From NCBI GenBank assembly GCA_937128505.1, contig CAKZMM010000157.1, positions 1-61,507 on the forward strand: 61,507 nucleotides of DNA. The letters run 5' to 3'. This document shows positions 1-61,507 of the stretch, in pieces. Source of the stretch: an uncultured Thermogutta sp. (GTDB taxonomy: Bacteria; Planctomycetota; Planctomycetia; Pirellulales; Thermoguttaceae). The position numbers and the translations under genes are program-made. Under the pieces are notes generated by a model. That model was not told the origin of the DNA. It was given only the letters and a program-made list of their open reading frames with translations, and did no database searches. The number at the start of each line of letters is the position of its first letter. Positions within the stretch are counted from its first letter, which is position 1.

Positions 1-468
1 CGACTCCGCGTCCTCAGTCGATACCTCATTGCCGTGATATTTCTGCCGGAATCCCTGCGCTTACCCCGGGGCAACTACCCGCGATAGAGCGATCCGCAAC
101 GGTTAGCCCGACTGTGCCGAGCAACCTTCGGGCCGAAAAATTTCGGAAGGTATCACCGCGGGTCCCGAAACGCTCTTTGCGGACCAAAGTGCCGCAGACT
201 CAAGTGCCGGGCATCTTCCCGCTAAAAAAAGATTCGTTGAAGATTTCCGCGAATCTGTTGAGGATATCCACGAATCCGAGGAGGATTTCCACCAATGCGT
301 GGAGCAATCGTCAGTTCGAAAAGCGGAAGCTTGCAGTCACCGGCTTACTCGGAGGTTAAGACAGATCGCTTAAAAACTAGAACCGCTCGCTCGGTGGCTA
401 GGACAGAAAGCTGCGGACGTGCGAAGATCGAAACCATCGGACGCTACGAGCGCGCAATCCATTACACA
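1..468. other. Non-coding gap at window start
   Basis: No reading frame here has a credible ribosome binding site or a recognisable family. It lies downstream of the stop of the minus-strand LEPR-XLL gene. Its only structured element is the 21-bp tandem repeat at 231-298. I see no T-run hairpin terminator for the minus-strand gene. Confidence 0.6.
231..298. repeat. 21-bp tandem repeat, about 3.2 copies
   Basis: Units run 236-256, 257-277 and 278-298, with a partial unit before them. The shared core is gAtTTCCrCgAATC, and neighbouring units differ at 3 to 6 positions. It belongs to the window-wide set of locus-specific short tandem duplications found in gaps. Confidence 0.85.
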
Positions 469-3400
469 TCATTCATCAACCCACGGGCCCACGTCATCCA
501 GAATAAACGCCAGAAGTTCCCGGTGGTACACCGCTCGAGTGTCCGTTCCTCCTAAAGCCGACTCGGCTCTCACATACCGGAAGTCCCAAAGTTCGATCAC
601 TTGATCAACGCTTCGCACGGTAGCCAGTATTTGGTTGACCGCGCCATTTGCGGCCAAGTGATCGTTTCCGCTGGAATCGGTCACATAAGCAGAATCTTCA
701 CCTTCCAGGGGATCCCCGTATGCGTAAATGGCATCAAAGGCTTGAGCGCGATCGTATCGGCTGCTATTGGAAATTAGGGCAGTACGGGTTTGAAGATTGG
801 CTGTAAAGGTATCGCGGACACCAAACGTGCCGTAAAAGTAAGCCCGATCATGACCGCCCGAGCCGTAAGCCGTCGAATAACGGAAGCCACTCACGCGGAC
901 CCTGAACGCCGGATTACCGCCGTACATGATCTGAGAATAAGTTGCTCGTGCCTCGAAAACGTCGCCATCCGCGGAATCATAAAGCCGGGCCGAATTCGTG
1001 AAGCCATCATTGCCGGCATATCCATAGACTTGCTCGAATCCCCAAGCCCGCGAGTAATGCCCTGGCCCACTCATCACGGCGTAATTCGGCGTTGCCGTGA
1101 AAACGTCGCTCCCGGTGCTGGCATCGTAAAGATAGGCGACATCGAAGCCACCCGTGGTGCTGTATGAATAGACTCTTCCAAAGCCCTCCACCGAGTTGGC
1201 AAAGGAAAAACCATCCAACCCCGTTCCGCGGAGGACCGTTTTCTGCTCCGAACCGGTCGGGGTAGGATAGTATTCGAACGTGTCGTTGCCCGTCGAATCG
1301 ATCAGGTATGCGATGTCTGCCTCGCCCGGCTGAGCCACCGTGTGAATCTGTTCGAGTTCTACCAGCCAGATTCTGTATCCGGTTCCGAAAAGTGTCGTCT
1401 GCCGAGGGCGTGCGTTGAGAGTGTCCACCACACCCGTAAGACCGGTGAGTTGGGCCCGATCAACCCCGCCATTTGCCGTGGTCGCATACGCCGTGATTTG
1501 ACCGAATCCCCGCACCTCCGTGAAGATGTTGGCATCGCCGTCATACACCATGCGAGCTGTGGTGCCGCTGGCCTGGAACAAATCCGCAGCCGGTCCATCA
1601 TAAAGCCGGGCATGATCGATCGATTCGCCCTGCACGGTCACTTGGCGGATCGAGGCAGCCCGCAGATAGAAGCCCCTCCCGGTAAGCGTCGTATAGTGGC
1701 GGGTCGCTGTGAGGGTGTCCGCCACCCCGGCAGTCCCTTCGATCGTAGCTTGGTCATTTTCGTAAGAATTTCCGAAGCCTTCGATTCGATCGAATCCACG
1801 AACCAATTTGGTTAATCCGCCGCCGACGAGACTTCCTTCACGCGGCCGAGCTACAAATTGATCAATGACACCCCCTTTCCCGTAGAGTTTTGCCGAATTA
1901 TTCTCGCCCGGGGTAGCGGTGGCATCCACATATTGAAAATTCGCGGCCGAGATGTTCACATTCGGACCCAAGAAGGTGACCGAATCGGCCCGAACTTCCA
2001 GCACGTCCGCCCCGGGCCCATCGAAAAGCGTCAGTTGATTAAAGCCGATCCCTGCGTCTGCCGAAAACGATTCGGCATTCGTGACTTCGATCAAGAAAGT
2101 TCCGCCGGAATCGGTGAAAATGCCCTGGCTGGGACCGAGGGTAACGAGATCATCCCCATTGGTTCCGGTGAATTGCACTGTGTCGGTGCCGCTGGCTGCA
2201 TTGAGTTGGATGGTCTTTACAGCGCTAACGTTCAGTGAGGTCCGGAAGCCGGTGAGCGTCGCCTCGCGAAAGCGCAGCACTACGGAATCGTTACCGCCGG
2301 AACCGGTAAGAATCGCGGTATCCAGCCCCCCGCCACCGGCGAAGCTCATATGGGCCACACCTGTGGCCTGAACGACATAGCGATCCGGCGACCGCACCTC
2401 GCCGGTGCCGTTCAAAAGGTTCAAGGTCGCCGTTTCGTTGTAAGCCGTGCCGGAAAAAGTCGCCCGGTCATTTCCCACCAATCCATCGAAGTTAACCTGC
2501 ACAAGCTGACGCGAATCGAATTCACGCAAATATACTACCCCATTGATGGTCATCTCATAGACCGACCCGGGGCGAATCGAGAATTGATCGTCTTGATTGG
2601 TTCCGTAGATCAGTGCCCCATTGCCCACAAATCGGACCAGATTCGCCAACCGCAGGTCGATTGTCGCGGAAGCATCGTCAATCTGGATGTAGTAAACGCT
2701 CCCTGCCGATGGGACCGTGTGGTCCGCGCGGGGACCCGTCTTGAAAAGTCTCCGCATGGACCCGTCGCCCAGTAGTTCCCAGTAAGCTACATCCGTGCCT
2801 GAGCGGGTCCGATACACGTCCGTGGTTAGGAGGCCCTCCCGTGTTGCCTCCACGCGATACCAGCGCTGACCGAGGACGGTTGCCTCGAGCGTCAAGTTGG
2901 CAAAATCCAGGGTGCCCAAATTCGTGGGGGCGGGAAAGACGATAGCTGCCCCATAAACAAAGGCTAAATCCGAATGGCTGAGAGTGGTGATATAAGTGAT
3001 CTGACCATTGCTCCGGTTGATCCGGTAAACATCTCCCGTTTGGCGGTAAGCATAGAGCACTGGGCCCGGCCCATAACTCAATCCGTAGAAGTCCGAATAA
3101 ATGATCGACCCGACAACTTGATAACTTTCGCCCGCCACGTCGATCCGGATAAGCTGGGCACCCTCGGTGGTCAAGAACAGATTGCCGAACTCGTCGAACT
3201 CTAAATCGCCCGCCGATCGGTGGATCCCCAACCGCACCAATCGCTCCGCGCCGGCGGTGGAAGGATTGATGCGAAACAGGGCGTTGCCCCCCGAACTATC
3301 GTATCCGGCGGCCAAGAGCGAACCGTCCGGAGCGAACTCCAACGAGTTGACGTAAATCCCCGCCCCGCCCAGCGTTATGGTGCCAATCAAGCGCGTACTG

Positions 3401-3711
3401 ACGGAGTTGTTACTGAAATTGACGATAATTTCGTAAAGTCGGCTCGGGCCGCCGATCGATCCCCCCACGCCGAAAAGCTGACCGGAGGCCGAGAAGGCCA
3501 TATCGAAAAATGGAACCGAGGTCGTGCCGACGCGCTGCACCGCCCAGTTGTTGTTCATATCGACGGTGAACAGGTCGCCGCTTGCATCGTGGACCAAAAG
3601 GCCCGGCCAATTGGCGCTGAGCAGGTGCCGCTCCTCTAGCGGTTCGACGCGGAGCTTGCGGTGCGACAACGGCACTTTACGACCGTGCGAAAAGTGCCCT
3701 TTTTTAAACAT
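469..3711 (-). CDS. Large LEPR-XLL surface protein with C-terminal LYD-type repeats (1,080 aa)
   Basis: The start at 3711 (MFKKGHFSHG) is chosen because GGAGGTGAGG lies just upstream. An upstream in-frame start adds 18 residues but would put this Shine-Dalgarno sequence inside the gene. The N-terminus is basic and carries the planctomycete motif VEPLEERHLLSA near residue 25; there is no ordinary hydrophobic signal peptide. Residues of about 35-280 look like a beta-propeller-type fold (repeated LYxIN / DGSLLAAG strands). Residues of about 380 to the end hold imperfect repeats of roughly 55-70 residues with the core AxLYDSxGxDxFxAxPxxxxxxGxGY, followed by a GF or F-x-x-V-Y-A-Y strand. The same repeat ends the 4,658-residue protein just upstream on this strand. 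I infer a secreted or cell-surface structural protein; no enzyme motif was seen. Confidence 0.85.
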   Translation of the reverse strand: MFKKGHFSHGRKVPLSHRKLRVEPLEERHLLSANWPGLLVHDASGDLFTVDMNNNWAVQRVGTTSVPFFDMAFSASGQLFGVGGSIGGPSRLYEIIVNFSNNSVSTRLIGTITLGGAGIYVNSLEFAPDGSLLAAGYDSSGGNALFRINPSTAGAERLVRLGIHRSAGDLEFDEFGNLFLTTEGAQLIRIDVAGESYQVVGSIIYSDFYGLSYGPGPVLYAYRQTGDVYRINRSNGQITYITTLSHSDLAFVYGAAIVFPAPTNLGTLDFANLTLEATVLGQRWYRVEATREGLLTTDVYRTRSGTDVAYWELLGDGSMRRLFKTGPRADHTVPSAGSVYYIQIDDASATIDLRLANLVRFVGNGALIYGTNQDDQFSIRPGSVYEMTINGVVYLREFDSRQLVQVNFDGLVGNDRATFSGTAYNETATLNLLNGTGEVRSPDRYVVQATGVAHMSFAGGGGLDTAILTGSGGNDSVVLRFREATLTGFRTSLNVSAVKTIQLNAASGTDTVQFTGTNGDDLVTLGPSQGIFTDSGGTFLIEVTNAESFSADAGIGFNQLTLFDGPGADVLEVRADSVTFLGPNVNISAANFQYVDATATPGENNSAKLYGKGGVIDQFVARPREGSLVGGGLTKLVRGFDRIEGFGNSYENDQATIEGTAGVADTLTATRHYTTLTGRGFYLRAASIRQVTVQGESIDHARLYDGPAADLFQASGTTARMVYDGDANIFTEVRGFGQITAYATTANGGVDRAQLTGLTGVVDTLNARPRQTTLFGTGYRIWLVELEQIHTVAQPGEADIAYLIDSTGNDTFEYYPTPTGSEQKTVLRGTGLDGFSFANSVEGFGRVYSYSTTGGFDVAYLYDASTGSDVFTATPNYAVMSGPGHYSRAWGFEQVYGYAGNDGFTNSARLYDSADGDVFEARATYSQIMYGGNPAFRVRVSGFRYSTAYGSGGHDRAYFYGTFGVRDTFTANLQTRTALISNSSRYDRAQAFDAIYAYGDPLEGEDSAYVTDSSGNDHLAANGAVNQILATVRSVDQVIELWDFRYVRAESALGGTDTRAVYHRELLAFILDDVGPWVDE

Positions 3712-4289
3712 GCTCTCAGCCCTCACCTCCTCCGAAAGCAACATCGCCCATTGGCCCGCAGGCAACCCCGGCAGAGACGTAAGCCCAATGTCTCCGCCAA
3801 AAGGCCTAATTCCATTGTACCGCGACTGTGCACGAACCTGTCAAACGCGGTACGCCGGCGTCGGAAGCCGCTGCCGCCTCCATCAAACTTTCGGAGCGCA
3901 ACCCCTCAAAACTTTCAAACTTGCGGAGCACAATCCAGGAAAGCTTTGAAAACTTTCAAACTAAAGCTTTGAAAACTTTCAAACTCGGGGAGCATAATCC
4001 CGCTAAAAACTGAGATGGTATTGGCATTACTCCGGCAAGTCGGATCCAAAAAGCCGGCAGGTGTCCAAGCGGCTCACCCGCCTGCTTGAGGCGGTCCCCG
4101 GCGTTTAAACAGCACTTTGCAGCAACCCGCGTGCCGATGCCCTACCGGCGAGAAGCCGTCACCCGAAATGTACCGAGTTCCGGCATGGAACCCTCATTTG
4201 ATTGGGTTCCCGTAGCCGTGTGGCCACCGGTCTGCTTTTAGTCATTTATGACCGACATGACCGACAGTTTGACTGACCCAATCCCGCAT
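3712..4289. other. Gap between the two LEPR-XLL genes
   Basis: This 578-bp spacer separates two minus-strand genes. It holds the repeats at 3884-4010 and a small 9-bp direct repeat (gaccgacat / gaccgacag) near 4246-4265. No hairpin with a T-run was found, so co-transcription of the two large genes remains possible but is not shown. Confidence 0.5.
3884..4010. repeat. Composite tandem repeat with 23-bp units
   Basis: Two adjacent 23-bp units at 3942-3964 and 3965-3987 share 21 positions (core agctttgaaaactttcaaac). A third copy of the 14-bp core aaaactttcaaact lies at 3908-3921. A second motif, GGAGCRYAAYCC, recurs three times around them. Together they form a local mosaic of duplications upstream of the 469-3711 gene. 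Confidence 0.85.
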
Positions 4290-7200
4290 TTACCAGATTC
4301 CTCGGGTGATCAGGAAGTCCACCGCGCCGGTCACTTCGTTGACATCTTCCGAGTTGCTCGAATGAGCCTCCACATACTCGAAGTCGAACACCCAGTTCTC
4401 GTAATTCAGCCCTTGGTTGAACATCCGGACCCAATTGCTCCCCGCACGCAGCCGATCGGGATACTCCGTGAGTGCCGTATCATAGAGCCAAGCCCGATCA
4501 TATCCGCTGCTGCCGTAAGCCCGGACCGATTGGAAATTGAAAACCTCCAACGAGTAGCTTGAGTTATAGAGCCGAGCGGAATCGGGCCGACCTACGAAAG
4601 TATCAGCCCCGGCTGTGCCGTAGAGTTTCGCCGCGTCATTGCCGCCACCTGAATAGGCGTAGGCATAACGGAAACCATGGGCCCGGGCATAGTAATTGGT
4701 ACCCGTCAATAGGGCGTAGGTGCTGGTACCGGTGAAGGAGTCGTTGCCGGCCGTACCGTACAGCCTCGCCGTATCACTGCCGCCGGTAGATACCGCCTCC
4801 ACCCGCCGGAAGCCCTCCGCTCGATTCGTGTAACTGGAGGCGTACATCGTGGCATAAGTCGGGGTGACGATGAACGTTTCCCTAAGCCAACTTCCATCAT
4901 AAAAGATGCTCGAATCCGCACCCGTGGAGGCATAAGCCGTGACGGATCGGAACCGGCTGGCATAAATGCGGTAGTTCGTCCCGGAAAGCGTAGCATAGGT
5001 CGGCGAGGCCACGAAGCGGTCATCCCCTGCCGAATCGTACAGCCTTGCCGTATCGCTACCGGCCGTGGAGAAGGCCGAAACGCCCCAGAATCCGTTCACC
5101 TGGTACCAGAAGTTGCTACCGGAGAAGGTTGTTTGCTCCGGCCGAGCGGTCAGGGTGTCATTTCCGGACGAATCGTAGAGTTTGCCTTCATCTTTGCCAC
5201 CGGATGAATAAGCGTACACCTGCTTATAGCCGTTGGCTGCGATGGTAGCACGCGAGGTGGTCAGCTTCGCATAAGCGGGCGTGGCGACCAGCACATCGTC
5301 GCCGGAAGGATCGTCGTAAAGCCGAGCCACGTCGTTGCCGCCGCCCGGATAAGCACTCACCGTCCTGAAGCCTTCCGCCCGGCGTTCATAACCCGAGCCG
5401 GTCAAGGCAGCATAGGCAGGACTGCCGCTGAATTGCTCGGTCGCACTCGAGCCGTAGAATCGCGCCGTGTCGGTCCCGCCCGTGGAGTAGGCGATGATCG
5501 TCGTGAAACTCATCGCCCGGCTGTAGAAGTTCCTACCGCTGAGGATGCCATAGCCGGCGGTTGCCGTAAAGCTATCGGAGCCGGAACTATCATACAGGTG
5601 AGCGACATCGGTACCGCCCTGACCGTACGCCGAGAGCGATTCCACATTGCTCACCGTCACCACGAAACCCGTTCCTTCGAATACCGCCCGATCCGTCCAG
5701 CGGTAGAGCGTCTCGTTTCCGGCAGTTCCTTTGAAGATCACCGTATCATAGCCGCCCAGCCCGTCGAAGCTCACCGTCGTGGTGCCGGAAGTAGCATAAT
5801 GCCGGACACCGTTGACCTTGATCACCCAACTGCCCGGGGTGCCACCGCCGGTAAACTCGAACGTATCGTTGCCCGATGTCCCGGTGAGCACCAAGGAGCT
5901 TGATGCCGGAGCACTACTGCTGAGCGATTGATACACGTTACCTAAGGTGTAGACCGAAAGCGGCGCCGAACTGGTCCGATTGAGCTGACCGCCCAAGACC
6001 CGGTAATAGACGCCAGTTTGATCGGCATCCGGGCCCACCCAAGCGAATGCTAGCGTGCCGTTGTCGCTGAGAGTGACCACCGGCGAATTCTGATCACCCA
6101 GCCGCAAGGCGTTCACATTGAATTCGCCTAAGGCGCGGGTGCGGGCGGGATCGGTTGGGTCGATGAAGTCGGAACCATCGGCATAGTAAATCCGGGCAAA
6201 TACGCCGGCATCGATGACGTCCGGCAAATCCTGACCAATACTCGTCCAAGTGACCACGAAGTTGCCGAACCGATCCATCGCCACATCCGGCTCATATTGC
6301 CAGTGCAACGTCCGCTGGTTAATCCGGAATTCGCTCCCGATGGCCGTTCCGGCTGCATTGAAGCGTTTCCCGAAGATTCCGTAGCCGCTTCCATCCTGAT
6401 TGAAGCTGCTCCATACGACCACGAAGTTGCCGTTGGCATCCATGGCCACATGGGCATCGAGCTGATCATCCGTGGTGTACGTGTTGATCCGGAATTCGCC
6501 TCCCAGCCGGTTGCCGGCCGCATCGTAACGCTGTCCGAACACACCCCACTGGCTACCATCGGAGGAGTGTCCATAGGCGGACCAAACGATGACGAAATTG
6601 CCCACCGCATCCATGGCCACATCCGGGTTATCTTGCCGATTTCTGACCGTGGTATTGACCAGGAATTCCGGTCCTTTGGCTACCCCTTGCAGAGTATAGC
6701 GCCGGGCAAAAACGCCATCCTTATCCGAATCCTGCCCGTAACTGGTCCAAGCAACCACGAAATCCCCGTCGGAGTCCATGGCCACTGCGGGTCGATCCTG
6801 AACATTGACCCGGAATTGATTGACCTGGAATTGATCGGTAATTGGCTGCCCAAGCGCGTCGAAGACCCGCGCGAACACACCGGCCGGCTCGACCACATTG
6901 ATTTCACCCGCTGCGAGTCCCGCTCCGGCCCACACCACGACGAAGTTGCCGTAGTCGTCCATGGCGACATCGGGCTGGTATTGATTGCCGATGCGGTAAT
7001 TATTGACCGCAATTCGGTTGCCCACCGCTCGCCCGACGTTGTTGAACCGTTGGGCGTAAATATCCCCTTCGTTGGTGGTGGGGTCATAATCCACCCATAC
7101 GATCACAAAGTCGCCACTGGCGTTGGAAGCGATCGCAGGGCTGTTTTGGACCCCTGTCTGTACCCGATGCACCAAGGGATCCTCTTCGCCGAAAGCCGGT

Positions 7201-10200
7201 GGCCCAGGAGGCGGTACAATCACTTCCTCTATCGCCCCGACGATGAATCCCCGGGTGAAACCACCGGTTGCCACCCCGTCAAAGTCCCCATCCAGCCGAT
7301 TGAGGAAAAGATCCTCGACACGGTCGGAGAGGACCAGCTCGTAAATCCCCGGTCCAAGCGGCTGAATACCCGGCTTCGTCGGATCACCATCCACCACTAG
7401 GACCGCTTCGTATTTATTGGTTGGCCGAGGAGCCACCGGGTTCGGTCCTGCCGAGCTTTGATTCAGCCCGAAGCTGACCGACACCACCGCGCCGGAAATC
7501 GGGGCACCGTTGCGATAGAGCGTCCAGTTGTTCGGGTTGGTGATGCTCTTCAGCGAGGTGGTACGGTCGGCAACGAGATTTTCGCTGAAGCTGACGATCA
7601 ATCGCTCGATATTTTCCTGCACAACGGAATCGTCCAGAAGCTGCTGGATTACCCGATTTCCGTCGCGGGTAACAACGGCCAGTACATCGGCCACAATGGG
7701 CGGAGCATCGTCCCTGGTTTGGAACAGCCGCACATGATAAATACCTTGGCTATCGGCTTGGTCGGCCGTAGGCAAAGCGCCGCGACCGCTCCAAACCACG
7801 ACCGCATCCCCCGTGTGGCTTAAGGCCACGGCCGGCGAGCGCTGATCGCCGAGCTTCGTGCTACTGATGGCCACCTCGCCCCCTAGCTCCCCATTAGGAC
7901 CGTAGTAAGGGCTGGTGCCCAGCTTCCAAGTGGCCACATAACGGCGCCCATAGATGCCGAAATCGTCCGTCGGCGAGCTACCCCCGCCGGTTGTCGCACC
8001 GCGGTCCGGTCGGCTCTCCCAAACGATCATAAAGTCGCCATCGGCATCCATGGCGATTTGGGACCGTTGCTGATCACCGGGGGCGAAAGTGTTGACCTGG
8101 AATTCGTTGCTCACCGGCAACATATTCCGGTCGAATCGCCGCGCGAAGATGCCATTTTGGCCATTGAAACCGGCCCCATACCCGCTGCCGGCCCCGTCCT
8201 GACCGTAGCTCGTCCAACTGATCACAAAGTCGCCGTCGGCATCCAGCGCCACCACGGACCACTTTTGATTCCCCACGATCGTCTGGTTGACCAGCAACTC
8301 ACCGGTGGCGACTCGGCCTTGGGCCACAACCGCATCGATCCAGGAGGCATAGTAGGACACACGGGTATCGATGCCGATCTCGCCGAAGCTCGAGTTAATT
8401 ACGGCGTCGGAATCAGCGACAGGCGCTCGAAGTACCCCTGCCGTAACGCCGGCGATAAGTCCGTTAATGAAATGCGGACCACCGGAATCACCCGGCGCTG
8501 TCATGGCCTCGGCTGCCCCCAGTCCCAAGTTCCGAATGTTGAACAGAATGTTGAAAGCATCGTTAGCGGCCAGTCCGCTATCGAAATCGAAGGCAAGGAG
8601 CGTACCTGGGGCCCACCTCGGCCCACCCGGCAGCGGATATCCCAAATCCACATACCGCAATCCGTTGAATCGCTCACCGAAGACTTCATACCGGTTCATG
8701 CCGAAGTATTTCAGGGGGTAACCGGCAGCTATGGCCCCTGTCGTTCCCTGGCCGATATCCCCGAAACCCGCGAATTCGTGAATCTTTCCGATCTCATCCG
8801 ATTCGCGATAAATCCGGTAGCGTTCCGCCCCCGCCGGTGCTTGTTGCGGCAAGACGATAATCGCCAGATCGTTAACGAAAAGGGCGTTCGGATCATACCC
8901 CGGATGCACGATGATTTGTGTCGAAGTTATCGTGACCGGCCCGGTCGGTGCCGGTAAGGCGAAACCGATCTCCACCGCCGGATAAACATTCCCCAACGCA
9001 TCGGTAACCACGTGCGCTGCTGTAAGGATGTGATATCCGGTCCACAGAAGCGCCCCGCTACCTATTTCAACAGTTGCACCTGCGGGATCACGTGCCACCA
9101 CACTGACGACGCCGTCGTAGCCGGTGCCCGGCAAGATCTCGTGAGTAGCGATGTTGTCGGTGCTGACGACAAACCGGGCTTGCTCCAGCCACGATGCTCT
9201 TGGATTCGTGGCCCCGTAAACCGGATCCCCGCGGAATGGCCCATACACATCGTTGCTCGGGAACTGACGGGCATAGACGTTGGTCTGGTACGGGGCATCA
9301 CCATTTTGGCCTGTGCCGGTCCACGTGACCACGAATTGCCCGCGTTGATCCATCGCCACCGCGGGGAACATCTGGTCGCCGGCGGTGGTGACATTAACCT
9401 GGAATTCTCCGGTCAAGCCTTCCACCAGCGTTTGGATGAACACCCCTGCCCCCGGTCCGCCGGTCAAATTCGTATGACCCGGATCAACTCGCAGTTGCTC
9501 TTGATCCTTTCCACCACCGGGCCCGACGAACTCCACCAGCAACTGCATCAAACCGACTGCCTGGACACGAACCTGATTGACCTGCACTCCATGCCGGTTC
9601 CTTCCCAAGACATTCAGGCGGCTTTCCACCGTCGAGGCGATCTCGAAAGCATTTCCGTTGAACGAAATCGCCCCAGTGCTATTCGCCGTGCTCGGATCGC
9701 CGTCACCGTCCCAAATCAGCCCGAAGGTCCCCCGCGGGTTGCCCGTGAAGGTGATCAACTGCACTTCATTCGTGCCACCCAAGGCATAACCGGCCGGGCT
9801 ATACCGCTGGCCGAAGATTCCCCAGCCCTCGCCATCCTGTCCGAAGCTTTGCCAAACCACGACGAAATCGCCGTCGACATCCATGGCCACCGCCGGATAC
9901 CGCTGGGCACCTTCGGTCTCCGAATTGACCCGGAACGGATCCCCAAACGGCACGCCGGTGGCGTCGAAACGTCGGGCCCAAACGTTCCAATCCTCCCCGG
10001 TCGTGGTTGGATCGTCATCCTGCTCCCAAACCACAACGAAATCGCCGTCGGCATCCCGAGCCACCGAAGCAAATTGTGCCGTGGGGTTGTTGGTGACCAA
10101 AATCGCCGGGCCAGGATTCGGTCCCGTACCTACCCGACCACTGGGTGTCGACATCCAGCGGAGGTCGTTGTAAACACGGGCGTAAATTCCCTGACTACCC

Positions 10201-13200
10201 GGCAACAAATCGCGCCAAACAATCACATATTCACCATCTCCGTCGCTAGCCACCGAACGCGGGCTACCCGGCGTGTAATTGGGCCCAGCCAAAACTTGGT
10301 CGCCGCTAGTTCGCGGGTTGACGATTAGATCCTGCCCGGAGAGCACGAAGATATCGAACGATGTCCGGAATTCCGCCCCATTAGGATTGCTACCCGTGGC
10401 GTTCAAGGGGTTCCCCACGACATCGCGCAGGGTATTGCGGAGGACCAGTTCATAGCGCCCCGAACCCAGGGGCACCACCCCTGGCAGCGGGCCATTGCCA
10501 TCCACGGTCAAAACCGCCTCCCATTTGTTCGTGGCCGGATTCAGCCCATAGGTGATCGAGATGATCCCGCCACTGATGGGGACCCCGTCCTTGATCAGGG
10601 CGTAATTGGCCGGATTGGTCACACTATTGGGGCCGATTTTCATCATGTCTTCACTGAAGACGACCACGATTTGACTGAGCGGGGTGGTGACCATCTGACC
10701 ACCGAGCAACCGCTGCCCGTCTGTGGTCAGCACATCGGTCACTCGCGGCCCTGCGGTGTCCGTGGGTTCGTCAAACCGCCGGCCAAAGATTCCATGAACA
10801 TCCCCCACACCGGAGCCCGCCCAAACCACCAGCACATCGCCCTCACGGGTCATCGCAATCGAGGGGGAGTGCTGCATGCCGGACTCCGTGCGGTTTACCC
10901 GCACTTGAACCCCGGTCGGAGCCCCCGCCGCATGATATTTCCGCATGAAAATCCCGGAGCTATCCACATCTGCCCAGAAGTTCGGGTTGCCGGGAGCCAG
11001 CGGATTGGGCTCGGCCCCATTACCGTTCCAAGCCACGACAAAATCACCGTCGGCATCCACCCCCACCGTCGCGTTGACCTGGGAGAGCGTAAACTGCGGC
11101 ATGTTCACCTGCCCGGCCCCAATGGCATTCCCCAGCGCGTCGAAGCGTTGATAGAAGACTTCGTAATCATCGACCGGGTTGCCGCTATAGCCTTCCCAAA
11201 CGACGATGAACCCGCCCTGCTCGTCCATGACCACCTTGGCATTGCGAGCGGTGCGCTGGGTCTCCGCGCCCCCTGTTCCCGCCCCGGAATCGGCCCGAAA
11301 TTCGCCCGTCAGCGCTGTCCCTGCGGCGTTGTAAAGCCGACCGACCAACTGAGTATCGGTGACCACGCCGTTGGCCGTCGCTGTGATCTGCTCCCAGATA
11401 ACGACGAAATTCCCGTTGCTGCTCCGCCCGACGGTGGGGTTGTACTCCACGGGTAATCCCGGCAAATTAGCCACGTTGACCCGGAATTCCGAGCCCACCC
11501 TCTCGCCGCGATAATTGAACAATTGTGCCCGGATGTCGTTGTAATAGCTCTGAGGTTGACCCGCACTGACCCATACCACCACGAAATTGCCGAACTCGTC
11601 GATCGCCACCGCTGGATTGAGCTGATCGTTTTGCGTGGTCGTATTGACTAAAAACTCCGGTCCCAACGGTGCGCCCACGCTGTTGTAACGTCGGGCCCAA
11701 ATGCCCCAACTTCCGTCGACGTTATCGCCGGCAGCTTCCCAGACCACCACAAAGTCGCCATCGGCATCCATCGCCACCGCGGCATTGCGCTGATGGCCGA
11801 CGACGGTCTGGTTGACCAGAGTTTCCGGCGTCAGCGGGTTGTTGTTGCGGTCAAATAACCGCATGTACACTCCGGCGCCGAGCGGCTCCCCGGGATTGTC
11901 CTGGCCATAACTGGTCCAGACAACGACGAAGTCGCCATCGGCATCCATCCCCATGGCTTGGGTGGTGTTATCGTATCCCAGCCCGATTCCAAATGACTGA
12001 GTAAACAGTTGGATATAGCCCACCGAATCGTTGATGCGGAATTCGCCCGCGAACTGTGCCGCCGCCCCACTGACCCCGAAGTTGAACAAATAACCGGTCG
12101 CCCCCGGCGGGACGGCGGTGTTGGTTCCCGCCGTGCCATTCCAATCGCCATCCAGTCGGTTACCGCTGAAAAACGGCGTCGTCAGTAGCGGAGCAAAGTA
12201 CCAATCGTTGATCGTATCTTGCACCAGAAGCGCGTAGCTTCCTTCACTCAACGGCACCACGCCCGAAGCCGTGCCATTGCCGTCCAGGACTACCCTGGCC
12301 TCATATTTGCGGGTCAAAGGATTCCGCTGGAAGGTAATCGAGCTTACCCCGGCGGTGATCGGCGTCCCTCGACTGAGGAGCAACCAATTATCCGGATTGA
12401 GCACGCTATCCGGCCCGGCACTATCCGGCACACCGTCCTGATCGCTATCGGTCAGCCGCACCGAAAGATTCTCGCTGAATTCCACCACCAGTTCGTGCAC
12501 CGGTCCGGGAATTACCCCGCCATTTCGCAGCCGTTCGCCGGTCGTTGTCCGCAAACCGGTGACGATCGGGCCCACGGTATCCGCCCAATTCCGGCGGCTG
12601 AGTGCGTGGTAAACCGTCATATCCGGCCCGCCACCAAGCACGCCGGTCCAAACAATCACATAATTTCCGTTGGCATCGCAGGCCACCGAGGGCATCCATT
12701 GGTTGCCCGGAATCTGATTATTCGCCCGCGTCTCCCCAATGAGCGGATTTGCGGCCGCATCATAAGCCCGACTAAAGACTCCCTGACCCGAGACGTCCAC
12801 TTGCCCCGGCTGATCGCCGCGACCGCTCCAAGCCACCACAAAGTTGCCCGTATAACCCATCGACACCGACGGGAACGTTTGTTCACCCCCGGCCGTGACG
12901 TTCACTTGGAACTCATTGCCAATCGGCGCAATCGAGCCGACCGTGCTCCGATCGATATTCCGCGAGAACCGGCGGGCAAAAACGCCGTTTTGGTTTCCAT
13001 CCGGGCCCGTCCACGCCACCACGAGCTGATCGCCCGCCAACCGCATGGCTACATCCGGATAAGTCTGATTGCCCGCGGTCGTGCTATTGACCAAGATTTC
13101 GCCGAAATAATACGCCGTACCGGCCACCGCCGCCTGCGGAGAGCCATCCGACCAGAAACTGCGGGCAAAGATATCGGTCCCGGCACCGCTGTGGTCACTG

Positions 13201-16200
13201 ACCCAAACGATCACAAACCCGCCCGCGGCATCCATGGCCACCTTCGAAAACTGTTGGTTGCCTGCGGTGGTGACATTAACACGGAACTCCGGCCCTTGCG
13301 GTTGGCCAAACACATCGTAACGCCGCGCGTAAACACCGAATCCCGTCCCCGACAGGCCACCGCTTTCTTGAGCATAGCTGGACCAGGTGATCACAAAATT
13401 GCCCTCGACATCCATGGCCACGTCGGACCACTTCTGGGCATTAGCGGCGAACTCATTGACCCGGAAAGCGGTGGGGGCGTTGGGGTTAAAGACCGGGCTT
13501 CCCGACGCGAAGCTAATCCCACGCAGCCCTCCCATCGAGTCGAACCGTCGGGCATAAATGTCCGCATCACCTCCGCGATAATTCGTCCAGGTGACGACGA
13601 TATCGCCGTCTGGATCCATCGCCACCGAACCGAACTTCTGCGTGTCGCCGGCAAATCCCGGATGCGATGCGATGGGTGTCACCGGCAACGCCGGGAAGGC
13701 ATCCCGCGCAATCCTAATGTTTCCCGACCCATCCAAAAGCGGTTGACCAGAAACGTCCAAATACGGCAGATCGGCCGGCGTGCCATCCGCATCAAACAAC
13801 CGATAATACAGCCGATCCACTCCCAGCACCGGGTCGAAGGCGGTCCAAACCACCACGTAATCCCCATCGGCATCCCGGGCTACGGCACTGGCCGTTTCGG
13901 CAAATGTACGACCCGCTACGCTCACCGGGGCATCCACGCGAATATCGGGGCTGACCACGGTTACACTGAACGTGAAGGACATATCCCGTCCCGCGGGGAA
14001 ATAGCCGCTGTAACCGAGCGGATTTCCCGCCAGATCCCGCAACCCGGAAATATTCTGCGCCGGCCGAGGCGCCCGGATGACCACGCGATAATCCCCCGCC
14101 TCCAAGGCCGGCGTCCCGAGGCCCACCACGCCGTTCCCATCCAGGGTTAACACCGCTTCCCATTTGTTCGAGGGAATCGGATTGAGCTGATACACGCCAT
14201 CGGCCACCCCATCGCCATCGTGGTCGACCCCGTCAGGCCTCCCATTCAACTGGGCCGCCATATTCATCCCGAACTCGACCTTGGCGATCCCTACCGGAAT
14301 TTCCACATCTCCTCGATAAAGCACGTAATTCTGCGGGTTCAAAACGCTATCGCGAACCTGCCTCGGATCGCCCGCAAGGAGCCGATCGTCAAAACTCAGC
14401 ACGATGTACTGCACTGGGCCAGCAATCACCCCACCCGCGGGGACGGAACTGCCGTAGTGGTCAATCAAGTCGGTCACGAGCGGACCGGCCGTATCCGTGG
14501 ACTCGTCAAACCGCCGGTAATAGATGTTGGAATTCGAGAACTGTCCATCGGTGTATTCCTCGTGTTGCACAAAGACTGCCGTGAAATCACCATCCGGCTC
14601 CATCCCGCCCGAGGTGCTTTCCTGAATCGTTCCCGAAGCACCGAATTGATTGTGTCGCAATCGCGGTGGCGGTGCGGTTGTCGAACCACCCTGAACGATG
14701 GTTGACCCGATGATGAAACCCGGCAGGGGCGGATCCGGGAAAGGCGGACCCTGCAAAGCAACTTGGACCACCTGGGGATGATTGGTGCCGGCACTCGCAC
14801 CGACGAAATTCAACTCGAATTCGTACGGATTGGTCGTGCCCGGTCGGTAGGTCACCACGACCCCTTGATACGGCATAATCGGATTGCCGTTCGCATCCAC
14901 TCCCGTGACGATTCCCCGCAATTGGCTCTGGATCAAGGCGGCAACCGCCTGCGGATTACCCGGATCGAAGTACATATTGGCCGTCGCTTGGCCGCCGATA
15001 CCCAGCCGGAACCAGCCCGGCCCAGTCGCAAAAATCTGGAGAAGCTGAAGCTCGTTGGTAGCCTGCGTCTGCCCCTGCCAGGCGGAAGGACCGCTCAAGA
15101 AAATCGGTGAATCGTGTACCGAACCTTGGAACGTAATTTCGAAGACAATATCCGTCGAGAATACCCCCGGAATTTCCCACGGTGTGCCGAACCGGAGCAG
15201 AACCTCCGTAGAGGGTACCAACCGCACCGAGACCGCCTGACCGAAAGGCGAAGGCCAAGCACTGCCCGTCCGCGCCAGTCCCCGCAAAGCACTCTCGATA
15301 TTCGCGCGGGAAGCCGCCAAGTTGGTTCGCTGATACTGGATGTTGGCAGCATCCTCGCTGCCACTGAACGGCCCGCTGATGGTCAGGGTGAAGGTCCCCT
15401 GATCGACCGACGGATCGAAAGCTATATAGTATCGGGAATTGTGCCCGTCCCTGAAACTGTTGATGACCGCATCCCGGGCCAAAATGTTCATCGGGCCCAA
15501 CAAGGGATCCGCATCAAACCGGCTGTAAAGCGAACCATTCCCTTCCCCACGCAGGTAACGGTAAGCATTTTCCAGCTGGGCACGAAGCTGCCCCACCTCC
15601 TCCGGCGTTTGACCGGCTTGAATCGCTGCCACGACGGCGTTTTCGATAAGCCGATCGACCTCGATCTCCGAAACATCGGGCCCAAACCCGTCGAATACGA
15701 CCACCAAATCGCCATCGGCATCCAGCAGAGCGAGCCCCCCATATTGGGCGAAAGGCCAATACCGGGTGGTTGCCGGGTCGAAATCCGCCGTATTGATGCG
15801 GAAAGTCGAACGCACCGTCTGGAGCGAATAATTCCCCTCGTTATCGAAGAGTCGATACTGAATGGCCCGAACACCCAAGCTGGTGTCCGCACCCCCTAAA
15901 TCGCTCTCCGAAACGTTGAAAGTGATGACCCAATCGCCGCCATAACCGAAACTGACGTTCGGGTTAACTCCCCCGGCAATCCCGAACTGATTCTGCCGCA
16001 CGGTACCTCGAGGATCGTAAATTTCAGCCAACACCGTGTTGGCAACCCGATTCGGCGTCATCGACCAGGCGATCACCGCCCAGCCATCCTCGGACATCCC
16101 CACGACCGGCTGGCGGTGTTCATTGGTGTCTTCGGTGTTGACCATCCACTCGTCGCCTAAAGCGGCACCGAAGCGATCGTAGCGGCGTGCTTTGATACTG

Positions 16201-18266
16201 TTGAAGAAGCTAATATCCTGCGCACCTGAACCCCAAACGACCGTGAAATTCCCGTACTGATCCATCGCCACGGCCGGCTGGGCTTGCGCACCGTTGACCA
16301 CCTGATTCACGCGGAAGGTGTAGACGTCTAAAGCCGGATCCATCCAGCTCAAAACCGTCGCCAAGCTACCCAAGGCCGTACCGGTGGTGGGATCCGCATA
16401 TTGCAGGATTGCATCCGAACGGCCGTTCGGCCCGGTAAATGTCGCCGTAAAGCTGATTTCGAATTCATACGGATCGGTGGCGCGAATGACTCGCACCGAC
16501 ACATTCCGGAATCCTGCGGCGGTCATGGCCGCTTGAATGGCGCTCGCCGTACCGGAAAGGTTCGTGCTATCGAACTGAATATTCCGGGTGATTTGATTGG
16601 CGAATCGCAGCCGGAAATTACCCGCCAGTGGTCCGGCCCCCGTAGCATCTACGATCAACCGTTGGACAATCGATGCCTCCGGAGAGACAAGCGCGATCAC
16701 CCCCTGCACGGGAAACTCGGCCACGCCGTCCAAGTTCATATCGACCAAAAAGTCGATACTTGCCGGATCGCGGAGCCCGGCTGGACGAAACCGCCGTGCA
16801 TAAATGTCGCTGACCGTCGTCGGATGGGCCCAACTGGGCACCTCGCTTTGCCAGACGATCACAAAATCTCCGTCCGCATCCATCGCCACGACGGCATGCG
16901 TCTGGTTGAAACGATCGGGAAGAAGGGTGAAAGGATCGTCCGGCTCCTCGGGGTTTACCCGGAACTCAGGGCTCGGTTCCTTCAGCGTGGTCACTGAACT
17001 GCCCGTGAGGACCGCTCCGTTTTCATCCAGCACCTCGGAGACCACCAACAGCGGGTGGTCCTTCTTTCCCGAAGCACCCGTAAACGTAATATCGAACACC
17101 GTTCCGTCCGGCCGACCGGGAACGTTATAAACCGGTGTGACGGAAACCGTCGGCACGGCGACCCGCATCGTCGGCACCACACTGACCGGCCCCTCGGATC
17201 CCGAGGGCGGTTGCGGCGGTTGACCCAATTCCGTAGGCCCGATCGGAAGGCTGGTTGACGTCACCCAGAATGCCTGCTCGATGGCGATCGCCGTTCGGGC
17301 CGGATCGGTCGGGGAAATCGCGATATTGGACAGAACGACCGGCTCGCGGACCGTCACCACCTCGGCAAACGGATAGAAGCCGGAAGTAAACTGCGTCCCT
17401 ACCGACGGAGGCTGCACGCCCGGGGCAGTCGGATTCAGATCGCTGAATCTATACAGTACTTGAATAGGGGGCACATTCCGCGGCACTCCGGTCGGCCCCA
17501 GCGAAGCCCCTCTAAACTCGATCAAATATTCATGCGGATTAATCGGGGAAACCACCACATCGGTCAAATCCCCCCCTAAACCCCGGAGTTGAGTCTGGAG
17601 ATTTCGCGCATTGACGGTGAGCGCCTGAGACTCGTCGAAAACAAAGGACGTGGTCTCCCCCGGCTCTTCGATGATGCCGTTGCGGTTTAAGTCATAGCCA
17701 AAGACAATCATCCCGGCGATCCGCTCCTGAGCCTCCTCCGAGGTATACGGCTCGTAAGTCGCCGACAGAACCAGCTTTTGCACTTCTGTGCCATTGGCGA
17801 CCAAGGTTACCCGGGCAAAATTGGCGTTTGCGTCGTTCAGAACCCCGGGGGGCAGGACGAGTCGCTGAACTTCGTCCGTGAAATACCGTGCATAAATATT
17901 GGCATCCACCATGGCCTCGCCGGTGGTCGGATTAATCACCGGGTTGCCTGCACTATCGAGCACCCGGTCATATCGCGTCCAGACCACCACAAAATCGCCG
18001 TCTTTGTCCACCGCCACGGACCGGCCGGCGATCATCTCCTGATTTTCAATCACCCGCTGATTGACCAGGATTTGCTCCCAATCAGCCGGGGAAACGCTGA
18101 GCAATTGCCGCTGCTCTAGGGGATCGACCATCAAACGCCGCGGCCGATGACGCCGAACTCCCCTCGCGGCCGAATTCCGCTTTGGGCCACCAGCATTTGC
18201 CCGCTTTTGAGCGGTCTGCTTTTTCCCACGCCAATAGCTCAGCTTTGGTAGTCCGAAAAACGACAT
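4290..18266 (-). CDS. Giant LEPR-XLL repeat protein with embedded trypsin-like protease (4,658 aa)
   Basis: The start at 18266 (MSFFGLPKLS) is preferred because AAGGG sits 9 nt upstream; the in-frame ATG at 18275 leaves no room for it. The N-terminus is strongly basic, then VDPLEQRQLLS near residue 50. The body holds about 35 units of roughly 45-60 residues with core VAMDADGDFVVVWxSxGQD, each usually followed by I-x-A-R-R-F-D. Among them are four Big_5/SbsA-like domains (starting near residues 1258, 1900, 2502 and 3523, D-T-A-G-P-x-V-T-D type) and about five G-x-F-x-L-x-F-type domains (near 155, 540, 955, 1080 and 2840). Residues of about 3050-3315 form a trypsin-like domain with H3085, D3133 and S3261. 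Residues of about 4125-4630 hold LYD-type repeats shared with the downstream gene. I infer a cell-surface or secreted adhesin-like protein. No sortase or PEP-CTERM anchor is visible. Confidence 0.93.
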   Translation of the reverse strand: MSFFGLPKLSYWRGKKQTAQKRANAGGPKRNSAARGVRRHRPRRLMVDPLEQRQLLSVSPADWEQILVNQRVIENQEMIAGRSVAVDKDGDFVVVWTRYDRVLDSAGNPVINPTTGEAMVDANIYARYFTDEVQRLVLPPGVLNDANANFARVTLVANGTEVQKLVLSATYEPYTSEEAQERIAGMIVFGYDLNRNGIIEEPGETTSFVFDESQALTVNARNLQTQLRGLGGDLTDVVVSPINPHEYLIEFRGASLGPTGVPRNVPPIQVLYRFSDLNPTAPGVQPPSVGTQFTSGFYPFAEVVTVREPVVLSNIAISPTDPARTAIAIEQAFWVTSTSLPIGPTELGQPPQPPSGSEGPVSVVPTMRVAVPTVSVTPVYNVPGRPDGTVFDITFTGASGKKDHPLLVVSEVLDENGAVLTGSSVTTLKEPSPEFRVNPEEPDDPFTLLPDRFNQTHAVVAMDADGDFVIVWQSEVPSWAHPTTVSDIYARRFRPAGLRDPASIDFLVDMNLDGVAEFPVQGVIALVSPEASIVQRLIVDATGAGPLAGNFRLRFANQITRNIQFDSTNLSGTASAIQAAMTAAGFRNVSVRVIRATDPYEFEISFTATFTGPNGRSDAILQYADPTTGTALGSLATVLSWMDPALDVYTFRVNQVVNGAQAQPAVAMDQYGNFTVVWGSGAQDISFFNSIKARRYDRFGAALGDEWMVNTEDTNEHRQPVVGMSEDGWAVIAWSMTPNRVANTVLAEIYDPRGTVRQNQFGIAGGVNPNVSFGYGGDWVITFNVSESDLGGADTSLGVRAIQYRLFDNEGNYSLQTVRSTFRINTADFDPATTRYWPFAQYGGLALLDADGDLVVVFDGFGPDVSEIEVDRLIENAVVAAIQAGQTPEEVGQLRAQLENAYRYLRGEGNGSLYSRFDADPLLGPMNILARDAVINSFRDGHNSRYYIAFDPSVDQGTFTLTISGPFSGSEDAANIQYQRTNLAASRANIESALRGLARTGSAWPSPFGQAVSVRLVPSTEVLLRFGTPWEIPGVFSTDIVFEITFQGSVHDSPIFLSGPSAWQGQTQATNELQLLQIFATGPGWFRLGIGGQATANMYFDPGNPQAVAALIQSQLRGIVTGVDANGNPIMPYQGVVVTYRPGTTNPYEFELNFVGASAGTNHPQVVQVALQGPPFPDPPLPGFIIGSTIVQGGSTTAPPPRLRHNQFGASGTIQESTSGGMEPDGDFTAVFVQHEEYTDGQFSNSNIYYRRFDESTDTAGPLVTDLIDHYGSSVPAGGVIAGPVQYIVLSFDDRLLAGDPRQVRDSVLNPQNYVLYRGDVEIPVGIAKVEFGMNMAAQLNGRPDGVDHDGDGVADGVYQLNPIPSNKWEAVLTLDGNGVVGLGTPALEAGDYRVVIRAPRPAQNISGLRDLAGNPLGYSGYFPAGRDMSFTFSVTVVSPDIRVDAPVSVAGRTFAETASAVARDADGDYVVVWTAFDPVLGVDRLYYRLFDADGTPADLPYLDVSGQPLLDGSGNIRIARDAFPALPVTPIASHPGFAGDTQKFGSVAMDPDGDIVVTWTNYRGGDADIYARRFDSMGGLRGISFASGSPVFNPNAPTAFRVNEFAANAQKWSDVAMDVEGNFVITWSSYAQESGGLSGTGFGVYARRYDVFGQPQGPEFRVNVTTAGNQQFSKVAMDAAGGFVIVWVSDHSGAGTDIFARSFWSDGSPQAAVAGTAYYFGEILVNSTTAGNQTYPDVAMRLAGDQLVVAWTGPDGNQNGVFARRFSRNIDRSTVGSIAPIGNEFQVNVTAGGEQTFPSVSMGYTGNFVVAWSGRGDQPGQVDVSGQGVFSRAYDAAANPLIGETRANNQIPGNQWMPSVACDANGNYVIVWTGVLGGGPDMTVYHALSRRNWADTVGPIVTGLRTTTGERLRNGGVIPGPVHELVVEFSENLSVRLTDSDQDGVPDSAGPDSVLNPDNWLLLSRGTPITAGVSSITFQRNPLTRKYEARVVLDGNGTASGVVPLSEGSYALLVQDTINDWYFAPLLTTPFFSGNRLDGDWNGTAGTNTAVPPGATGYLFNFGVSGAAAQFAGEFRINDSVGYIQLFTQSFGIGLGYDNTTQAMGMDADGDFVVVWTSYGQDNPGEPLGAGVYMRLFDRNNNPLTPETLVNQTVVGHQRNAAVAMDADGDFVVVWEAAGDNVDGSWGIWARRYNSVGAPLGPEFLVNTTTQNDQLNPAVAIDEFGNFVVVWVSAGQPQSYYNDIRAQLFNYRGERVGSEFRVNVANLPGLPVEYNPTVGRSSNGNFVVIWEQITATANGVVTDTQLVGRLYNAAGTALTGEFRADSGAGTGGAETQRTARNAKVVMDEQGGFIVVWEGYSGNPVDDYEVFYQRFDALGNAIGAGQVNMPQFTLSQVNATVGVDADGDFVVAWNGNGAEPNPLAPGNPNFWADVDSSGIFMRKYHAAGAPTGVQVRVNRTESGMQHSPSIAMTREGDVLVVWAGSGVGDVHGIFGRRFDEPTDTAGPRVTDVLTTDGQRLLGGQMVTTPLSQIVVVFSEDMMKIGPNSVTNPANYALIKDGVPISGGIISITYGLNPATNKWEAVLTVDGNGPLPGVVPLGSGRYELVLRNTLRDVVGNPLNATGSNPNGAEFRTSFDIFVLSGQDLIVNPRTSGDQVLAGPNYTPGSPRSVASDGDGEYVIVWRDLLPGSQGIYARVYNDLRWMSTPSGRVGTGPNPGPAILVTNNPTAQFASVARDADGDFVVVWEQDDDPTTTGEDWNVWARRFDATGVPFGDPFRVNSETEGAQRYPAVAMDVDGDFVVVWQSFGQDGEGWGIFGQRYSPAGYALGGTNEVQLITFTGNPRGTFGLIWDGDGDPSTANSTGAISFNGNAFEIASTVESRLNVLGRNRHGVQVNQVRVQAVGLMQLLVEFVGPGGGKDQEQLRVDPGHTNLTGGPGAGVFIQTLVEGLTGEFQVNVTTAGDQMFPAVAMDQRGQFVVTWTGTGQNGDAPYQTNVYARQFPSNDVYGPFRGDPVYGATNPRASWLEQARFVVSTDNIATHEILPGTGYDGVVSVVARDPAGATVEIGSGALLWTGYHILTAAHVVTDALGNVYPAVEIGFALPAPTGPVTITSTQIIVHPGYDPNALFVNDLAIIVLPQQAPAGAERYRIYRESDEIGKIHEFAGFGDIGQGTTGAIAAGYPLKYFGMNRYEVFGERFNGLRYVDLGYPLPGGPRWAPGTLLAFDFDSGLAANDAFNILFNIRNLGLGAAEAMTAPGDSGGPHFINGLIAGVTAGVLRAPVADSDAVINSSFGEIGIDTRVSYYASWIDAVVAQGRVATGELLVNQTIVGNQKWSVVALDADGDFVISWTSYGQDGAGSGYGAGFNGQNGIFARRFDRNMLPVSNEFQVNTFAPGDQQRSQIAMDADGDFMIVWESRPDRGATTGGGSSPTDDFGIYGRRYVATWKLGTSPYYGPNGELGGEVAISSTKLGDQRSPAVALSHTGDAVVVWSGRGALPTADQADSQGIYHVRLFQTRDDAPPIVADVLAVVTRDGNRVIQQLLDDSVVQENIERLIVSFSENLVADRTTSLKSITNPNNWTLYRNGAPISGAVVSVSFGLNQSSAGPNPVAPRPTNKYEAVLVVDGDPTKPGIQPLGPGIYELVLSDRVEDLFLNRLDGDFDGVATGGFTRGFIVGAIEEVIVPPPGPPAFGEEDPLVHRVQTGVQNSPAIASNASGDFVIVWVDYDPTTNEGDIYAQRFNNVGRAVGNRIAVNNYRIGNQYQPDVAMDDYGNFVVVWAGAGLAAGEINVVEPAGVFARVFDALGQPITDQFQVNQFRVNVQDRPAVAMDSDGDFVVAWTSYGQDSDKDGVFARRYTLQGVAKGPEFLVNTTVRNRQDNPDVAMDAVGNFVIVWSAYGHSSDGSQWGVFGQRYDAAGNRLGGEFRINTYTTDDQLDAHVAMDANGNFVVVWSSFNQDGSGYGIFGKRFNAAGTAIGSEFRINQRTLHWQYEPDVAMDRFGNFVVTWTSIGQDLPDVIDAGVFARIYYADGSDFIDPTDPARTRALGEFNVNALRLGDQNSPVVTLSDNGTLAFAWVGPDADQTGVYYRVLGGQLNRTSSAPLSVYTLGNVYQSLSSSAPASSSLVLTGTSGNDTFEFTGGGTPGSWVIKVNGVRHYATSGTTTVSFDGLGGYDTVIFKGTAGNETLYRWTDRAVFEGTGFVVTVSNVESLSAYGQGGTDVAHLYDSSGSDSFTATAGYGILSGRNFYSRAMSFTTIIAYSTGGTDTARFYGSSATEQFSGSPAYAALTGSGYERRAEGFRTVSAYPGGGNDVARLYDDPSGDDVLVATPAYAKLTTSRATIAANGYKQVYAYSSGGKDEGKLYDSSGNDTLTARPEQTTFSGSNFWYQVNGFWGVSAFSTAGSDTARLYDSAGDDRFVASPTYATLSGTNYRIYASRFRSVTAYASTGADSSIFYDGSWLRETFIVTPTYATMYASSYTNRAEGFRRVEAVSTGGSDTARLYGTAGNDSFTGTSTYALLTGTNYYARAHGFRYAYAYSGGGNDAAKLYGTAGADTFVGRPDSARLYNSSYSLEVFNFQSVRAYGSSGYDRAWLYDTALTEYPDRLRAGSNWVRMFNQGLNYENWVFDFEYVEAHSSNSEDVNEVTGAVDFLITRGIW
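4345..5900 (-). repeat. C-terminal LYD-type repeat block (about 9 copies)
   Basis: Units of roughly 50-60 residues follow the pattern G-x-D-x-A-x-L-Y-D-S-x-G-N-D-x-F-x-A-x-P-x-Y-A-x-L-x-G, then Y-x-x-R-A-x-G-F-x-x-V-x-A-Y. The same pattern recurs in the 1,080-residue protein encoded at 469-3711. The D/N/G-rich turns are reminiscent of calcium-binding repeats, but the canonical RTX nonapeptide is absent. Confidence 0.85.
5990..18080 (-). repeat. About 35 DADGDFVVVW-type protein repeats
   Basis: By eye I count about 35 units containing a variant of V-A-M-D-x-x-G-x-F-V-V-V-W. They are preceded by N-x-x-T-x-G-x-Q-x-x-P and followed by I-x-A-R-R-F/Y-D. The most conserved copies read MDADGDFVVVW, while divergent copies lose the Asp residues (for example VSMGYTGNFVVAW). 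Such W-containing strands are typical of beta-propeller blades, but I did not establish the fold. Confidence 0.85.
8325..9115 (-). other. Trypsin-like (S1) protease domain inside the giant protein
   Basis: The stretch begins at G-V-V-S-V-V-A-R-D and contains LTAAHVV (His codon 9012-9014), VNDLAIIVLP (Asp codon 8868-8870) and APGDSGGP (Ser codon 8484-8486). These are the three hallmark motifs of chymotrypsin-fold proteases, in the correct order. The H-D spacing is 48 residues and the D-S spacing 128. GxGAL before the His motif and the glycines around the Ser are as expected for the family. It is flanked on both sides by DGDFVVVW-type units, so the protease interrupts the repeat array. I infer self-processing or processing of a partner; no target can be read from sequence. 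Confidence 0.9.
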
Positions 18267-18269
18267 AGC

Positions 18270-18281
18270 AGCCATCCCTTA
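18270..18281 (-). promoter_or_regulatory. Ribosome binding site overlapping the upstream stop codon
   Basis: Read on the minus strand, TTTAAGGGATGGCTGCTATG holds the TAA stop of the TIGR03032 gene, directly merged with AAGGG. The giant gene's ATG follows after 9 nt. This arrangement is typical of translational coupling and decides the start at 18266. Confidence 0.7.
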
Positions 18282-19517
18282 AATGTTTGCTCCGGACTTC
18301 GGAACCATGGTGCTTGCGTCGAAACTCTTAGGTATTTCGCGAAATGCACCGTCGGCACACATGCCCGCCATCGGTGCCGTATTCGATTCGCGGCCGCTGC
18401 CATCGGGCAACTGGCCCTCGGATCGCGGCCGAATCCAAAACGAAGATTCGGGACTGGTGAACGCCTGACGCGCTGCCGGCCTGTCGAGGTTCAGGATCAT
18501 GGGACGGCGAATTCCCGGCAAAAATTGCACGTCATAAAGCTCTTCACAGCCCCCGGTGAACTCGAAGACCCCACAAACCCCACCGCCCAACGTGTCTACA
18601 ACCACCACCGCACACAGGAGTTGCGGGAAGAGCTTCTGGATGGGCAATCCGCCGAATATATGCTTCTCCCGGATCTTACTCAACCCCACCAGGGCATACC
18701 GACCCACCAGGCACAAACCCCGCAAATACCCCGGAAGCCGGCAGACCGTTTCTGCTTGCGATTGTCCGGGGCTCCATACCAAAAGCTCCCCCGTACCGGA
18801 ATTGAGCAGCCACAACCGCCCTTGATGCCATCGCGGGGAATGGGGCATACAAAGCCCCGCCAAAACCACCTCTCCCGATTCCACGTCCACGACCACCCCG
18901 CCAACGACTTTCTGCGGCCGCCACCCACCCGCAGTATCCGTGCGCGCAAGCGCCGTGACGTACTTCAATCGGCCGTCAACCACAGCCACACCGTTAAGGT
19001 GACAGCGGTCTTCAGGAACCAAATCCGTCACAAAGGGTGGTTTCCAAATCGGTTCGAAGTTGTATTCGGCACTGACTCTCGCCAAACACGAAAATTGCGT
19101 GTTGACGATAATGACTTCCCCGCGGTGAAATACGACATCGTGCGCATGCAGGTCGCCTGTGTGATAAGTGACCCGGGGCAAGTACAGAGCGCCGTATCTC
19201 CCTGGAGCCGTTTCCAGGTAATCCGGTGCCAATAAGGGGGCATTGGCAAATACCGTGACTTCGTTTCGCGTGGCCAACGCGAGCCTAACCCCCTCGACCG
19301 CCAAGCCGAGCGGTTTGTCGAACTGCCGCATGAGTAGCCCCACCCGGCTTCCATCCCAAGACAGCATCCCCACCTTGCCCGCTTGATAGGTGGTTAGGGC
19401 GATCGATCCGCCGCTGGAAGCCAACCAAGCCTCGAAGCCCGCATCGGCCCGGCAAGCGACCGTTAGCGCGGCAGAGGTTTGGTTCTGTCCCTGGATGGTG
19501 CTACCAAAATCAGGCAC
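18279..19517 (-). CDS. TIGR03032-family protein (412 aa)
   Basis: The start is GTG at 19517, with AGAGGT 8 nt upstream. The protein matches my memory of the TIGR03032 family: the signatures CHLNGVAVVDGRLKYVTAL, DTAGGWR and GLCMPHSPRWHQGRLWLLNS lie near residues 160-240. It is probably a six-bladed propeller-like fold with no known reaction. No signal peptide or membrane segment is visible, so it is probably cytoplasmic. It ends 12 bp before the giant surface protein gene, whose ribosome binding site overlaps its stop codon. A role in making, modifying or exporting the giant protein is therefore plausible but unproven. Confidence 0.88.
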   Translation of the reverse strand: MPDFGSTIQGQNQTSAALTVACRADAGFEAWLASSGGSIALTTYQAGKVGMLSWDGSRVGLLMRQFDKPLGLAVEGVRLALATRNEVTVFANAPLLAPDYLETAPGRYGALYLPRVTYHTGDLHAHDVVFHRGEVIIVNTQFSCLARVSAEYNFEPIWKPPFVTDLVPEDRCHLNGVAVVDGRLKYVTALARTDTAGGWRPQKVVGGVVVDVESGEVVLAGLCMPHSPRWHQGRLWLLNSGTGELLVWSPGQSQAETVCRLPGYLRGLCLVGRYALVGLSKIREKHIFGGLPIQKLFPQLLCAVVVVDTLGGGVCGVFEFTGGCEELYDVQFLPGIRRPMILNLDRPAARQAFTSPESSFWIRPRSEGQLPDGSGRESNTAPMAGMCADGAFREIPKSFDASTMVPKSGANI

Positions 19518-19837
19518 CGCTAATTACCTCTGTGTGTCTGATTCTCAATTTCTCAATATCCCAATAAACAAACGTTGCTAAATCCCACGACCAACCGCCG
19601 CAAATTCCAGTGAAACTAATCAACACCCCCATGTCAAAAGACTTGCGCAAATGGCACGGATCCCCCCACCCTGGCTGGCGAGAAGTGAGATAAGTATTCA
19701 CCTAAACCATGCATTTTGACCATGTTATCAACGTTATCATGATTGCCGGCTCAAAAACCGTCAAGCGCCAACTGTTTTCTGCCACTCCGGTGTCTACCGA
19801 TCGTGATCGCGCAATATTTTTCGGGCTCACCGCCGAT

Positions 19838-19875
19838 GTTTTTCGGGACTAAAGCCTTTCTTCGGGACTAATGCC
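19838..19875. repeat. 19-bp tandem duplication
   Basis: Two adjacent 19-bp units share the core TTCGGGACTAAwGCC; a third degenerate tttttcgggct lies just before them at 19819. Confidence 0.8.
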
Positions 19876-20422
19876 CTTGCAAGCGCGCAACATAGGACGC
19901 GTCCATGAGTCCGCTCTTCCCGGAAACCCCATCGGAGCGCAACCTCTCTGCCACCCCCGCTCCCAGCATGGCCTCGATGGGTCTCAGACCGATAACCACC
20001 GAAAAGCCGTCCCCCGAGGGACCGCACCCGCATAATAAGTGCCAAAAAAGACAAATCTTCGCCTTTTTCCCTAATTGACCTAAGTCTTACTGAAGTGGTC
20101 ACTTACAAAGTCTCGCAGCCAATCTTCCCCCCACCGACAGGGCGAAAGAACTTGTGCGTCTTGCACAAATTGTTCAACTTTGCATCGGCTTGTTCCTGGA
20201 TTTGCTCGCCATTCGAACACCCCGCGGGGCCAACCACTTGCTGGCGAAGCTACAAAATGCCGATCTTCGAAGAACGCCAAGCTTCGAAAGCTCTTGAAGT
20301 TAGTTTTTCGCTGAACCAATCACCGAAAAGATGGAGCGCTGACATAAAAAAATAAAAAGTCGGCAGCGGTCCACCGCGTCGAATGGATAGCCGCGAAAGA
20401 TCGTCCGCCCCGGCGGGATAAG

Positions 20423-20617
20423 CCCCCGTCTTCACCGGGTCCCCAGGGCATTGAGAAGTATCATCTGTTGCGCGCGGGCATGAGCCTCGACTACGCAATC
20501 CACGCACAACAAAACCGCAGAACAAAACCAGGGTATCATCCGCTCAGGAGGGATGAACCCCCTATCATCACGGGGTCCTTGGGGCATTGAGTATCATCGG
20601 TTGCGCGGATATGGGCC
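20423..20617. repeat. Spaced direct repeat of about 60 bp
   Basis: Copy A (20423-20486) and copy B (20558-20617) align with a few indels. Both contain GGGTCC, then GGGCATTGAG, GTATCATC and GTTGCGCG in the same order, and end at ATGRGCC. Unlike the other repeats here the copies are separated by about 70 bp, so this may belong to a dispersed family. Confidence 0.7.
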
Positions 20618-20937
20618 GCAACGATCCACCTCCCTTCCCGGGCGCCAAAGTCTTCAACCGTTAGCCGACCAGAGGGGACGTCAAGCTTATCCGCCTTTAC
20701 CGGGGTGAAACCGGCTTTTTCACCCTCCCGTCGCAAGACTCGAACACTCGGCCCCTTTGAAGCAGGTCGAACCGGAACGGGGCAATACGGGAGGCAGCAT
20801 GCTCTAAGCGACCCGGTAAAGCTGCTTGCCACCGGGCACCTCGGCCGCAAAAGCGAACCCCAATTAATGCATGAAAAAAGCCTACCCAAGGCATGGCGAA
20901 TACCTCAGAGTTCCGCCATTAAGTTTCGCTGAATTTT

Positions 20938-20963
20938 CGGACTTATCGTCCGGACTTATCGCC
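20938..20963. repeat. 13-bp tandem duplication
   Basis: cggacttatcgtc is followed directly by cggacttatcgcc, with one mismatch. Confidence 0.8.
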
Positions 20964-21148
20964 CCATCCCAGGTAAAATCCGGGATGATCGATCGAACGC
21001 CCACCGCCCTCTCGGGATCTTGGGAGTATCCTGAACTTAAGCTATACTTCCGAAGACCGTGGGTCGGCCCGGTTTTAGGAAAAGCTATGAATCTTTACCC
21101 TGCTGAAGGTCTTCCTAAGATTCAGCAAGAACTGCGATCATTGCGAAT

Positions 21149-21234
21149 GAAAGTCTTGTTGAAAGTCTTCTTAAGAATTGAGAATGAAAAGCCTCTTAAG
21201 ATTTTTAGAATCAGAGTCTTTTAAAGTCTTTTAA
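21149..21234. repeat. 10-12 bp tandem duplications
   Basis: gaaagtcttgtt and gaaagtcttctt are adjacent at 21149-21172. A perfect agtcttttaa doublet lies at 21215-21234. The theme A-G-T-C-T-T recurs between them. Confidence 0.75.
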
Positions 21235-21347
21235 AGGTTGAGGGAGAACTCCATTTTCTGAGAAAGTGCCGTAAAATTCTGGGCGCACCGCGGGCAAAAT
21301 GTCCCATCGTATTCTCCGGAAGATCCCATCATAAAGCGAAAAAAAAG

Positions 21348-22460
21348 ATGCGGAAGTTTTATCTCAGATCTCCTCACGTGAGTAATTGCCCGTTACCGCT
21401 TACCGGAAAAAATGCGAAGAAGGCTCCGACCGGCTGTCCCGGTGCTTGTCTCGCAAGCTTTCCGACCGCAGCCTCGGCGAGCCCGCCTCTATCGCCGCCG
21501 CGAAAGAAGATTTTGCTCTGGCTTATGACGGGGGCTTTAGCAATCGCGCTAAACGGCGCAGCATTCCCCCTTCCTGCGACAGCCGGTGCCCCGCAGGAAC
21601 CAAAGAAGCTTGCGCCGGAGGATTTCCTGCGGTTGCGTCGGGATTCGAAAAGGCAACCCATTGCCCTGGAAACGGCCATCGTTAGTTTCGCCCCTTCCGG
21701 CGGGCGGAAATTGACCGGCCAATTCCCCCGCTTCGGTGGTCAGCGTGCGGCCGATCTTTCCCAAGTCACCGTGGATTTGGTTGCCGTCATCCATGTGGCC
21801 GACCCGCAGTATTTTAAAGAGTTGAATCGACGCCTCGCCGGCTACGATGCCGTCCTTTACGAACTGGTAGCCCCCCCAAACACCCGTTTTGCGCCCGGCG
21901 AAGCTCCTCCCGATGGCAGCATGGTCGGCTTTGCGCAACGGCTTGTAACGTTTGCCCTGGGACTGCAATATCAGCTTGATGGGATCGATTACACCCGCCC
22001 GAATTTCGTTCATGCCGATATGACGCCCGAGCAATTTCAGGAGTCGATGCGGCGCCGCGGCGAGAGCACCATGCAGATCATTATGCGCTTGGCTTTACAG
22101 GGGTTTTCGCGACAAGAATCCAACGCCGAGTATACGACAAATTTTTGGGAGATTTTCAGGCAGCAAGGTGCCGCTCGAAACCTGACGTTGAAACGCTGGG
22201 TAGCCGAGCAATTTCAGGAAATGGGGGCGGTGATCGAAATCGTAGAGGGCAAAGATGGCTCCACGATCCTCGCCGAGCGAAATAAGGTGGCCTTAAGAGT
22301 GCTGCGAGAGCAGATCGCCGCGGGCAAAAAGAAGTTGGCGATCTTCTACGGGGCCGCGCACATGCCCGATTTTGCGGAGCGGCTGTCTTCTCAGTTTCAA
22401 ATGCAGCCGACAAAATCCGAATGGATAGTCGCGTGGGATCTTCGCGAACCAGGCAAGTAG
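21348..22460 (+). CDS. Exported TraB/GumN-like protein (370 aa)
   Basis: The C-terminal 280 residues resemble the TraB/PrgY/GumN/TIKI family. LVAVIHVADPQYF near residue 145 is followed by a conserved Glu (AVLYELVAP), and near the end LAIFYGAAHMPDF matches the family's G-x-x-H motif. Distant relatives are metal-dependent proteases (TIKI) or pheromone shutdown proteins, so peptidase activity is possible but not shown. A hydrophobic stretch at about residues 54-77 (ILLWLMTGALAIALNGAA) would act as a signal peptide or anchor. That is unusually far from this ATG, which also lacks a Shine-Dalgarno sequence, so the true start may be downstream (ATG at 21525 or a TTG just before it). No neighbour is close enough to suggest an operon. 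Confidence 0.75.
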   Translation: MRKFYLRSPHVSNCPLPLTGKNAKKAPTGCPGACLASFPTAASASPPLSPPRKKILLWLMTGALAIALNGAAFPLPATAGAPQEPKKLAPEDFLRLRRDSKRQPIALETAIVSFAPSGGRKLTGQFPRFGGQRAADLSQVTVDLVAVIHVADPQYFKELNRRLAGYDAVLYELVAPPNTRFAPGEAPPDGSMVGFAQRLVTFALGLQYQLDGIDYTRPNFVHADMTPEQFQESMRRRGESTMQIIMRLALQGFSRQESNAEYTTNFWEIFRQQGAARNLTLKRWVAEQFQEMGAVIEIVEGKDGSTILAERNKVALRVLREQIAAGKKKLAIFYGAAHMPDFAERLSSQFQMQPTKSEWIVAWDLREPGK

Positions 22461-22725
22461 CCGGCAAACCGTCGTCGGCATACTGCCGCGAAGGCCACCG
22501 CGAAAACGCTTTACCGGTTGCAGCCCGGCGGAAGGGTTCAGCGTGAATGACGGCGGAAAGGTCGAACCCAGGTGGGGTATCCCGGCTACACAGATGAGCG
22601 AAACGGAACTTCTCCGCCGGCTAAGCGAAGGGTGATTTTCCGCCTTCGGTTTTTAAGGGAGTTCGGCCGGCAAAAAGCCGAATCAGCACAACCTTCTTGG
22701 TACTCGCTTTGAGAGGAGGACTTGC

Positions 22726-23301
22726 ATGAGAATCCTCATGCTGGTTGGCGACTACGTTGAAGATTACGAAGTAATGGTCCCCTTTCAGGCCCTTCAGATG
22801 GTGGGCCACCAAGTCGACGCGGTTTGCCCGGGCAAGAAAAAAGGCGATCAGGTCCGCACCGCCGTGCACGACTTCGATGGGGCTCAAACTTACTGTGAAG
22901 TGCGCGGACACAACTTCACGCTGAATGCCGATTTCGACTCCGTGGTGCCGGCAAATTACGATGCCTTGGTCATCCCAGGGGGAAGGGCACCGGAATACCT
23001 CCGCCTAAACAAACGGGTAATCGAAATCGTGCGACACTTCGCCGAGGCCGGCAAACCCATAGCGGCCATCTGTCACGGACCACAACTACTGGCCGCTGCC
23101 GGCGTTTTGCGCGGCCGAATCTGCACGGCGTATCCGGCAGTCGGTCCGGAAATAATAAATGCTGGAGCCACCTACGTCGAGGTCCCCTTGGATCAAGCTT
23201 ATGTGGAAGGGAATCTGGTCACTGCACCTGCTTGGCCCGCCCATCCGGATTGGTTGGCGAAGTTCCTGGCGCTGCTGGGAACTCGAATCGTCCAATCGTA
23301 G
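22726..23301 (+). CDS. DJ-1/PfpI family protein (191 aa)
   Basis: The start is well supported by GAGGAGG 6 nt upstream. The sequence has the class I glutamine-amidotransferase-like fold of DJ-1/Pfp[13 protein letters not shown] lies near residue 82, the nucleophile elbow [13 protein letters not shown] carries C116 followed by H117, and the conserved acidic residue is near E15. The length is usual for PfpI/YhbO proteins. Family members are reported as intracellular peptidases, glyoxalases or deglycases; I cannot tell which applies. It stands alone, with gaps of about 265 and 390 bp on either side. Confidence 0.92.
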
Positions 23302-23690
23302 ACGTCATCCCGCGGAATTTTCGCTCCGAGCACAATCAGCAAAGTACCAGTCAAGCAACCATCCGGCAGACTCCGGGCCGCCCGAGCCGCTCAGCCTGCG
23401 GAAACCACGACTGAAGCCTTGCCGAGGAGCGATCGAATCAGAAGACGCTCAGCTTGAACAAAAAGCATCCAAGAGGGATCGGAGCATCCCCACGAATCAC
23501 CACGCCGGCGGATCACTTATCGGGCGGATTCGGCACGAACAGGAACTCCGATCCGCGCAGTAATCTTAAGCCGCATATTCCCGCTGGCGTTCAACTCATG
23601 TCGCTACCCACTCAAGGCCGGTGCGGAGCGAGGAGATCTTCTCCCCTAGGAAGAAACGAATCTCGACCGAAAAAAACGATCAGCTGAAAG
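23302..23690. other. Gap before the tRNA gene
   Basis: 389 bp without a supported gene. I see no clear terminator for the DJ-1/PfpI gene and no strong repeat. Confidence 0.45.
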
Positions 23691-23774
<84 letters not shown>

Positions 23775-24527
23775 ACGTAGGCCGAAATCGCCTCTAAAAC
23801 TGAGCTTTTAAATTTGAGCTTACGCCTCAGTTTAAGCTTTAACCGGCTTTTGCGGATTTTGCCTTACCAATTGCCCAAAATCTGCCCGATTTTCGCCGCT
23901 AGTGCTGACGGCCGTTTTGAGGAAAGCTCACCACTCCCTCGGCCGAAAGCCGCCTCCTTAGCTTACTAAAACTAAAAGCAGCCTTCTTAACTTTCTAAGA
24001 ACAGCAATAAACTCTACGGCCCGCTGCCTCCCTCGGCGACAACCCGTCCTGTAGGGCAACCGAAGCCATTTTCTTGCGCGAGGCCGGGTTTTTTGCGGGC
24101 AGGATTGAATTTATCTCTTTTGAATCACTTGAGGATAAGCGTACCGCCAGGAGGCCGACTACGGCAAGAGGAACCCGGCCTATCCGTGCTCCGATTTTGA
24201 GCCGGGTTTTTCCCTCAACCGGCTGGCCCGCGCCCGCGGTCGCGCCGCCAAGCAAATCGCCGGCAACGTTAACAGGCGATATTACCCCATTTTGTTTTAT
24301 GCATACCCGCAACGGGCGGAGAGGCCATACGGATCGGAAAATACCGGAAAATTCTCGCGGATCGCAGCAGTGCGCCTGACCGACGGGCCGCTTCCGCATC
24401 CGAGGAGGTTAATGCCGCCTCTAAACCCGAATCTTTCCTCACTCAACCGGCGGCTGACGGTGGGGTCATATCGGCGGGGAGATTGTCCTCCAAAAACCGT
24501 GTCGGCAAGAAACGACCGGGCGGCGAC

Positions 24528-24565
24528 GAAAAGCAAACAGTTCGATGAAAAACAAACAGTTCAAA
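24528..24565. repeat. 19-bp tandem duplication
   Basis: Two adjacent 19-bp units share gaaaarcaaacagttc, with differences at one internal and three terminal positions. An 11-bp doublet of taagtctga lies further on near 24840. Confidence 0.85.
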
Positions 24566-25128
24566 GAGTTCACCGTTGAGTCCTTCCGGAACATAACGTC
24601 GCCGAAAACCCCGTAAAGCAGATGGTTGGCCACCGCGATCGCCGCTCCATTCTGGGAGTGAAATTGAGTTAGCGATGTCCCGGCCCTGTTTCGGTGCTCC
24701 GACAACCTAAACCGTACCGATGCCGTCTTGCCGCGATCGTCAGTGCATTGCTTCATGGCTTTCACTCCCCAGAGCGTTGAGCCGGAAGCCTAAGCGATTG
24801 CGTTGCCCCCTATCGCGGTGCAAGTTCGAAAACAAAAAAATAAGTCTGAGTAAGTCTGAACACTTACTCGGCGGATCCTTTCTCAACCTAACCAATTGCA
24901 TAAACATTAATAGGTTTGCCGCCCCTGGTGGCAGCCGCAAAGCCTCTATAATAATTTGGAGGCTTTTGAGCCATTATGGTGCCAAACCTTTGGGGCCTGG
25001 CCGCAGGGGTCTTGTTGCCGCTGGGATCATTCCCGAGCCAGACCGCCACGCTTCCTTGAGTGAATGCCGAATTTTCCCGGCAAGATTGCGCCGAGTTGTC
25101 GTGTCAACCTCGAATTCCGGGATTCATG

Positions 25129-25166
25129 GCAAAGTTTAGTTTCAATCGCGAAGTTTAGCCTCAATA
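25129..25166. repeat. 19-bp tandem duplication
   Basis: gcaaagtttagtttcaatc is followed by gcgaagtttagcctcaata: four mismatches in 19. Confidence 0.85.
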
Positions 25167-25394
25167 GTTCATAACAAAAGAATTTCGAAAATTGGGCGAT
25201 ATAGGAAAACAAGAGAAAATCCCGGCGATCGTGTCTGATTGGCGGATTCCACCACGCCCCCAACCAGAAGCGCTCGCATAATCCCCTTTCAAAAAGCCAA
25301 AACCCGAGAGGTTCTCGCTGCTGTGTTAATCGGTGCGATTCATGAATCGCAGGGCTCTCTGCGTCTTTGACCTCGATTGCTGGTAAAACTATAA

Positions 25395-25436
25395 GGAGAG
25401 TCTATATCGAAAGTTGGAGAGCCTATATCAAAAGTT
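25395..25436. repeat. 21-bp tandem duplication upstream of the ThiH-type gene
   Basis: Two 21-bp units (25395-25415 and 25416-25436) differ at only two positions (core ggagagYctatatcRaaag). They end 45 bp before the ThiH-type start codon. Two helical turns of direct repeat so close to a start could be a paired operator, but the same style of repeat occurs in unrelated gaps. Confidence 0.88.
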
Positions 25437-25481
25437 AATGAATCAAAACTCAACAAAGTTCCTTAAAGGAAGATCTCATAA

Positions 25482-26939
25482 ATGACGGCATTTCTCGAAG
25501 AACGTTTGACACAGTTTGCGGAGTGGTTGGCTGCCGAGGACACCCACGCCAAGCACCACCTCCGCCTCCTCGAAGAAGCCGACGCGGCGCTCCTGGGTCT
25601 GCGCTCTTTCAGCCCGGAGGAGCGGATGGAGCTTGCCGCTCGTCTGGAGCGCTGGCGGTACCAGCATCTGAAAGAACGAGGCGAGAGCGTGCGAAATATC
25701 GACTGGCGGCTAGCGGATGCGTTGGATTTGGCGGCCAATGAACTGGCGGGACGGCCGACACGCGCTCCTCGGCAAACCAACCGATATATTCAACGCCACG
25801 GTACGACGGAGCCGGTAGGCGAGCCCTGGTGGGAAGCATTAAACCGGGATGTACCGCTGGAAAGTGTGTGCGAGCAAGCGGCCCATGTTACGGCGGAGAA
25901 TTTTTCGCCCGGACGAAACGCGGTTTGCGCTAGCGGAGCGTCCCCCGGTTTGGCTCCCGGAAAAGGGGAGAACGCTTCGGCGCAAGCTCCGAAAAACGAT
26001 AGGCCGGAATTCACTCACCCGGACCAGGGGGTTGTGCGGCGCTGGCGGATCTTCATGTACACCCCTTTGTATCTTTCCAGCTACTGCGTGAACTACTGTA
26101 CATACTGCGGATTTCGGTATAACGAGCCGATTGAGCGGAAACATCTGACGGTAGCAGAAGCCGTTCGCGAAGCGGAGGTGCTCTTGTCCCGGGGGTTCCG
26201 ACATATCTTATTGGTTGCCGGAGATTTTCCGCAGTTGACCAGCCCGCAGTATTTCCTCGAGGTGGTCGAAGCCCTGGTGAAACTGGGGGTTGACCCCGGT
26301 ATTGAAATCGCCCCACAACCTACGGAGGTATACGAGGAACTAGCGAGAGCGGGAGTACGGAGTATCACGCTTTATCAGGAAACTTATATACCGGAGGTTT
26401 ATCGCCAGTACCATCCGCGTGGACCTAAAGCCGCCTATCATTGGCGATTGGAGGGGTTAGACCGTGCAGGAGAGGCCGGCATCGGGCGGCTTGGGCTCGG
26501 GCTCCTTCTGGGTCTGGGAGATCCCCGTACCGAATTTCCGCGTTTAGTGCGGCACGGTCAGTACCTCAAGGAGCGGTTCCCGAAAAAGCGGTTGGCTTTC
26601 AGTTTGCCGCGGATCCACGAGGCCCCGGCCGATTTCAAGATCCCTTACCCCGTGGATGACGAAACGTTCATTCGTTTGTACTGCGGCTTACGTCTAGCAT
26701 TTCCGGATGCGGAGTTGGTACTTTCCACGCGCGAATCGCCCGAATTGCGAAATCGACTGGCTAAAATCTGCATCACGCAGATGAGTGCGGGAAGTTCTAC
26801 CGTACCCGGGGGCTATGCGGATCTGACCGTACTAGGCCAACTAGGGAAGCAATTCCCGGTGCACGACGATCGAAGTCCGGCCGAGGTCTGCCGCTGGCTC
26901 GAAGAAAACGGCTTCGAACTGGTTTGGCGGATTGATTGA
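25482..26939 (+). CDS. thiH: ThiH-type radical SAM tyrosine lyase (2-iminoacetate synthase), 485 aa
   Basis: The radical SAM cluster motif is CVNYCTYC, with C202, C206 and C209. Motifs in LSTRESPELRNRL, SAGSSTVPGGYAD and FPVHDDRSPAEV match the C-terminal half of ThiH, which cleaves tyrosine to make dehydroglycine for the thiamine thiazole ring. HydG, the closest relative, needs extra C-terminal cysteines that are absent here. E. coli ThiH is about 377 residues with its cluster near residue 85, so this protein has roughly 115 extra N-terminal residues. These include a helical domain (1-100) and a proline/glycine-rich stretch (about 140-175). AAAGGA precedes the ATG by 11 nt. No other thiamine gene is nearby. 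Confidence 0.85.
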   Translation: MTAFLEERLTQFAEWLAAEDTHAKHHLRLLEEADAALLGLRSFSPEERMELAARLERWRYQHLKERGESVRNIDWRLADALDLAANELAGRPTRAPRQTNRYIQRHGTTEPVGEPWWEALNRDVPLESVCEQAAHVTAENFSPGRNAVCASGASPGLAPGKGENASAQAPKNDRPEFTHPDQGVVRRWRIFMYTPLYLSSYCVNYCTYCGFRYNEPIERKHLTVAEAVREAEVLLSRGFRHILLVAGDFPQLTSPQYFLEVVEALVKLGVDPGIEIAPQPTEVYEELARAGVRSITLYQETYIPEVYRQYHPRGPKAAYHWRLEGLDRAGEAGIGRLGLGLLLGLGDPRTEFPRLVRHGQYLKERFPKKRLAFSLPRIHEAPADFKIPYPVDDETFIRLYCGLRLAFPDAELVLSTRESPELRNRLAKICITQMSAGSSTVPGGYADLTVLGQLGKQFPVHDDRSPAEVCRWLEENGFELVWRID

Positions 26940-27044
26940 AGTAGTTTTGCCCGAGGTGAGAAGGCCCCACTGCCTCCGCATCCTGGGTGAAAACGATTTT
27001 CCGCCCGAAGGCTCCCGACAGGTTTCACACAAAGTTATCCGATA

Positions 27045-27551
27045 TTACGCCCATCGGCCCAAAAGCTTTTGATAGGCCGCGACGGCCAATTGATCGCAGC
27101 GCTCGTTTTCGGGATGCCCCGAGTGTCCCGCAACGAATTGGAAGGTCACAACGTGGCGGGAAAGCAGGGCATCCAACTGCCGCCACAAATCTTCGTTTTT
27201 CACCGGGGCCCAGGATTTTCCTTCTTTCCGCCTCCATCCTTGAGCCTTCCAACAAGGTAGCCACTCCGTGATCCCCTTTCCCACATACTGACTGTCGGTG
27301 GAAAGGAGGACATTTGCCGGACGCTTCAGTGCTTCCAAGCCGCGAATGACGGCCATCAGTTCCATGCGATTATTTGTGGTCTCCGCCTCGGCCCCGCTCC
27401 GAACCAACTCTTTCCCACTTTGGGGATGCTTCAAGATGAAAGCCCAGCCGCCCGGGCCAGGATTACCGCTGCACGCACCGTCGGTGTAGAGGATCACCTC
27501 CGGCAAGTTACGCCGGTCGGATTTGGAGCTGTTCGCTATTTTTCGCGGCAT
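27045..27551 (-). CDS. rnhA: Ribonuclease HI (168 aa)
   Basis: It cuts the RNA strand of RNA-DNA hybrids in the cytoplasm. The four metal-binding acids are all present: D24 ([12 protein letters not shown]), E64 (NNRMELMAV), D86 (STDSQYV) and D153 (NERCDQLA). I place the start at 27551 ([10 protein letters not shown]). The frame extends upstream, but the extra residues are hydrophobic and not RNase H-like. No strong Shine-Dalgarno sequence is visible at either start. The gene lies 160 bp downstream of the histidine kinase gene on the same strand; a functional link is not expected. Confidence 0.95.
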
Positions 27552-27710
27552 TCCGATAAAGTAGAAACTATTCGCAAAAAACCACCATGCGCAAAAAACT
27601 ATCCTGGAAATCGCTCGTGGGCCGAAGCTGCGGGGAAGGCCCCCGCTCCCGAACGCCTCGCATCTCCCTAGCCTCAACGAATCCTTAATCGCGGTCTAAT
27701 TTCGATGCAC

Positions 27711-29468
27711 TCAACCGGCAGCACTCACCTTTGGCTTTTCCAGGGAGCTACGGATGAATGCTTCGAACCCCGATTGAGCGGGCGACTCCAGCGGCGGTTC
27801 CTTTTCCAAACGCCAGGGCAAGCGCACGGTGAAGGTGCTTCCCACCCCCAATTGACTTTCCACGGAAACACTCCCCCCCAAGAGGCGACAAAATTCCTTA
27901 ACGATGGACAGTCCCAACCCGCTGCCGGAATGTTCTCGGGTAATGGCATCGCCGTCGGGCATCGCCGTGCTTCCCTGGCGAAATTTTTCGAAAATGATTT
28001 GTTGATCCTCTTTGGAAATGCCCACGCCGGTATCGCTCACCTGGAGCACTAAATAACCTTGGCCATCCCGTCGGACGATAACTTTAATTCGGCCGCCTTC
28101 AGGCGTGAATTTGATGGCGTTGGACAGCAGGTTATTCAAGATTTGTCGCACGCGGTATTGGTCCTGATACATCGGCGGTAGGCCCGTTTCGATTTCCGCC
28201 GATAATTCCAACCGCTTTTTTTCGCTCAATGGACGGGCCAACTCGCATTCGGCGGCAACCGTCTGGGCTACGTCGAACTCAACCGGCCGCACCTCCATCT
28301 TTCCGCTTTCGATTTTGGCCAGATCGAGGATGTTGTTGATCATCTCGAGCAACATCCGGCCCGCCTTCTGAATGTTACCCACATACCGCCGCTGCCTTTC
28401 GTCCAGCCCTGGAAAAGATGCTAAGACGTCGCTGAAGCCCAAGATACTATTGAGCGGGGTCCGCAACTCATGACTCATGCTGGCCATGAAGTCGCTTTTG
28501 ATCCGGTTGGTTTCGTAAAGCTGGAGATTGAGCTGCGCCAACTGATCGACTTTAGCATCCAGGTCGGCATTGACTTGTCGAAGCTCCTCCTGCACGGTGA
28601 CCAAGTGCTGGAGCATGCGGTTAAAGGCGCTGGCTAAGGACTCGAATTCGTCGCCGGTCCGCAACTCCGCCCGGAGCGAGACATTCCCGCAACTAATCGC
28701 ATCGCTTACATTGCGCAAGTGCCGTAGGGGGCGAATGATGACATAACGAATGACGATATAGAAAGCCACCAGCGCCAAAAACGCCGTCACAATGGAGACG
28801 GCTACCAACCAATTCCACGTCTCGGTAACGGCCTCCTGGGTGGGACCGTTTGGGATCGTCACTTGAACGACCGCCATCAGATCGCCTTCTTCCAGGCGGG
28901 AACCCGCCAAAACCACCCCACCCAGTGGTGTGTCGAATCCGCCCCCGGTCGACAACGACTTGTGGCACAACGTCAAACAAGAAGCCTGCGCTCGGACCGC
29001 TTGAAAGTACTCGTAATCCCTCCCGTTGTTGGTGTACCGCTCGGCATAAAGAGGAGTATCTGCCCCCTCTTGTTCCCCCAATTCTTGCTGCATAAATCGG
29101 GCCAAAAGCTCTTCTTCGAATGAATCGCGGGCCTTACCCAGCATACCGGGATCGGCTGCCCGGCTATCCGGCCGGTGGATGACCCGCCAGGAGTATTGCT
29201 GGTTGCTCAGGTTCCTCGTGAGATGCTCAATATATGGTAAAAAACTTTCATTGGTTTCGAGTTTTTCCCAGTGCTTAATCAGCATCACTTGGTCGACAAG
29301 CAACCGCGCTTTTATGGGATTTTGCCCATAGACCACGCTCTCCGTCACCACCCAATACAGAAAAAAGCTTACTGAAATTACCACCAATAAGGCGATTCCG
29401 AAGAACGCCAGGCATTTGACCTCGAGGCTGGTTTCGCCGAAAGCGCGGGGAAATGAACGAGAAGACAT
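27711..29468 (-). CDS. Membrane sensor histidine kinase with a DUF3365-like heme-type sensor (585 aa)
   Basis: Layout: TM1 at about 19-42; an extracytoplasmic sensor at about 45-215; TM2 at about 219-243; a HAMP linker at about 240-292; a coiled coil; a HisKA domain with phospho-acceptor H333 in MSHELRTPLN; then an HATPase domain with N box (NNLLSNAIKF), G1 (DTGVGI), F box (FEKF) and G2 (SGSGLGLSIV). The sensor resembles DUF3365/Tll0287-like domains, which normally carry a CXXCH heme site. Here the site reads CLTLCHK (C164, C168, H169), that is CX3CH. No response regulator gene is adjacent, so the partner is encoded elsewhere. The signal may be redox state or a small gas; that is inference. 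Confidence 0.92.
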   Translation of the reverse strand: MSSRSFPRAFGETSLEVKCLAFFGIALLVVISVSFFLYWVVTESVVYGQNPIKARLLVDQVMLIKHWEKLETNESFLPYIEHLTRNLSNQQYSWRVIHRPDSRAADPGMLGKARDSFEEELLARFMQQELGEQEGADTPLYAERYTNNGRDYEYFQAVRAQASCLTLCHKSLSTGGGFDTPLGGVVLAGSRLEEGDLMAVVQVTIPNGPTQEAVTETWNWLVAVSIVTAFLALVAFYIVIRYVIIRPLRHLRNVSDAISCGNVSLRAELRTGDEFESLASAFNRMLQHLVTVQEELRQVNADLDAKVDQLAQLNLQLYETNRIKSDFMASMSHELRTPLNSILGFSDVLASFPGLDERQRRYVGNIQKAGRMLLEMINNILDLAKIESGKMEVRPVEFDVAQTVAAECELARPLSEKKRLELSAEIETGLPPMYQDQYRVRQILNNLLSNAIKFTPEGGRIKVIVRRDGQGYLVLQVSDTGVGISKEDQQIIFEKFRQGSTAMPDGDAITREHSGSGLGLSIVKEFCRLLGGSVSVESQLGVGSTFTVRLPWRLEKEPPLESPAQSGFEAFIRSSLEKPKVSAAG

Positions 29469-29625
29469 CGATTAATTGCACCCGTTAACGGCGGCCTAAT
29501 CACCCAAACACAGAGGAATACCCGTACGTTTGAAAATTTTAGGGTTGTGCGGCCCCTCATGCTAGGCCGTTCGTGACCGCCCGCAAGCATCCCACGTGAC
29601 TTTCGGCTTTTTCCTGCACTATGAA

Positions 29626-29820
29626 CCGCCTTTTCTTAAACCACATCTGCTTAACCCGCATTTATACAAACCGCCTCTCCTTAAACCGCTTTTGCACAAA
29701 CCGCTTTTCCGCAGATCGCTTTTCCGCAGATCGCTTTTGGCCAAACCGCCGTTGCGCAAATCGCCTCCGCACAAAACGTTTTTGCACAAATCGCTTTTGG
29801 GCAAATCGCTTTTGGGCAAA
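29626..29820. repeat. 15-bp tandem array, 13 copies in exact phase
   Basis: The array divides without remainder into 13 units of 15 bp with consensus yCGCtTTtgnncAAA. The best-conserved units read tcgcttttgggcaaa (29791-29805 and 29806-29820, identical). Identity rises toward the right end, as expected for recent duplication there. On the minus strand the array reads as an (S/G)-(D/G)-L-x-x pentapeptide pattern, and on the plus strand as a basic L-x-K-P/S pattern. No Shine-Dalgarno sequence supports either. Confidence 0.93.
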
Positions 29821-30659
29821 TCGGGTATGACGAAACGCAGTCGGTTTTCAAAGCCTCCCCCAGGTAAGGACCTAAAGGAACCTGAATTCGCGCAAGGAGC
29901 AAAGGAAAAGGGCCCCCAAAAGCGAAAGAACAAAGAAAATGAGGATACGCAAAAATAAAGAGGGGCACGACCGCCTGCCCCCGGTCGGTTGGCTTCTCCG
30001 CCGAAGGAACTGGTTTCCGCCGATTTTTTCCATGCTTTTTCCAATTTAAGTGGGCTTCAATGCGCCCTCCGGGCACTTGCAATTTCGGGTTTTTGGTATG
30101 CTTTCATCTTTAAGTTCACGCACCAATGTGTTCTGAAATGTCTTTAATGTCTTTACGTCGGGTTCTTTCGGGGCGGCTGGGCGACTCCGACTGGCGCAAG
30201 TCACCAGGGGATCCGTTCGATATGACTCGGCATTCATGCGCGCAACTGTCAACTTTTGGTTTTCGCAAAAATCTTCCGGCGAAAAACCTCGGGGGGGACG
30301 ATGCCGCCAGCCCCTAGAGATGCAACATGCCTTGGAGTTGGAAGGCCCCGAGGCCCGGTCGAAATGCACACCGAAAGAGGAAAGAAGAGGAAACTGAAAA
30401 AATTTCCGCCTGCTTGAAAAACAGTCGCGGCAAACCGGCCGACTCAGCGAAACAAATTCATTTCCTTTGGTGTTTGTGTTTAAGAGCAGATGAATAACTA
30501 CTTTGGGGGGTATATGTTGAGTCGTGGGCCTCCGCCGAGTATACTGCGAGGGAGGCCGAACGCCGAATCGCTGGCGTGAAGACCTTCCTTTGGATCTGCT
30601 GTATCCGCTTCCTTGCCAAGTATCCGCACCTGAAGACAAATTCCCTTTCTCTACAATCA

Positions 30660-30754
30660 TTAATCAGTTTAATCAGTCGGCAAAAGCGTCCTGATTCGGT
30701 CACGACGGCCTTCCACGATCAAAAATCCAACCTTTCACGATCAAGAATCGAAAA
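30660..30754. repeat. 9-bp and 22-bp tandem duplications
   Basis: A perfect ttaatcagt doublet (30660-30677) is followed by two 22-bp units at 30711-30732 and 30733-30754 sharing TYCACGATCAARAATC. The array ends about 60 bp before the Spy-like gene. Confidence 0.75.
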
Positions 30755-30813
30755 GGTTTAACGTCGTAGCGGGTCGATGGGTTGGGTAACTCTCAGCAAA
30801 GGAGGTCAAAATT

Positions 30814-31356
30814 ATGCGGTATTTCCGAAGTGTGTTGGTGGCGGTATTGCTGGCGTTCATTGCGGTTCCCGCAGTGGCTCAGGACAAACCTAAGAAGGAA
30901 CAGCGACCCCAGAAAGTCGCGCAAAAACAGCAGGATGTGGCCCAGCGGACCCCGCGCATCCCGTTCCTCCAGGAATGGTTGGCCGACATTGAGCTAAGCG
31001 AAGATCAAAAGACCAAATTGGGAGAAATCACGAAGGAATTCGCCCCGAAATTCGCCGAATTACAAAAGAAAACAGATGCCGTCTTCACGGAAGAGCAACG
31101 AAGGGCACGCCAGGAAGCGATGCAGAAAGCTCGTCAAGAGGGAAAGACCGGCGCAGAGTTGCGCGAACAAGTTGCTAAGGTCGTGACGCCGACTCCGGAG
31201 CAGAGAGAACAACTGGAAAAAATTCAAGGTCAGCGGAAGGAGTTGACGCAAAAACTGCGGGAAGCCGTCATGTCCATTTTGACCGACGAACAGAAGCAAG
31301 CCGTTCAAGCGAAGATGAAACCGGCTCAGGCGCCGCGTAAGAAAGCCCAGCAATAG
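30814..31356 (+). CDS. Small secreted Spy-like helical protein (180 aa)
   Basis: The start is supported by AAAGGAGGTC shortly upstream. Residues 1-22 form a signal peptide (MRYFRSVLVAVLLAFIAVPAVA, cleaved before QDKPKKE). The mature part is rich in Lys, Gln and Glu and almost entirely helical. It has paired motifs resembling the LTxxQ/Spy or Zra-P family: LSEDQKTKLGEI, VFTEEQRRARQE, PTPEQREQLEKI and LTDEQKQAVQAK. Such proteins are periplasmic chaperones or metal-binding stress proteins; the family assignment is by pattern only. A strong Rho-independent terminator follows, so this is a single-gene transcript. Confidence 0.85.
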   Translation: MRYFRSVLVAVLLAFIAVPAVAQDKPKKEQRPQKVAQKQQDVAQRTPRIPFLQEWLADIELSEDQKTKLGEITKEFAPKFAELQKKTDAVFTEEQRRARQEAMQKARQEGKTGAELREQVAKVVTPTPEQREQLEKIQGQRKELTQKLREAVMSILTDEQKQAVQAKMKPAQAPRKKAQQ

Positions 31357-31436
31357 CAGCCCAGACCGCGGCGGCATAGATCGCAAGTTCTCTAGTTCTC
31401 GCCGTTCAAGCGATTTCGATTGTCAATTGCGCTTTT

Positions 31437-31487
31437 AATGCCCCAAGCTGATTCCTGCTCGGCGCAGGCAACTGGGGGCATTTTTTT
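31437..31487 (+). terminator. Rho-independent terminator of the Spy-like gene
   Basis: The arms aatgcccc (31437-31444) and ggggcatt (31475-31482) form an 8-bp stem, closing a larger loop with some internal pairing. A run of seven T follows at 31481-31487. It lies 80 bp after the stop codon. Confidence 0.88.
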
Positions 31488-31845
31488 CGCGCTCGGGCCG
31501 AGCACTCCGGGGGTGCAACCCTGATTGCGATTGTCGTTAACCCAACTCTTTAATCACTTCCCGATGCGCCCGTTAGAACCGGATTGTGCCACACCATCTT
31601 CACACGAGGTAAAAACCCGAATTGCTTCGGCGTGCGGATTAGCTCAGCGGTGGAACAAGTTGCGTCGTTGGGATCCCGGCGTTATGCTTGACACCGTCCG
31701 TGGGATGTAGGCAAGTGGGAGATCGCCTTTCCCGAAAGGCTTCGGAGATGATTTTTAGGCCGGATCCTCGGGCGGCTAATTCACATTCGGTGCTGGCCAA
31801 ATTCTCTTCCTATTGATTTTGATGGCGATCTTGCAAGGAGACGAC
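31488..31845. other. Gap upstream of the Gfo/Idh/MocA gene
   Basis: About 360 bp without a gene. The stretch 31637-31685 has a tRNA-like look (GATTAGCTCAGCGGTGGAAC, then GTCGTTGGGATCCC), but no acceptor or anticodon stem can be folded. At best it is a decayed tRNA fragment. Confidence 0.4.
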
Positions 31846-33216
31846 ATGATGACTTTCGGAGCGACGCAACTTCGGCAAACCGGCAAAGGCCGCTCGAGGC
31901 GGCAGTTTTTGGTCACCGTGGGCAAAGTGGCGGGCTTGTCGGCCTTGGCAGGAGTGGCTGTCCCCGCGGTGCACGCCGGACAGGAGTCACCCACTTGCCT
32001 AGCCCTCATCGGTTGCGGAGGACGCGGCACCGGCGCGGTCAGCGACGCGTTTCATACCACCGGTGGGCCCGTGAAACTAGTGGCTTTGGCCGATCTTTTT
32101 GCCGATCGCGTGGAGGCCAGCTTCAACCATTTATCGCGGGCTTTTCCCCAACAAGTGGATGTGCCGGCTGAGCGGAGATTCGTTGGCTTTGACGCCTATC
32201 GGAAAGCGATCGATTCTCTGACGCCAGGCCGCGATGTGGCCATTCTCGCCACGTATGCAGCCTTTCGACCCGCGCACTTCGAATACGCCGTCCAAAAGGG
32301 CGTGAATGTTTTCATGGAAAAGTCTTTCGCCGTGGATTCCCCGGCTACTCGCCGCATGCTCAAATCGGCGGAGCTTGCCGAACAAAAGAACCTCAAAATC
32401 GGTGTGGGACTGATGTGGCGGCATTCGCACGCTCGCCAGGAGGTGATTAAGCGGATTCACGATGGAGCGATCGGCGAAGTCCACACCTTGCGGATTTATC
32501 GCGTTCATAACGCGGTCCATTGCCCGCAAAAGCCGCCGCAAATGACCGAGCTTGAATTCCAGCTTCGCCTGGCGTCGCGCTTCAATTGGGCATCGGGGGG
32601 CTTTTTTGTGGATTGGCATATCCACAATGTCGATGTGGCCTGCTGGGCCAAGGGCGCTTGGCCGGTCTCGGCGCAGGCCATGGGCGGCCGATGCTACGAG
32701 GAAGCCGGCAATCTCTTCGACCACTACACGGTGGAATATACGTTCACAGACGGGACCAAGCTTTTCGCGTTCGCCCGACACATGAATAACTGCTGGGCCA
32801 CCTATTCGGATTACGCCCACGGGACGAAAGGCTCCGCCGTCATCATGAGTAACCTCAGCGACCCACAGCCGAGAATCTACCGAAGCCAAAATATGATCCC
32901 CGACGAAGTGGTTTGGGATTACGGCAAACCGGATCCCAACCCCTATCATGCCGAGTGGCAAATCCTCCTGGATGCAATCCGCCAGGACAAACCGCACAAC
33001 GAGGCGCGGCGGGCTTTGGATGCCAATATCGCTTCGCTCATGGGCCGCATGGCAGCGCATAGTGGGGCACTGGTCACCTGGGAAGAGGCGTGGAACTCCA
33101 ACTTCCAATACGTGGCCAATATCGACGAGATGACTTTCGAAACCCCGGCCCCCATCCAACCCGACGAGCGAGGCATTTACCCTATCCCATTGCCCGGCTT
33201 GACCAAAGAACATTGA
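31846..33216 (+). CDS. Tat-exported Gfo/Idh/MocA family oxidoreductase (456 aa)
   Basis: AAGGAG at 31835-31840 supports one of two adjacent ATG codons (31846 or 31849). The N-terminus carries a twin-arginine signal (SRRQFLVTVGKVAGLSALAGV) ending near A-V-H-A. Next comes a Rossmann nucleotide-binding motif, LIGCGGRGTG. The catalytic-lysine motif reads FMEKSFAVD, with Ser instead of the usual Pro of E-K-P. The C-terminal sheet domain holds FVDWHIHNVDVACW with the expected His residues. Such planctomycete proteins are thought to act on sugars or inositols outside the cytoplasm with tightly bound NAD(P). It stands alone; no sugar isomerase or sulfatase gene adjoins it. Confidence 0.92.
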   Translation: MMTFGATQLRQTGKGRSRRQFLVTVGKVAGLSALAGVAVPAVHAGQESPTCLALIGCGGRGTGAVSDAFHTTGGPVKLVALADLFADRVEASFNHLSRAFPQQVDVPAERRFVGFDAYRKAIDSLTPGRDVAILATYAAFRPAHFEYAVQKGVNVFMEKSFAVDSPATRRMLKSAELAEQKNLKIGVGLMWRHSHARQEVIKRIHDGAIGEVHTLRIYRVHNAVHCPQKPPQMTELEFQLRLASRFNWASGGFFVDWHIHNVDVACWAKGAWPVSAQAMGGRCYEEAGNLFDHYTVEYTFTDGTKLFAFARHMNNCWATYSDYAHGTKGSAVIMSNLSDPQPRIYRSQNMIPDEVVWDYGKPDPNPYHAEWQILLDAIRQDKPHNEARRALDANIASLMGRMAAHSGALVTWEEAWNSNFQYVANIDEMTFETPAPIQPDERGIYPIPLPGLTKEH

Positions 33217-33224
33217 CGGCGCGA

Positions 33225-33262
33225 TTCCAGAATCGGCACAAGCTTCCAGAATCTGCGATTTA
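33225..33262. repeat. 19-bp tandem duplication
   Basis: Units ttccagaatcggcacaagc and ttccagaatctgcgattta share their first ten bases exactly. The duplication starts 8 bp after the oxidoreductase stop codon. Confidence 0.6.
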
Positions 33263-33289
33263 CCGGTGGATTTATTCTCGATCTAGAGC

Positions 33290-33673
33290 CTATCCCAAAT
33301 TGCCGGCGGCGCGGAACGTGACCCAGGTGCCGGCGAACTGGGGGAAGGCTACTTGGGGGTCCATTTTCTTTTCCCAACGGATCAGTAGGCGTCGGAAGCG
33401 ATTCAACCAGCAATCCGTGCGTTCCAACACCGACCCCCAAGCGCTATAGCCCGGAAGCTGCTTCCCTTCGGATGGCTTCTTACCGCGCGAGTGGATGTGG
33501 GCCGTGTAAGCCCAGTCTCGTAGCAGCGGTCGTACATCCGGGTAGTCATATCCCTTGTCGGCACACAGGTTCTGTTGGTTCCGGCGAGTGGGTTTCGGCC
33601 GTTTCACGGGAATACTCTGCAAGGTCTGCTCAACGAGGCGTTTGTCGTGGGTATCGGCGCCACTGACCGCCAC
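33290..33673 (-). pseudogene. IS5-type transposase C-terminal fragment
   Basis: The reading frame encodes VSGADTHDKRLVE, LCADKGYDYPDVRPLL and LERTDCWLNRFRRLLIRWEKK. These are the second Asp region and the catalytic Glu region of IS5-group DDE transposases. The N-terminal half, including the first catalytic Asp, is missing, and no matching piece lies upstream in any frame. Just past the stop codon, agagcctatccc at 33284-33295 resembles the terminal inverted repeat of this group, so one end of the element may survive. The other end was not found. This is a decayed, non-autonomous remnant. Confidence 0.85.
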
Positions 33674-33970
33674 CCGTCGCGGGAAGCCGGCAAGATCGCG
33701 TAAAGGTGGCCAGATAAATGACGAGGCACAGCCTCCTCATGCGGCGAGCTCGGGTAGCTGGCTGCGGAAATTCGAACGCCATTCGGAGCGGAGGGAGAGA
33801 ATTTCGGAGGCAAGCGGCAAAATTCAGAAAATTTCACGACCTGGGGGCTTGACCTTTCCAATCGCCTAATTTAAAATCCGAAATGTTGGCTGAAATGTCA
33901 CGTGATATTTCTGTTAAAGTTTTAGCAGGCGTTTCAGAAGCCTCTTTTACTTGGCTAGGGTTCGCTTTTC

Positions 33971-34684
33971 ATGGCACGACCGACAGCAACCAATCCCACT
34001 CAGTCGGCCCCTGCCGGCCGAGCAAATCTGACCGACACCGCTTACGAACTGATTCGGCGGCGTATCGCCGATGGAACCTTCGAGCCCGGGTCGTGCATTT
34101 CCGAGCGAATGCTTTCGGAACAATTGGGCCTGGGAATGGCTCCCATCAGAAGCGCTTTGCGGAGGTTGGCCGCCGAGGGCTTTGTGACCATCGCTTCCCG
34201 CCGCGGATGCTTTGTCGCCCATCGATCCATTCAGGACGTGGCCGATTTATTTGAGGTGCGCCTGGTGTTGGAGCGGCTAGTGGTTTCGCGGATCACAGGC
34301 CACTTGCAGGCCGACCAACTTCAAAGCCTTCAAGAGTGCCTCAAGGAGCATGAGAAACTCATTCGGCAAGGAGCCGATCCAAGTAAAACCCTGGTCCCGG
34401 ATTTTGCGTTTCATCGCAAGCTGGCCGAGTATCAGGGGAATAAGTTTTTGCGGGTGGTTCTGACCAATATTTTGGACCTGGTCTTTCCCGAAATTTTCAT
34501 TGCCCACCGAAAATGTCCGGATCGGGTTGAAAAGGCGCTGGAAGAGCACAAGCGATTGTTGGGGGCTATCGCGAACTCGGATGCGGCGGAAGCAGAACGC
34601 CTCCTGGTAAAACACCTGATGAGTTGCCGCGAGTTTGTCTTTTTCCGCAATATTTCGGGGCTGGAGAGGACGGGGCTGGCCTAA
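33971..34684 (+). CDS. GntR-family regulator, FCD (FadR-like) subfamily (237 aa)
   Basis: The N-terminal winged helix-turn-helix spans about residues 20-88 ([17 protein letters not shown], then [29 protein letters not shown]). The FCD ligand-binding domain follows, with [10 protein letters not shown] near 96 and the metal/ligand helices DFAFHRKLA and H-x-x-L-L-G-A-I. FCD regulators sense organic acids or sugar acids and usually control adjacent catabolic genes. It lies 62 bp upstream of the DUF1559 gene on the same strand and is a candidate regulator of the block that runs to 42 kb. The substrate cannot be read from the sequence. Confidence 0.93.
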
Positions 34685-34746
34685 GTGGGTGTGTTTCGTG
34701 TTTTGAACAATCCCTTTTTGTGTCTTTTTTGTTGGAGGGTTCTGGA

Positions 34747-35868
34747 ATGAGACTCGCGAAGCTTTCTCGTGGATTGAATCGGGTGGGCGGTTTTACACTA
34801 GTGGAATTGCTTGTCGTCATCGCGATTATCGGGATCCTCATTATGCTTTTATTGCCCGCGGTTCAAGCAGCTCGCGAAGCTGCGCGCCGGAGTCAATGTA
34901 CCAACAATTTGAAGCAGTTAGGGCTTGCCTTCCATAATCATCACGACTCGTACAAGCATTTTCCCTCAGGCGGATGGGGTTATACGTGGCTGGGCGATCC
35001 GGACAAAGGCTATGACGATCGCCAGCCCGGCTGCTGGCCTTTCAATGTGCTGCCTTTTATCGAGCAGGTTTCCGTTCGGGATGTGGGCAAACAAGGAGCG
35101 GCTTACCCGAACTATCCGGCGGTGACTAACGCGGCGGTTTATGAGATCGGGCTTCCGATCTTTTATTGCCCATCACGCCGGGCCGCAGAGGCGTATCCTT
35201 TGCCTTCTGGGGCAACCACAACCTTTCGTAACGGGCCGGCAAGTCCGCCGGGTTCTATAACTCGATCGATACGCACGGATTACGCTGCCAATGGCGGCAA
35301 CCGGGTGAATCCGGGTGCGAATCGTTTTATGCGCCAAACGGCTCACTTTGCTGCTGGCCCGGCTAATGACCCGACGGCGATCGCCAATTTTTTGAGAACG
35401 CCTGCTACTGCCTCCGGCCACTGCGGAAACCCCTCCACTGGTCTATGTGCCTCGGGCCACAATGGGATCGTCTATCAGGTCAGTCGGGTGCGGTTTGCCG
35501 ATATCACAGATGGCACAAGCAACACCTACATGATTGCCGAAAAGCCGGTGAATCCGGATGCCTATAAGGGGGCTATCCGCGACCATAGCGATGATGGAGC
35601 ACTGTACCGAGGCTTCGATGATGACTTGGTACGATGGACGGGCACGGATAACGAAAACTTCAACAATCCTCAGCCACTGCGAGTGACCCAGGATCGGCCC
35701 GGTGTCAATCATGATTCTACGACTTATAGCTTCGGCAGTGCCCATCCGGGGGCTTTCATGGCCTTGATGGCCGACGGCTCCGTTCGAGCCATATCGTATA
35801 CGATCGATTTGCAGACCCACCGCGTCCTGGGAGGTTGCAACGATGGCGGAGTGGCGGGGGAATTCTGA
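34747..35868 (+). CDS. DUF1559 prepilin-like protein (373 aa)
   Basis: The start is ATG at 34747, preceded by GGAGG at about 9 nt. The N-terminus has a type IV prepilin-like leader: [19 protein letters not shown], then [28 protein letters not shown]. This is the hallmark of the planctomycete DUF1559 family, present in many copies per genome. The C-terminus shows the family's H-P-G-x-x-x-x-x-x-A-D-G-S-V motif ([18 protein letters not shown]). The likely location is the cell envelope after prepilin peptidase cleavage; function is unknown. Pairing with a small lipoprotein gene (36023) and a GntR gene upstream is a common planctomycete arrangement. Confidence 0.95.
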
Positions 35869-35893
35869 TCGCTGGAAAATGGCGGCATGATCC

Positions 35894-35909
35894 CTCGCTT
35901 GAAAGCGAG
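35894..35909 (+). other. Short perfect hairpin between the DUF1559 and lipoprotein genes
   Basis: ctcgctt-ga-aagcgag is a perfect palindrome 26 bp after the DUF1559 stop. It has no T-run, so it is not a standard terminator. It might stabilise or process the message. Confidence 0.5.
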
Positions 35910-36022
35910 AAAAGTCGTGTCCTGAAATTGGCAACAATATCCGTGCCATCAGATTGCCAACATCCGCGGTTTGAGAGTTAAGACGAGTTTGTCACCCGGA
36001 ATTGAATTGGAGAAAATCTGAA

Positions 36023-36661
36023 ATGTCATGGTCCAGCAGGAAGATGCAGGTGGTCGCAGCGGTGGCGCTATGCGGATGGATGCTTCTGTGCTGGGGCTGT
36101 AGTCGTGGCCCTAGCCGGGTTGAAGTGCCGCAGCTTGACGCAACCAGTGCCGCCCGCGCCGCGATGCAGCAACTGGATGCCGACAGTAATGGAACGCTAA
36201 CCGAGCCGGAGTTGGAGAAATCGCCCGGCCTGAGGCATGCTCTGCCGCGAATGGACCTGAACGCGGATAAAGCACTGACCACCGAGGAAATCGCCGGGCG
36301 TATCCAGGAGTATCTGCGCCAAAAGATCGGGGCGATTTCTTTTGTCGGAACCGTAGTCCTGGACGGCAAACCACTGGCGGGGGCGGAGGTAAACTTCGTT
36401 CCGGAAGAATTTCTCCGCTTGGCTCTTCAGCCCTGCAAAGTCACCACGGATGCAAGCGGGCAGTTCCGGCCACAGGCGCCGGGATTGGACGTTCCGGGTT
36501 TGCCGCCCGGAATTTACCGCATCGTGATTTCCAAGAAAGATGTTCAGGGAACAGAACTCGTTCCCGCGCGATACAATACGGAGACAACCCTTGGGGTAGA
36601 GGTGGCGATGGACAGCCCCGTGGTCGGTCAGGGGCTCGACCTCCAATTAAGCAGCCGGTAA
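36023..36661 (+). CDS. Lipoprotein with EF-hand-like pair and transthyretin-like domain (212 aa)
   Basis: The start at 36023 (MSWSSRKMQ) has GGAG 10 nt upstream; a TTG seven codons earlier is less likely. A hydrophobic signal ends in a lipobox (LLCWGC, lipidated Cys near residue 24). Two EF-hand-like loops follow: DADSNGTLTEPE (near 54) and MDLNADKALTTEE (near 78). The C-terminal domain (about residues 105-205) is a carboxypeptidase-regulatory/transthyretin-like beta sandwich (VVLDGKPLAGAEVNFVP, TTDASGQF, PGIYRIVI). Small lipoproteins of the second type commonly pair with DUF1559 genes in planctomycetes; adding EF-hands is less usual. It is probably anchored to a membrane and possibly calcium-binding. 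Confidence 0.87.
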   Translation: MSWSSRKMQVVAAVALCGWMLLCWGCSRGPSRVEVPQLDATSAARAAMQQLDADSNGTLTEPELEKSPGLRHALPRMDLNADKALTTEEIAGRIQEYLRQKIGAISFVGTVVLDGKPLAGAEVNFVPEEFLRLALQPCKVTTDASGQFRPQAPGLDVPGLPPGIYRIVISKKDVQGTELVPARYNTETTLGVEVAMDSPVVGQGLDLQLSSR

Positions 36662-37104
36662 TCGTGCAGTTTGGATGGAATAGCCCGCTGTTGTTTGCAA
36701 AACCCCGCAGTTATGCAGCAGGGGCATTGGGGTAATCCTTCGGTTTCACTATTACGCCGGGCAACCTGTTGAATGGCTTAGCGTCTGTTGAATCGCTGAA
36801 TGAAAAGCAAAAAAAGTGGTTCCCAAACCAGACTGAGCTGCGCTAACAAAGCGAACCTGAAAAAGGTGTGATGCCGGGCTTGGTAACATGCTGCGGGCGG
36901 AGTGCCGGTGACATTTCCCTTAGGGATCTGGATCCGTCCGCAGAGGGCGCCGGCGTGGCAATTCGGCAAGTGGGTCGACCTCCTTTGCCTGCCCGATAAA
37001 AAGGCACTCACCATATGCAGTTTTGCGGCTACCCAAGACCGTTTTCCGCTACCAACCGGTTGATTCAACAGATTTCAGCAGATACGAATCGGAGTCGGCG
37101 GAGC
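36662..37104. other. Gap with a 19-bp duplication
   Basis: 443 bp without a supported gene. A 19-bp duplication lies at 36765-36802, where both units contain ctgttgaat followed by a related ggctta/cgctga. No terminator is visible. Confidence 0.45.
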
Positions 37105-38967
37105 ATGAACCATCGGCTTTGGATTCTAGTGATTTTAGTTCTTGCGGCGATTTCCGGGGCAATGGTGGGTGAGGACATCGAAGCTATTGCAGGCGGGGGC
37201 ATTGAAACGGCGGTAAAAGGCACGACCGTTCTTCGCGTCGGTTTGGTACAAATGGCCATCGATTCTTCCGCCGACGGCAACTGTCAAAAGATGGAAGCCT
37301 TTATCCGGCAAGCGGCCGAGCAAGGTTGTCGCGTTGTCGTTTTTCCGGAATCGGCCCTTTGGTGCTTGCCCGAGGTGCCCAAGTCCAAGGTCGACGAACT
37401 TTTGGGGCGCATTCGGCAGTGTGTGGCCCAGCATCGGCTCTATTGCCTGATGAATATGCTGTATTACGAGCCCGGGGCACGCCGGGCGAGCATCCGCCTG
37501 CTTGTCCTCAACCCGAAAGGGCAAGTAATCCAGGATTATTACAAGCTGTGGTACGACGAGCGATATCCGAAGGCGCCGGGACTTTTCGAAATAGATGGAA
37601 TCCCATGCGCTGCTGCCATCTGTGCAGATCGTTGGATTCGTAGTGTAGAGGAATTGCCGGCCTTTGCCGGAGCGCAGATCCTCTTCGAATGCTCGGCGAA
37701 CTTTGCAGACGAATGGATCCCCGAGCTCGAGTGGTACTGGTACGTGCCTCGCGCGCTGCGCAATGGTGTCTGGGTAGTTTTCACCAACTCGGCACCGCGG
37801 CCACATCCGAACGGCAGCAGTGGGCATGGACACAGTGCCGTGATTTCGCCGCAAGGAAAACTCGTGGCCTCCGCCGGTGAGGAGATTGACAAGCTGGTCG
37901 TTGCGGATCTGGACCTAAGCCAGGTCACTTCGGAGCCTTTGCAGCGCCGGCAGGCCCATCCGCCGTTCCGCGATTTTTGGAGGCAAGGCGTGGAAATGCT
38001 TGCCGGTCGATCTTTTCCGATGCCTGCGAGGGAATCGGCACGCTCATCCGGGGGAAAACTCAAGATAGCAGCCGCGCAAATGGCGTGCTCCAACCAGCTG
38101 AAAGAGAACTTATCCAAGATGGCGGCAATGACTGCCGAGGCTGCCCGAAACGGGGCGCGATTGGTCGTATTTCCTGAACTTGCTTTAACAGGAACGGATG
38201 CAGACGCAATCCGCTCCGTCGGGGCCGGTGCACTGACCGAAGCGGTCGCCGATCTGCGGAAGCTGGCGGCGAAACACGGCATCTATCTCGTTTGCGGGTT
38301 GCCGTGGCTGGAGGCAGATCGCTCTTTCAATACAGCGATAGCCATCGACCCTGCCGGTTCGGTCCGCACCCATTACCGACAACTTTGGGTAAGCCGCCCC
38401 GATCTTTTCGTGCCGGGTTCGAGCTCCAAGGCGATGTGGTTCGAGGTGGAGGGAATTCCGAGCGTGATTACCATCGGTGCCGAAGACTCGCTGAACGAAC
38501 TGGCGGAGATGGCGGCGTGGCGGGGCGCACTGCTTCATCTTCATCTTGCTAATCATTTGGATACCGATCCAGCGGAGCGACTCTTGCGGCGTCAATTGTG
38601 GGTGGTGATGGCCTCTTTTCGCACGCTTACGGTAACCGTCAATGCTGCCGCCTCGAATACCGCCGCGTCGGCCCCAAGCCGCGAAGGGGTTGCCGGTTCA
38701 GGCGGGGGGAGCGTCATTTGGGATGATCTAAACCGCAGCAGCAAGAGAAGTCCTACTAGTTTCGCCCCGTATTGCGCAGTGCCTTTGGCTCAAGCAGGAA
38801 CGGAAGAAACCATCCTTTATGCAGAGGTGAATTTCCCGCGGGAAAACCCGCAATTTCGTATCCTGACCGAAAAAACCAACCCGGAAATGACCTCGTGGTA
38901 TGCCCAGGGAACTCGTGTCATCTTCACCGAATGGAGCGAGCCGCTACAAAAAACGGCGAGCTTTTAG
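37105..38967 (+). CDS. Exported tandem carbon-nitrogen hydrolase (nitrilase-fold) protein, second domain inactive (620 aa)
   Basis: The start at 37105 (MNHRLWILV) has GGAG about 10 nt upstream and gives a signal peptide or N-terminal anchor over residues 5-20. Domain 1 (about 42-300) has a complete nitrilase triad: E82 (VVFPESAL), K147 (DYYKLWYDERY) and C173 (AAICADRW). Domain 2 (about 317-585) has the same fold signatures and keeps E358 (VVFPELAL). It has R425 where the Lys should be (THYRQLW) and G458 where the Cys should be (VITIGAEDS), so it should be catalytically dead. Nitrilase-superfamily enzymes cleave nitriles, amides or carbamates. An exported tandem copy is unusual, and the substrate is unknown. 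It sits between the DUF1559/lipoprotein pair and the nucleoside-hydrolase-like fusion, all on the plus strand. Confidence 0.88.
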   Translation: MNHRLWILVILVLAAISGAMVGEDIEAIAGGGIETAVKGTTVLRVGLVQMAIDSSADGNCQKMEAFIRQAAEQGCRVVVFPESALWCLPEVPKSKVDELLGRIRQCVAQHRLYCLMNMLYYEPGARRASIRLLVLNPKGQVIQDYYKLWYDERYPKAPGLFEIDGIPCAAAICADRWIRSVEELPAFAGAQILFECSANFADEWIPELEWYWYVPRALRNGVWVVFTNSAPRPHPNGSSGHGHSAVISPQGKLVASAGEEIDKLVVADLDLSQVTSEPLQRRQAHPPFRDFWRQGVEMLAGRSFPMPARESARSSGGKLKIAAAQMACSNQLKENLSKMAAMTAEAARNGARLVVFPELALTGTDADAIRSVGAGALTEAVADLRKLAAKHGIYLVCGLPWLEADRSFNTAIAIDPAGSVRTHYRQLWVSRPDLFVPGSSSKAMWFEVEGIPSVITIGAEDSLNELAEMAAWRGALLHLHLANHLDTDPAERLLRRQLWVVMASFRTLTVTVNAAASNTAASAPSREGVAGSGGGSVIWDDLNRSSKRSPTSFAPYCAVPLAQAGTEETILYAEVNFPRENPQFRILTEKTNPEMTSWYAQGTRVIFTEWSEPLQKTASF

Positions 38968-39437
38968 CACGTACCGATGCTGCTTTTTGAACGTACATGC
39001 TCCTTTTTTCGAATGCACATGCTCTTTTTTGATTGCACCATTCAAACCGGTTACCCAATGGGGAAATAAGCAGGATAACACTTGAATTGGCGCGAAGTCC
39101 GTCGGCTTCGGTGCCTTACCGAGCCAACCTTCCGCGGAAAGAAACTCAAAAATCAATGAGCTTGGACCCATGTTGAGGGGTCAAGGTTTCTCGACAAGAG
39201 TTTAAAGTGGGTAGTTTTTTCGCGGCATTTAACGGCTCAGCATGCTGGATTTTACCCGGTGTCATGAAGCGATAAATTCAGCTGGGTTTGCTGCCGTTGC
39301 GCCCATCATGAACCGGAAATCCGTGATGAGTCGGCTAATAGAATTTGCAAGACTTAAACCCGGCAGACAACCTTCCATTGAGTAGATGGCTTGAACCGGC
39401 TTTCAATGCAATGCTACTTCGACAAGGAGATGCTCCT
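38968..39437. other. Gap upstream of the fusion gene
   Basis: 470 bp holding the tandem repeat at 38976-39037. I see nothing else. Confidence 0.45.
38976..39037. repeat. 20-22 bp tandem repeat, 3 copies
   Basis: Units at 38976-38995, 38996-39017 and 39018-39037 share atGCTcyTTTTTtGAayGca. The array starts 9 bp after the nitrilase gene's stop codon. Confidence 0.82.
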
Positions 39438-42005
39438 ATGAAGTTGACAGGATCACTCGTCCTTTCAATGTGTCTTTTTGTGGGACTTGCCGTCGGGGCG
39501 ATGGCGGGCACAGGTCCGTTCGATGGCAAGCAATTTCGCGGTCGAATTGCCTATAGTGCCGATGGCAATTTCAATGACCCCGATGATTGGGCAGCCTCAC
39601 CGATGGTGTTAGCCATCTTTCATGCCGCAGGGGTGAAAGATCGGCTGGTGCATTTTAGCTACAACTCCATCGTGCCCCGTACCGACCCCGCCTGGGAACT
39701 GATTCACGGCAACATCATCAAACAAGCCGCCGCCGTGTTTGGCTACGATCCGTCGATTTTCATCGACTGCCGGAAGGATCGCGAGCGGGCTGTCGCCGCT
39801 TTAATCCGTAGCGTGGATCAATCGTCGGAGGCAGATCCGCTTTACCTGATCGTCGCGGGGCCGATGGATATTCCGTGTTTTGCACTTCGCCAGTCCGCCC
39901 CGGAAAAGCGTCGCTTCGTGTACTGTATCTCGCACAGCGCCTGGAATGACGGTTATGCAGATTCTGAGTCGGGCAAAGGGTGCTTAACGGTCAGCAAACG
40001 GCAGGTCATTGAAACCGGGGTGAACTGGGTCCAGATCGCGGATCAAAATCCTCGTCTTCGCACCAATCGCTATTGGCAATTCGCGCGGGAAGCCGAATGG
40101 GCCCCGTTTTTCTGGCTTCGTGATTCACAGAAATCCAGTAACCAGTTTTTGTGGTATTGCCTTCAGATTTCCCATGCACCGGATGTCTCCGACGCGGGCA
40201 TGGCGTACTTCCTGGTCACCGGCGACGAGAGGGCGGATCCGGAAAAGCTGCGGCACCTTCTTGACGATGGCGTGCTACCCCCGGTCGTGGGAGAAAGAAA
40301 CACGATCCGCCTCGAGGCGGAAGCTTTCCACGTCGTAAGGGACGGCGCCGTGCTTTTCGAGCGGCGTGGCGAACTTTCTCACAACCTGGGCGTGGAATCG
40401 ATACCCGGAAAATCGAGGTTCTACCTGGCCACCCGATTCGATCAACCCTACGCGGCCGTTCGTGACCGTTACGACGTGCTGGTACGGGGTTATACGCGGG
40501 AAGCATCACCTCAGACTTGGGTGCTCGAGGTGCGCCGTTCGGAGAAGCCTCTTCGCCGGGCTTTTCAAGTAGCAGACCAAAAGTGGGCAAACCATCTGCT
40601 TTCCGGATTTGAGATTGGCATCGGGGACCAAATAGCCTTGGAAATCGCAGGCCAAGGAGGAGTCGATTTCATCCAGCTGCAACGCCGGACGGGGGAGTCC
40701 TCGCCACCGGCCACATCCCCACCACGACTCGTGGCGACCGGGCCCCTGGATAATCCCGCCGTGCCCCCAGGACAGGTGATCGTGGTGGGTTCAAACCCCG
40801 GTTACCTGAAGTACAACGGCGGTGGCCCTGTTTTCTTGTGCGGCCCCGATAATCCTGAGGAATTCCTGTATCTGGGTTCGATTAATCCCGACGGTACACG
40901 CTCCGGCGGTGGGCAGGAGCAACTGATTGCGGCGATGGCGAAAGGGCAGGTAACGGCCTTTCATTGCCAGATGTTCCGCATGCGACGCTGCAACATCAAA
41001 GACGAAGGCGACGATACGCATTGTCCGTTTGTGGACTTTGACCCCGCCAAACCGCTGAATCCTGCGATCTTGGACCAGTGGGACAAATGGCTGGAAGCGA
41101 TGGAAAAGCACGGCATTGTGGTCCACTTGGAGTTCTATAACGATGCGACCGACGTGGAAAAAATGGGCTGGACGCTCGACGCACAAGGCAATCTGCACCC
41201 CGATGAACATAAGTTCATTTCAGGGATTGTGCAGCGCTTCAAGCATCGAAAGAACATCATTTGGGGAATTGCAGAAAGCATCAACAAGCTCCCCCGGGCC
41301 AGAGTGCCCCATTTTATGAAGATCAGTCAGCTTATTGCCGAGTTGGATCCGCATCGGCCGATTGTGCACAGTTTCGTCACACCCGAAACAACGGAGCGCG
41401 ATCTGCATCCCGATAATGTCACGCCTGCCGATTATGAGGGAGATCCGCGGATCCGGTTGATCACTTGGCTACACGTTTTGTCGCGGGGAAATGACTATGG
41501 AGCGCAACGGGCCGAATTCCTGAAATATGCCTTTGGGCATCGGGAACGTTTCATTTTGATGAAAAACGAAACGGAAATGCATCCGCGAACTCAGCCCGCC
41601 AGTCGAATCTATTTATGGTGCTGTGCCTTGGCGGGATTGCACACCCTGGAGGCGCTTCACGATGTTCGCCGCGTGCCGCAGTTGCTCCCCGATCATGGCC
41701 GGTTAGCACGGTTCATGGAGCAGACGGACTTCTACCGAATGCAGCCGAAGGATGATTTGGCAGCCGGCTCCGGCAAATGGGTCTTGGCATTCGAAGGCCA
41801 GTCGTACATCGTTTACACCTACGACTACACGGGCCGGATGGGGATCAAATCGCTTCCGGTAGGGGAGTACGATTTGCTGTGGTTCGACCCGGTCAGCGGG
41901 GAGCAGGTTTCACAAACCAGCACGGTTACCACCAGCGGCGAAAAGCTTTGGGAGAAGCCCGGTAATTTCGGCCGCGAAGTTGCCTTGTACATCAAACGCC
42001 GTTAG
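39438..42005 (+). CDS. Exported fusion of nucleoside-hydrolase-like, beta-sandwich and glycosidase-like domains (855 aa)
   Basis: The start at 39438 (MKLTGSLVLS) has AAGGAG 8 nt upstream, and residues 1-23 form a signal peptide. Residues of about 35-280 resemble the nucleoside hydrolase/DUF1593 superfamily. There is an N-terminal Asp cluster (YSADGNFNDPDDWAA, D42/D47/D49/D50), then LYLIVAGPMDIPCFAL and a late aspartate (VSDAGMAYF). Residues of about 285-418 look like a CBM6/35-type beta sandwich (IRLEAEAF, VDFIQLQRR). Residues of about 450-770 resemble a cellulase/DUF4038-type TIM barrel; candidate catalytic residues are E613 (WGIAESIN) and E711 or E713 (LMKNETE). A small beta domain closes the protein. 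I infer a surface-acting hydrolase; activity on nucleosides or glycans is unproven. Confidence 0.75.
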   Translation: MKLTGSLVLSMCLFVGLAVGAMAGTGPFDGKQFRGRIAYSADGNFNDPDDWAASPMVLAIFHAAGVKDRLVHFSYNSIVPRTDPAWELIHGNIIKQAAAVFGYDPSIFIDCRKDRERAVAALIRSVDQSSEADPLYLIVAGPMDIPCFALRQSAPEKRRFVYCISHSAWNDGYADSESGKGCLTVSKRQVIETGVNWVQIADQNPRLRTNRYWQFAREAEWAPFFWLRDSQKSSNQFLWYCLQISHAPDVSDAGMAYFLVTGDERADPEKLRHLLDDGVLPPVVGERNTIRLEAEAFHVVRDGAVLFERRGELSHNLGVESIPGKSRFYLATRFDQPYAAVRDRYDVLVRGYTREASPQTWVLEVRRSEKPLRRAFQVADQKWANHLLSGFEIGIGDQIALEIAGQGGVDFIQLQRRTGESSPPATSPPRLVATGPLDNPAVPPGQVIVVGSNPGYLKYNGGGPVFLCGPDNPEEFLYLGSINPDGTRSGGGQEQLIAAMAKGQVTAFHCQMFRMRRCNIKDEGDDTHCPFVDFDPAKPLNPAILDQWDKWLEAMEKHGIVVHLEFYNDATDVEKMGWTLDAQGNLHPDEHKFISGIVQRFKHRKNIIWGIAESINKLPRARVPHFMKISQLIAELDPHRPIVHSFVTPETTERDLHPDNVTPADYEGDPRIRLITWLHVLSRGNDYGAQRAEFLKYAFGHRERFILMKNETEMHPRTQPASRIYLWCCALAGLHTLEALHDVRRVPQLLPDHGRLARFMEQTDFYRMQPKDDLAAGSGKWVLAFEGQSYIVYTYDYTGRMGIKSLPVGEYDLLWFDPVSGEQVSQTSTVTTSGEKLWEKPGNFGREVALYIKRR

Positions 42006-42187
42006 TCTGCCGAAGACTCCGCCCGAAATGCGTTCAGCTATTCCCTCTTGGGTACCCCCGCTAGATTTGTCCCGGGACACGCCGAGAGGGTTTCAGGAAC
42101 TGGGAACGCCCGAGTCATGCCTCCTTTGACGGCAGACAGCGTCCGCTTGTGCGGGAGTTCCCGTGGTTCCGACTGTTCATGTAAGAG

Positions 42188-43819
42188 CTACGGTGCGTGG
42201 TCGGCTCGCGTAAGCGTCTGAGAATCCGCTTGCGTACCCATCTGAGAATTGGAAGCCGGCGGATTGCCGCTTGCTTCCGATTCCCGCTGTATCCGATAAA
42301 CTACGTAGACCTTATTGCGGTAAAGCACAGGCAGCTCAAGCGGCGGCCAACTCACCGTCACGGCGAAGTGTGCCCCGTATCGCAAGGCTACCTCCCGCAC
42401 ATGCTCCGTGCCCGATTGAGCCAAACTGGTATACCAGCGCAGCTCTCCCGTGAGATCGCGATAAGCGTGCACTTCGCACAGGGCCTGCCACCATTGCACG
42501 ATGGCCCGGGCATCCTGCGGAATATCTTTCCAGTTGACTACCTCGGGGCGTTTGGCATACCACTTGAAAGTCTGCGCCATCCGGGGCGTTAAGAAGCGAC
42601 TATCGCGGGGAATGGCCGGGGAGGTTTCAATCCATCGGCACACGTCGCGCCATGCTTCATAGTCGGCTACCCGATCCTGATCACCCCGCGGTATTCCCGG
42701 CGAAAAACGCTGCCAAATACATCCGGCCAAGTGGAAGCTTGTCAGGAAGATTGCAAGGAATACGGGTACTTTCAGCCGCCAATTCTCCTTCACCGGGGAG
42801 CCGACGGCCAGCATCGTCCCGCCAACTGCAAAGGCGACGGGAACCATCACATCCGCAAGCCGAAACCAATAGTACCGCAATACACTCGCAGCCACCGGCA
42901 TATTTATCCATTCCAAAAGGCTGAGCATCGCTCCCACGCATGCAAAACCGCAACTGGCGATGGTAAACCGACGCAGCGCCTGCCGTCTTTGCCGTTCCGG
43001 GGCAAGTTGTTCCACTAGCGCCCAGCAAATCACGAGGAGCACAAATCGGTAGAAATAATCCGGCGGAATTCGGATAAGCGATAAATGATGTCCGAGCCGG
43101 AAGAGATAAATTGTCCGTGCCCACCGAATCGTCTCCGCATCAGCTCCCCAATCCAGCGTCAAGGCCGGGATCAACCCCGGCAAAGCAAGGACGATCATGC
43201 CCACCAAAGGAAATCGCAATTTCGCGAGCAAAGGCCGCTCGCTGCCCAAGCTAACCCAGTAGCAAGCCGCGGCGATGACGGCCCAACCGCCCACCAAAAC
43301 GTGGAAGGCCGTCGCCGCTCCCAGCAGGAGCAAAGCCCTGCCCCAGTGCCCCCGAATCATCGACGCCAGAGCGAACCAAAGAAAGGCAAACGCCAAACCT
43401 TTCGCCTCCAGGCCGCCGATGACCCATTCGCCTGCCATATGGAAGCGTTCTTGGACGCAGGCGAAAATGGCCGCCGCCAGAGCGGCCGCGCCCCACCGCG
43501 CCACCGTCGCCCGGCCGAGTTGTTGCCAGCCCCAAGCCAAAAGAAGCCAAGTGAAAAGGCGTCCCACCCAGACGAAAACCTCCGGTTCTAGCCACAGCGA
43601 GAGCCACCCGATCGTGTAATAAAAGGTCCAGTGAGCATCAGCCGATTGGAGAAACGGATCGTTCGGGACAACCTCTTTATTCCAGAAATGGATCGTTTTC
43701 AGCACATAATGCGCTTCGTTGGTGTCCGGAACCGGCCACGCCCCCTCCACGAAAAAAATCGCAAAAATCAAAAGAATCTCGAGGGCTGATTGGAACGCCG
43801 AATTTCTGAAAAGTGTCAT
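42188..43819 (-). CDS. Multi-pass membrane protein with DUF6798-like C-terminus (543 aa)
   Basis: The start at 43819 (MTLFRNSAF) is decided by GGAGGG 5 nt upstream. About nine or ten hydrophobic segments lie between residues 15 and 385, like the glycosyltransferase-C type of planctomycete membrane proteins. A soluble C-terminal part contains WIETSPAIPRDSRFLTPRMA, QTFKWYAKRPEVVNWKDIPQ and a Trp-rich helix. As I recall, this is the signature of the DUF6798 domain. A conserved early D-x-N-E (PDTNEAHY) in the first loop could be an active-site acid pair, as in GT-C enzymes. Function is unknown. It is 85 bp downstream of the CNT transporter gene on the same strand. Confidence 0.8.
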   Translation of the reverse strand: MTLFRNSAFQSALEILLIFAIFFVEGAWPVPDTNEAHYVLKTIHFWNKEVVPNDPFLQSADAHWTFYYTIGWLSLWLEPEVFVWVGRLFTWLLLAWGWQQLGRATVARWGAAALAAAIFACVQERFHMAGEWVIGGLEAKGLAFAFLWFALASMIRGHWGRALLLLGAATAFHVLVGGWAVIAAACYWVSLGSERPLLAKLRFPLVGMIVLALPGLIPALTLDWGADAETIRWARTIYLFRLGHHLSLIRIPPDYFYRFVLLVICWALVEQLAPERQRRQALRRFTIASCGFACVGAMLSLLEWINMPVAASVLRYYWFRLADVMVPVAFAVGGTMLAVGSPVKENWRLKVPVFLAIFLTSFHLAGCIWQRFSPGIPRGDQDRVADYEAWRDVCRWIETSPAIPRDSRFLTPRMAQTFKWYAKRPEVVNWKDIPQDARAIVQWWQALCEVHAYRDLTGELRWYTSLAQSGTEHVREVALRYGAHFAVTVSWPPLELPVLYRNKVYVVYRIQRESEASGNPPASNSQMGTQADSQTLTRADHAP

Positions 43820-43904
43820 CCTTTCCCTCCAGGGTCTTTCCAGTTTTAGATCCGACCCTGTTCGGCCGAGCTTCTCCCGCAAAACCGCGGACCCAATAGC
43901 GTCG

Positions 43905-45122
43905 TCACTCCGGCAGGAAAATGCCCGCGATGGTCGCCGTCATATACGCCGCCAAAGTCCCCCCGATCATTGACCGCAGTCCGTAGCGCGCAAAGTCGCG
44001 ACGCCGGCTGGGTTCGAGGGCACCGATGCCGCCGATCATTATGGCAATCGACCCGAAATTGGCAAACCCACACAGGGCATAGGTCGCGATCACAAACGAT
44101 CGCGGGGAAAGCTGCTCCTTCATTTCCACCAGATCCATGTATGCGAGGAATTCATTAAGGACCGTCTTCTTTCCCAGGAGCATCCCCACTTCTAGGCAGT
44201 CTTCCCACGCTACCCCCATGACCAAAGCCAGTGGGGCACACAACCAACCGAGGATCCGCTCCAAACTGATCGGTTCTCCCCCGATAGGCGGCAGCAAGGC
44301 AAGCAGCCAATTGATCATGGCCACCAGGGCTACAAACGAGACGAGCATTGCCGCCACATTCAACGCCAGCTTCAATCCTTCCGAAGCCCCGCGGCAGGCG
44401 GCATCCAGCAGATTGGCATCTGGTCGAGGAACCTCCACGCGAACGGTTCCCTTGGTGAGCGAGACTTCGGTCTCCGGAACCATGATTTTCGCAATCACCA
44501 GGGCTGCCGGGGCAGAAAGGATCGAAGCCGCCAGCAGGTGTCCCGGCTCCGCTCCTACCTTCGCCATCATGGCGGCATAAGCAGCCATCACGCTGCCGGC
44601 AATCGTGGCAAGGCCGGCGGTCATCATGGCCATCAGTTCCGAGCGCGTCATCGACGCCAAATACGGGCGAATGACCAGCGGTGCCTCCGTCATCCCTACG
44701 AATACATTGGCGGCCGCCGCCAAAGATTCGGCTCCCGAAGTATCCATGACCCACACCATGACCCGGGCCATTAGCTTCACCAGCCACTGGAGCACTCCCA
44801 GATGGAACAAGATGGCGGTTAACGCGGCCGTAAACACGATGACTGGGAGGACCGAAAAAGCCACCGGACTGCGCTTCACATTCTCGCCAAACACGAATTC
44901 CGCGCCGGCATCCGACCATTGATTGACGAGCGTCATAAATTGCCCGGCCGCAGCATAGCTTTCACGTCCGATCGGCGTCCAAAGGAAAAAAAGCCCGAGT
45001 AAAAGCTGAAGTGCCACGCCCGAAAAGATCAGCCGCCAATTCATCCGCCATCGGTTCTCCGAAATTGCCCAAGCCAGGAGCATCATCACAAAGAGGCCAA
45101 AAAAGCTCACGATGCGTTCCAT
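43905..45122 (-). CDS. nupC: Concentrative nucleoside transporter, NupC/CNT family (405 aa)
   Basis: The start at 45122 (MERIVSFFGL) has AGGAG 8 nt upstream; the in-frame GTG at 45131 abuts that site. Family motifs are clear: GAESLAAAANVFVGMTEAPLVIRPYL, SELMAMMTAGLATIAGSVMAAYA and ALCGFANFGSIAIMIGGIG. CNT proteins import nucleosides with Na+ or H+. The length equals E. coli NupC (400 residues). It faces the nucleoside-hydrolase-like fusion gene across the DUF6798 gene, so a nucleoside scavenging role for the locus is possible. Confidence 0.95.
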   Translation of the reverse strand: MERIVSFFGLFVMMLLAWAISENRWRMNWRLIFSGVALQLLLGLFFLWTPIGRESYAAAGQFMTLVNQWSDAGAEFVFGENVKRSPVAFSVLPVIVFTAALTAILFHLGVLQWLVKLMARVMVWVMDTSGAESLAAAANVFVGMTEAPLVIRPYLASMTRSELMAMMTAGLATIAGSVMAAYAAMMAKVGAEPGHLLAASILSAPAALVIAKIMVPETEVSLTKGTVRVEVPRPDANLLDAACRGASEGLKLALNVAAMLVSFVALVAMINWLLALLPPIGGEPISLERILGWLCAPLALVMGVAWEDCLEVGMLLGKKTVLNEFLAYMDLVEMKEQLSPRSFVIATYALCGFANFGSIAIMIGGIGALEPSRRRDFARYGLRSMIGGTLAAYMTATIAGIFLPE

Positions 45123-45859
45123 AAGGAGCACTCCTCGAGAACGGTGCCATTTTTGCCGGTCTCAGAGCCGGTAAGCGAAATGCTGGTATTCACCGACTTA
45201 TATTCGCTCGAATCTTCCCGCACATCTTCTCAGGACCGCCGCCTGGTGCCGGTCCAGCGCGATCTTCCCGTGAAATTGGCCGACTGCATGTCCCCCAGCA
45301 TGCCGCGGCAATTTCCCATCATGGGCTCAAGCGTTTTCCGCTTTTCGCGTTTTTATACCCTCTATTCAATTCGAAATACCTCGATTTTATGAGTACGCCT
45401 GAGGCGGTAAGCCTTGCGTTTCCGTGCGACAAAGCATACTGTAAGACCCGGTGAGTGGCGGCGGCAATATCCGCCGAGCTCGGCCGCGATTGTCGGAGGC
45501 AAGCACCCCGCTCAGCCGGTACCCGCAGACGGCGTGCGAGGCGAGGAATAACGGTGTGCAAGACGAGCAGATAAGGCTGAAGTAGCGGATTCCGCGCGAG
45601 CTTGGGCGCCCTTTCGGCCGGGAGGCCAAAGCCACTCTTTTACCGCAGTGCTCCTAGTGGGTCTACGCGGAAGTGAACTTTCGGTAGATATCCTTGCCAC
45701 AAAATGCCCCTTGAAGCAGATGGCTTGAGAACGCCTTTTGAAACCAATGGCTTACGTATCGGCACATGGCATGGCGTAGAATTCGGAGGAATAAACGCTA
45801 AATTGTTTAAAGGTCTGTATTCTTTTCAGGGTGCACATTGTCTTTGAGGTGTAACGACG
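45123..45859. other. Gap between divergent genes
   Basis: 737 bp between the divergent CNT and MDR genes, so it should hold both promoters. The only structure I can support is a 27-bp duplication at 45706-45759. Confidence 0.5.
45706..45759. repeat. 27-bp tandem duplication
   Basis: Units 45706-45732 and 45733-45759 share gccYYTTGAARCmrATGGCTT, and diverge in their last six bases. Confidence 0.7.
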
Positions 45860-46855
45860 ATGAAAGCCGCTTATATCGAGCGAACGGGTCCGCCGGAGGT
45901 GATTATTTACGGAGATCTGCCCGAACCAAAGCCGCAAGGCTCGCAGGTCTTAGTGCGGGTAAAGGCCGTCTCGGTCAATCCCGTGGACACCTACATCCGC
46001 GCGGGCATGATTTCCGCATGGGAGCTACCGAAGCCATTTGTCGTGGGGTGCGATCTGGCGGGTGTGGTGGAAGAAGTCGGGCCGGAAGTCCGGCGCCTAA
46101 AGCCCGACGATCGAGTCTGGGGAAGCAATCAGGGACTGCTCGGACGGCAAGGTACCTTCGCGGAATTTGCCGCCGTTGACGAGTGTTGGCTTTATCCCAC
46201 ACCTCCAAATGTTTCCGACCGAGATGCTGCAGCGATCGCCCTGGTGGGAATCACAGCTCATCTAGGTTTAGTCGATAAAGCAAAGCTCCAGCCCGGCGAG
46301 ACCATCTTCGTGTATGGCGGGGCAGGCGGCGTCGGCTCGTGTGTGGTGCAGATGGCCAAAGCCCTTGGGGCAAGGGTTATCACCACCGCCGGGAGCGAGG
46401 AGAAAGAGAATCTGTCCCGCCAATTGGGGGCGGATGTCGTCATCAATTACAAGCGGGACGACGTGGACGAGGTCCTCCGCCAAGTGGCCCCGCATGGAGT
46501 CAACGTTTGGTGGGAAACCTTGCGCGAGCAAAACCTGGAGCGCGCCGTAGCTCATCTTGCCCCCAGGGGAAGACTGATCCTGATGGCGGGCCGGGAAGCT
46601 CGCCCGGTTTTCCCCGTTGGACCATTCTACGTGCGGGACTGCTCGGCTTTCGGATTCGCCATGTTCAACTCCCCCCCGGAAACACAGCAGCAGTGCGCTG
46701 AGGATATCAACCGGTGGATGGCCGAGGGAAAACTCCGCGCCTTGATCGGTCGGGTAATGCCCCTTGCGGAGACCGCAGCCGCGCACCGGCTTCAGGAGGA
46801 AAACACGCTGCAAATGGCCGGGACACTCTCCGGAAAAATCGTCCTCGAACCGTAA
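45860..46855 (+). CDS. MDR-family NADPH:quinone reductase-like protein (331 aa)
   Basis: GAGGT lies 9 nt upstream of the ATG. This is a zinc-free member of the medium-chain dehydrogenase/reductase superfamily. It has an N-terminal GroES-like domain (VSVNPVDTYIRAG, VVGCDLAGVVEEVG) and a Rossmann domain with VYGGAGGVGSCVVQMAKALGA near residue 155 and LGADVVINY near 197. The catalytic zinc ligands of alcohol dehydrogenases are absent, as in the quinone oxidoreductase and zeta-crystallin groups. The expected role is NADPH-dependent reduction of quinones or enones in the cytoplasm. It appears monocistronic. Confidence 0.92.
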   Translation: MKAAYIERTGPPEVIIYGDLPEPKPQGSQVLVRVKAVSVNPVDTYIRAGMISAWELPKPFVVGCDLAGVVEEVGPEVRRLKPDDRVWGSNQGLLGRQGTFAEFAAVDECWLYPTPPNVSDRDAAAIALVGITAHLGLVDKAKLQPGETIFVYGGAGGVGSCVVQMAKALGARVITTAGSEEKENLSRQLGADVVINYKRDDVDEVLRQVAPHGVNVWWETLREQNLERAVAHLAPRGRLILMAGREARPVFPVGPFYVRDCSAFGFAMFNSPPETQQQCAEDINRWMAEGKLRALIGRVMPLAETAAAHRLQEENTLQMAGTLSGKIVLEP

Positions 46856-46907
46856 GAAAGCACACGCTTCTCCGGAATACGGCGTATCCCCGAAAAATCC
46901 TCACCGA

Positions 46908-46947
46908 GCAAGATTCCGCTGGACAAAGCAAGATTCCGGTGGGCAAA
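46908..46947. repeat. 20-bp tandem duplication
   Basis: gcaagattccgctggacaaa is followed by gcaagattccggtgggcaaa: two mismatches in 20. It lies about 50 bp after the MDR stop. Confidence 0.9.
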
Positions 46948-47001
46948 TGGCCGGAACGCCCCTTCCGTTTTTGCACGATCAGAACCAAACCTGTCGGCAT
47001 G

Positions 47002-47037
47002 AACTAAAATTACGACAGGAAATAAAATTACGATAGC
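47002..47037. repeat. 18-bp tandem duplication
   Basis: aactaaaattacgacagg is followed by aaataaaattacgatagc: three mismatches in 18. Confidence 0.88.
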
Positions 47038-47057
47038 TCGTGGGTACTGGTCCTCGA

Positions 47058-47095
47058 TACGTGTTATCCTTAAATGTACGTGTTATCCTTAAAGG
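47058..47095. repeat. 19-bp tandem duplication upstream of the methyltransferase gene
   Basis: tacgtgttatccttaaatg is followed by tacgtgttatccttaaagg: one mismatch in 19. It ends 54 bp before the start of the fused methyltransferase gene. Three different duplications occur in this one 294-bp gap. Confidence 0.92.
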
Positions 47096-47149
47096 TAAAT
47101 AAATGTAATGTAGCGGAAAAAAGCTTGTCTGAGTCGGAGTCGCCAATCC

Positions 47150-49036
47150 ATGCCCACGGATTTGCGCAAGCAACTTCAGGAAACCGTCCTTGTCTTCGAC
47201 GGGGCCATGGGCACGGAGATTTACCGGCGTCATGTTTTTGTGAATCGTTCCTATGATGAATTGAACCTCTCGGATCCCGATCTTATCCGCCGGATTCACC
47301 TGGATTATCTCGATGCCGGCGTCGACGTGTTGACTACGAATACCTTCGGCGCGAATCGGGTAGCACTTTCCCGATTCGGATTCTCAGAAAAGACTACCGA
47401 AATCAATCGTGCTGGGGCTCTTCTAGCGCGCGAAGTAGCGGATTCGGCCGGCCGCCCGGTGCTGGTTGCCGGCTCTGTGGGGCCTTTGCCGCGTCAGTTG
47501 CAATATGTGGACGAGATCCCTGCAATGATTCGCCAGCAGGTGGAGGCCCTTCTGGAAGGGGGAGGTCACTTCATCCTTTTCGAAACTCAGTCCAACCGGT
47601 TAGCCCTGGAGCATGCGGCCCGTGTAATGCGAGATTTTCCCGAGGTGCCCTACGTTTTTTCCGTGGCCGTGGGCGACAACGGCGAGACCCCAAACGGCGA
47701 GCCTATCGAGGCGATCGTGGCACCGTTGCCGGCGGGACTCCCCTCACCCACGGCATGGGGCCTCAATTGCGGCACCGGTCCCAGCGGCTTGCTCGGTGTT
47801 TTGGAGCGTCTTCTCCAGGTTTCGGAACTCCCGATTATTGTCCAGCCGAATGCCGGGGTTCCCAAAGAAGTGGATAATCGGCTCATTTATTTCTGCTCCC
47901 CGGAGTATTTGACCAGTTACGCCAAGCGATATGTGGCGTTGGGAGCGCGAGGGGTGGGTGGCTGCTGCGGAATCACGCCGGAGCACATCCGGGAACTGGC
48001 GGAGGCCGTCAAGCCCTTAGCGCGAGCCGCACGTTCCACAGCGGTTCTGCGTGGGGCCTTAACAAGTGTCCAACTCAGGGAGCCCGTCCCCTTAGCCGCG
48101 CGATCCGCCTTGGGGAAGCGAATCGCCGATAGGCTATGGGTCACTAGTGTAGAGCTTCTCCCTCCGCGGGGATACGACTTAAGAGCGATCGTGGAAAAAA
48201 GCCGGCATCTGTTCGCAGCGGGGGTGACGGCGGTCAATATCCCGGATGGTCCCCGGGCAAGTGCCCGCATCTCGCCGCTGGTGACAGCAGCCGAAATCCA
48301 AAGACAGGTGGGAATCGAAGTCATTCTGCACTTTTGTTGCCGGGATCGCAATTTGATCGGTATGCAAGCGGATTTGCTGGGCTGTGCTGCATTAGGAGTG
48401 CGGAATATTCTTTTTGTCACCGGTGACCCCCCCAAATTGGGCAATTATCCCCATGCGACGGGGGTCTTCGATACGGACTCGATCGGAATGGTCGCCGTTC
48501 AGCGCCGGCTGAACCAAGGGGTGGATCTGGGAGGGCAGGCGATCGAGCCGCCGACGGCGGCAGTCATCGGTGTGGGCCTTGATCCGACCGCACTCGATCG
48601 GCAAAGAGAGTTGGATCGCTTCCGCCGAAAGATGGAGGCCGGGGCCGAATTCGCGATCACGCAACCAGTGTTTGATCCCGAGGCACTTCTCCGGTTTCTC
48701 GATCAATTGGGCCAGTGCCCGATTCCCATCATCGCGGGGATTTGGCCGCTGGCAAGCCTACGAAATGCCCTGTTTTTGAAAAACGAAGTACCGGGAGTCG
48801 AGATCCCCGACAAGATCCTCCAGCGAATGGAGGCGGCACAAACCCGCGAGGAGCAATTGGCGGTCGGTGTCCAAATCGCCCGTGAATCGATCGAAGCGAT
48901 TCAGGACCTCGTCGCGGGAATCCAGGTCTCCGCCCCCCTGGGGAAAATTGAAATCGCCCTTCAAGTCCTGGAAGGATGGTTGGATCGGCCCGCGCGGTCG
49001 ACCGCCCCTCAATCGGGCTTTGTTCCTTCGAGTTAG
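47150..49036 (+). CDS. Fused homocysteine S-methyltransferase / methylenetetrahydrofolate reductase (628 aa)
   Basis: The N-terminal barrel (about 10-300) is a cobalamin-independent-type homocysteine methyltransferase domain: VFDGAMGTEIYRR, DVLTTNTFGANR and zinc ligands C207 (GLNCGTGP), C272 and C273 (GGCCGITP). The C-terminal barrel (about 325-610) is methylenetetrahydrofolate reductase-like (SVELLPPRGYD, NILFVTGDPPKLG, EFAITQPVFDPEALLRFL). The architecture equals B. subtilis YitJ and is widespread as a bifunctional enzyme. It links folate one-carbon units to methionine synthesis. In full MetH the domain would need a cobalamin partner; whether a partner exists elsewhere in the genome cannot be judged. 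GGAG lies 10 nt before the ATG. Confidence 0.93.
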   Translation: MPTDLRKQLQETVLVFDGAMGTEIYRRHVFVNRSYDELNLSDPDLIRRIHLDYLDAGVDVLTTNTFGANRVALSRFGFSEKTTEINRAGALLAREVADSAGRPVLVAGSVGPLPRQLQYVDEIPAMIRQQVEALLEGGGHFILFETQSNRLALEHAARVMRDFPEVPYVFSVAVGDNGETPNGEPIEAIVAPLPAGLPSPTAWGLNCGTGPSGLLGVLERLLQVSELPIIVQPNAGVPKEVDNRLIYFCSPEYLTSYAKRYVALGARGVGGCCGITPEHIRELAEAVKPLARAARSTAVLRGALTSVQLREPVPLAARSALGKRIADRLWVTSVELLPPRGYDLRAIVEKSRHLFAAGVTAVNIPDGPRASARISPLVTAAEIQRQVGIEVILHFCCRDRNLIGMQADLLGCAALGVRNILFVTGDPPKLGNYPHATGVFDTDSIGMVAVQRRLNQGVDLGGQAIEPPTAAVIGVGLDPTALDRQRELDRFRRKMEAGAEFAITQPVFDPEALLRFLDQLGQCPIPIIAGIWPLASLRNALFLKNEVPGVEIPDKILQRMEAAQTREEQLAVGVQIARESIEAIQDLVAGIQVSAPLGKIEIALQVLEGWLDRPARSTAPQSGFVPSS

Positions 49037-49480
49037 CGGACAAGCGAAGGAGTCGATTTTCTCCTGGGGTAATTGCTCCCACATCCGCGGAGAACAACTC
49101 GCCTACCGAAGAGAATGCAATCTCTCATGTCCTCGCTGAAATCTTTTGGTTTTTCTCGAGGCGATCTTTTTTGCTCGAAACGTTTTTTTTCTTGAAGCGA
49201 TCGTTTTTTCTCGAAGCTGTACCTTTCCTCGAAGCAATCTTTTTTTCCCGAAGCAATCACTCCGGTTGCCGAAAACCTGAGCGGGTATTATCTTCCGTCT
49301 CCGCAACGACAGATTACGTGCACCTGTTATCCGCAAGTTGTATGAAAACGATCTCTCGGGCAGCAGAACAATCCGTTTGCGGCCGAATCGCTGGGATCCG
49401 GCCGCCATTGAGTTCGCGGCCCCGAATTTACAAGGGGCCAAATGCTCGGCTTGTGGCCGAAACGATGGGGCATGCCGCAA
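49037..49480. other. Gap between convergent genes
   Basis: 444 bp between the convergent methyltransferase and hisB genes. It contains the T-rich tandem array at 49150-49258. A GC-rich hairpin (ggcccc-gaatttacaa-ggggcc, 49418-49439) lies about 40 bp downstream of hisB and has no U-tract. Confidence 0.5.
49150..49258. repeat. 16-21 bp T-rich tandem array, 6 copies
   Basis: Units (49150-49166, 49167-49182, 49183-49202, 49203-49223, 49224-49239 and 49240-49258) follow tttttTCTCGAAGCrATC. The length varies in the leading T-run. It sits at the end of two convergent transcripts. Confidence 0.88.
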
Positions 49481-50068
49481 TCAAAGTACACCCTTAGTGC
49501 TGGGAAGATCGCCGATACGCGGGTCCGGTTCTACTGCCTGCCTCAAGGCGCGTGCCACCGCTTTGAAAATCCCCTCTGCAATGTGGTGACTGTTACGACC
49601 ATAAGGCACCAAAATGTGCAGATTGCACGGTAGATGCGCGGCTACCGCATACCAGAAATCGGCCACCAGTTCGGTGGGAAATTCGCCGATCTTTTCGCTT
49701 GGGAAATCCGCCTGAAGATAGAAGAACGGACGTCCGCTGAGGTCCACGGCCGCCGTGACCAACACTTCCTCCATCGGCAAAGTAAAATGTCCGTACCGCC
49801 GGATCCCCTCTTTGCTGCCCAAGGCCTCGCGGAGCGCTAAGCCCAGGCAAATCCCCACATCCTCGACGGTGTGGTGGTAGTCCACATGCAAGTCGCCGGT
49901 GGCCTCAACCGTAAGGTCCATCGCCCCGTGTTTGGCCAGTTGAGCCAGCATGTGCTCAAAAAAACCGATGCCCGTCTGAATTCGCGCGATTCCTCGCCCA
50001 TCTAGATCGACACTCAGCTTAATGTCGGTTTCCGCCGTGACGCGGTGGATTGTCGCAGTTCGGGGCAT
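49481..50068 (-). CDS. hisB: Imidazoleglycerol-phosphate dehydratase (195 aa)
   Basis: The start at 50068 ([10 protein letters not shown]) has GAGG 9 nt upstream; an in-frame TTG at 50077 overlaps that site. Conserved metal-binding motifs are present: [29 protein letters not shown], and in the second half [24 protein letters not shown]. It performs the sixth step of histidine synthesis and is monofunctional (no phosphatase domain, unlike E. coli HisB). It lies 90 bp downstream of hisC, forming a minus-strand hisD-hisC-hisB run. Confidence 0.97.
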
Positions 50069-50158
50069 GCGGACCAACCTCGTTTGTCAGTGCCGGCTCT
50101 TCGCTTAAACTCCGATGAGTCGATTCCGCCGGTATTGCTTCCGGCACACTCCTATCCC

Positions 50159-51223
50159 CTAAATAACTCCGCCCTGAACCATTTCCTTCATGGCCGCAAG
50201 GCAAAGCTCGATTTGATCGTCGGTGCCGACGGTGATTCTTAAGCCGTCCCCCCAACCGGGGTAGTCCATGTAGCGAACGAGAACCCCTCGCTCTTTGAGG
50301 CCCTGATACAGAGCTTTCGCCGAAAAATGCGAATGCACGTTCCACGTAAAATTTGCCTGTGAATCCACCACGTCGAAACCCAGTGAACGCATCCCCTCCG
50401 TAAGGCGACGACGGGTGGCGACGATCTTCGCCCGGGTCCTTGCAAGCCAATTCTGGTCGCCGATCGCCGCGGTAGCCACAGCAATCGAAAGTGCATCGCA
50501 ATTATACGAGTCTTTCACCTTTGCCATCTGCTCGATCAAATGGGGCTGAGCCACGATGAAACCAAATCGAAGCCCTGCTAAAGCATACGACTTACTCAGC
50601 GAACGCGAAACCATCACTTTCTCCGAATGTCGCACCAATTCCAGGCAGTTTTCATCGGCAAAATCGGCGTAGGCCTCGTCGACAAGAATGGGGCACGGAA
50701 GTCGTTCGGCCCACTGGGCTACCACTTTTGGGGGAACGACTGTTCCCGATGGGCTATTCGGGTTGGCCAAAAAAACTAATCGCAATCCTTCCCTGGCGGC
50801 CGCAAATTGTTCGGGAAGACTCCAGTCCTTTTCAAAGAAGACCTCCTCCGCATATGCCCCTTGAATCGCCGCCAAAGTGTTGTAGAGAATGTAACTAGGA
50901 TAGGGCAATCGCACCCCTTGCCCCGAGCCGACGAAGGTTCGGGTCGCGATCGTTAGGATATCGTCGCTTCCGTTGCCGCAGAGGATCCAACTGGGTTCAA
51001 ACCCCAATAGCTCGCCCGCTCGATGGCGAAACGCTTCCGCCATCGGATCCGGATACCGTTGCAATCCCCGACGAAGCACCTCCTCGATAGCCCCCTGAAT
51101 CGCCTCCGTTGGCGGATAGGGATTCTCGTTGGTATTGAGTTTGATGATCCGGGGATCTTTCGGCTGTTCCCCAGGGACATATCCCTGGAGGGCGAGAATC
51201 TCGGGCCGAACATATTGGCTCAT
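50159..51223 (-). CDS. hisC: Histidinol-phosphate aminotransferase (354 aa)
   Basis: A class I/II PLP aminotransferase. It has KLNTNENPYPP at the N-terminus, LVDEAYADFAD near 180, the Schiff-base lysine K211 in VSRSLSKSYALAGLRFG, and a C-terminal Arg motif (GDGLRITVGTDDQ). The length is usual for HisC. No strong Shine-Dalgarno sequence is visible before the ATG at 51223. It is between hisD and hisB on the same strand, which supports HisC over other aminotransferases of this class. Confidence 0.96.
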   Translation of the reverse strand: MSQYVRPEILALQGYVPGEQPKDPRIIKLNTNENPYPPTEAIQGAIEEVLRRGLQRYPDPMAEAFRHRAGELLGFEPSWILCGNGSDDILTIATRTFVGSGQGVRLPYPSYILYNTLAAIQGAYAEEVFFEKDWSLPEQFAAAREGLRLVFLANPNSPSGTVVPPKVVAQWAERLPCPILVDEAYADFADENCLELVRHSEKVMVSRSLSKSYALAGLRFGFIVAQPHLIEQMAKVKDSYNCDALSIAVATAAIGDQNWLARTRAKIVATRRRLTEGMRSLGFDVVDSQANFTWNVHSHFSAKALYQGLKERGVLVRYMDYPGWGDGLRITVGTDDQIELCLAAMKEMVQGGVI

Positions 51224-51522
51224 GAGTCTTTTCGCGAGCCTTTCTTCAAAAAGAGCACCCTGTGTTTTTCCGCGATCTTAAGTGCGAATGCGATTTGCCC
51301 TGTCGAGGTACGATCGGTGCGAGGGAACTTGCAATTTCCTCCGAAGCTGTTTCCGTCGATTCCCGCTCGGCTTGGCCCTGTGCGCTACGCTTCGTTTATT
51401 GGTATGCAGCCGGCTATGCTGGTGTCTAACCGATCGGGTGGTCGAGGATTTGCCCGGCTTGCCCCTTACGGAATTCCCTCGTTTTTCCCGACAGGGGCTA
51501 ACAGCCATTCCGTAAGATCTGC
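51224..51522. other. Spacer between hisD and hisC
   Basis: 299 bp. I see no gene, terminator or repeat here. The spacer is long for an operon, so hisC-hisB may have their own promoter. Confidence 0.4.
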
Positions 51523-52875
51523 TTATTCTTCCAATCTTGCGAGAACACTGTCGCGGTGGGCCGTCAGGCCCTCGCTCTCGGCCAACTGCCGTACATCCTC
51601 CGCTAATGCGACCATCCCTTCACGATCGAAACAAAGCACGCTATGTCCCCGAAGGAAATCGTTGACGGTCAAGCCGCTTGCAAATCGCGCGGTGCCACTG
51701 GTGGGAAGCACGTGCGAAGGTCCAGCCGCATAATCTCCCAAAGCCACAGGGCTGTAATTGCCCAAGAAAACGGCACCTGCACAGAGGATGCGCTCCGCCA
51801 ACTCCTCCGGTCTTTCGGTCGCAATGTGCAGGTGTTCCGGAGCGATTTGATCGGTCAATGCACACGCTTCCTCGCGGTTACGAACGAGGACCACCGCCCC
51901 GAATTCCTCCAGGCTTTGCCGCGCTAAATTTCCCCGATCCAAGTTTTCCAATAGCCGGTCTAATTCGAGCACGATCGCTTCGAGGATTTGCCGCTCCCAA
52001 CCGACCACAATACTTGCCCCGGGGGCGTGTTCCGCTTGGGCAATCAGGTCCAATGCGGTGAACTTAGGCCGGGTAGTGCTATCGACGATAACTACGACCT
52101 CGCTCGGCCCGGCAATCGAATCAATCGATACAGCCCCAAATACATGCTTTTTCGCTAGCGCCACAAAAAGGTTACCGGGCCCAACGATTTTGTCCACTCG
52201 CGGAATCCCCTCAACCCCATACGCGAGGGCAGCCACCCCCTGCGCTCCTCCTATTCGCAGGATTTCGGTAACCCCTAATTCATAGCAAGTTGCCAAAACA
52301 TGTGTATTTTCCGAACCAAACCGGGTTGGTGGGGCCATCAGGGCTATTTCTCGCACCCCCGCTACCTGAGCCGGAACGACCGTCATCAGGACGGTAGACG
52401 GGTACGCTGCTACCCCTCCGGGGACACAAATGCCCACGCGCCGCAGCGGCCGATAACGCTGTTCCAGGTAACCGCCTGGGACCGGAACCCGTACGTTTTC
52501 AAGCTTAATGCTTCGCTGGAAATGCTCGATTCGCTCGCGAATTCGCCTAACCGACTGCAAAAACGCCGGATCCACCTCCGCGTGAGCCGCACGTAAAGCC
52601 GCCTCGGGAACCCGCAGAGTTTCCGGCGTTAAATCGACCCCGTCGATTGCCCGTGTGTATCGCAAAAGCGAATCTAAACCAAACCGGGAAACATCGTTAC
52701 ATATACGTTTGACGACTTCAGACGGTGGGATAGCCTCGCCGAAAACCTGCATGGTTTTCTGACGGCCAGCCTCGCTTACCACCTCCCCCTCAGGACTGAG
52801 CCGCTGCCGGAGCCCGGAAAGTTCTGTGATCGCTGAATCCGTACCCGTTTCAATCCATTTAATGTTGATCGGCAT
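51523..52875 (-). CDS. hisD: Histidinol dehydrogenase (450 aa)
   Basis: The start at 52875 (MPINIKWIE) has AGGTG about 7 nt upstream; the frame runs ten codons further without a better site. Family motifs: RYRPLRRVGICVPGGVAAYPS, TVLMTVVPAQVAGV, DKIVGPGNLFVALAK and the catalytic Glu-His pair in QIAPEHLHIATE. It oxidises histidinol to histidine with NAD+ and zinc. The length is slightly above the usual 430. It is the first gene of the hisD-hisC-hisB run on this strand. Confidence 0.97.
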   Translation of the reverse strand: MPINIKWIETGTDSAITELSGLRQRLSPEGEVVSEAGRQKTMQVFGEAIPPSEVVKRICNDVSRFGLDSLLRYTRAIDGVDLTPETLRVPEAALRAAHAEVDPAFLQSVRRIRERIEHFQRSIKLENVRVPVPGGYLEQRYRPLRRVGICVPGGVAAYPSTVLMTVVPAQVAGVREIALMAPPTRFGSENTHVLATCYELGVTEILRIGGAQGVAALAYGVEGIPRVDKIVGPGNLFVALAKKHVFGAVSIDSIAGPSEVVVIVDSTTRPKFTALDLIAQAEHAPGASIVVGWERQILEAIVLELDRLLENLDRGNLARQSLEEFGAVVLVRNREEACALTDQIAPEHLHIATERPEELAERILCAGAVFLGNYSPVALGDYAAGPSHVLPTSGTARFASGLTVNDFLRGHSVLCFDREGMVALAEDVRQLAESEGLTAHRDSVLARLEE

Positions 52876-53818
52876 TGTGCTGCACCTAATACCTCGCTCG
52901 CCCAAATGTTCGCAGTCTTGGGCGATGACATCAAAAACGAAAGTATCCTAGGATGCCTAGTATATCCTCAAAGTTGCTCGAAATTTTGGCACTAAAGCAA
53001 TAAACTTCGGCACTATTTCGAAAAACATTACTTTTAAATGTTTGATTTCGAAACACGTGGAATACAGCGTTGAAAACGCTTAACCCCGGATCTTTTCCGC
53101 CCCCCAATGGGACACCGCGGAGGGCACCGATTCCCACACGGTCGGCTTTCGACCCTGCCGAGTACTCGTCGCGGGGGAGCGATCGATAACAGCGATCTAT
53201 TACAAATCATGACCTTTCATAAGCCGCAAACTCTTCCAGCTCCCGACGAGATTTTCCGTCGGCAGAACTCCGAATACCCGGCTTGATATGATGCCGGCCA
53301 GCGACTGTTAGCAAAGTCTTCCGTCAAATGAACTTCCGATATAGTCGCCGCTTTGCACCCTCAGGCCAAAAGAGCCGGAAACCCCAAGACGCAAGAGTCC
53401 CGCGCGGAGTACCCACAATAACTCTAGAACTTGCCGGGCCATAAAAGCGCTCATTATAGCCCCCGGGCCTCCGAAGTGTAGTTTCCGGCCGTTTGCTCTC
53501 TCTTGTCCCGGCACGTCGTGAAACGAGTTGCGGCAGGTCGTGCAGCCAGTTCGACGAGTTGAATTTTTCGACAAGTTGAATTTGCCGGGCTATGCGCAAC
53601 GCCCGCATCAGGGCCATCAGAAGGGGCCATCGCTTGGAAAAGCTTGACGTCAATTCAAGCTTTCGGTTGCCGCGGCATAGGGTCCGACGAATCGTGGGGA
53701 AAGCTGACCGGACAATGCTTGCCCGTCCAACGCCTCTAAAACTGCCTCGGAAATTCCCTCGGAGGATGGGATCCGCAAATCTTGACATCAGATACCGCCA
53801 AGGGACTCGCTTTTGCGG
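52876..53818. other. 0.9-kb gap with tandem duplications
   Basis: No supported gene between xerD and hisD (both minus strand). It should contain the hisD promoter. A 17-bp duplication lies at 53550-53583, and a weaker 22-bp pair lies just before it (from about 53511). Confidence 0.5.
53550..53583. repeat. 17-bp tandem duplication
   Basis: ttcgacgagttgaattt is followed by ttcgacaagttgaattt: one mismatch in 17. Confidence 0.9.
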
Positions 53819-54757
53819 TCATCCCCGAGGGTGAAAACGCCGGTGGATCGCCTTCAATCGCCCCGAATCAACGTGCGTGTAAACTTGCGTGGTGGCGATA
53901 CTAGCGTGGCCCAGCATCTCTTGCACCGCACGCAGATCGGCACCTCCGGCGAGCAGATGGGTCGCAAAGCTATGGCGGAGGGTATGCGGGCTAATAGTTT
54001 GTCGGATTCCCGCGCGGGCTGCATACTGTTTCACCAGCTCCCAGATGCGCTCCCGGCGGAGCCTCCTGCCGCGGTAGGAAAGCAACACCCAATCGGGCGG
54101 ATGGGGGAGCCGACTTGCAAGACGTGGTCGCTCTTCTCGAAGGTAGCATTCGACGACCTCAACCGCCCGGTTTCCCAAGGGAACCAGCCGTTCCTTATTC
54201 CCTTTACCGCGGCAAATGCAGTAATGCTGGTCCAAATGAAGATCGGTCTGCTTAAGGTGAGCAAGTTCGCTTGCGCGACAACCGGTCGCATAGAGCAGTT
54301 CGAGCATTGCCCGGTCGCGACGCCACCAAGGATCCCGAGGACAAGGCGCCTGTAGGAGCCGGTCTACCTGCTCCGGGCTGAGAACCTCCGGGACCCGTTC
54401 CCAAAGCTTTTGACTGCCGAGAAGCTCCGCCAGATTCCGTTCCACCACCCCCTCGAGCTGAAGATAGCGGAAAAACACCTTCACCGATACCAGATGTCGT
54501 GCCAACGAAGCCGGGGCCAATCGCTGAGCGTGAAGCCAGGCGGTAAAATCTGCCAAATCACGGATCGTAAGCTGGCCAGGATCCCGCCCATCCAGCCATT
54601 GCAAAAAACGTCTCAAATCCCGGCGGTACGCCGCCACGGTATTGGCAGCCAGGTGACACTCCCGAGCGGCGTACTCGGTGAATGCCTCCAGCCAAGACTC
54701 CCCGCGGCCGGCGGAGGAGGTAATCGCTTCGAGAAATTTCTCGCGTTTATCCGGCAT
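53819..54757 (-). CDS. xerD: Tyrosine recombinase, XerD-like (312 aa)
   Basis: It has an N-terminal SAM-like core-binding domain (about 20-110) and a C-terminal catalytic domain with the full set of active residues: R161 (GCRASELAHLK), K185, H258 and R261 (SPHTLRHSFATHLL), H284 (MLGHASI) and nucleophile Y293 (TTQVYTHVD). The C-terminal tail (LKAIHRRFHPRG) matches XerD better than XerC. The expected role is chromosome dimer resolution at dif. No phage or integron genes lie near, so a housekeeping role is favoured. The ribosome binding site is weak (CGGAG 11 nt upstream). Confidence 0.93.
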   Translation of the reverse strand: MPDKREKFLEAITSSAGRGESWLEAFTEYAARECHLAANTVAAYRRDLRRFLQWLDGRDPGQLTIRDLADFTAWLHAQRLAPASLARHLVSVKVFFRYLQLEGVVERNLAELLGSQKLWERVPEVLSPEQVDRLLQAPCPRDPWWRRDRAMLELLYATGCRASELAHLKQTDLHLDQHYCICRGKGNKERLVPLGNRAVEVVECYLREERPRLASRLPHPPDWVLLSYRGRRLRRERIWELVKQYAARAGIRQTISPHTLRHSFATHLLAGGADLRAVQEMLGHASIATTQVYTHVDSGRLKAIHRRFHPRG

Positions 54758-55706
54758 ACGAGACGGCGCTCCGCGCGATTCTCGGCGCGATTCAACTTAA
54801 GGGAGGAAATTCATTCGGGCAAAACTCACATAAGGACCTCGATAGCGAGGTCGACTGAGTTGGCGGCAATCTTCGGACAGGGTCGTTCGCCAACGTTTAG
54901 GTCTATCACGTGCCTTTTTGCCGGCTGAATTCGTGCAGCAATCGGCGGACGTCAAACCCAGCATCGGCGATAGCGGCGACCGACTTAAGCCGGAAGCTCC
55001 CCGATTCTCAACAAAGAGAAGCTCCGCCGCCATTGCGGCCCGCAAACCGCCGCAAACCCTGGATGCCCACCGCGGCCTTTGAATCATCAGGCTATAAGTC
55101 GCCGGCAATTAGCTTTATCGGCCACTTTTCGCAACTTCAATCATTGCTTCTTGCTATCTTGCTTTTGATCCAGCGCACTTGCTTAAGAATCAGCGCAAAG
55201 TTTCCAAGCTTGGTCCCAGTTGGTACCCTGCGGAGTCGGCACCGCGTAAGAACTTCTCGCTATGCAATCGTTGATCTCCAATGCCTGCCGTCGGTACCCT
55301 GCACATTCTCGGTTGATTGATCGGGCGCCCATTAGGCGTTACCGAGTATTCAGGTCAGGGGGGGTTGAGGAGTTGGTTAAAACGTGCCGGATTTATCGAA
55401 ATTCTTTGAGCGTGGAGTCGTTGACGGATTCCAAAGCCGTACAATTGTGTGACCGGTTATACCGGAGACAGAAACTTTGCACTTTCAGGAAGATTCTTGG
55501 GCCACATGGACGCCTGATGAAAAAAACTGTGCGGCGGTTCGGGTAAGGAATTCCTCCTCGTTCCATGCGGCCAACTTGGGGAGCCAAATAATTGCGGATT
55601 GAACCTTCCGTGGTTGGCAGGGGAGAGAAATCGATCGGCATAAACGGCTGCACACAAGCGAGCTGTTCTTGCGTTTCGCCGCACAAATCGGTTGCAATCA
55701 ACAGGT

Positions 55707-55770
55707 TGTAATAAACACTCGTCGTAACAAACAAACGCTGTAACGAACAAACGGTGTAGCAAAAGAGCGT
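55707..55770. repeat. 16-bp tandem array, 4 copies
   Basis: Units at 55707-55722, 55723-55738, 55739-55754 and 55755-55770 share yGTAAyaaACaaaCGn. The last unit overlaps by two bases the first unit of the 23-bp array that follows. Confidence 0.85.
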
Positions 55771-55837
55771 TGTAAGACACAAATAAAGAAATTTGTAAGA
55801 CACAAATAAATTAATTTGTAAGACACAAATAAAGAAA
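55769..55837. repeat. 23-bp tandem array, 3 copies
   Basis: Units at 55769-55791, 55792-55814 and 55815-55837 share TTGTAAGACACAAATAAA. Units 1 and 3 differ only at the first base. The internal TTTGT...ACAAA is partly self-complementary. Confidence 0.92.
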
Positions 55838-55967
55838 TAAAGAGTGGTGTGAAATTACCGGTTGGCAGGACGCCTCCCCGCCAGGCGGAGATGCTTACTG
55901 ATAATCCGACGGTATTTGGGATGTGCTAACCCGGGTTTTTGGCTCCCATGAACTAAGGATCCGTTCG

Positions 55968-57521
55968 ATGACTTCCCCTTTGAAAGTTGCCATTGTTGCG
56001 AGCGGAACCGGTCGAATGTACTGCGGCACATGTTTGCACACGGCGCTCTTTGTCCGCGCCCTGTGCGATCGCGGAGCGGACGCCGTTCTTGCACCCGTGT
56101 ATATGCCGCTTTTAGTGGGGGAGGATCAGGTTCCATCCTTGCCTGTGCTGTTTGGAAGTTTGAACGTTTTTCTTCAGCAGTATGTGCCACTTTTTCGCTG
56201 GACCCCTTCGTGGGTCGACCGCTGGTTTGATCGCCCGGCTTTGCTTCGGTGGTTGGCGCGATATTCGGGCACGACAAGTCCGAGAGGATTAGGACCGCTG
56301 ACGGTTTCGGTTCTCCGCGGCGAGCATGGCAACCAACGAAAGGAGTTGGCTAAATTAGCCGATTTTTTGGGAGAGCATTTTCGGCCGGATATTATTCACT
56401 TGTCGAATGCCCTCTTGATGGGGATGGCCGGCGAACTTCGGCGGCGTCTGCAAGTCCCTGTGGTTTGTACGCTCTCGGGCGAAGATATTTTCGTGGAGGG
56501 CTTAAGGGAACCTTATCGCAGCGAGACGAAACGGCTGGTAGCGGAACAGACACAGCACGTCGCGGCTTTGGCGGCAACCAGTCGCTACTATGGAGATTTT
56601 GCCCGGGAGTATTTCGGCCTGTCGGCGGAGAAAATCCGGGTCATCCCACCGGCCATCAATCCCCCGGTCGCTGAACCGGAAGCGGGGCTCTCCGGCACAG
56701 CGTTGGGTGAAACGGCCGGAGGTGCGGCAGACACCCTCTCGGCAGCAAAGGAGAGGGATGCGGAGCCGACCGCAACGGTTGCTCGCTCATCCGCGGAACC
56801 TATGCGAAAGGTTATTCAGACATCTGGGGAGCAGAAAGAACAAACGGTCGATCTGCGCCACAGTACCCCAAGGCGCGAATTCGCGGGAGAAAGTTTGTCC
56901 CAAGGTGGGGCATCCGGTAGCCATTCGATTCGCATCGGATTTCTCGGGCGGATTTGCCCGCAAAAAGGCCTGCACCTGTTGTTGGAGGCGATCGGCCTTC
57001 TTTTCCACGAAAACGGTTGGCGGAATCTTCGGTTGGTCGCCGCGGGGCAAGTGTTGGGGGAAAACCGCGATTATCTCCAGCAACTGCAGCTTACCGCTCA
57101 AACGCAAGGCTTAGCCGGGTGCTTCGAATACATCGGGGCGGTGTCGCAAGAAGAAAAATCCGGGCTCCTTCGATCCTTCGATCTGATGTGTTTGCCGTCG
57201 ATTCACCCGGAGGCAAAGGGACTGGTTGCCATCGAGGCTTTAGCCCACGGTGTGCCTGTCCTCTTACCACGGCATGGAGCTTACTGCGAAATCGCGGAAC
57301 GAATCGGCTGGCCACACCTGTATTGGCCGAACGAGCCGTCGACGATTGCCGCCGGTTTGCAAGCACTGCTCAAACACCTTGAAACGGCGAGAAAATTGGC
57401 CAATGACTCTCGGCAGATTGTGGCGAAGTACTATTCGGCGGAGCGAATGGCCGACGAAATCCTTGCTCTTTACCAAGAAATCTTGCCGGTAGGTCAGTCC
57501 CGGTTGTACACTAGCAAATGA
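55968..57521 (+). CDS. GT-B fold glycosyltransferase, family 4-like, with long interdomain linker (517 aa)
   Basis: The start at 55968 (MTSPLKVAIV) has AAGGA 8 nt upstream. The N-terminal Rossmann domain covers about 1-232 (VAIVASGTGRMYCGTCLHTA, DIIHLSNALLMGMAG, VVCTLSGEDIFVEG). The C-terminal domain covers about 320-505 (IGFLGRICPQKGLHLLLEA) and has an E-x7-E type donor motif (PSIHPEAKGLVAIEALAHGVPV). These mark a retaining GT4-type enzyme. Between them, residues of about 234-318 are Ala/Glu/Ser-rich and probably disordered, whereas GT-B enzymes normally have a short linker. It is followed after 44 bp by the Tat-signal aminotransferase gene, probably in one transcript. The sugar and acceptor are unknown. 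Confidence 0.9.
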   Translation: MTSPLKVAIVASGTGRMYCGTCLHTALFVRALCDRGADAVLAPVYMPLLVGEDQVPSLPVLFGSLNVFLQQYVPLFRWTPSWVDRWFDRPALLRWLARYSGTTSPRGLGPLTVSVLRGEHGNQRKELAKLADFLGEHFRPDIIHLSNALLMGMAGELRRRLQVPVVCTLSGEDIFVEGLREPYRSETKRLVAEQTQHVAALAATSRYYGDFAREYFGLSAEKIRVIPPAINPPVAEPEAGLSGTALGETAGGAADTLSAAKERDAEPTATVARSSAEPMRKVIQTSGEQKEQTVDLRHSTPRREFAGESLSQGGASGSHSIRIGFLGRICPQKGLHLLLEAIGLLFHENGWRNLRLVAAGQVLGENRDYLQQLQLTAQTQGLAGCFEYIGAVSQEEKSGLLRSFDLMCLPSIHPEAKGLVAIEALAHGVPVLLPRHGAYCEIAERIGWPHLYWPNEPSTIAAGLQALLKHLETARKLANDSRQIVAKYYSAERMADEILALYQEILPVGQSRLYTSK

Positions 57522-57565
57522 CGGATTGACCGTCTGCGTTTGGCACACGGGAGGGGGCTTTAACC

Positions 57566-58921
57566 ATGAAACCTGATCTCTTTTCCCGCCGTAACTTTTT
57601 GAAACGTACCTCTTTTGCGACTCTTGGAGCTGCCGCAAGCACAGGTTTTCGGTTCCCGCAACCCGCGGAAGCCCGGCAATTAGCCGCCTTGGGGGGCGCG
57701 GCGGTCCGCCGGAAACCGTTTTCTTCGTGGCCGCCGGTTTCCCCGGAGCTGGAAAAATCGCTCATCGAGGCTTTCCGTTCGCGACGTTGGGGCCGCTCGC
57801 TCCAAGGTCCGATGGTGGGCGAGGGGCTGGTGTGCGAATTCGAACGGCGTTTTGCCCGACTTTTGGGCGTGCGTTATTGTTTGGCTACCGGTTCGTGTAC
57901 CCAGGCTTTGCACACGGCGTTGCACGCGGTAGGGGTCGGCCCCGGCGATGAAGTCCTCGTGCCCCCGTGCACTTTTATTGCGACGGTGCAGGCGATTTTG
58001 CTTTGTGGGGCCTTGCCGGTTTTTGTGGATGTGGATCTTGAAACCTTCCAGATGGATCCGGCAAAGATCGAGCCTTTAATCACGCCGGAAACCCGGGCCA
58101 TCGAGCCGGTGCATATCGCCGGTTTGCCCTGCGACATCGAGCGAATTGTGGCCATCGCTGAAAAACACCGTTTAGCGGTGGTGGAGGACGCCGCTCAGGC
58201 GCACTTGGCTTTATTTCGTGACAAGCCTTGTGGAACATTCGGCCAGATCGGCTGCTTCAGCTTCCAAAACAGTAAGCAGATCGCTTGCGGGGAAGGGGGG
58301 GCTCTTGTGACCAACGATGCACAACTGGCCGAAAGATCCTACGTGTTTCACAATTTGGGTCTTTCGCCCCGACAGCAGAGTGTAGGATTGGGAACCAAGT
58401 ATCGGATGCATGAGTTGGAAGCAGCCCTCCTGCTGCCGCAATTGGAAACGTTGACCGCGGAAATTCAGCGGCGTCATGACAACGCAGCTTACCTGGCCAA
58501 ACGTTTGAGCGAAATCCCCGGAATTATCCCCCAAAGACTTTACCCGGGGACGACCCGCGGAGCATACTACCTTTTTGGTTTTCGGTATCTTCGCGAAAAT
58601 TTTGGCGGAGTAGCACGAGAGAAGTTCCTCCGGGCCCTTCGCGCGGAAGGGATACCCTTCACCACAATGTATTTTGACCAACTCAATAAGCAGCCTTTTT
58701 TGACGGCCGTGCTCTCATCGCCCGGTTTTCAGAAGGTTTTTTCCGCGGATCGCCTGCGTCGCTACCACGAGCGGAACCAATGTCCGAATAACGATCTGCT
58801 CGCCGAGCAAGGCGTTTGGCTGCCGCAGTATGTGCTGCTGGGTGAAAAGCAGGATATCGACGACATTGCGGATGCAATCGCGAAGATCAGCGAAAATAAA
58901 GACCATCTCAGCAAGTTGTAG
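57566..58921 (+). CDS. DegT/DnrJ/EryC1/StrS-family aminotransferase with Tat signal (451 aa)
   Basis: GGGAGGGGG lies 8 nt before the ATG. Residues 1-37 form a twin-arginine signal (SRRNFLKRTSFATLGAAAS). The rest is a complete PLP-dependent sugar aminotransferase of the DegT/StrS type: GSCTQALHTAL near 110, VVEDAAQAH with D208, and the Schiff-base motif FSFQNSKQIACGEGGALVT with K237. Cytoplasmic members make amino sugars from nucleotide-linked keto sugars. Export through Tat implies a folded holoenzyme acting outside the cytoplasm. A non-enzymatic role is possible, but the catalytic residues are intact. It shares a probable operon with the glycosyltransferase upstream. Confidence 0.92.
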   Translation: MKPDLFSRRNFLKRTSFATLGAAASTGFRFPQPAEARQLAALGGAAVRRKPFSSWPPVSPELEKSLIEAFRSRRWGRSLQGPMVGEGLVCEFERRFARLLGVRYCLATGSCTQALHTALHAVGVGPGDEVLVPPCTFIATVQAILLCGALPVFVDVDLETFQMDPAKIEPLITPETRAIEPVHIAGLPCDIERIVAIAEKHRLAVVEDAAQAHLALFRDKPCGTFGQIGCFSFQNSKQIACGEGGALVTNDAQLAERSYVFHNLGLSPRQQSVGLGTKYRMHELEAALLLPQLETLTAEIQRRHDNAAYLAKRLSEIPGIIPQRLYPGTTRGAYYLFGFRYLRENFGGVAREKFLRALRAEGIPFTTMYFDQLNKQPFLTAVLSSPGFQKVFSADRLRRYHERNQCPNNDLLAEQGVWLPQYVLLGEKQDIDDIADAIAKISENKDHLSKL

Positions 58922-59133
58922 GAAGAGCATTGCCGCCCCGTTTGCCCACTGGAAGAACAAGAATTTGTCAGTCGCTAACCCAGAATTGCGTAATTGCGGA
59001 ACCTGGTTCGACTCAAAACCTCCGCTCCTCTGCCGGGCGGTGTTCCAGTGGACAGAAACGGCACATTCGCAGTGGTTCCGATCACGGCAGGTCCGAAGTA
59101 AATGTCACTTGCTTGCGCAACGGAGGAACCACG

Positions 59134-61338
59134 ATGCTTTGTGGCAAATGCGCTAGCGAGAATATCCCCGATTTGGCCCGGGGTATCTTTCGGTTCTTTC
59201 TGCCGAGCTTTGTCCTATGTTTTTTGCTTTTAGGAAGTATCACACCAGAATTTTGCCTCTCACAAGCGGCAGAGGGCGCCGATAAGACACCCTCGGCACC
59301 GAATGTAACACCCAGTGCTTCCGGTATCGAAGGAAAGCCCAGTGGCCGAAGCTGTCAAGCCGTCTCATCGGACGAGGCTCGAAGGTGGCTGCGTTGGGTG
59401 ATTCCCCTCCCCAAGCGGTTCGAGCTCACCGGGAAATTTTCTGTGCCGGTCCAGAACTTAGTGATCTGCGCATCGTCTGAGGGTGGAGCTATCCATCAAC
59501 ATGTGCTCGAGGAATTGGTTGAGACTGTGGCTTCGATCACCGGCAAAAAGCCGCGCGTGGGCACATCGCCAGCTAACGGGGAATTCCCGATTTTTGTCGG
59601 GAGAATTTCCGGCGAAGGTCAATTGCTGAATAGGGCGATTCCCTTGGCCGCGGAGCTAACCGGGCTGCCGAATGCCGATCAAGGGTACGTCATCGAGCCG
59701 TTGGAACCTGCGGGAATCGCGATCGCGGCCCTTTCCGAAGTAGGGGTTTTTTATGGGGTGAAAACCTTTGGTCAGCTTTTGGAGGGGGGAGAAGCCCTTT
59801 GGCCGGAGGTGTCAAAAAATTCTCTTCAAATTCCGGCAGTCAAGGTGCTCGATTGGCCCGACCTTCCGGAGCGGGGCCAATGGGGTGGAAGTTCGGTCCG
59901 CGATATTCAGTATCTTGCCGACCGTAAAATGAACCTGATTGAAGCTCATTGCCAGTTCTGGATCGACGACGCAGGGCGGGGGCGGGCAGCTATCGACACA
60001 GATTCCCAGCCACGAGCGCTGAAGCATGCCATTCGCTGGATTCCCATCATCACCCATTTGGATCATTTGAAGCAAACGGGCATCTTCGATCGCTTTCCGG
60101 AATGTCGTGGCCAAGGGCCCACGGCTCAATGGCGCAGTAGCGCCAATGTTATGGCCGCGTGTTTTTCCCAGCCCAAAACCGCCGAGTTACTGGCGGATTG
60201 GTTTGGGGACCTGGCGGCCTTTCCGGGCGTGGAGGTCATTAACGTTTGGCTTTCGGAAATTGAGGGGGTTTACTGTAGCTGCCCCTCCTGCAAGGAACAA
60301 AACCAATACGTGCTGGAGACCAAAGCGGCGGTTCGCGCATGGGAGTTGGCCCGGCAGCGTCTTCCGCACATTCGACTGCGAATCTTGCTGACTCAAGGAA
60401 GCTATCCGAGCAATGATCGCGTCCTAGCGAGCGTGCCGCCTGAAGTCGGAATCACCTACTACTGTGGTCGACGCACTTACGATTCTTCGCAACACGAAAT
60501 GATCTATCCACTTTTGGCAGAATATGCAGCCCGAGGGGGATGGCTCGGGTGCTATCCGCAGCTAACGGCCTCGTGGCGAATTGTCTGCCCATGGAGCGGC
60601 CCACAGTTCATCAAATATCGCATGACGGAGTTTGTCGAGAAAAAGCTTCAGTGCTTATGTGGGTATGCCACCCCGGATAATCGTTACTACGACTTCAATG
60701 TCACGGCTGCCGCGGAATGGTCTTGGAACTCGCGTGGCCGGGACGAGCGGGAGTTTGCGGCTGCTTGGGCAACGCGGCGCCGGCTATCGGATCCGGAAAA
60801 GGCGGCCGATTGGGCAGTGATGCTCGGTCAGATCGGATGGGATGTGTACGCTTCGCGTGTGCCGTATCCCCAATTTTTTGGCGCTGCGGCTCGGTTAATT
60901 GCCCGACGCGAACCGCCGGAAACGTTGAAGCAAGACGGCATGTTCCGGCACTTCCCGGACCTTTCAACAATAGACGCCAAATTGGTAACCTCCCGCCGCG
61001 CGGCGGAATTAGCTCACGAACTGGGCGATCCGGCATTGCAGGCCGAGACCGAAGTGATCGAAGGCTACGTGCGGATGATTCGCTCGCTTTATGTGATTTC
61101 AGAAACGGTGGCGGGAAAAGAAACTCTCGAAGAACATGCCAAACAGACGGTGGCACAGGCGCTAGCGGAGTTGATGCTCGCCTCGAATAATACGGCACAA
61201 GCCCTGGAGCGCTGGCACGATATCGTGGCACCGGATGATCGAGCGCCGCGGTTTACCGACACGGTAAATGTCACGCGGCAAACGGCAATAGATGTCGCCA
61301 AGTCGTTGGCGACTTTGGGAATCGAAATTCCCCAGTAG
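59134..61338 (+). CDS. Secreted GH20-like glycoside hydrolase (734 aa)
   Basis: The start at 59134 (MLCGKCASE) has GGAGG 7 nt upstream. A hydrophobic segment at about residues 19-42 (FFLPSFVLCFLLLGSI) is a signal peptide or anchor. Residues of about 90-215 resemble the N-terminal domain of GH20 hexosaminidases (GYVIEPLEPAGIAIAALSEV, VFYGVKTFGQLL). A barrel starts at AVKVLDWPDLPERG and YLADRKMNLIEAH, as in GH20/DUF4838 proteins. The usual GH20 D-E pair is not obvious: near the expected place the sequence reads WLSEIEGVYCSCPSC (E375, E377; C381, C383, C386). The Cys cluster recalls the cysteine-rich segment of DUF4838-type proteins. An amino-sugar substrate would fit the aminotransferase and glycosyltransferase genes upstream. 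Activity is uncertain. Confidence 0.82.
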   Translation: MLCGKCASENIPDLARGIFRFFLPSFVLCFLLLGSITPEFCLSQAAEGADKTPSAPNVTPSASGIEGKPSGRSCQAVSSDEARRWLRWVIPLPKRFELTGKFSVPVQNLVICASSEGGAIHQHVLEELVETVASITGKKPRVGTSPANGEFPIFVGRISGEGQLLNRAIPLAAELTGLPNADQGYVIEPLEPAGIAIAALSEVGVFYGVKTFGQLLEGGEALWPEVSKNSLQIPAVKVLDWPDLPERGQWGGSSVRDIQYLADRKMNLIEAHCQFWIDDAGRGRAAIDTDSQPRALKHAIRWIPIITHLDHLKQTGIFDRFPECRGQGPTAQWRSSANVMAACFSQPKTAELLADWFGDLAAFPGVEVINVWLSEIEGVYCSCPSCKEQNQYVLETKAAVRAWELARQRLPHIRLRILLTQGSYPSNDRVLASVPPEVGITYYCGRRTYDSSQHEMIYPLLAEYAARGGWLGCYPQLTASWRIVCPWSGPQFIKYRMTEFVEKKLQCLCGYATPDNRYYDFNVTAAAEWSWNSRGRDEREFAAAWATRRRLSDPEKAADWAVMLGQIGWDVYASRVPYPQFFGAAARLIARREPPETLKQDGMFRHFPDLSTIDAKLVTSRRAAELAHELGDPALQAETEVIEGYVRMIRSLYVISETVAGKETLEEHAKQTVAQALAELMLASNNTAQALERWHDIVAPDDRAPRFTDTVNVTRQTAIDVAKSLATLGIEIPQ

Positions 61339-61368
61339 TCAATAGATCGTCTCCTGCTGCGAGCTCTC

Positions 61369-61507
61369 TTTTCTAGTGGCAGATCTCTTCCAGCGGCAAA
61401 TCTTTCCTAGCGGCAAACCCTTTCTAGGGGCAGATCTTTTCCTGCGGCAAATCTTTTGTACCGGCGAATGTTTTCTTTTCTAGGGGCAAATCTTCTCTAG
61501 GGGCAAA
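61369..61507. repeat. 17-bp tandem array, at least 8 copies, cut by the window end
   Basis: Six units of exactly 17 bp (61369-61385, 61386-61402, 61403-61419, 61420-61436, 61437-61453 and 61454-61470) follow TTTTCTAGyGGCAAATC. A 22-bp unit (61471-61492) and an incomplete one come next. It starts 30 bp after the GH20-like stop codon and continues past the window. Confidence 0.93.

Follow-up and report, generated by a model that had tools for sequence, protein, structure and literature searches.

The analysed stretch of DNA (the window; 61,507 nucleotides from an uncultured Thermogutta sp.) carries a gene at positions 39438–42005 that encodes a protein of 855 residues, running from an ATG codon at 39438, with an AAGGAG ribosome-binding site ahead of it at 39424–39429, to a TAG stop ending at 42005. 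This gene and all features described below lie on the forward strand unless stated otherwise. Upstream of it is a gene for a tandem CN-hydrolase of the nitrilase superfamily (37015–38967; PF00795 at 162.9 bits in two stretches). Its start is likely to be at about 37105, from a signal peptide read by eye, and the product is predicted to be exported; its first domain has the E-K-C triad and its second has lost the Cys. Further upstream are a GntR/FCD regulator (33971–34684; PF07729 at 77.7 bits and PF00392 at 63 bits), which has relatives at the homologous loci L039, L040 and L044, and two genes named by eye: a DUF1559-like gene (34624–35868; true start probably later) and a small lipoprotein-like gene (36002–36661). 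The same block order is found in L044. A gene for an Na+/nucleoside symporter lies 1.9 kb downstream of the 855-residue protein on the other strand. Scans for promoters and terminators gave results no richer than those for shuffled sequences.

The N-terminus of the protein (MKLTGSLVLSMCLFVGLAVGAMA/G) resembles a signal peptide when read by eye (candidate residues 1–24; 39438–39509), and the protein appears, judged by its sequence, to be exported from the planctomycete cell. The signal peptide is followed by a domain with a nucleoside hydrolase (NH) fold, a CBM35/CBM6-like sandwich, a GH140/GH5-like barrel and a C-terminal sandwich. No part of the protein reaches a curated Pfam cut-off; in Pfam, NCBIfam and PDB sequence searches the N-terminal half returned nothing usable and the barrel returned only PF13204, below threshold. 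An exported fusion of an NH-like domain with a glycosidase-like barrel had been described in an earlier note on this DNA; the observation is confirmed by the analysis below and its interpretation is supported.

The AlphaFold model of residues 25–428 has a pLDDT of 86.7. Structural comparison with VIA aligns residues 9–255 of this model (protein residues 33–279; 39534–40274) with 8ctm (Z = 15.0, r.m.s.d. of 3.6 Å for 211 aligned residues) and with RihA (3g5i; Z = 15.0, 3.5 Å for 209 residues), and the scores for these two together with 3mkm, 3b9x, 8qnd and 1kic span Z values of 14.3–15.0. The NH-like protein Sde_0182 (2yhg) follows with a Z of 13.3 (3.5 Å for 206 residues). It had been set beforehand as a test that residues 35–280 should adopt the NH fold, and the predicted model places 33–279 there at a Z of about 15. 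These matches came from VIA; no nucleoside hydrolase was among the matches listed by Foldseek (best 50), and Cry-toxin chains in the structure-match lists were set aside because their likeness is to the sandwich fold only. Sequence profiles did not detect the relation. Neither PF01156 nor PF07632 (formerly DUF1593) matches the fusion protein at E ≤ 1, and PF01156 is not among the five families matched by 16 members at E ≤ 0.5. With hhalign the N-terminal domain scored a probability of 8.2% against PF07632 members (1.0% with the 26-row profile) and 0.1% against PF01156 members (0.1% with the 26-row profile), values to be read against the insensitivity of the method here, as the known NH families PF07632 and PF01156 score only 4.9% and 8.2% against each other; in global mode the ends alone were aligned and the result was discarded. 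The likeness to nucleoside hydrolases and DUF1593 proteins suggested in the earlier note stands in the fold, including that of Sde_0182, but not as a PF07632 match.

The acidic residues behind that suggestion are well conserved. An alignment of the N-terminal domain was assembled from the window sequence, 15 close and ten remote relatives (26 rows) from Planctomycetota, Acidobacteriota, Bacteroidota and Proteobacteria. The Asp cluster D42-G-N-F-N-D47-P-D49-D50 (39561–39587) and the late V-S-D252-A-G-M (residues 250–255; 40185–40202) are those named in the earlier note: D47, D49, D50 and D252 are present in all 26 rows and D42 in 25, the exception being a Tyr in L036, whose copy shows further signs of decay. 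Since the cluster is kept in 25–26 of the 26 rows, it is not a chance resemblance. According to PMC8910321, NHs are defined by a DxDxxxDD fingerprint and a late Asp that follows a His or Trp, although some NHs lack that His. By analogy with this family (PMC8910321), D252 is a candidate third Ca2+ ligand. The domain resembles the PF01156 NHs (RihA, YeiK and the Leishmania NH) in its fold over about 210 residues, in having the Asp cluster after β1 and in the late Asp. It differs from them in lacking a PF01156 match, in a loop that is longer than DxDxxxDD (D42-G-N-F-N-D-P-D-D), in having S251 directly before D252, and in being fused and predicted to be exported. Ser251, present in all 26 rows, occupies the position held by His or Trp in NHs.

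The remainder of the first half, residues 287–421 (40296–40700), had been overlooked in the earlier note, which treated the whole half as NH-like. VIA matches it to the β-sandwich 2w1w (Z = 15.1, 2.4 Å for 121 residues), as expected of a CBM35/CBM6-like fold, whereas the Pfam models CBM_6 and CBM_35 each reach an E of only about 0.05, in one of 16 members.

For the second half, the AlphaFold model of residues 429–855 has a pLDDT of 92.2. It comprises a GH140/GH5-like (β/α)8 barrel (residues about 446–768; 40773–41741) and a C-terminal β-sandwich (about 773–855; 41754–42002), the latter inside the span of the GH140 structural match. In VIA, model residues 18–427 align with the GH140 structure 8t9w (Z = 28.6, 4.2 Å for 367 residues), and the model aligns with BT_1012 (5msy; Z = 27.3, 4.1 Å for 372 residues). 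Like the GH140 apiosidases and BT_1012-like glycosidases, it combines a barrel with a C-terminal sandwich; unlike them, it shows 13% identity in the GH140 structural alignment and stays below the cut-off of PF13204, the Apiosidase family once called DUF4038 (26.0 bits and an E of 8.7e-6 for the isolated barrel; cut-off 26.5). At E ≤ 0.5 this profile matches one of 13 barrel members and leaves 12 unmatched, PF12904 matches two of the 13 weakly in the region of the C-terminal sandwich, and a remote barrel relative, L083, exceeds the PF13204 cut-off with 27.3 bits. The earlier assignment to a DUF4038-type barrel is borne out by the fold and falls just short by profile. A carboxylate pair in the barrel had also been set beforehand as a test, and one is present: E613 (41274–41276), the candidate acid/base, follows model strand 179–184 at the end of β4, and E711 (41568–41570), the candidate nucleophile, follows model strand 278–281 after β7, the strand numbers being our own count on the model. 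Both are found in all 17 rows of the barrel alignment, window included, and their placement is that of the GH140 pair. The catalytic pair of GH140 is Asp/Glu, and the barrel of the window has Glu in place of the Asp.

Of 15 loci, 13, from three phyla, have both halves, as seven intact fusions, two damaged ones and four pairs of abutting genes; the other two loci extend past contig ends, so that every locus whose contig permits a decision has both. The six other intact fusions are 42–50% identical to that of the window over nearly the full length, and the halves of the four pairs are separated by 2, −4, 1 and −4 bases. Among the broken copies, L043 has lost most of the second half of the barrel, L038 has an in-frame stop, and L036 combines D42Y with a CN-hydrolase present as two fragments only. 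Remote relatives with a single half exist, including the N-domain-only genes L089, L090 and L046 (about 300 residues), so that across the wider family the two halves can also do without each other. The remote N-domain relative L096 (1571 residues) is fused behind a GH106 rhamnosidase. In L003 and L083, which are relatives of the barrel, the fusion partners are beta-lactamase-like domains, and the barrel is thus also joined to hydrolases of a different kind. Three matches are to Persicobacter plasmids. A single scan of viral contigs with A1, the alignment of the first half, gave 77 pattern matches, none of which encodes a relative.

A CN-hydrolase gene lies near the fusion or pair in nine of the 15 loci, with the two fragments of L036 in one more. 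It was not seen with nine queries in L033, L037, L041, L042 and L045, of which only L041 and L045 are limited by contig ends. Across 99 related genomes it was found at E ≤ 1e-25 only in that of the window and in one congener, both of which carry the NH protein. This co-inherited exported enzyme was absent from the earlier note. The composite substrate proposed there gains support from it and from the abutting half-genes, and the recurrence of the same halves, fused or abutting, in distant bacteria points to one such substrate.

We propose that the protein is an exported hydrolase with two heads, one a furanoside hydrolase of the Ca2+ type and the other a retaining glycosidase, and that both act on one amide-bearing composite glycoside; we regard this as the leading explanation, at slightly less than an even chance. 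The barrel would cut a glycosidic bond with Glu613 and Glu711 by a retaining clan-A mechanism. On the same substrate the NH-fold domain, which would hold Ca2+ through D42, D50 and D252, with assistance from D49, would hydrolyse, or at least engage, a furanosyl residue. The CBM35-like domain between the two heads would hold the substrate, and the neighbouring exported CN-hydrolase would take off its amide. The partners would stay together, fused or abutting, because their steps are consecutive on one glycoside. Direct support comes from the folds of the predicted models, residue conservation, gene linkage and co-occurrence; from these we infer that each head is catalytic, that a metal is bound, in which order the steps occur and what kind of substrate is cut.

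A distinctly less probable but serious alternative is that the NH-fold domain is non-catalytic and binds furanose in a Ca2+-dependent manner, so that it and the CBM35-like domain together would offer the substrate to the barrel. Its precedent is Sde_0182 of the carbohydrate-degrading bacterium Saccharophagus degradans, the best-studied NH-like domain with CBMs: there the domain follows CBMs, keeps Ca2+ and does not hydrolyse nucleosides, and an interaction with furanose sugars has been proposed, a role that is still a hypothesis (PMC8910321). Sde_0182 (PF07632, Sde182_NH-like) is among our structural matches and likewise combines an NH fold and Ca2+-type Asp residues with CBM/sandwich domains; the PF07632 members that we fetched (n = 7) carry a TD...DPDD motif in five cases and TDGEIDD in two. 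The replacement of the usual leaving-group His/Trp by S251 fits the same explanation. Unlike Sde_0182, the domain in the window continues into a glycosidase-type barrel and has no PF07632 match at E ≤ 1. Against a purely binding role, its conservation extends beyond the Ca2+ ligands, to N44, N170, W226 and D249 in all 26 rows and to H166 and N204 in 25. This conservation and the existence of N-domain-only genes look like a catalytic pocket, short of proof.

Nucleoside scavenging appears improbable. In this reading exogenous ribosides would lose their ribose to the NH domain and any attached sugars to the barrel, and the target of the CN-hydrolase would be the base or an amide. It would suit L033, where the genes behind the fusion, in the same orientation, encode a ribokinase (368.2 bits for TIGR02152; cut-off 299.65), a transporter resembling RhaT/ureide permeases and a nucleoside hydrolase (PF01156, 77.0 bits; cut-off 34.2), and also the nucleoside symporter gene of the window. 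The ribokinase set, however, is found in one of 15 loci, the neighbours at the homologous loci being partly identified (20 proteins scanned), and the symporter, on the opposite strand, has no relative in the available flanks of the 14 homologous loci. Of the remote N-domain loci examined, four (L096, L099, L047 and L048) are surrounded by polysaccharide genes and L100 adjoins a sulfatase, a glycan setting that also favours the leading explanation: L096 has sulfatase, GH88, GH3/GH43 and GH78 genes around it, and L099, L100, L047 and L048 have sulfatase, GH106, GH88, GH43 or 3-keto-disaccharide hydrolase neighbours. Against the leading explanation, polysaccharide genes are absent beside the N-only copy L046, and the neighbours vary among loci, so that they indicate no single substrate. 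That the fusion is a functionally meaningless accident or an assembly artefact, as the broken copies L043, L038 and L036 might suggest, is extremely improbable and in practice refuted by the occurrence, across three phyla, of seven intact fusions and four pairs of abutting genes.

Returning to the two-headed hydrolase, a bolder form of the proposal is that the NH-fold domain represents a new class of furanoside hydrolases that depend on Ca2+ and act on glycans and not on nucleosides. Together with a new GH140-like barrel and the exported amidohydrolase it would form a three-step machine, common to distant phyla, for an unrecognised amide-bearing furanosyl glycan; we offer this tentatively and consider it unlikely to hold in full. 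Apiose is attractive as a substrate because the barrel is GH140-like and apiose is a furanose. It gains no support from gene neighbours, as no apiose-specific family was found among those scanned. The kinases of L032 and L034 score far below the cut-off of the threonate/tetronate kinase models (58.7 and 69.1 against 450 bits). Titles and abstract openings on apiose catabolism held no link to this system.

No description of this fusion was among the matches listed in the titles and abstract openings of open-licence papers, which is weak evidence of absence; in the Thermogutta paper PMC5673643 the words 'nitrilase' and 'nucleoside' do not occur in the main text. NH-like domains and glycosidase-type barrels that are fused or encoded flush with one another in three phyla make it possible to examine directly whether the NH fold can serve as a glycan furanosidase, and the exported CN-hydrolase linked to them is a further hint at the substrate.

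The fusion gene (39438-42005, + strand) starts at the ATG at 39438, with AAGGAG upstream at 39424-39429, and encodes 855 residues, of which residues 1-24 were read by eye as a putative signal peptide. The whole protein gave no credible match to Pfam, NCBIfam or PDB sequences. The first half was modelled with AlphaFold (residues 25-428; 16 alignment rows; pLDDT 86.7, pTM 0.89), and VIA structural comparison divides this model into a nucleoside hydrolase (NH)-like domain and a CBM35-like domain. Model residues 9-255 (protein residues 33-279) match the NH fold of 8ctm (Z = 15.0, 3.6 Å, 211 aligned), RihA (3g5i; Z = 15.0, 3.5 Å, 209 aligned), YeiK (3mkm; Z = 14.6, 3.5 Å, 211 aligned) and Sde_0182, an NH-like protein with CBMs (2yhg; Z = 13.3, 3.5 Å, 206 aligned). 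In the same VIA comparison, model residues 263-397 (protein residues ~287-421) match the CBM35 domain 2w1w (Z = 15.1, 2.4 Å, 121 aligned). No nucleoside hydrolase was among the best 50 Foldseek matches listed for the first-half model.

The N-domain alignment has 26 rows: the window, 15 close relatives and ten remote ones, the latter being every N-domain match from one remote-relative search. D47, D49, D50, D249, S251, D252, N44, N170 and W226 are present in all 26 rows, and D42, S165, H166 and N204 in 25. The NH-like domain with an N-terminal Asp cluster described in an earlier note is supported by the predicted model and by this alignment. The only row lacking D42 is a congener copy (L036:6705-10655; D42Y) whose neighbouring CN-hydrolase is reduced to two fragments, possibly a decaying system. 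In NHs, as described in an excerpt of PMC8910321, Ca2+ is held by two Asp residues of DxDxxxDD and an Asp ~230 residues downstream, and the third Asp of the motif participates in a relay. Judged by the position after β1, D42, D50 and D252 are putative Ca2+ ligands and D49 is the putative relay Asp. Compared with NHs, the Asp loop is longer and Ser251 occupies the site of the NH His or Trp.

The barrel model (residues 429-855; 13 alignment rows; pLDDT 92.2) matches the GH140 apiosidase 8t9w (Z = 28.6, 4.2 Å, 367 aligned), BT_1012 (5msy; Z = 27.3, 4.1 Å, 372 aligned) and GH5 mannanases such as 1rh9 (Z = 24.8, 3.3 Å, 293 aligned). The isolated window barrel scored 26.0 bits with PF13204 (Apiosidase-like), slightly below the 26.5 cut-off, and 12 of the 13 barrel members had no match to it at E<=0.5; a remote relative (L083) scored 27.3 bits, above the cut-off. 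E613 and E711 are kept in 17 of 17 aligned barrels (the window, ten close and six remote; the damaged L043 and L038 barrels, one cut L006 ORF and weaker phylum-search matches were omitted). They directly follow model strands 179-184 and 278-281, which by our count are β4 and β7, and the proposal of a glycosidase-like barrel with candidate Glu residues therefore stands. By the profile features tested, the fusion lies outside PF01156, PF07632 and PF13204, yet it has their folds. Beyond the earlier reading, the analysis adds the CBM35-like middle domain, the GH140-like nature of the barrel with its two Glu, the exported partner of the CN-hydrolase type and the evidence from split genes.

To survey the gene, 84,980 species genomes were scanned with six peptide patterns, three per half, which reach close relatives only. 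The scan returned 14 loci (L032-L045), or 15 with the window. The fusion is intact in seven (the window and L032-L037), L032 carrying an extra N-only copy adjoining it, and damaged in two: L038 has an in-frame TAA, and L043 (7809-9851) lacks most of the second half of the barrel, ~240 residues including both candidate catalytic Glu positions, through a deletion or an assembly fault. In two more (L044 and L045) the contig end precedes the barrel. The halves are separate genes in the other four, where the barrel gene comes first in L039, L040 and L042 but second in L041, and they abut in every case (gaps of 2, -4, 1 and -4 bases). This argues for joint function and supports the composite substrate suggested in the earlier note. 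The three split Acidobacteriota cluster together in both the N tree (15 rows, without L045), where the window row is long and its placement unsure, and the barrel tree (11 rows, without L038 and L043). The NH protein is rare in whole-genome sampling: it was found in three of 119 genomes across the family, all of the window's genus (E<=1e-12), while matches occurred in 3/396 genomes of Acidobacteriota (the phylum of L040; two with the barrel part only), 6/395 of Bacteroidota (the phylum of L033; five with the N part only) and 26/392 of the window's phylum at E<=0.001, mainly weak barrel matches.

Upstream of the fusion lies the tandem CN-hydrolase (37015-38967; PF00795, 162.9 bits over two stretches), whose N-terminus is signal-like by eye. 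It occurs near the NH protein in nine of the 15 loci (the window, L032, L034, L035, L038, L039, L040, L043 and L044), with two genes separating it from the N-only copy in L032 and one separating it from the fusion in L043. Nine CN-hydrolase queries found none in L033, L037, L041, L042 or L045, contig ends restricting L041 and L045. The Glu-Lys-Cys triad of domain 1 is intact in eight of nine rows (the L038 protein starts past the Glu stretch and has Lys and Cys), and domain 2 has lost its Cys in all nine. Among 99 related control genomes, the CN-hydrolase was found at E<=1e-25 only in the window's genome and a congener (G417), both of which encode the NH protein; a third NH-protein carrier of the genus, G1224, had none at this threshold. 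The L039 barrel ORF opens with a piece of CN-hydrolase. A GntR/FCD regulator is common to the window, L039, L040 and L044, and the congener L044 repeats the window order of regulator, DUF1559-like, lipoprotein-like, CN-hydrolase and NH protein genes. An outer-membrane receptor gene (PF25183, 712.4 bits) stands in front in L039 and has a relative in L040. Close to the window fusion, on the minus strand, are a Na+-dependent nucleoside symporter gene (43905-45131; PF07662, 260.9 bits) and, adjoining it, a gene for a DUF6798 protein (42188-43882; 78.0 bits), membrane-like by eye. A homocysteine S-methyltransferase/methylenetetrahydrofolate reductase fusion, read by eye at 47150-49036 (+), is probably ordinary.

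Remote relatives of the N-domain either stand alone as single genes or are fused to other modules. In L096 the domain lies behind a GH106 rhamnosidase in one 1571-residue protein, whose gene sits in a series of sulfatase, GH88, GH43/GH3, BNR_4 and sulfatase/GH78 genes; the neighbours include genes for a 3-keto-disaccharide hydrolase and GH106 in L099 and a sulfatase in L100. Plasmid copies lie near sulfatase, GH88 and GH43 genes (L047, Catenovulum) and sulfatase, rhamnosidase and GH43 genes (L048, Alteromonas); the neighbours checked for a further Catenovulum plasmid copy (L046) included no sulfatase or glycoside-hydrolase genes of these types. Three further matches, in Persicobacter, were found alongside the plasmid copies. 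The 717-residue L047 protein (13615-15765, +) has by eye two NH-like stretches, DLLPDADDVHAIA and DGNSPDPDD, and no Pfam match at E<=0.01.

A putative two-headed hydrolase acting on one composite glycoside is tentatively favoured by the glycan setting seen for much of the wider N family, by the conserved residues of the two heads and by the abutting genes. The main rival, that the NH domain only binds, as proposed for Sde_0182, is less likely. Nucleoside salvage is rated lower still: ribokinase (368.2 bits versus 299.65), RhaT/ureide-permease-like transporter and PF01156 hydrolase genes do lie downstream of the L033 fusion on the same strand, and a symporter gene is near the window fusion, but this symporter is encoded on the opposite strand, and the examined flanks of the 14 loci contain no relative of it. 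For the two-headed hydrolase no substrate is named, because the neighbours differ: L032 has kinase, dehydrogenase and aldolase genes of sugar-acid type and L034 a kinase resembling that of L032, while GH38 is encoded in L041 and a fucosidase-like protein in L043. The GH140-like barrel is found fused behind a beta-lactamase-like serine hydrolase domain in the remote relatives L003 and L083 (Pfam) and, by eye, L084; this domain was not found in L004 or L006. Given these fusions of the N-domain and the barrel in remote relatives, both heads are modules able to pair with other hydrolases.
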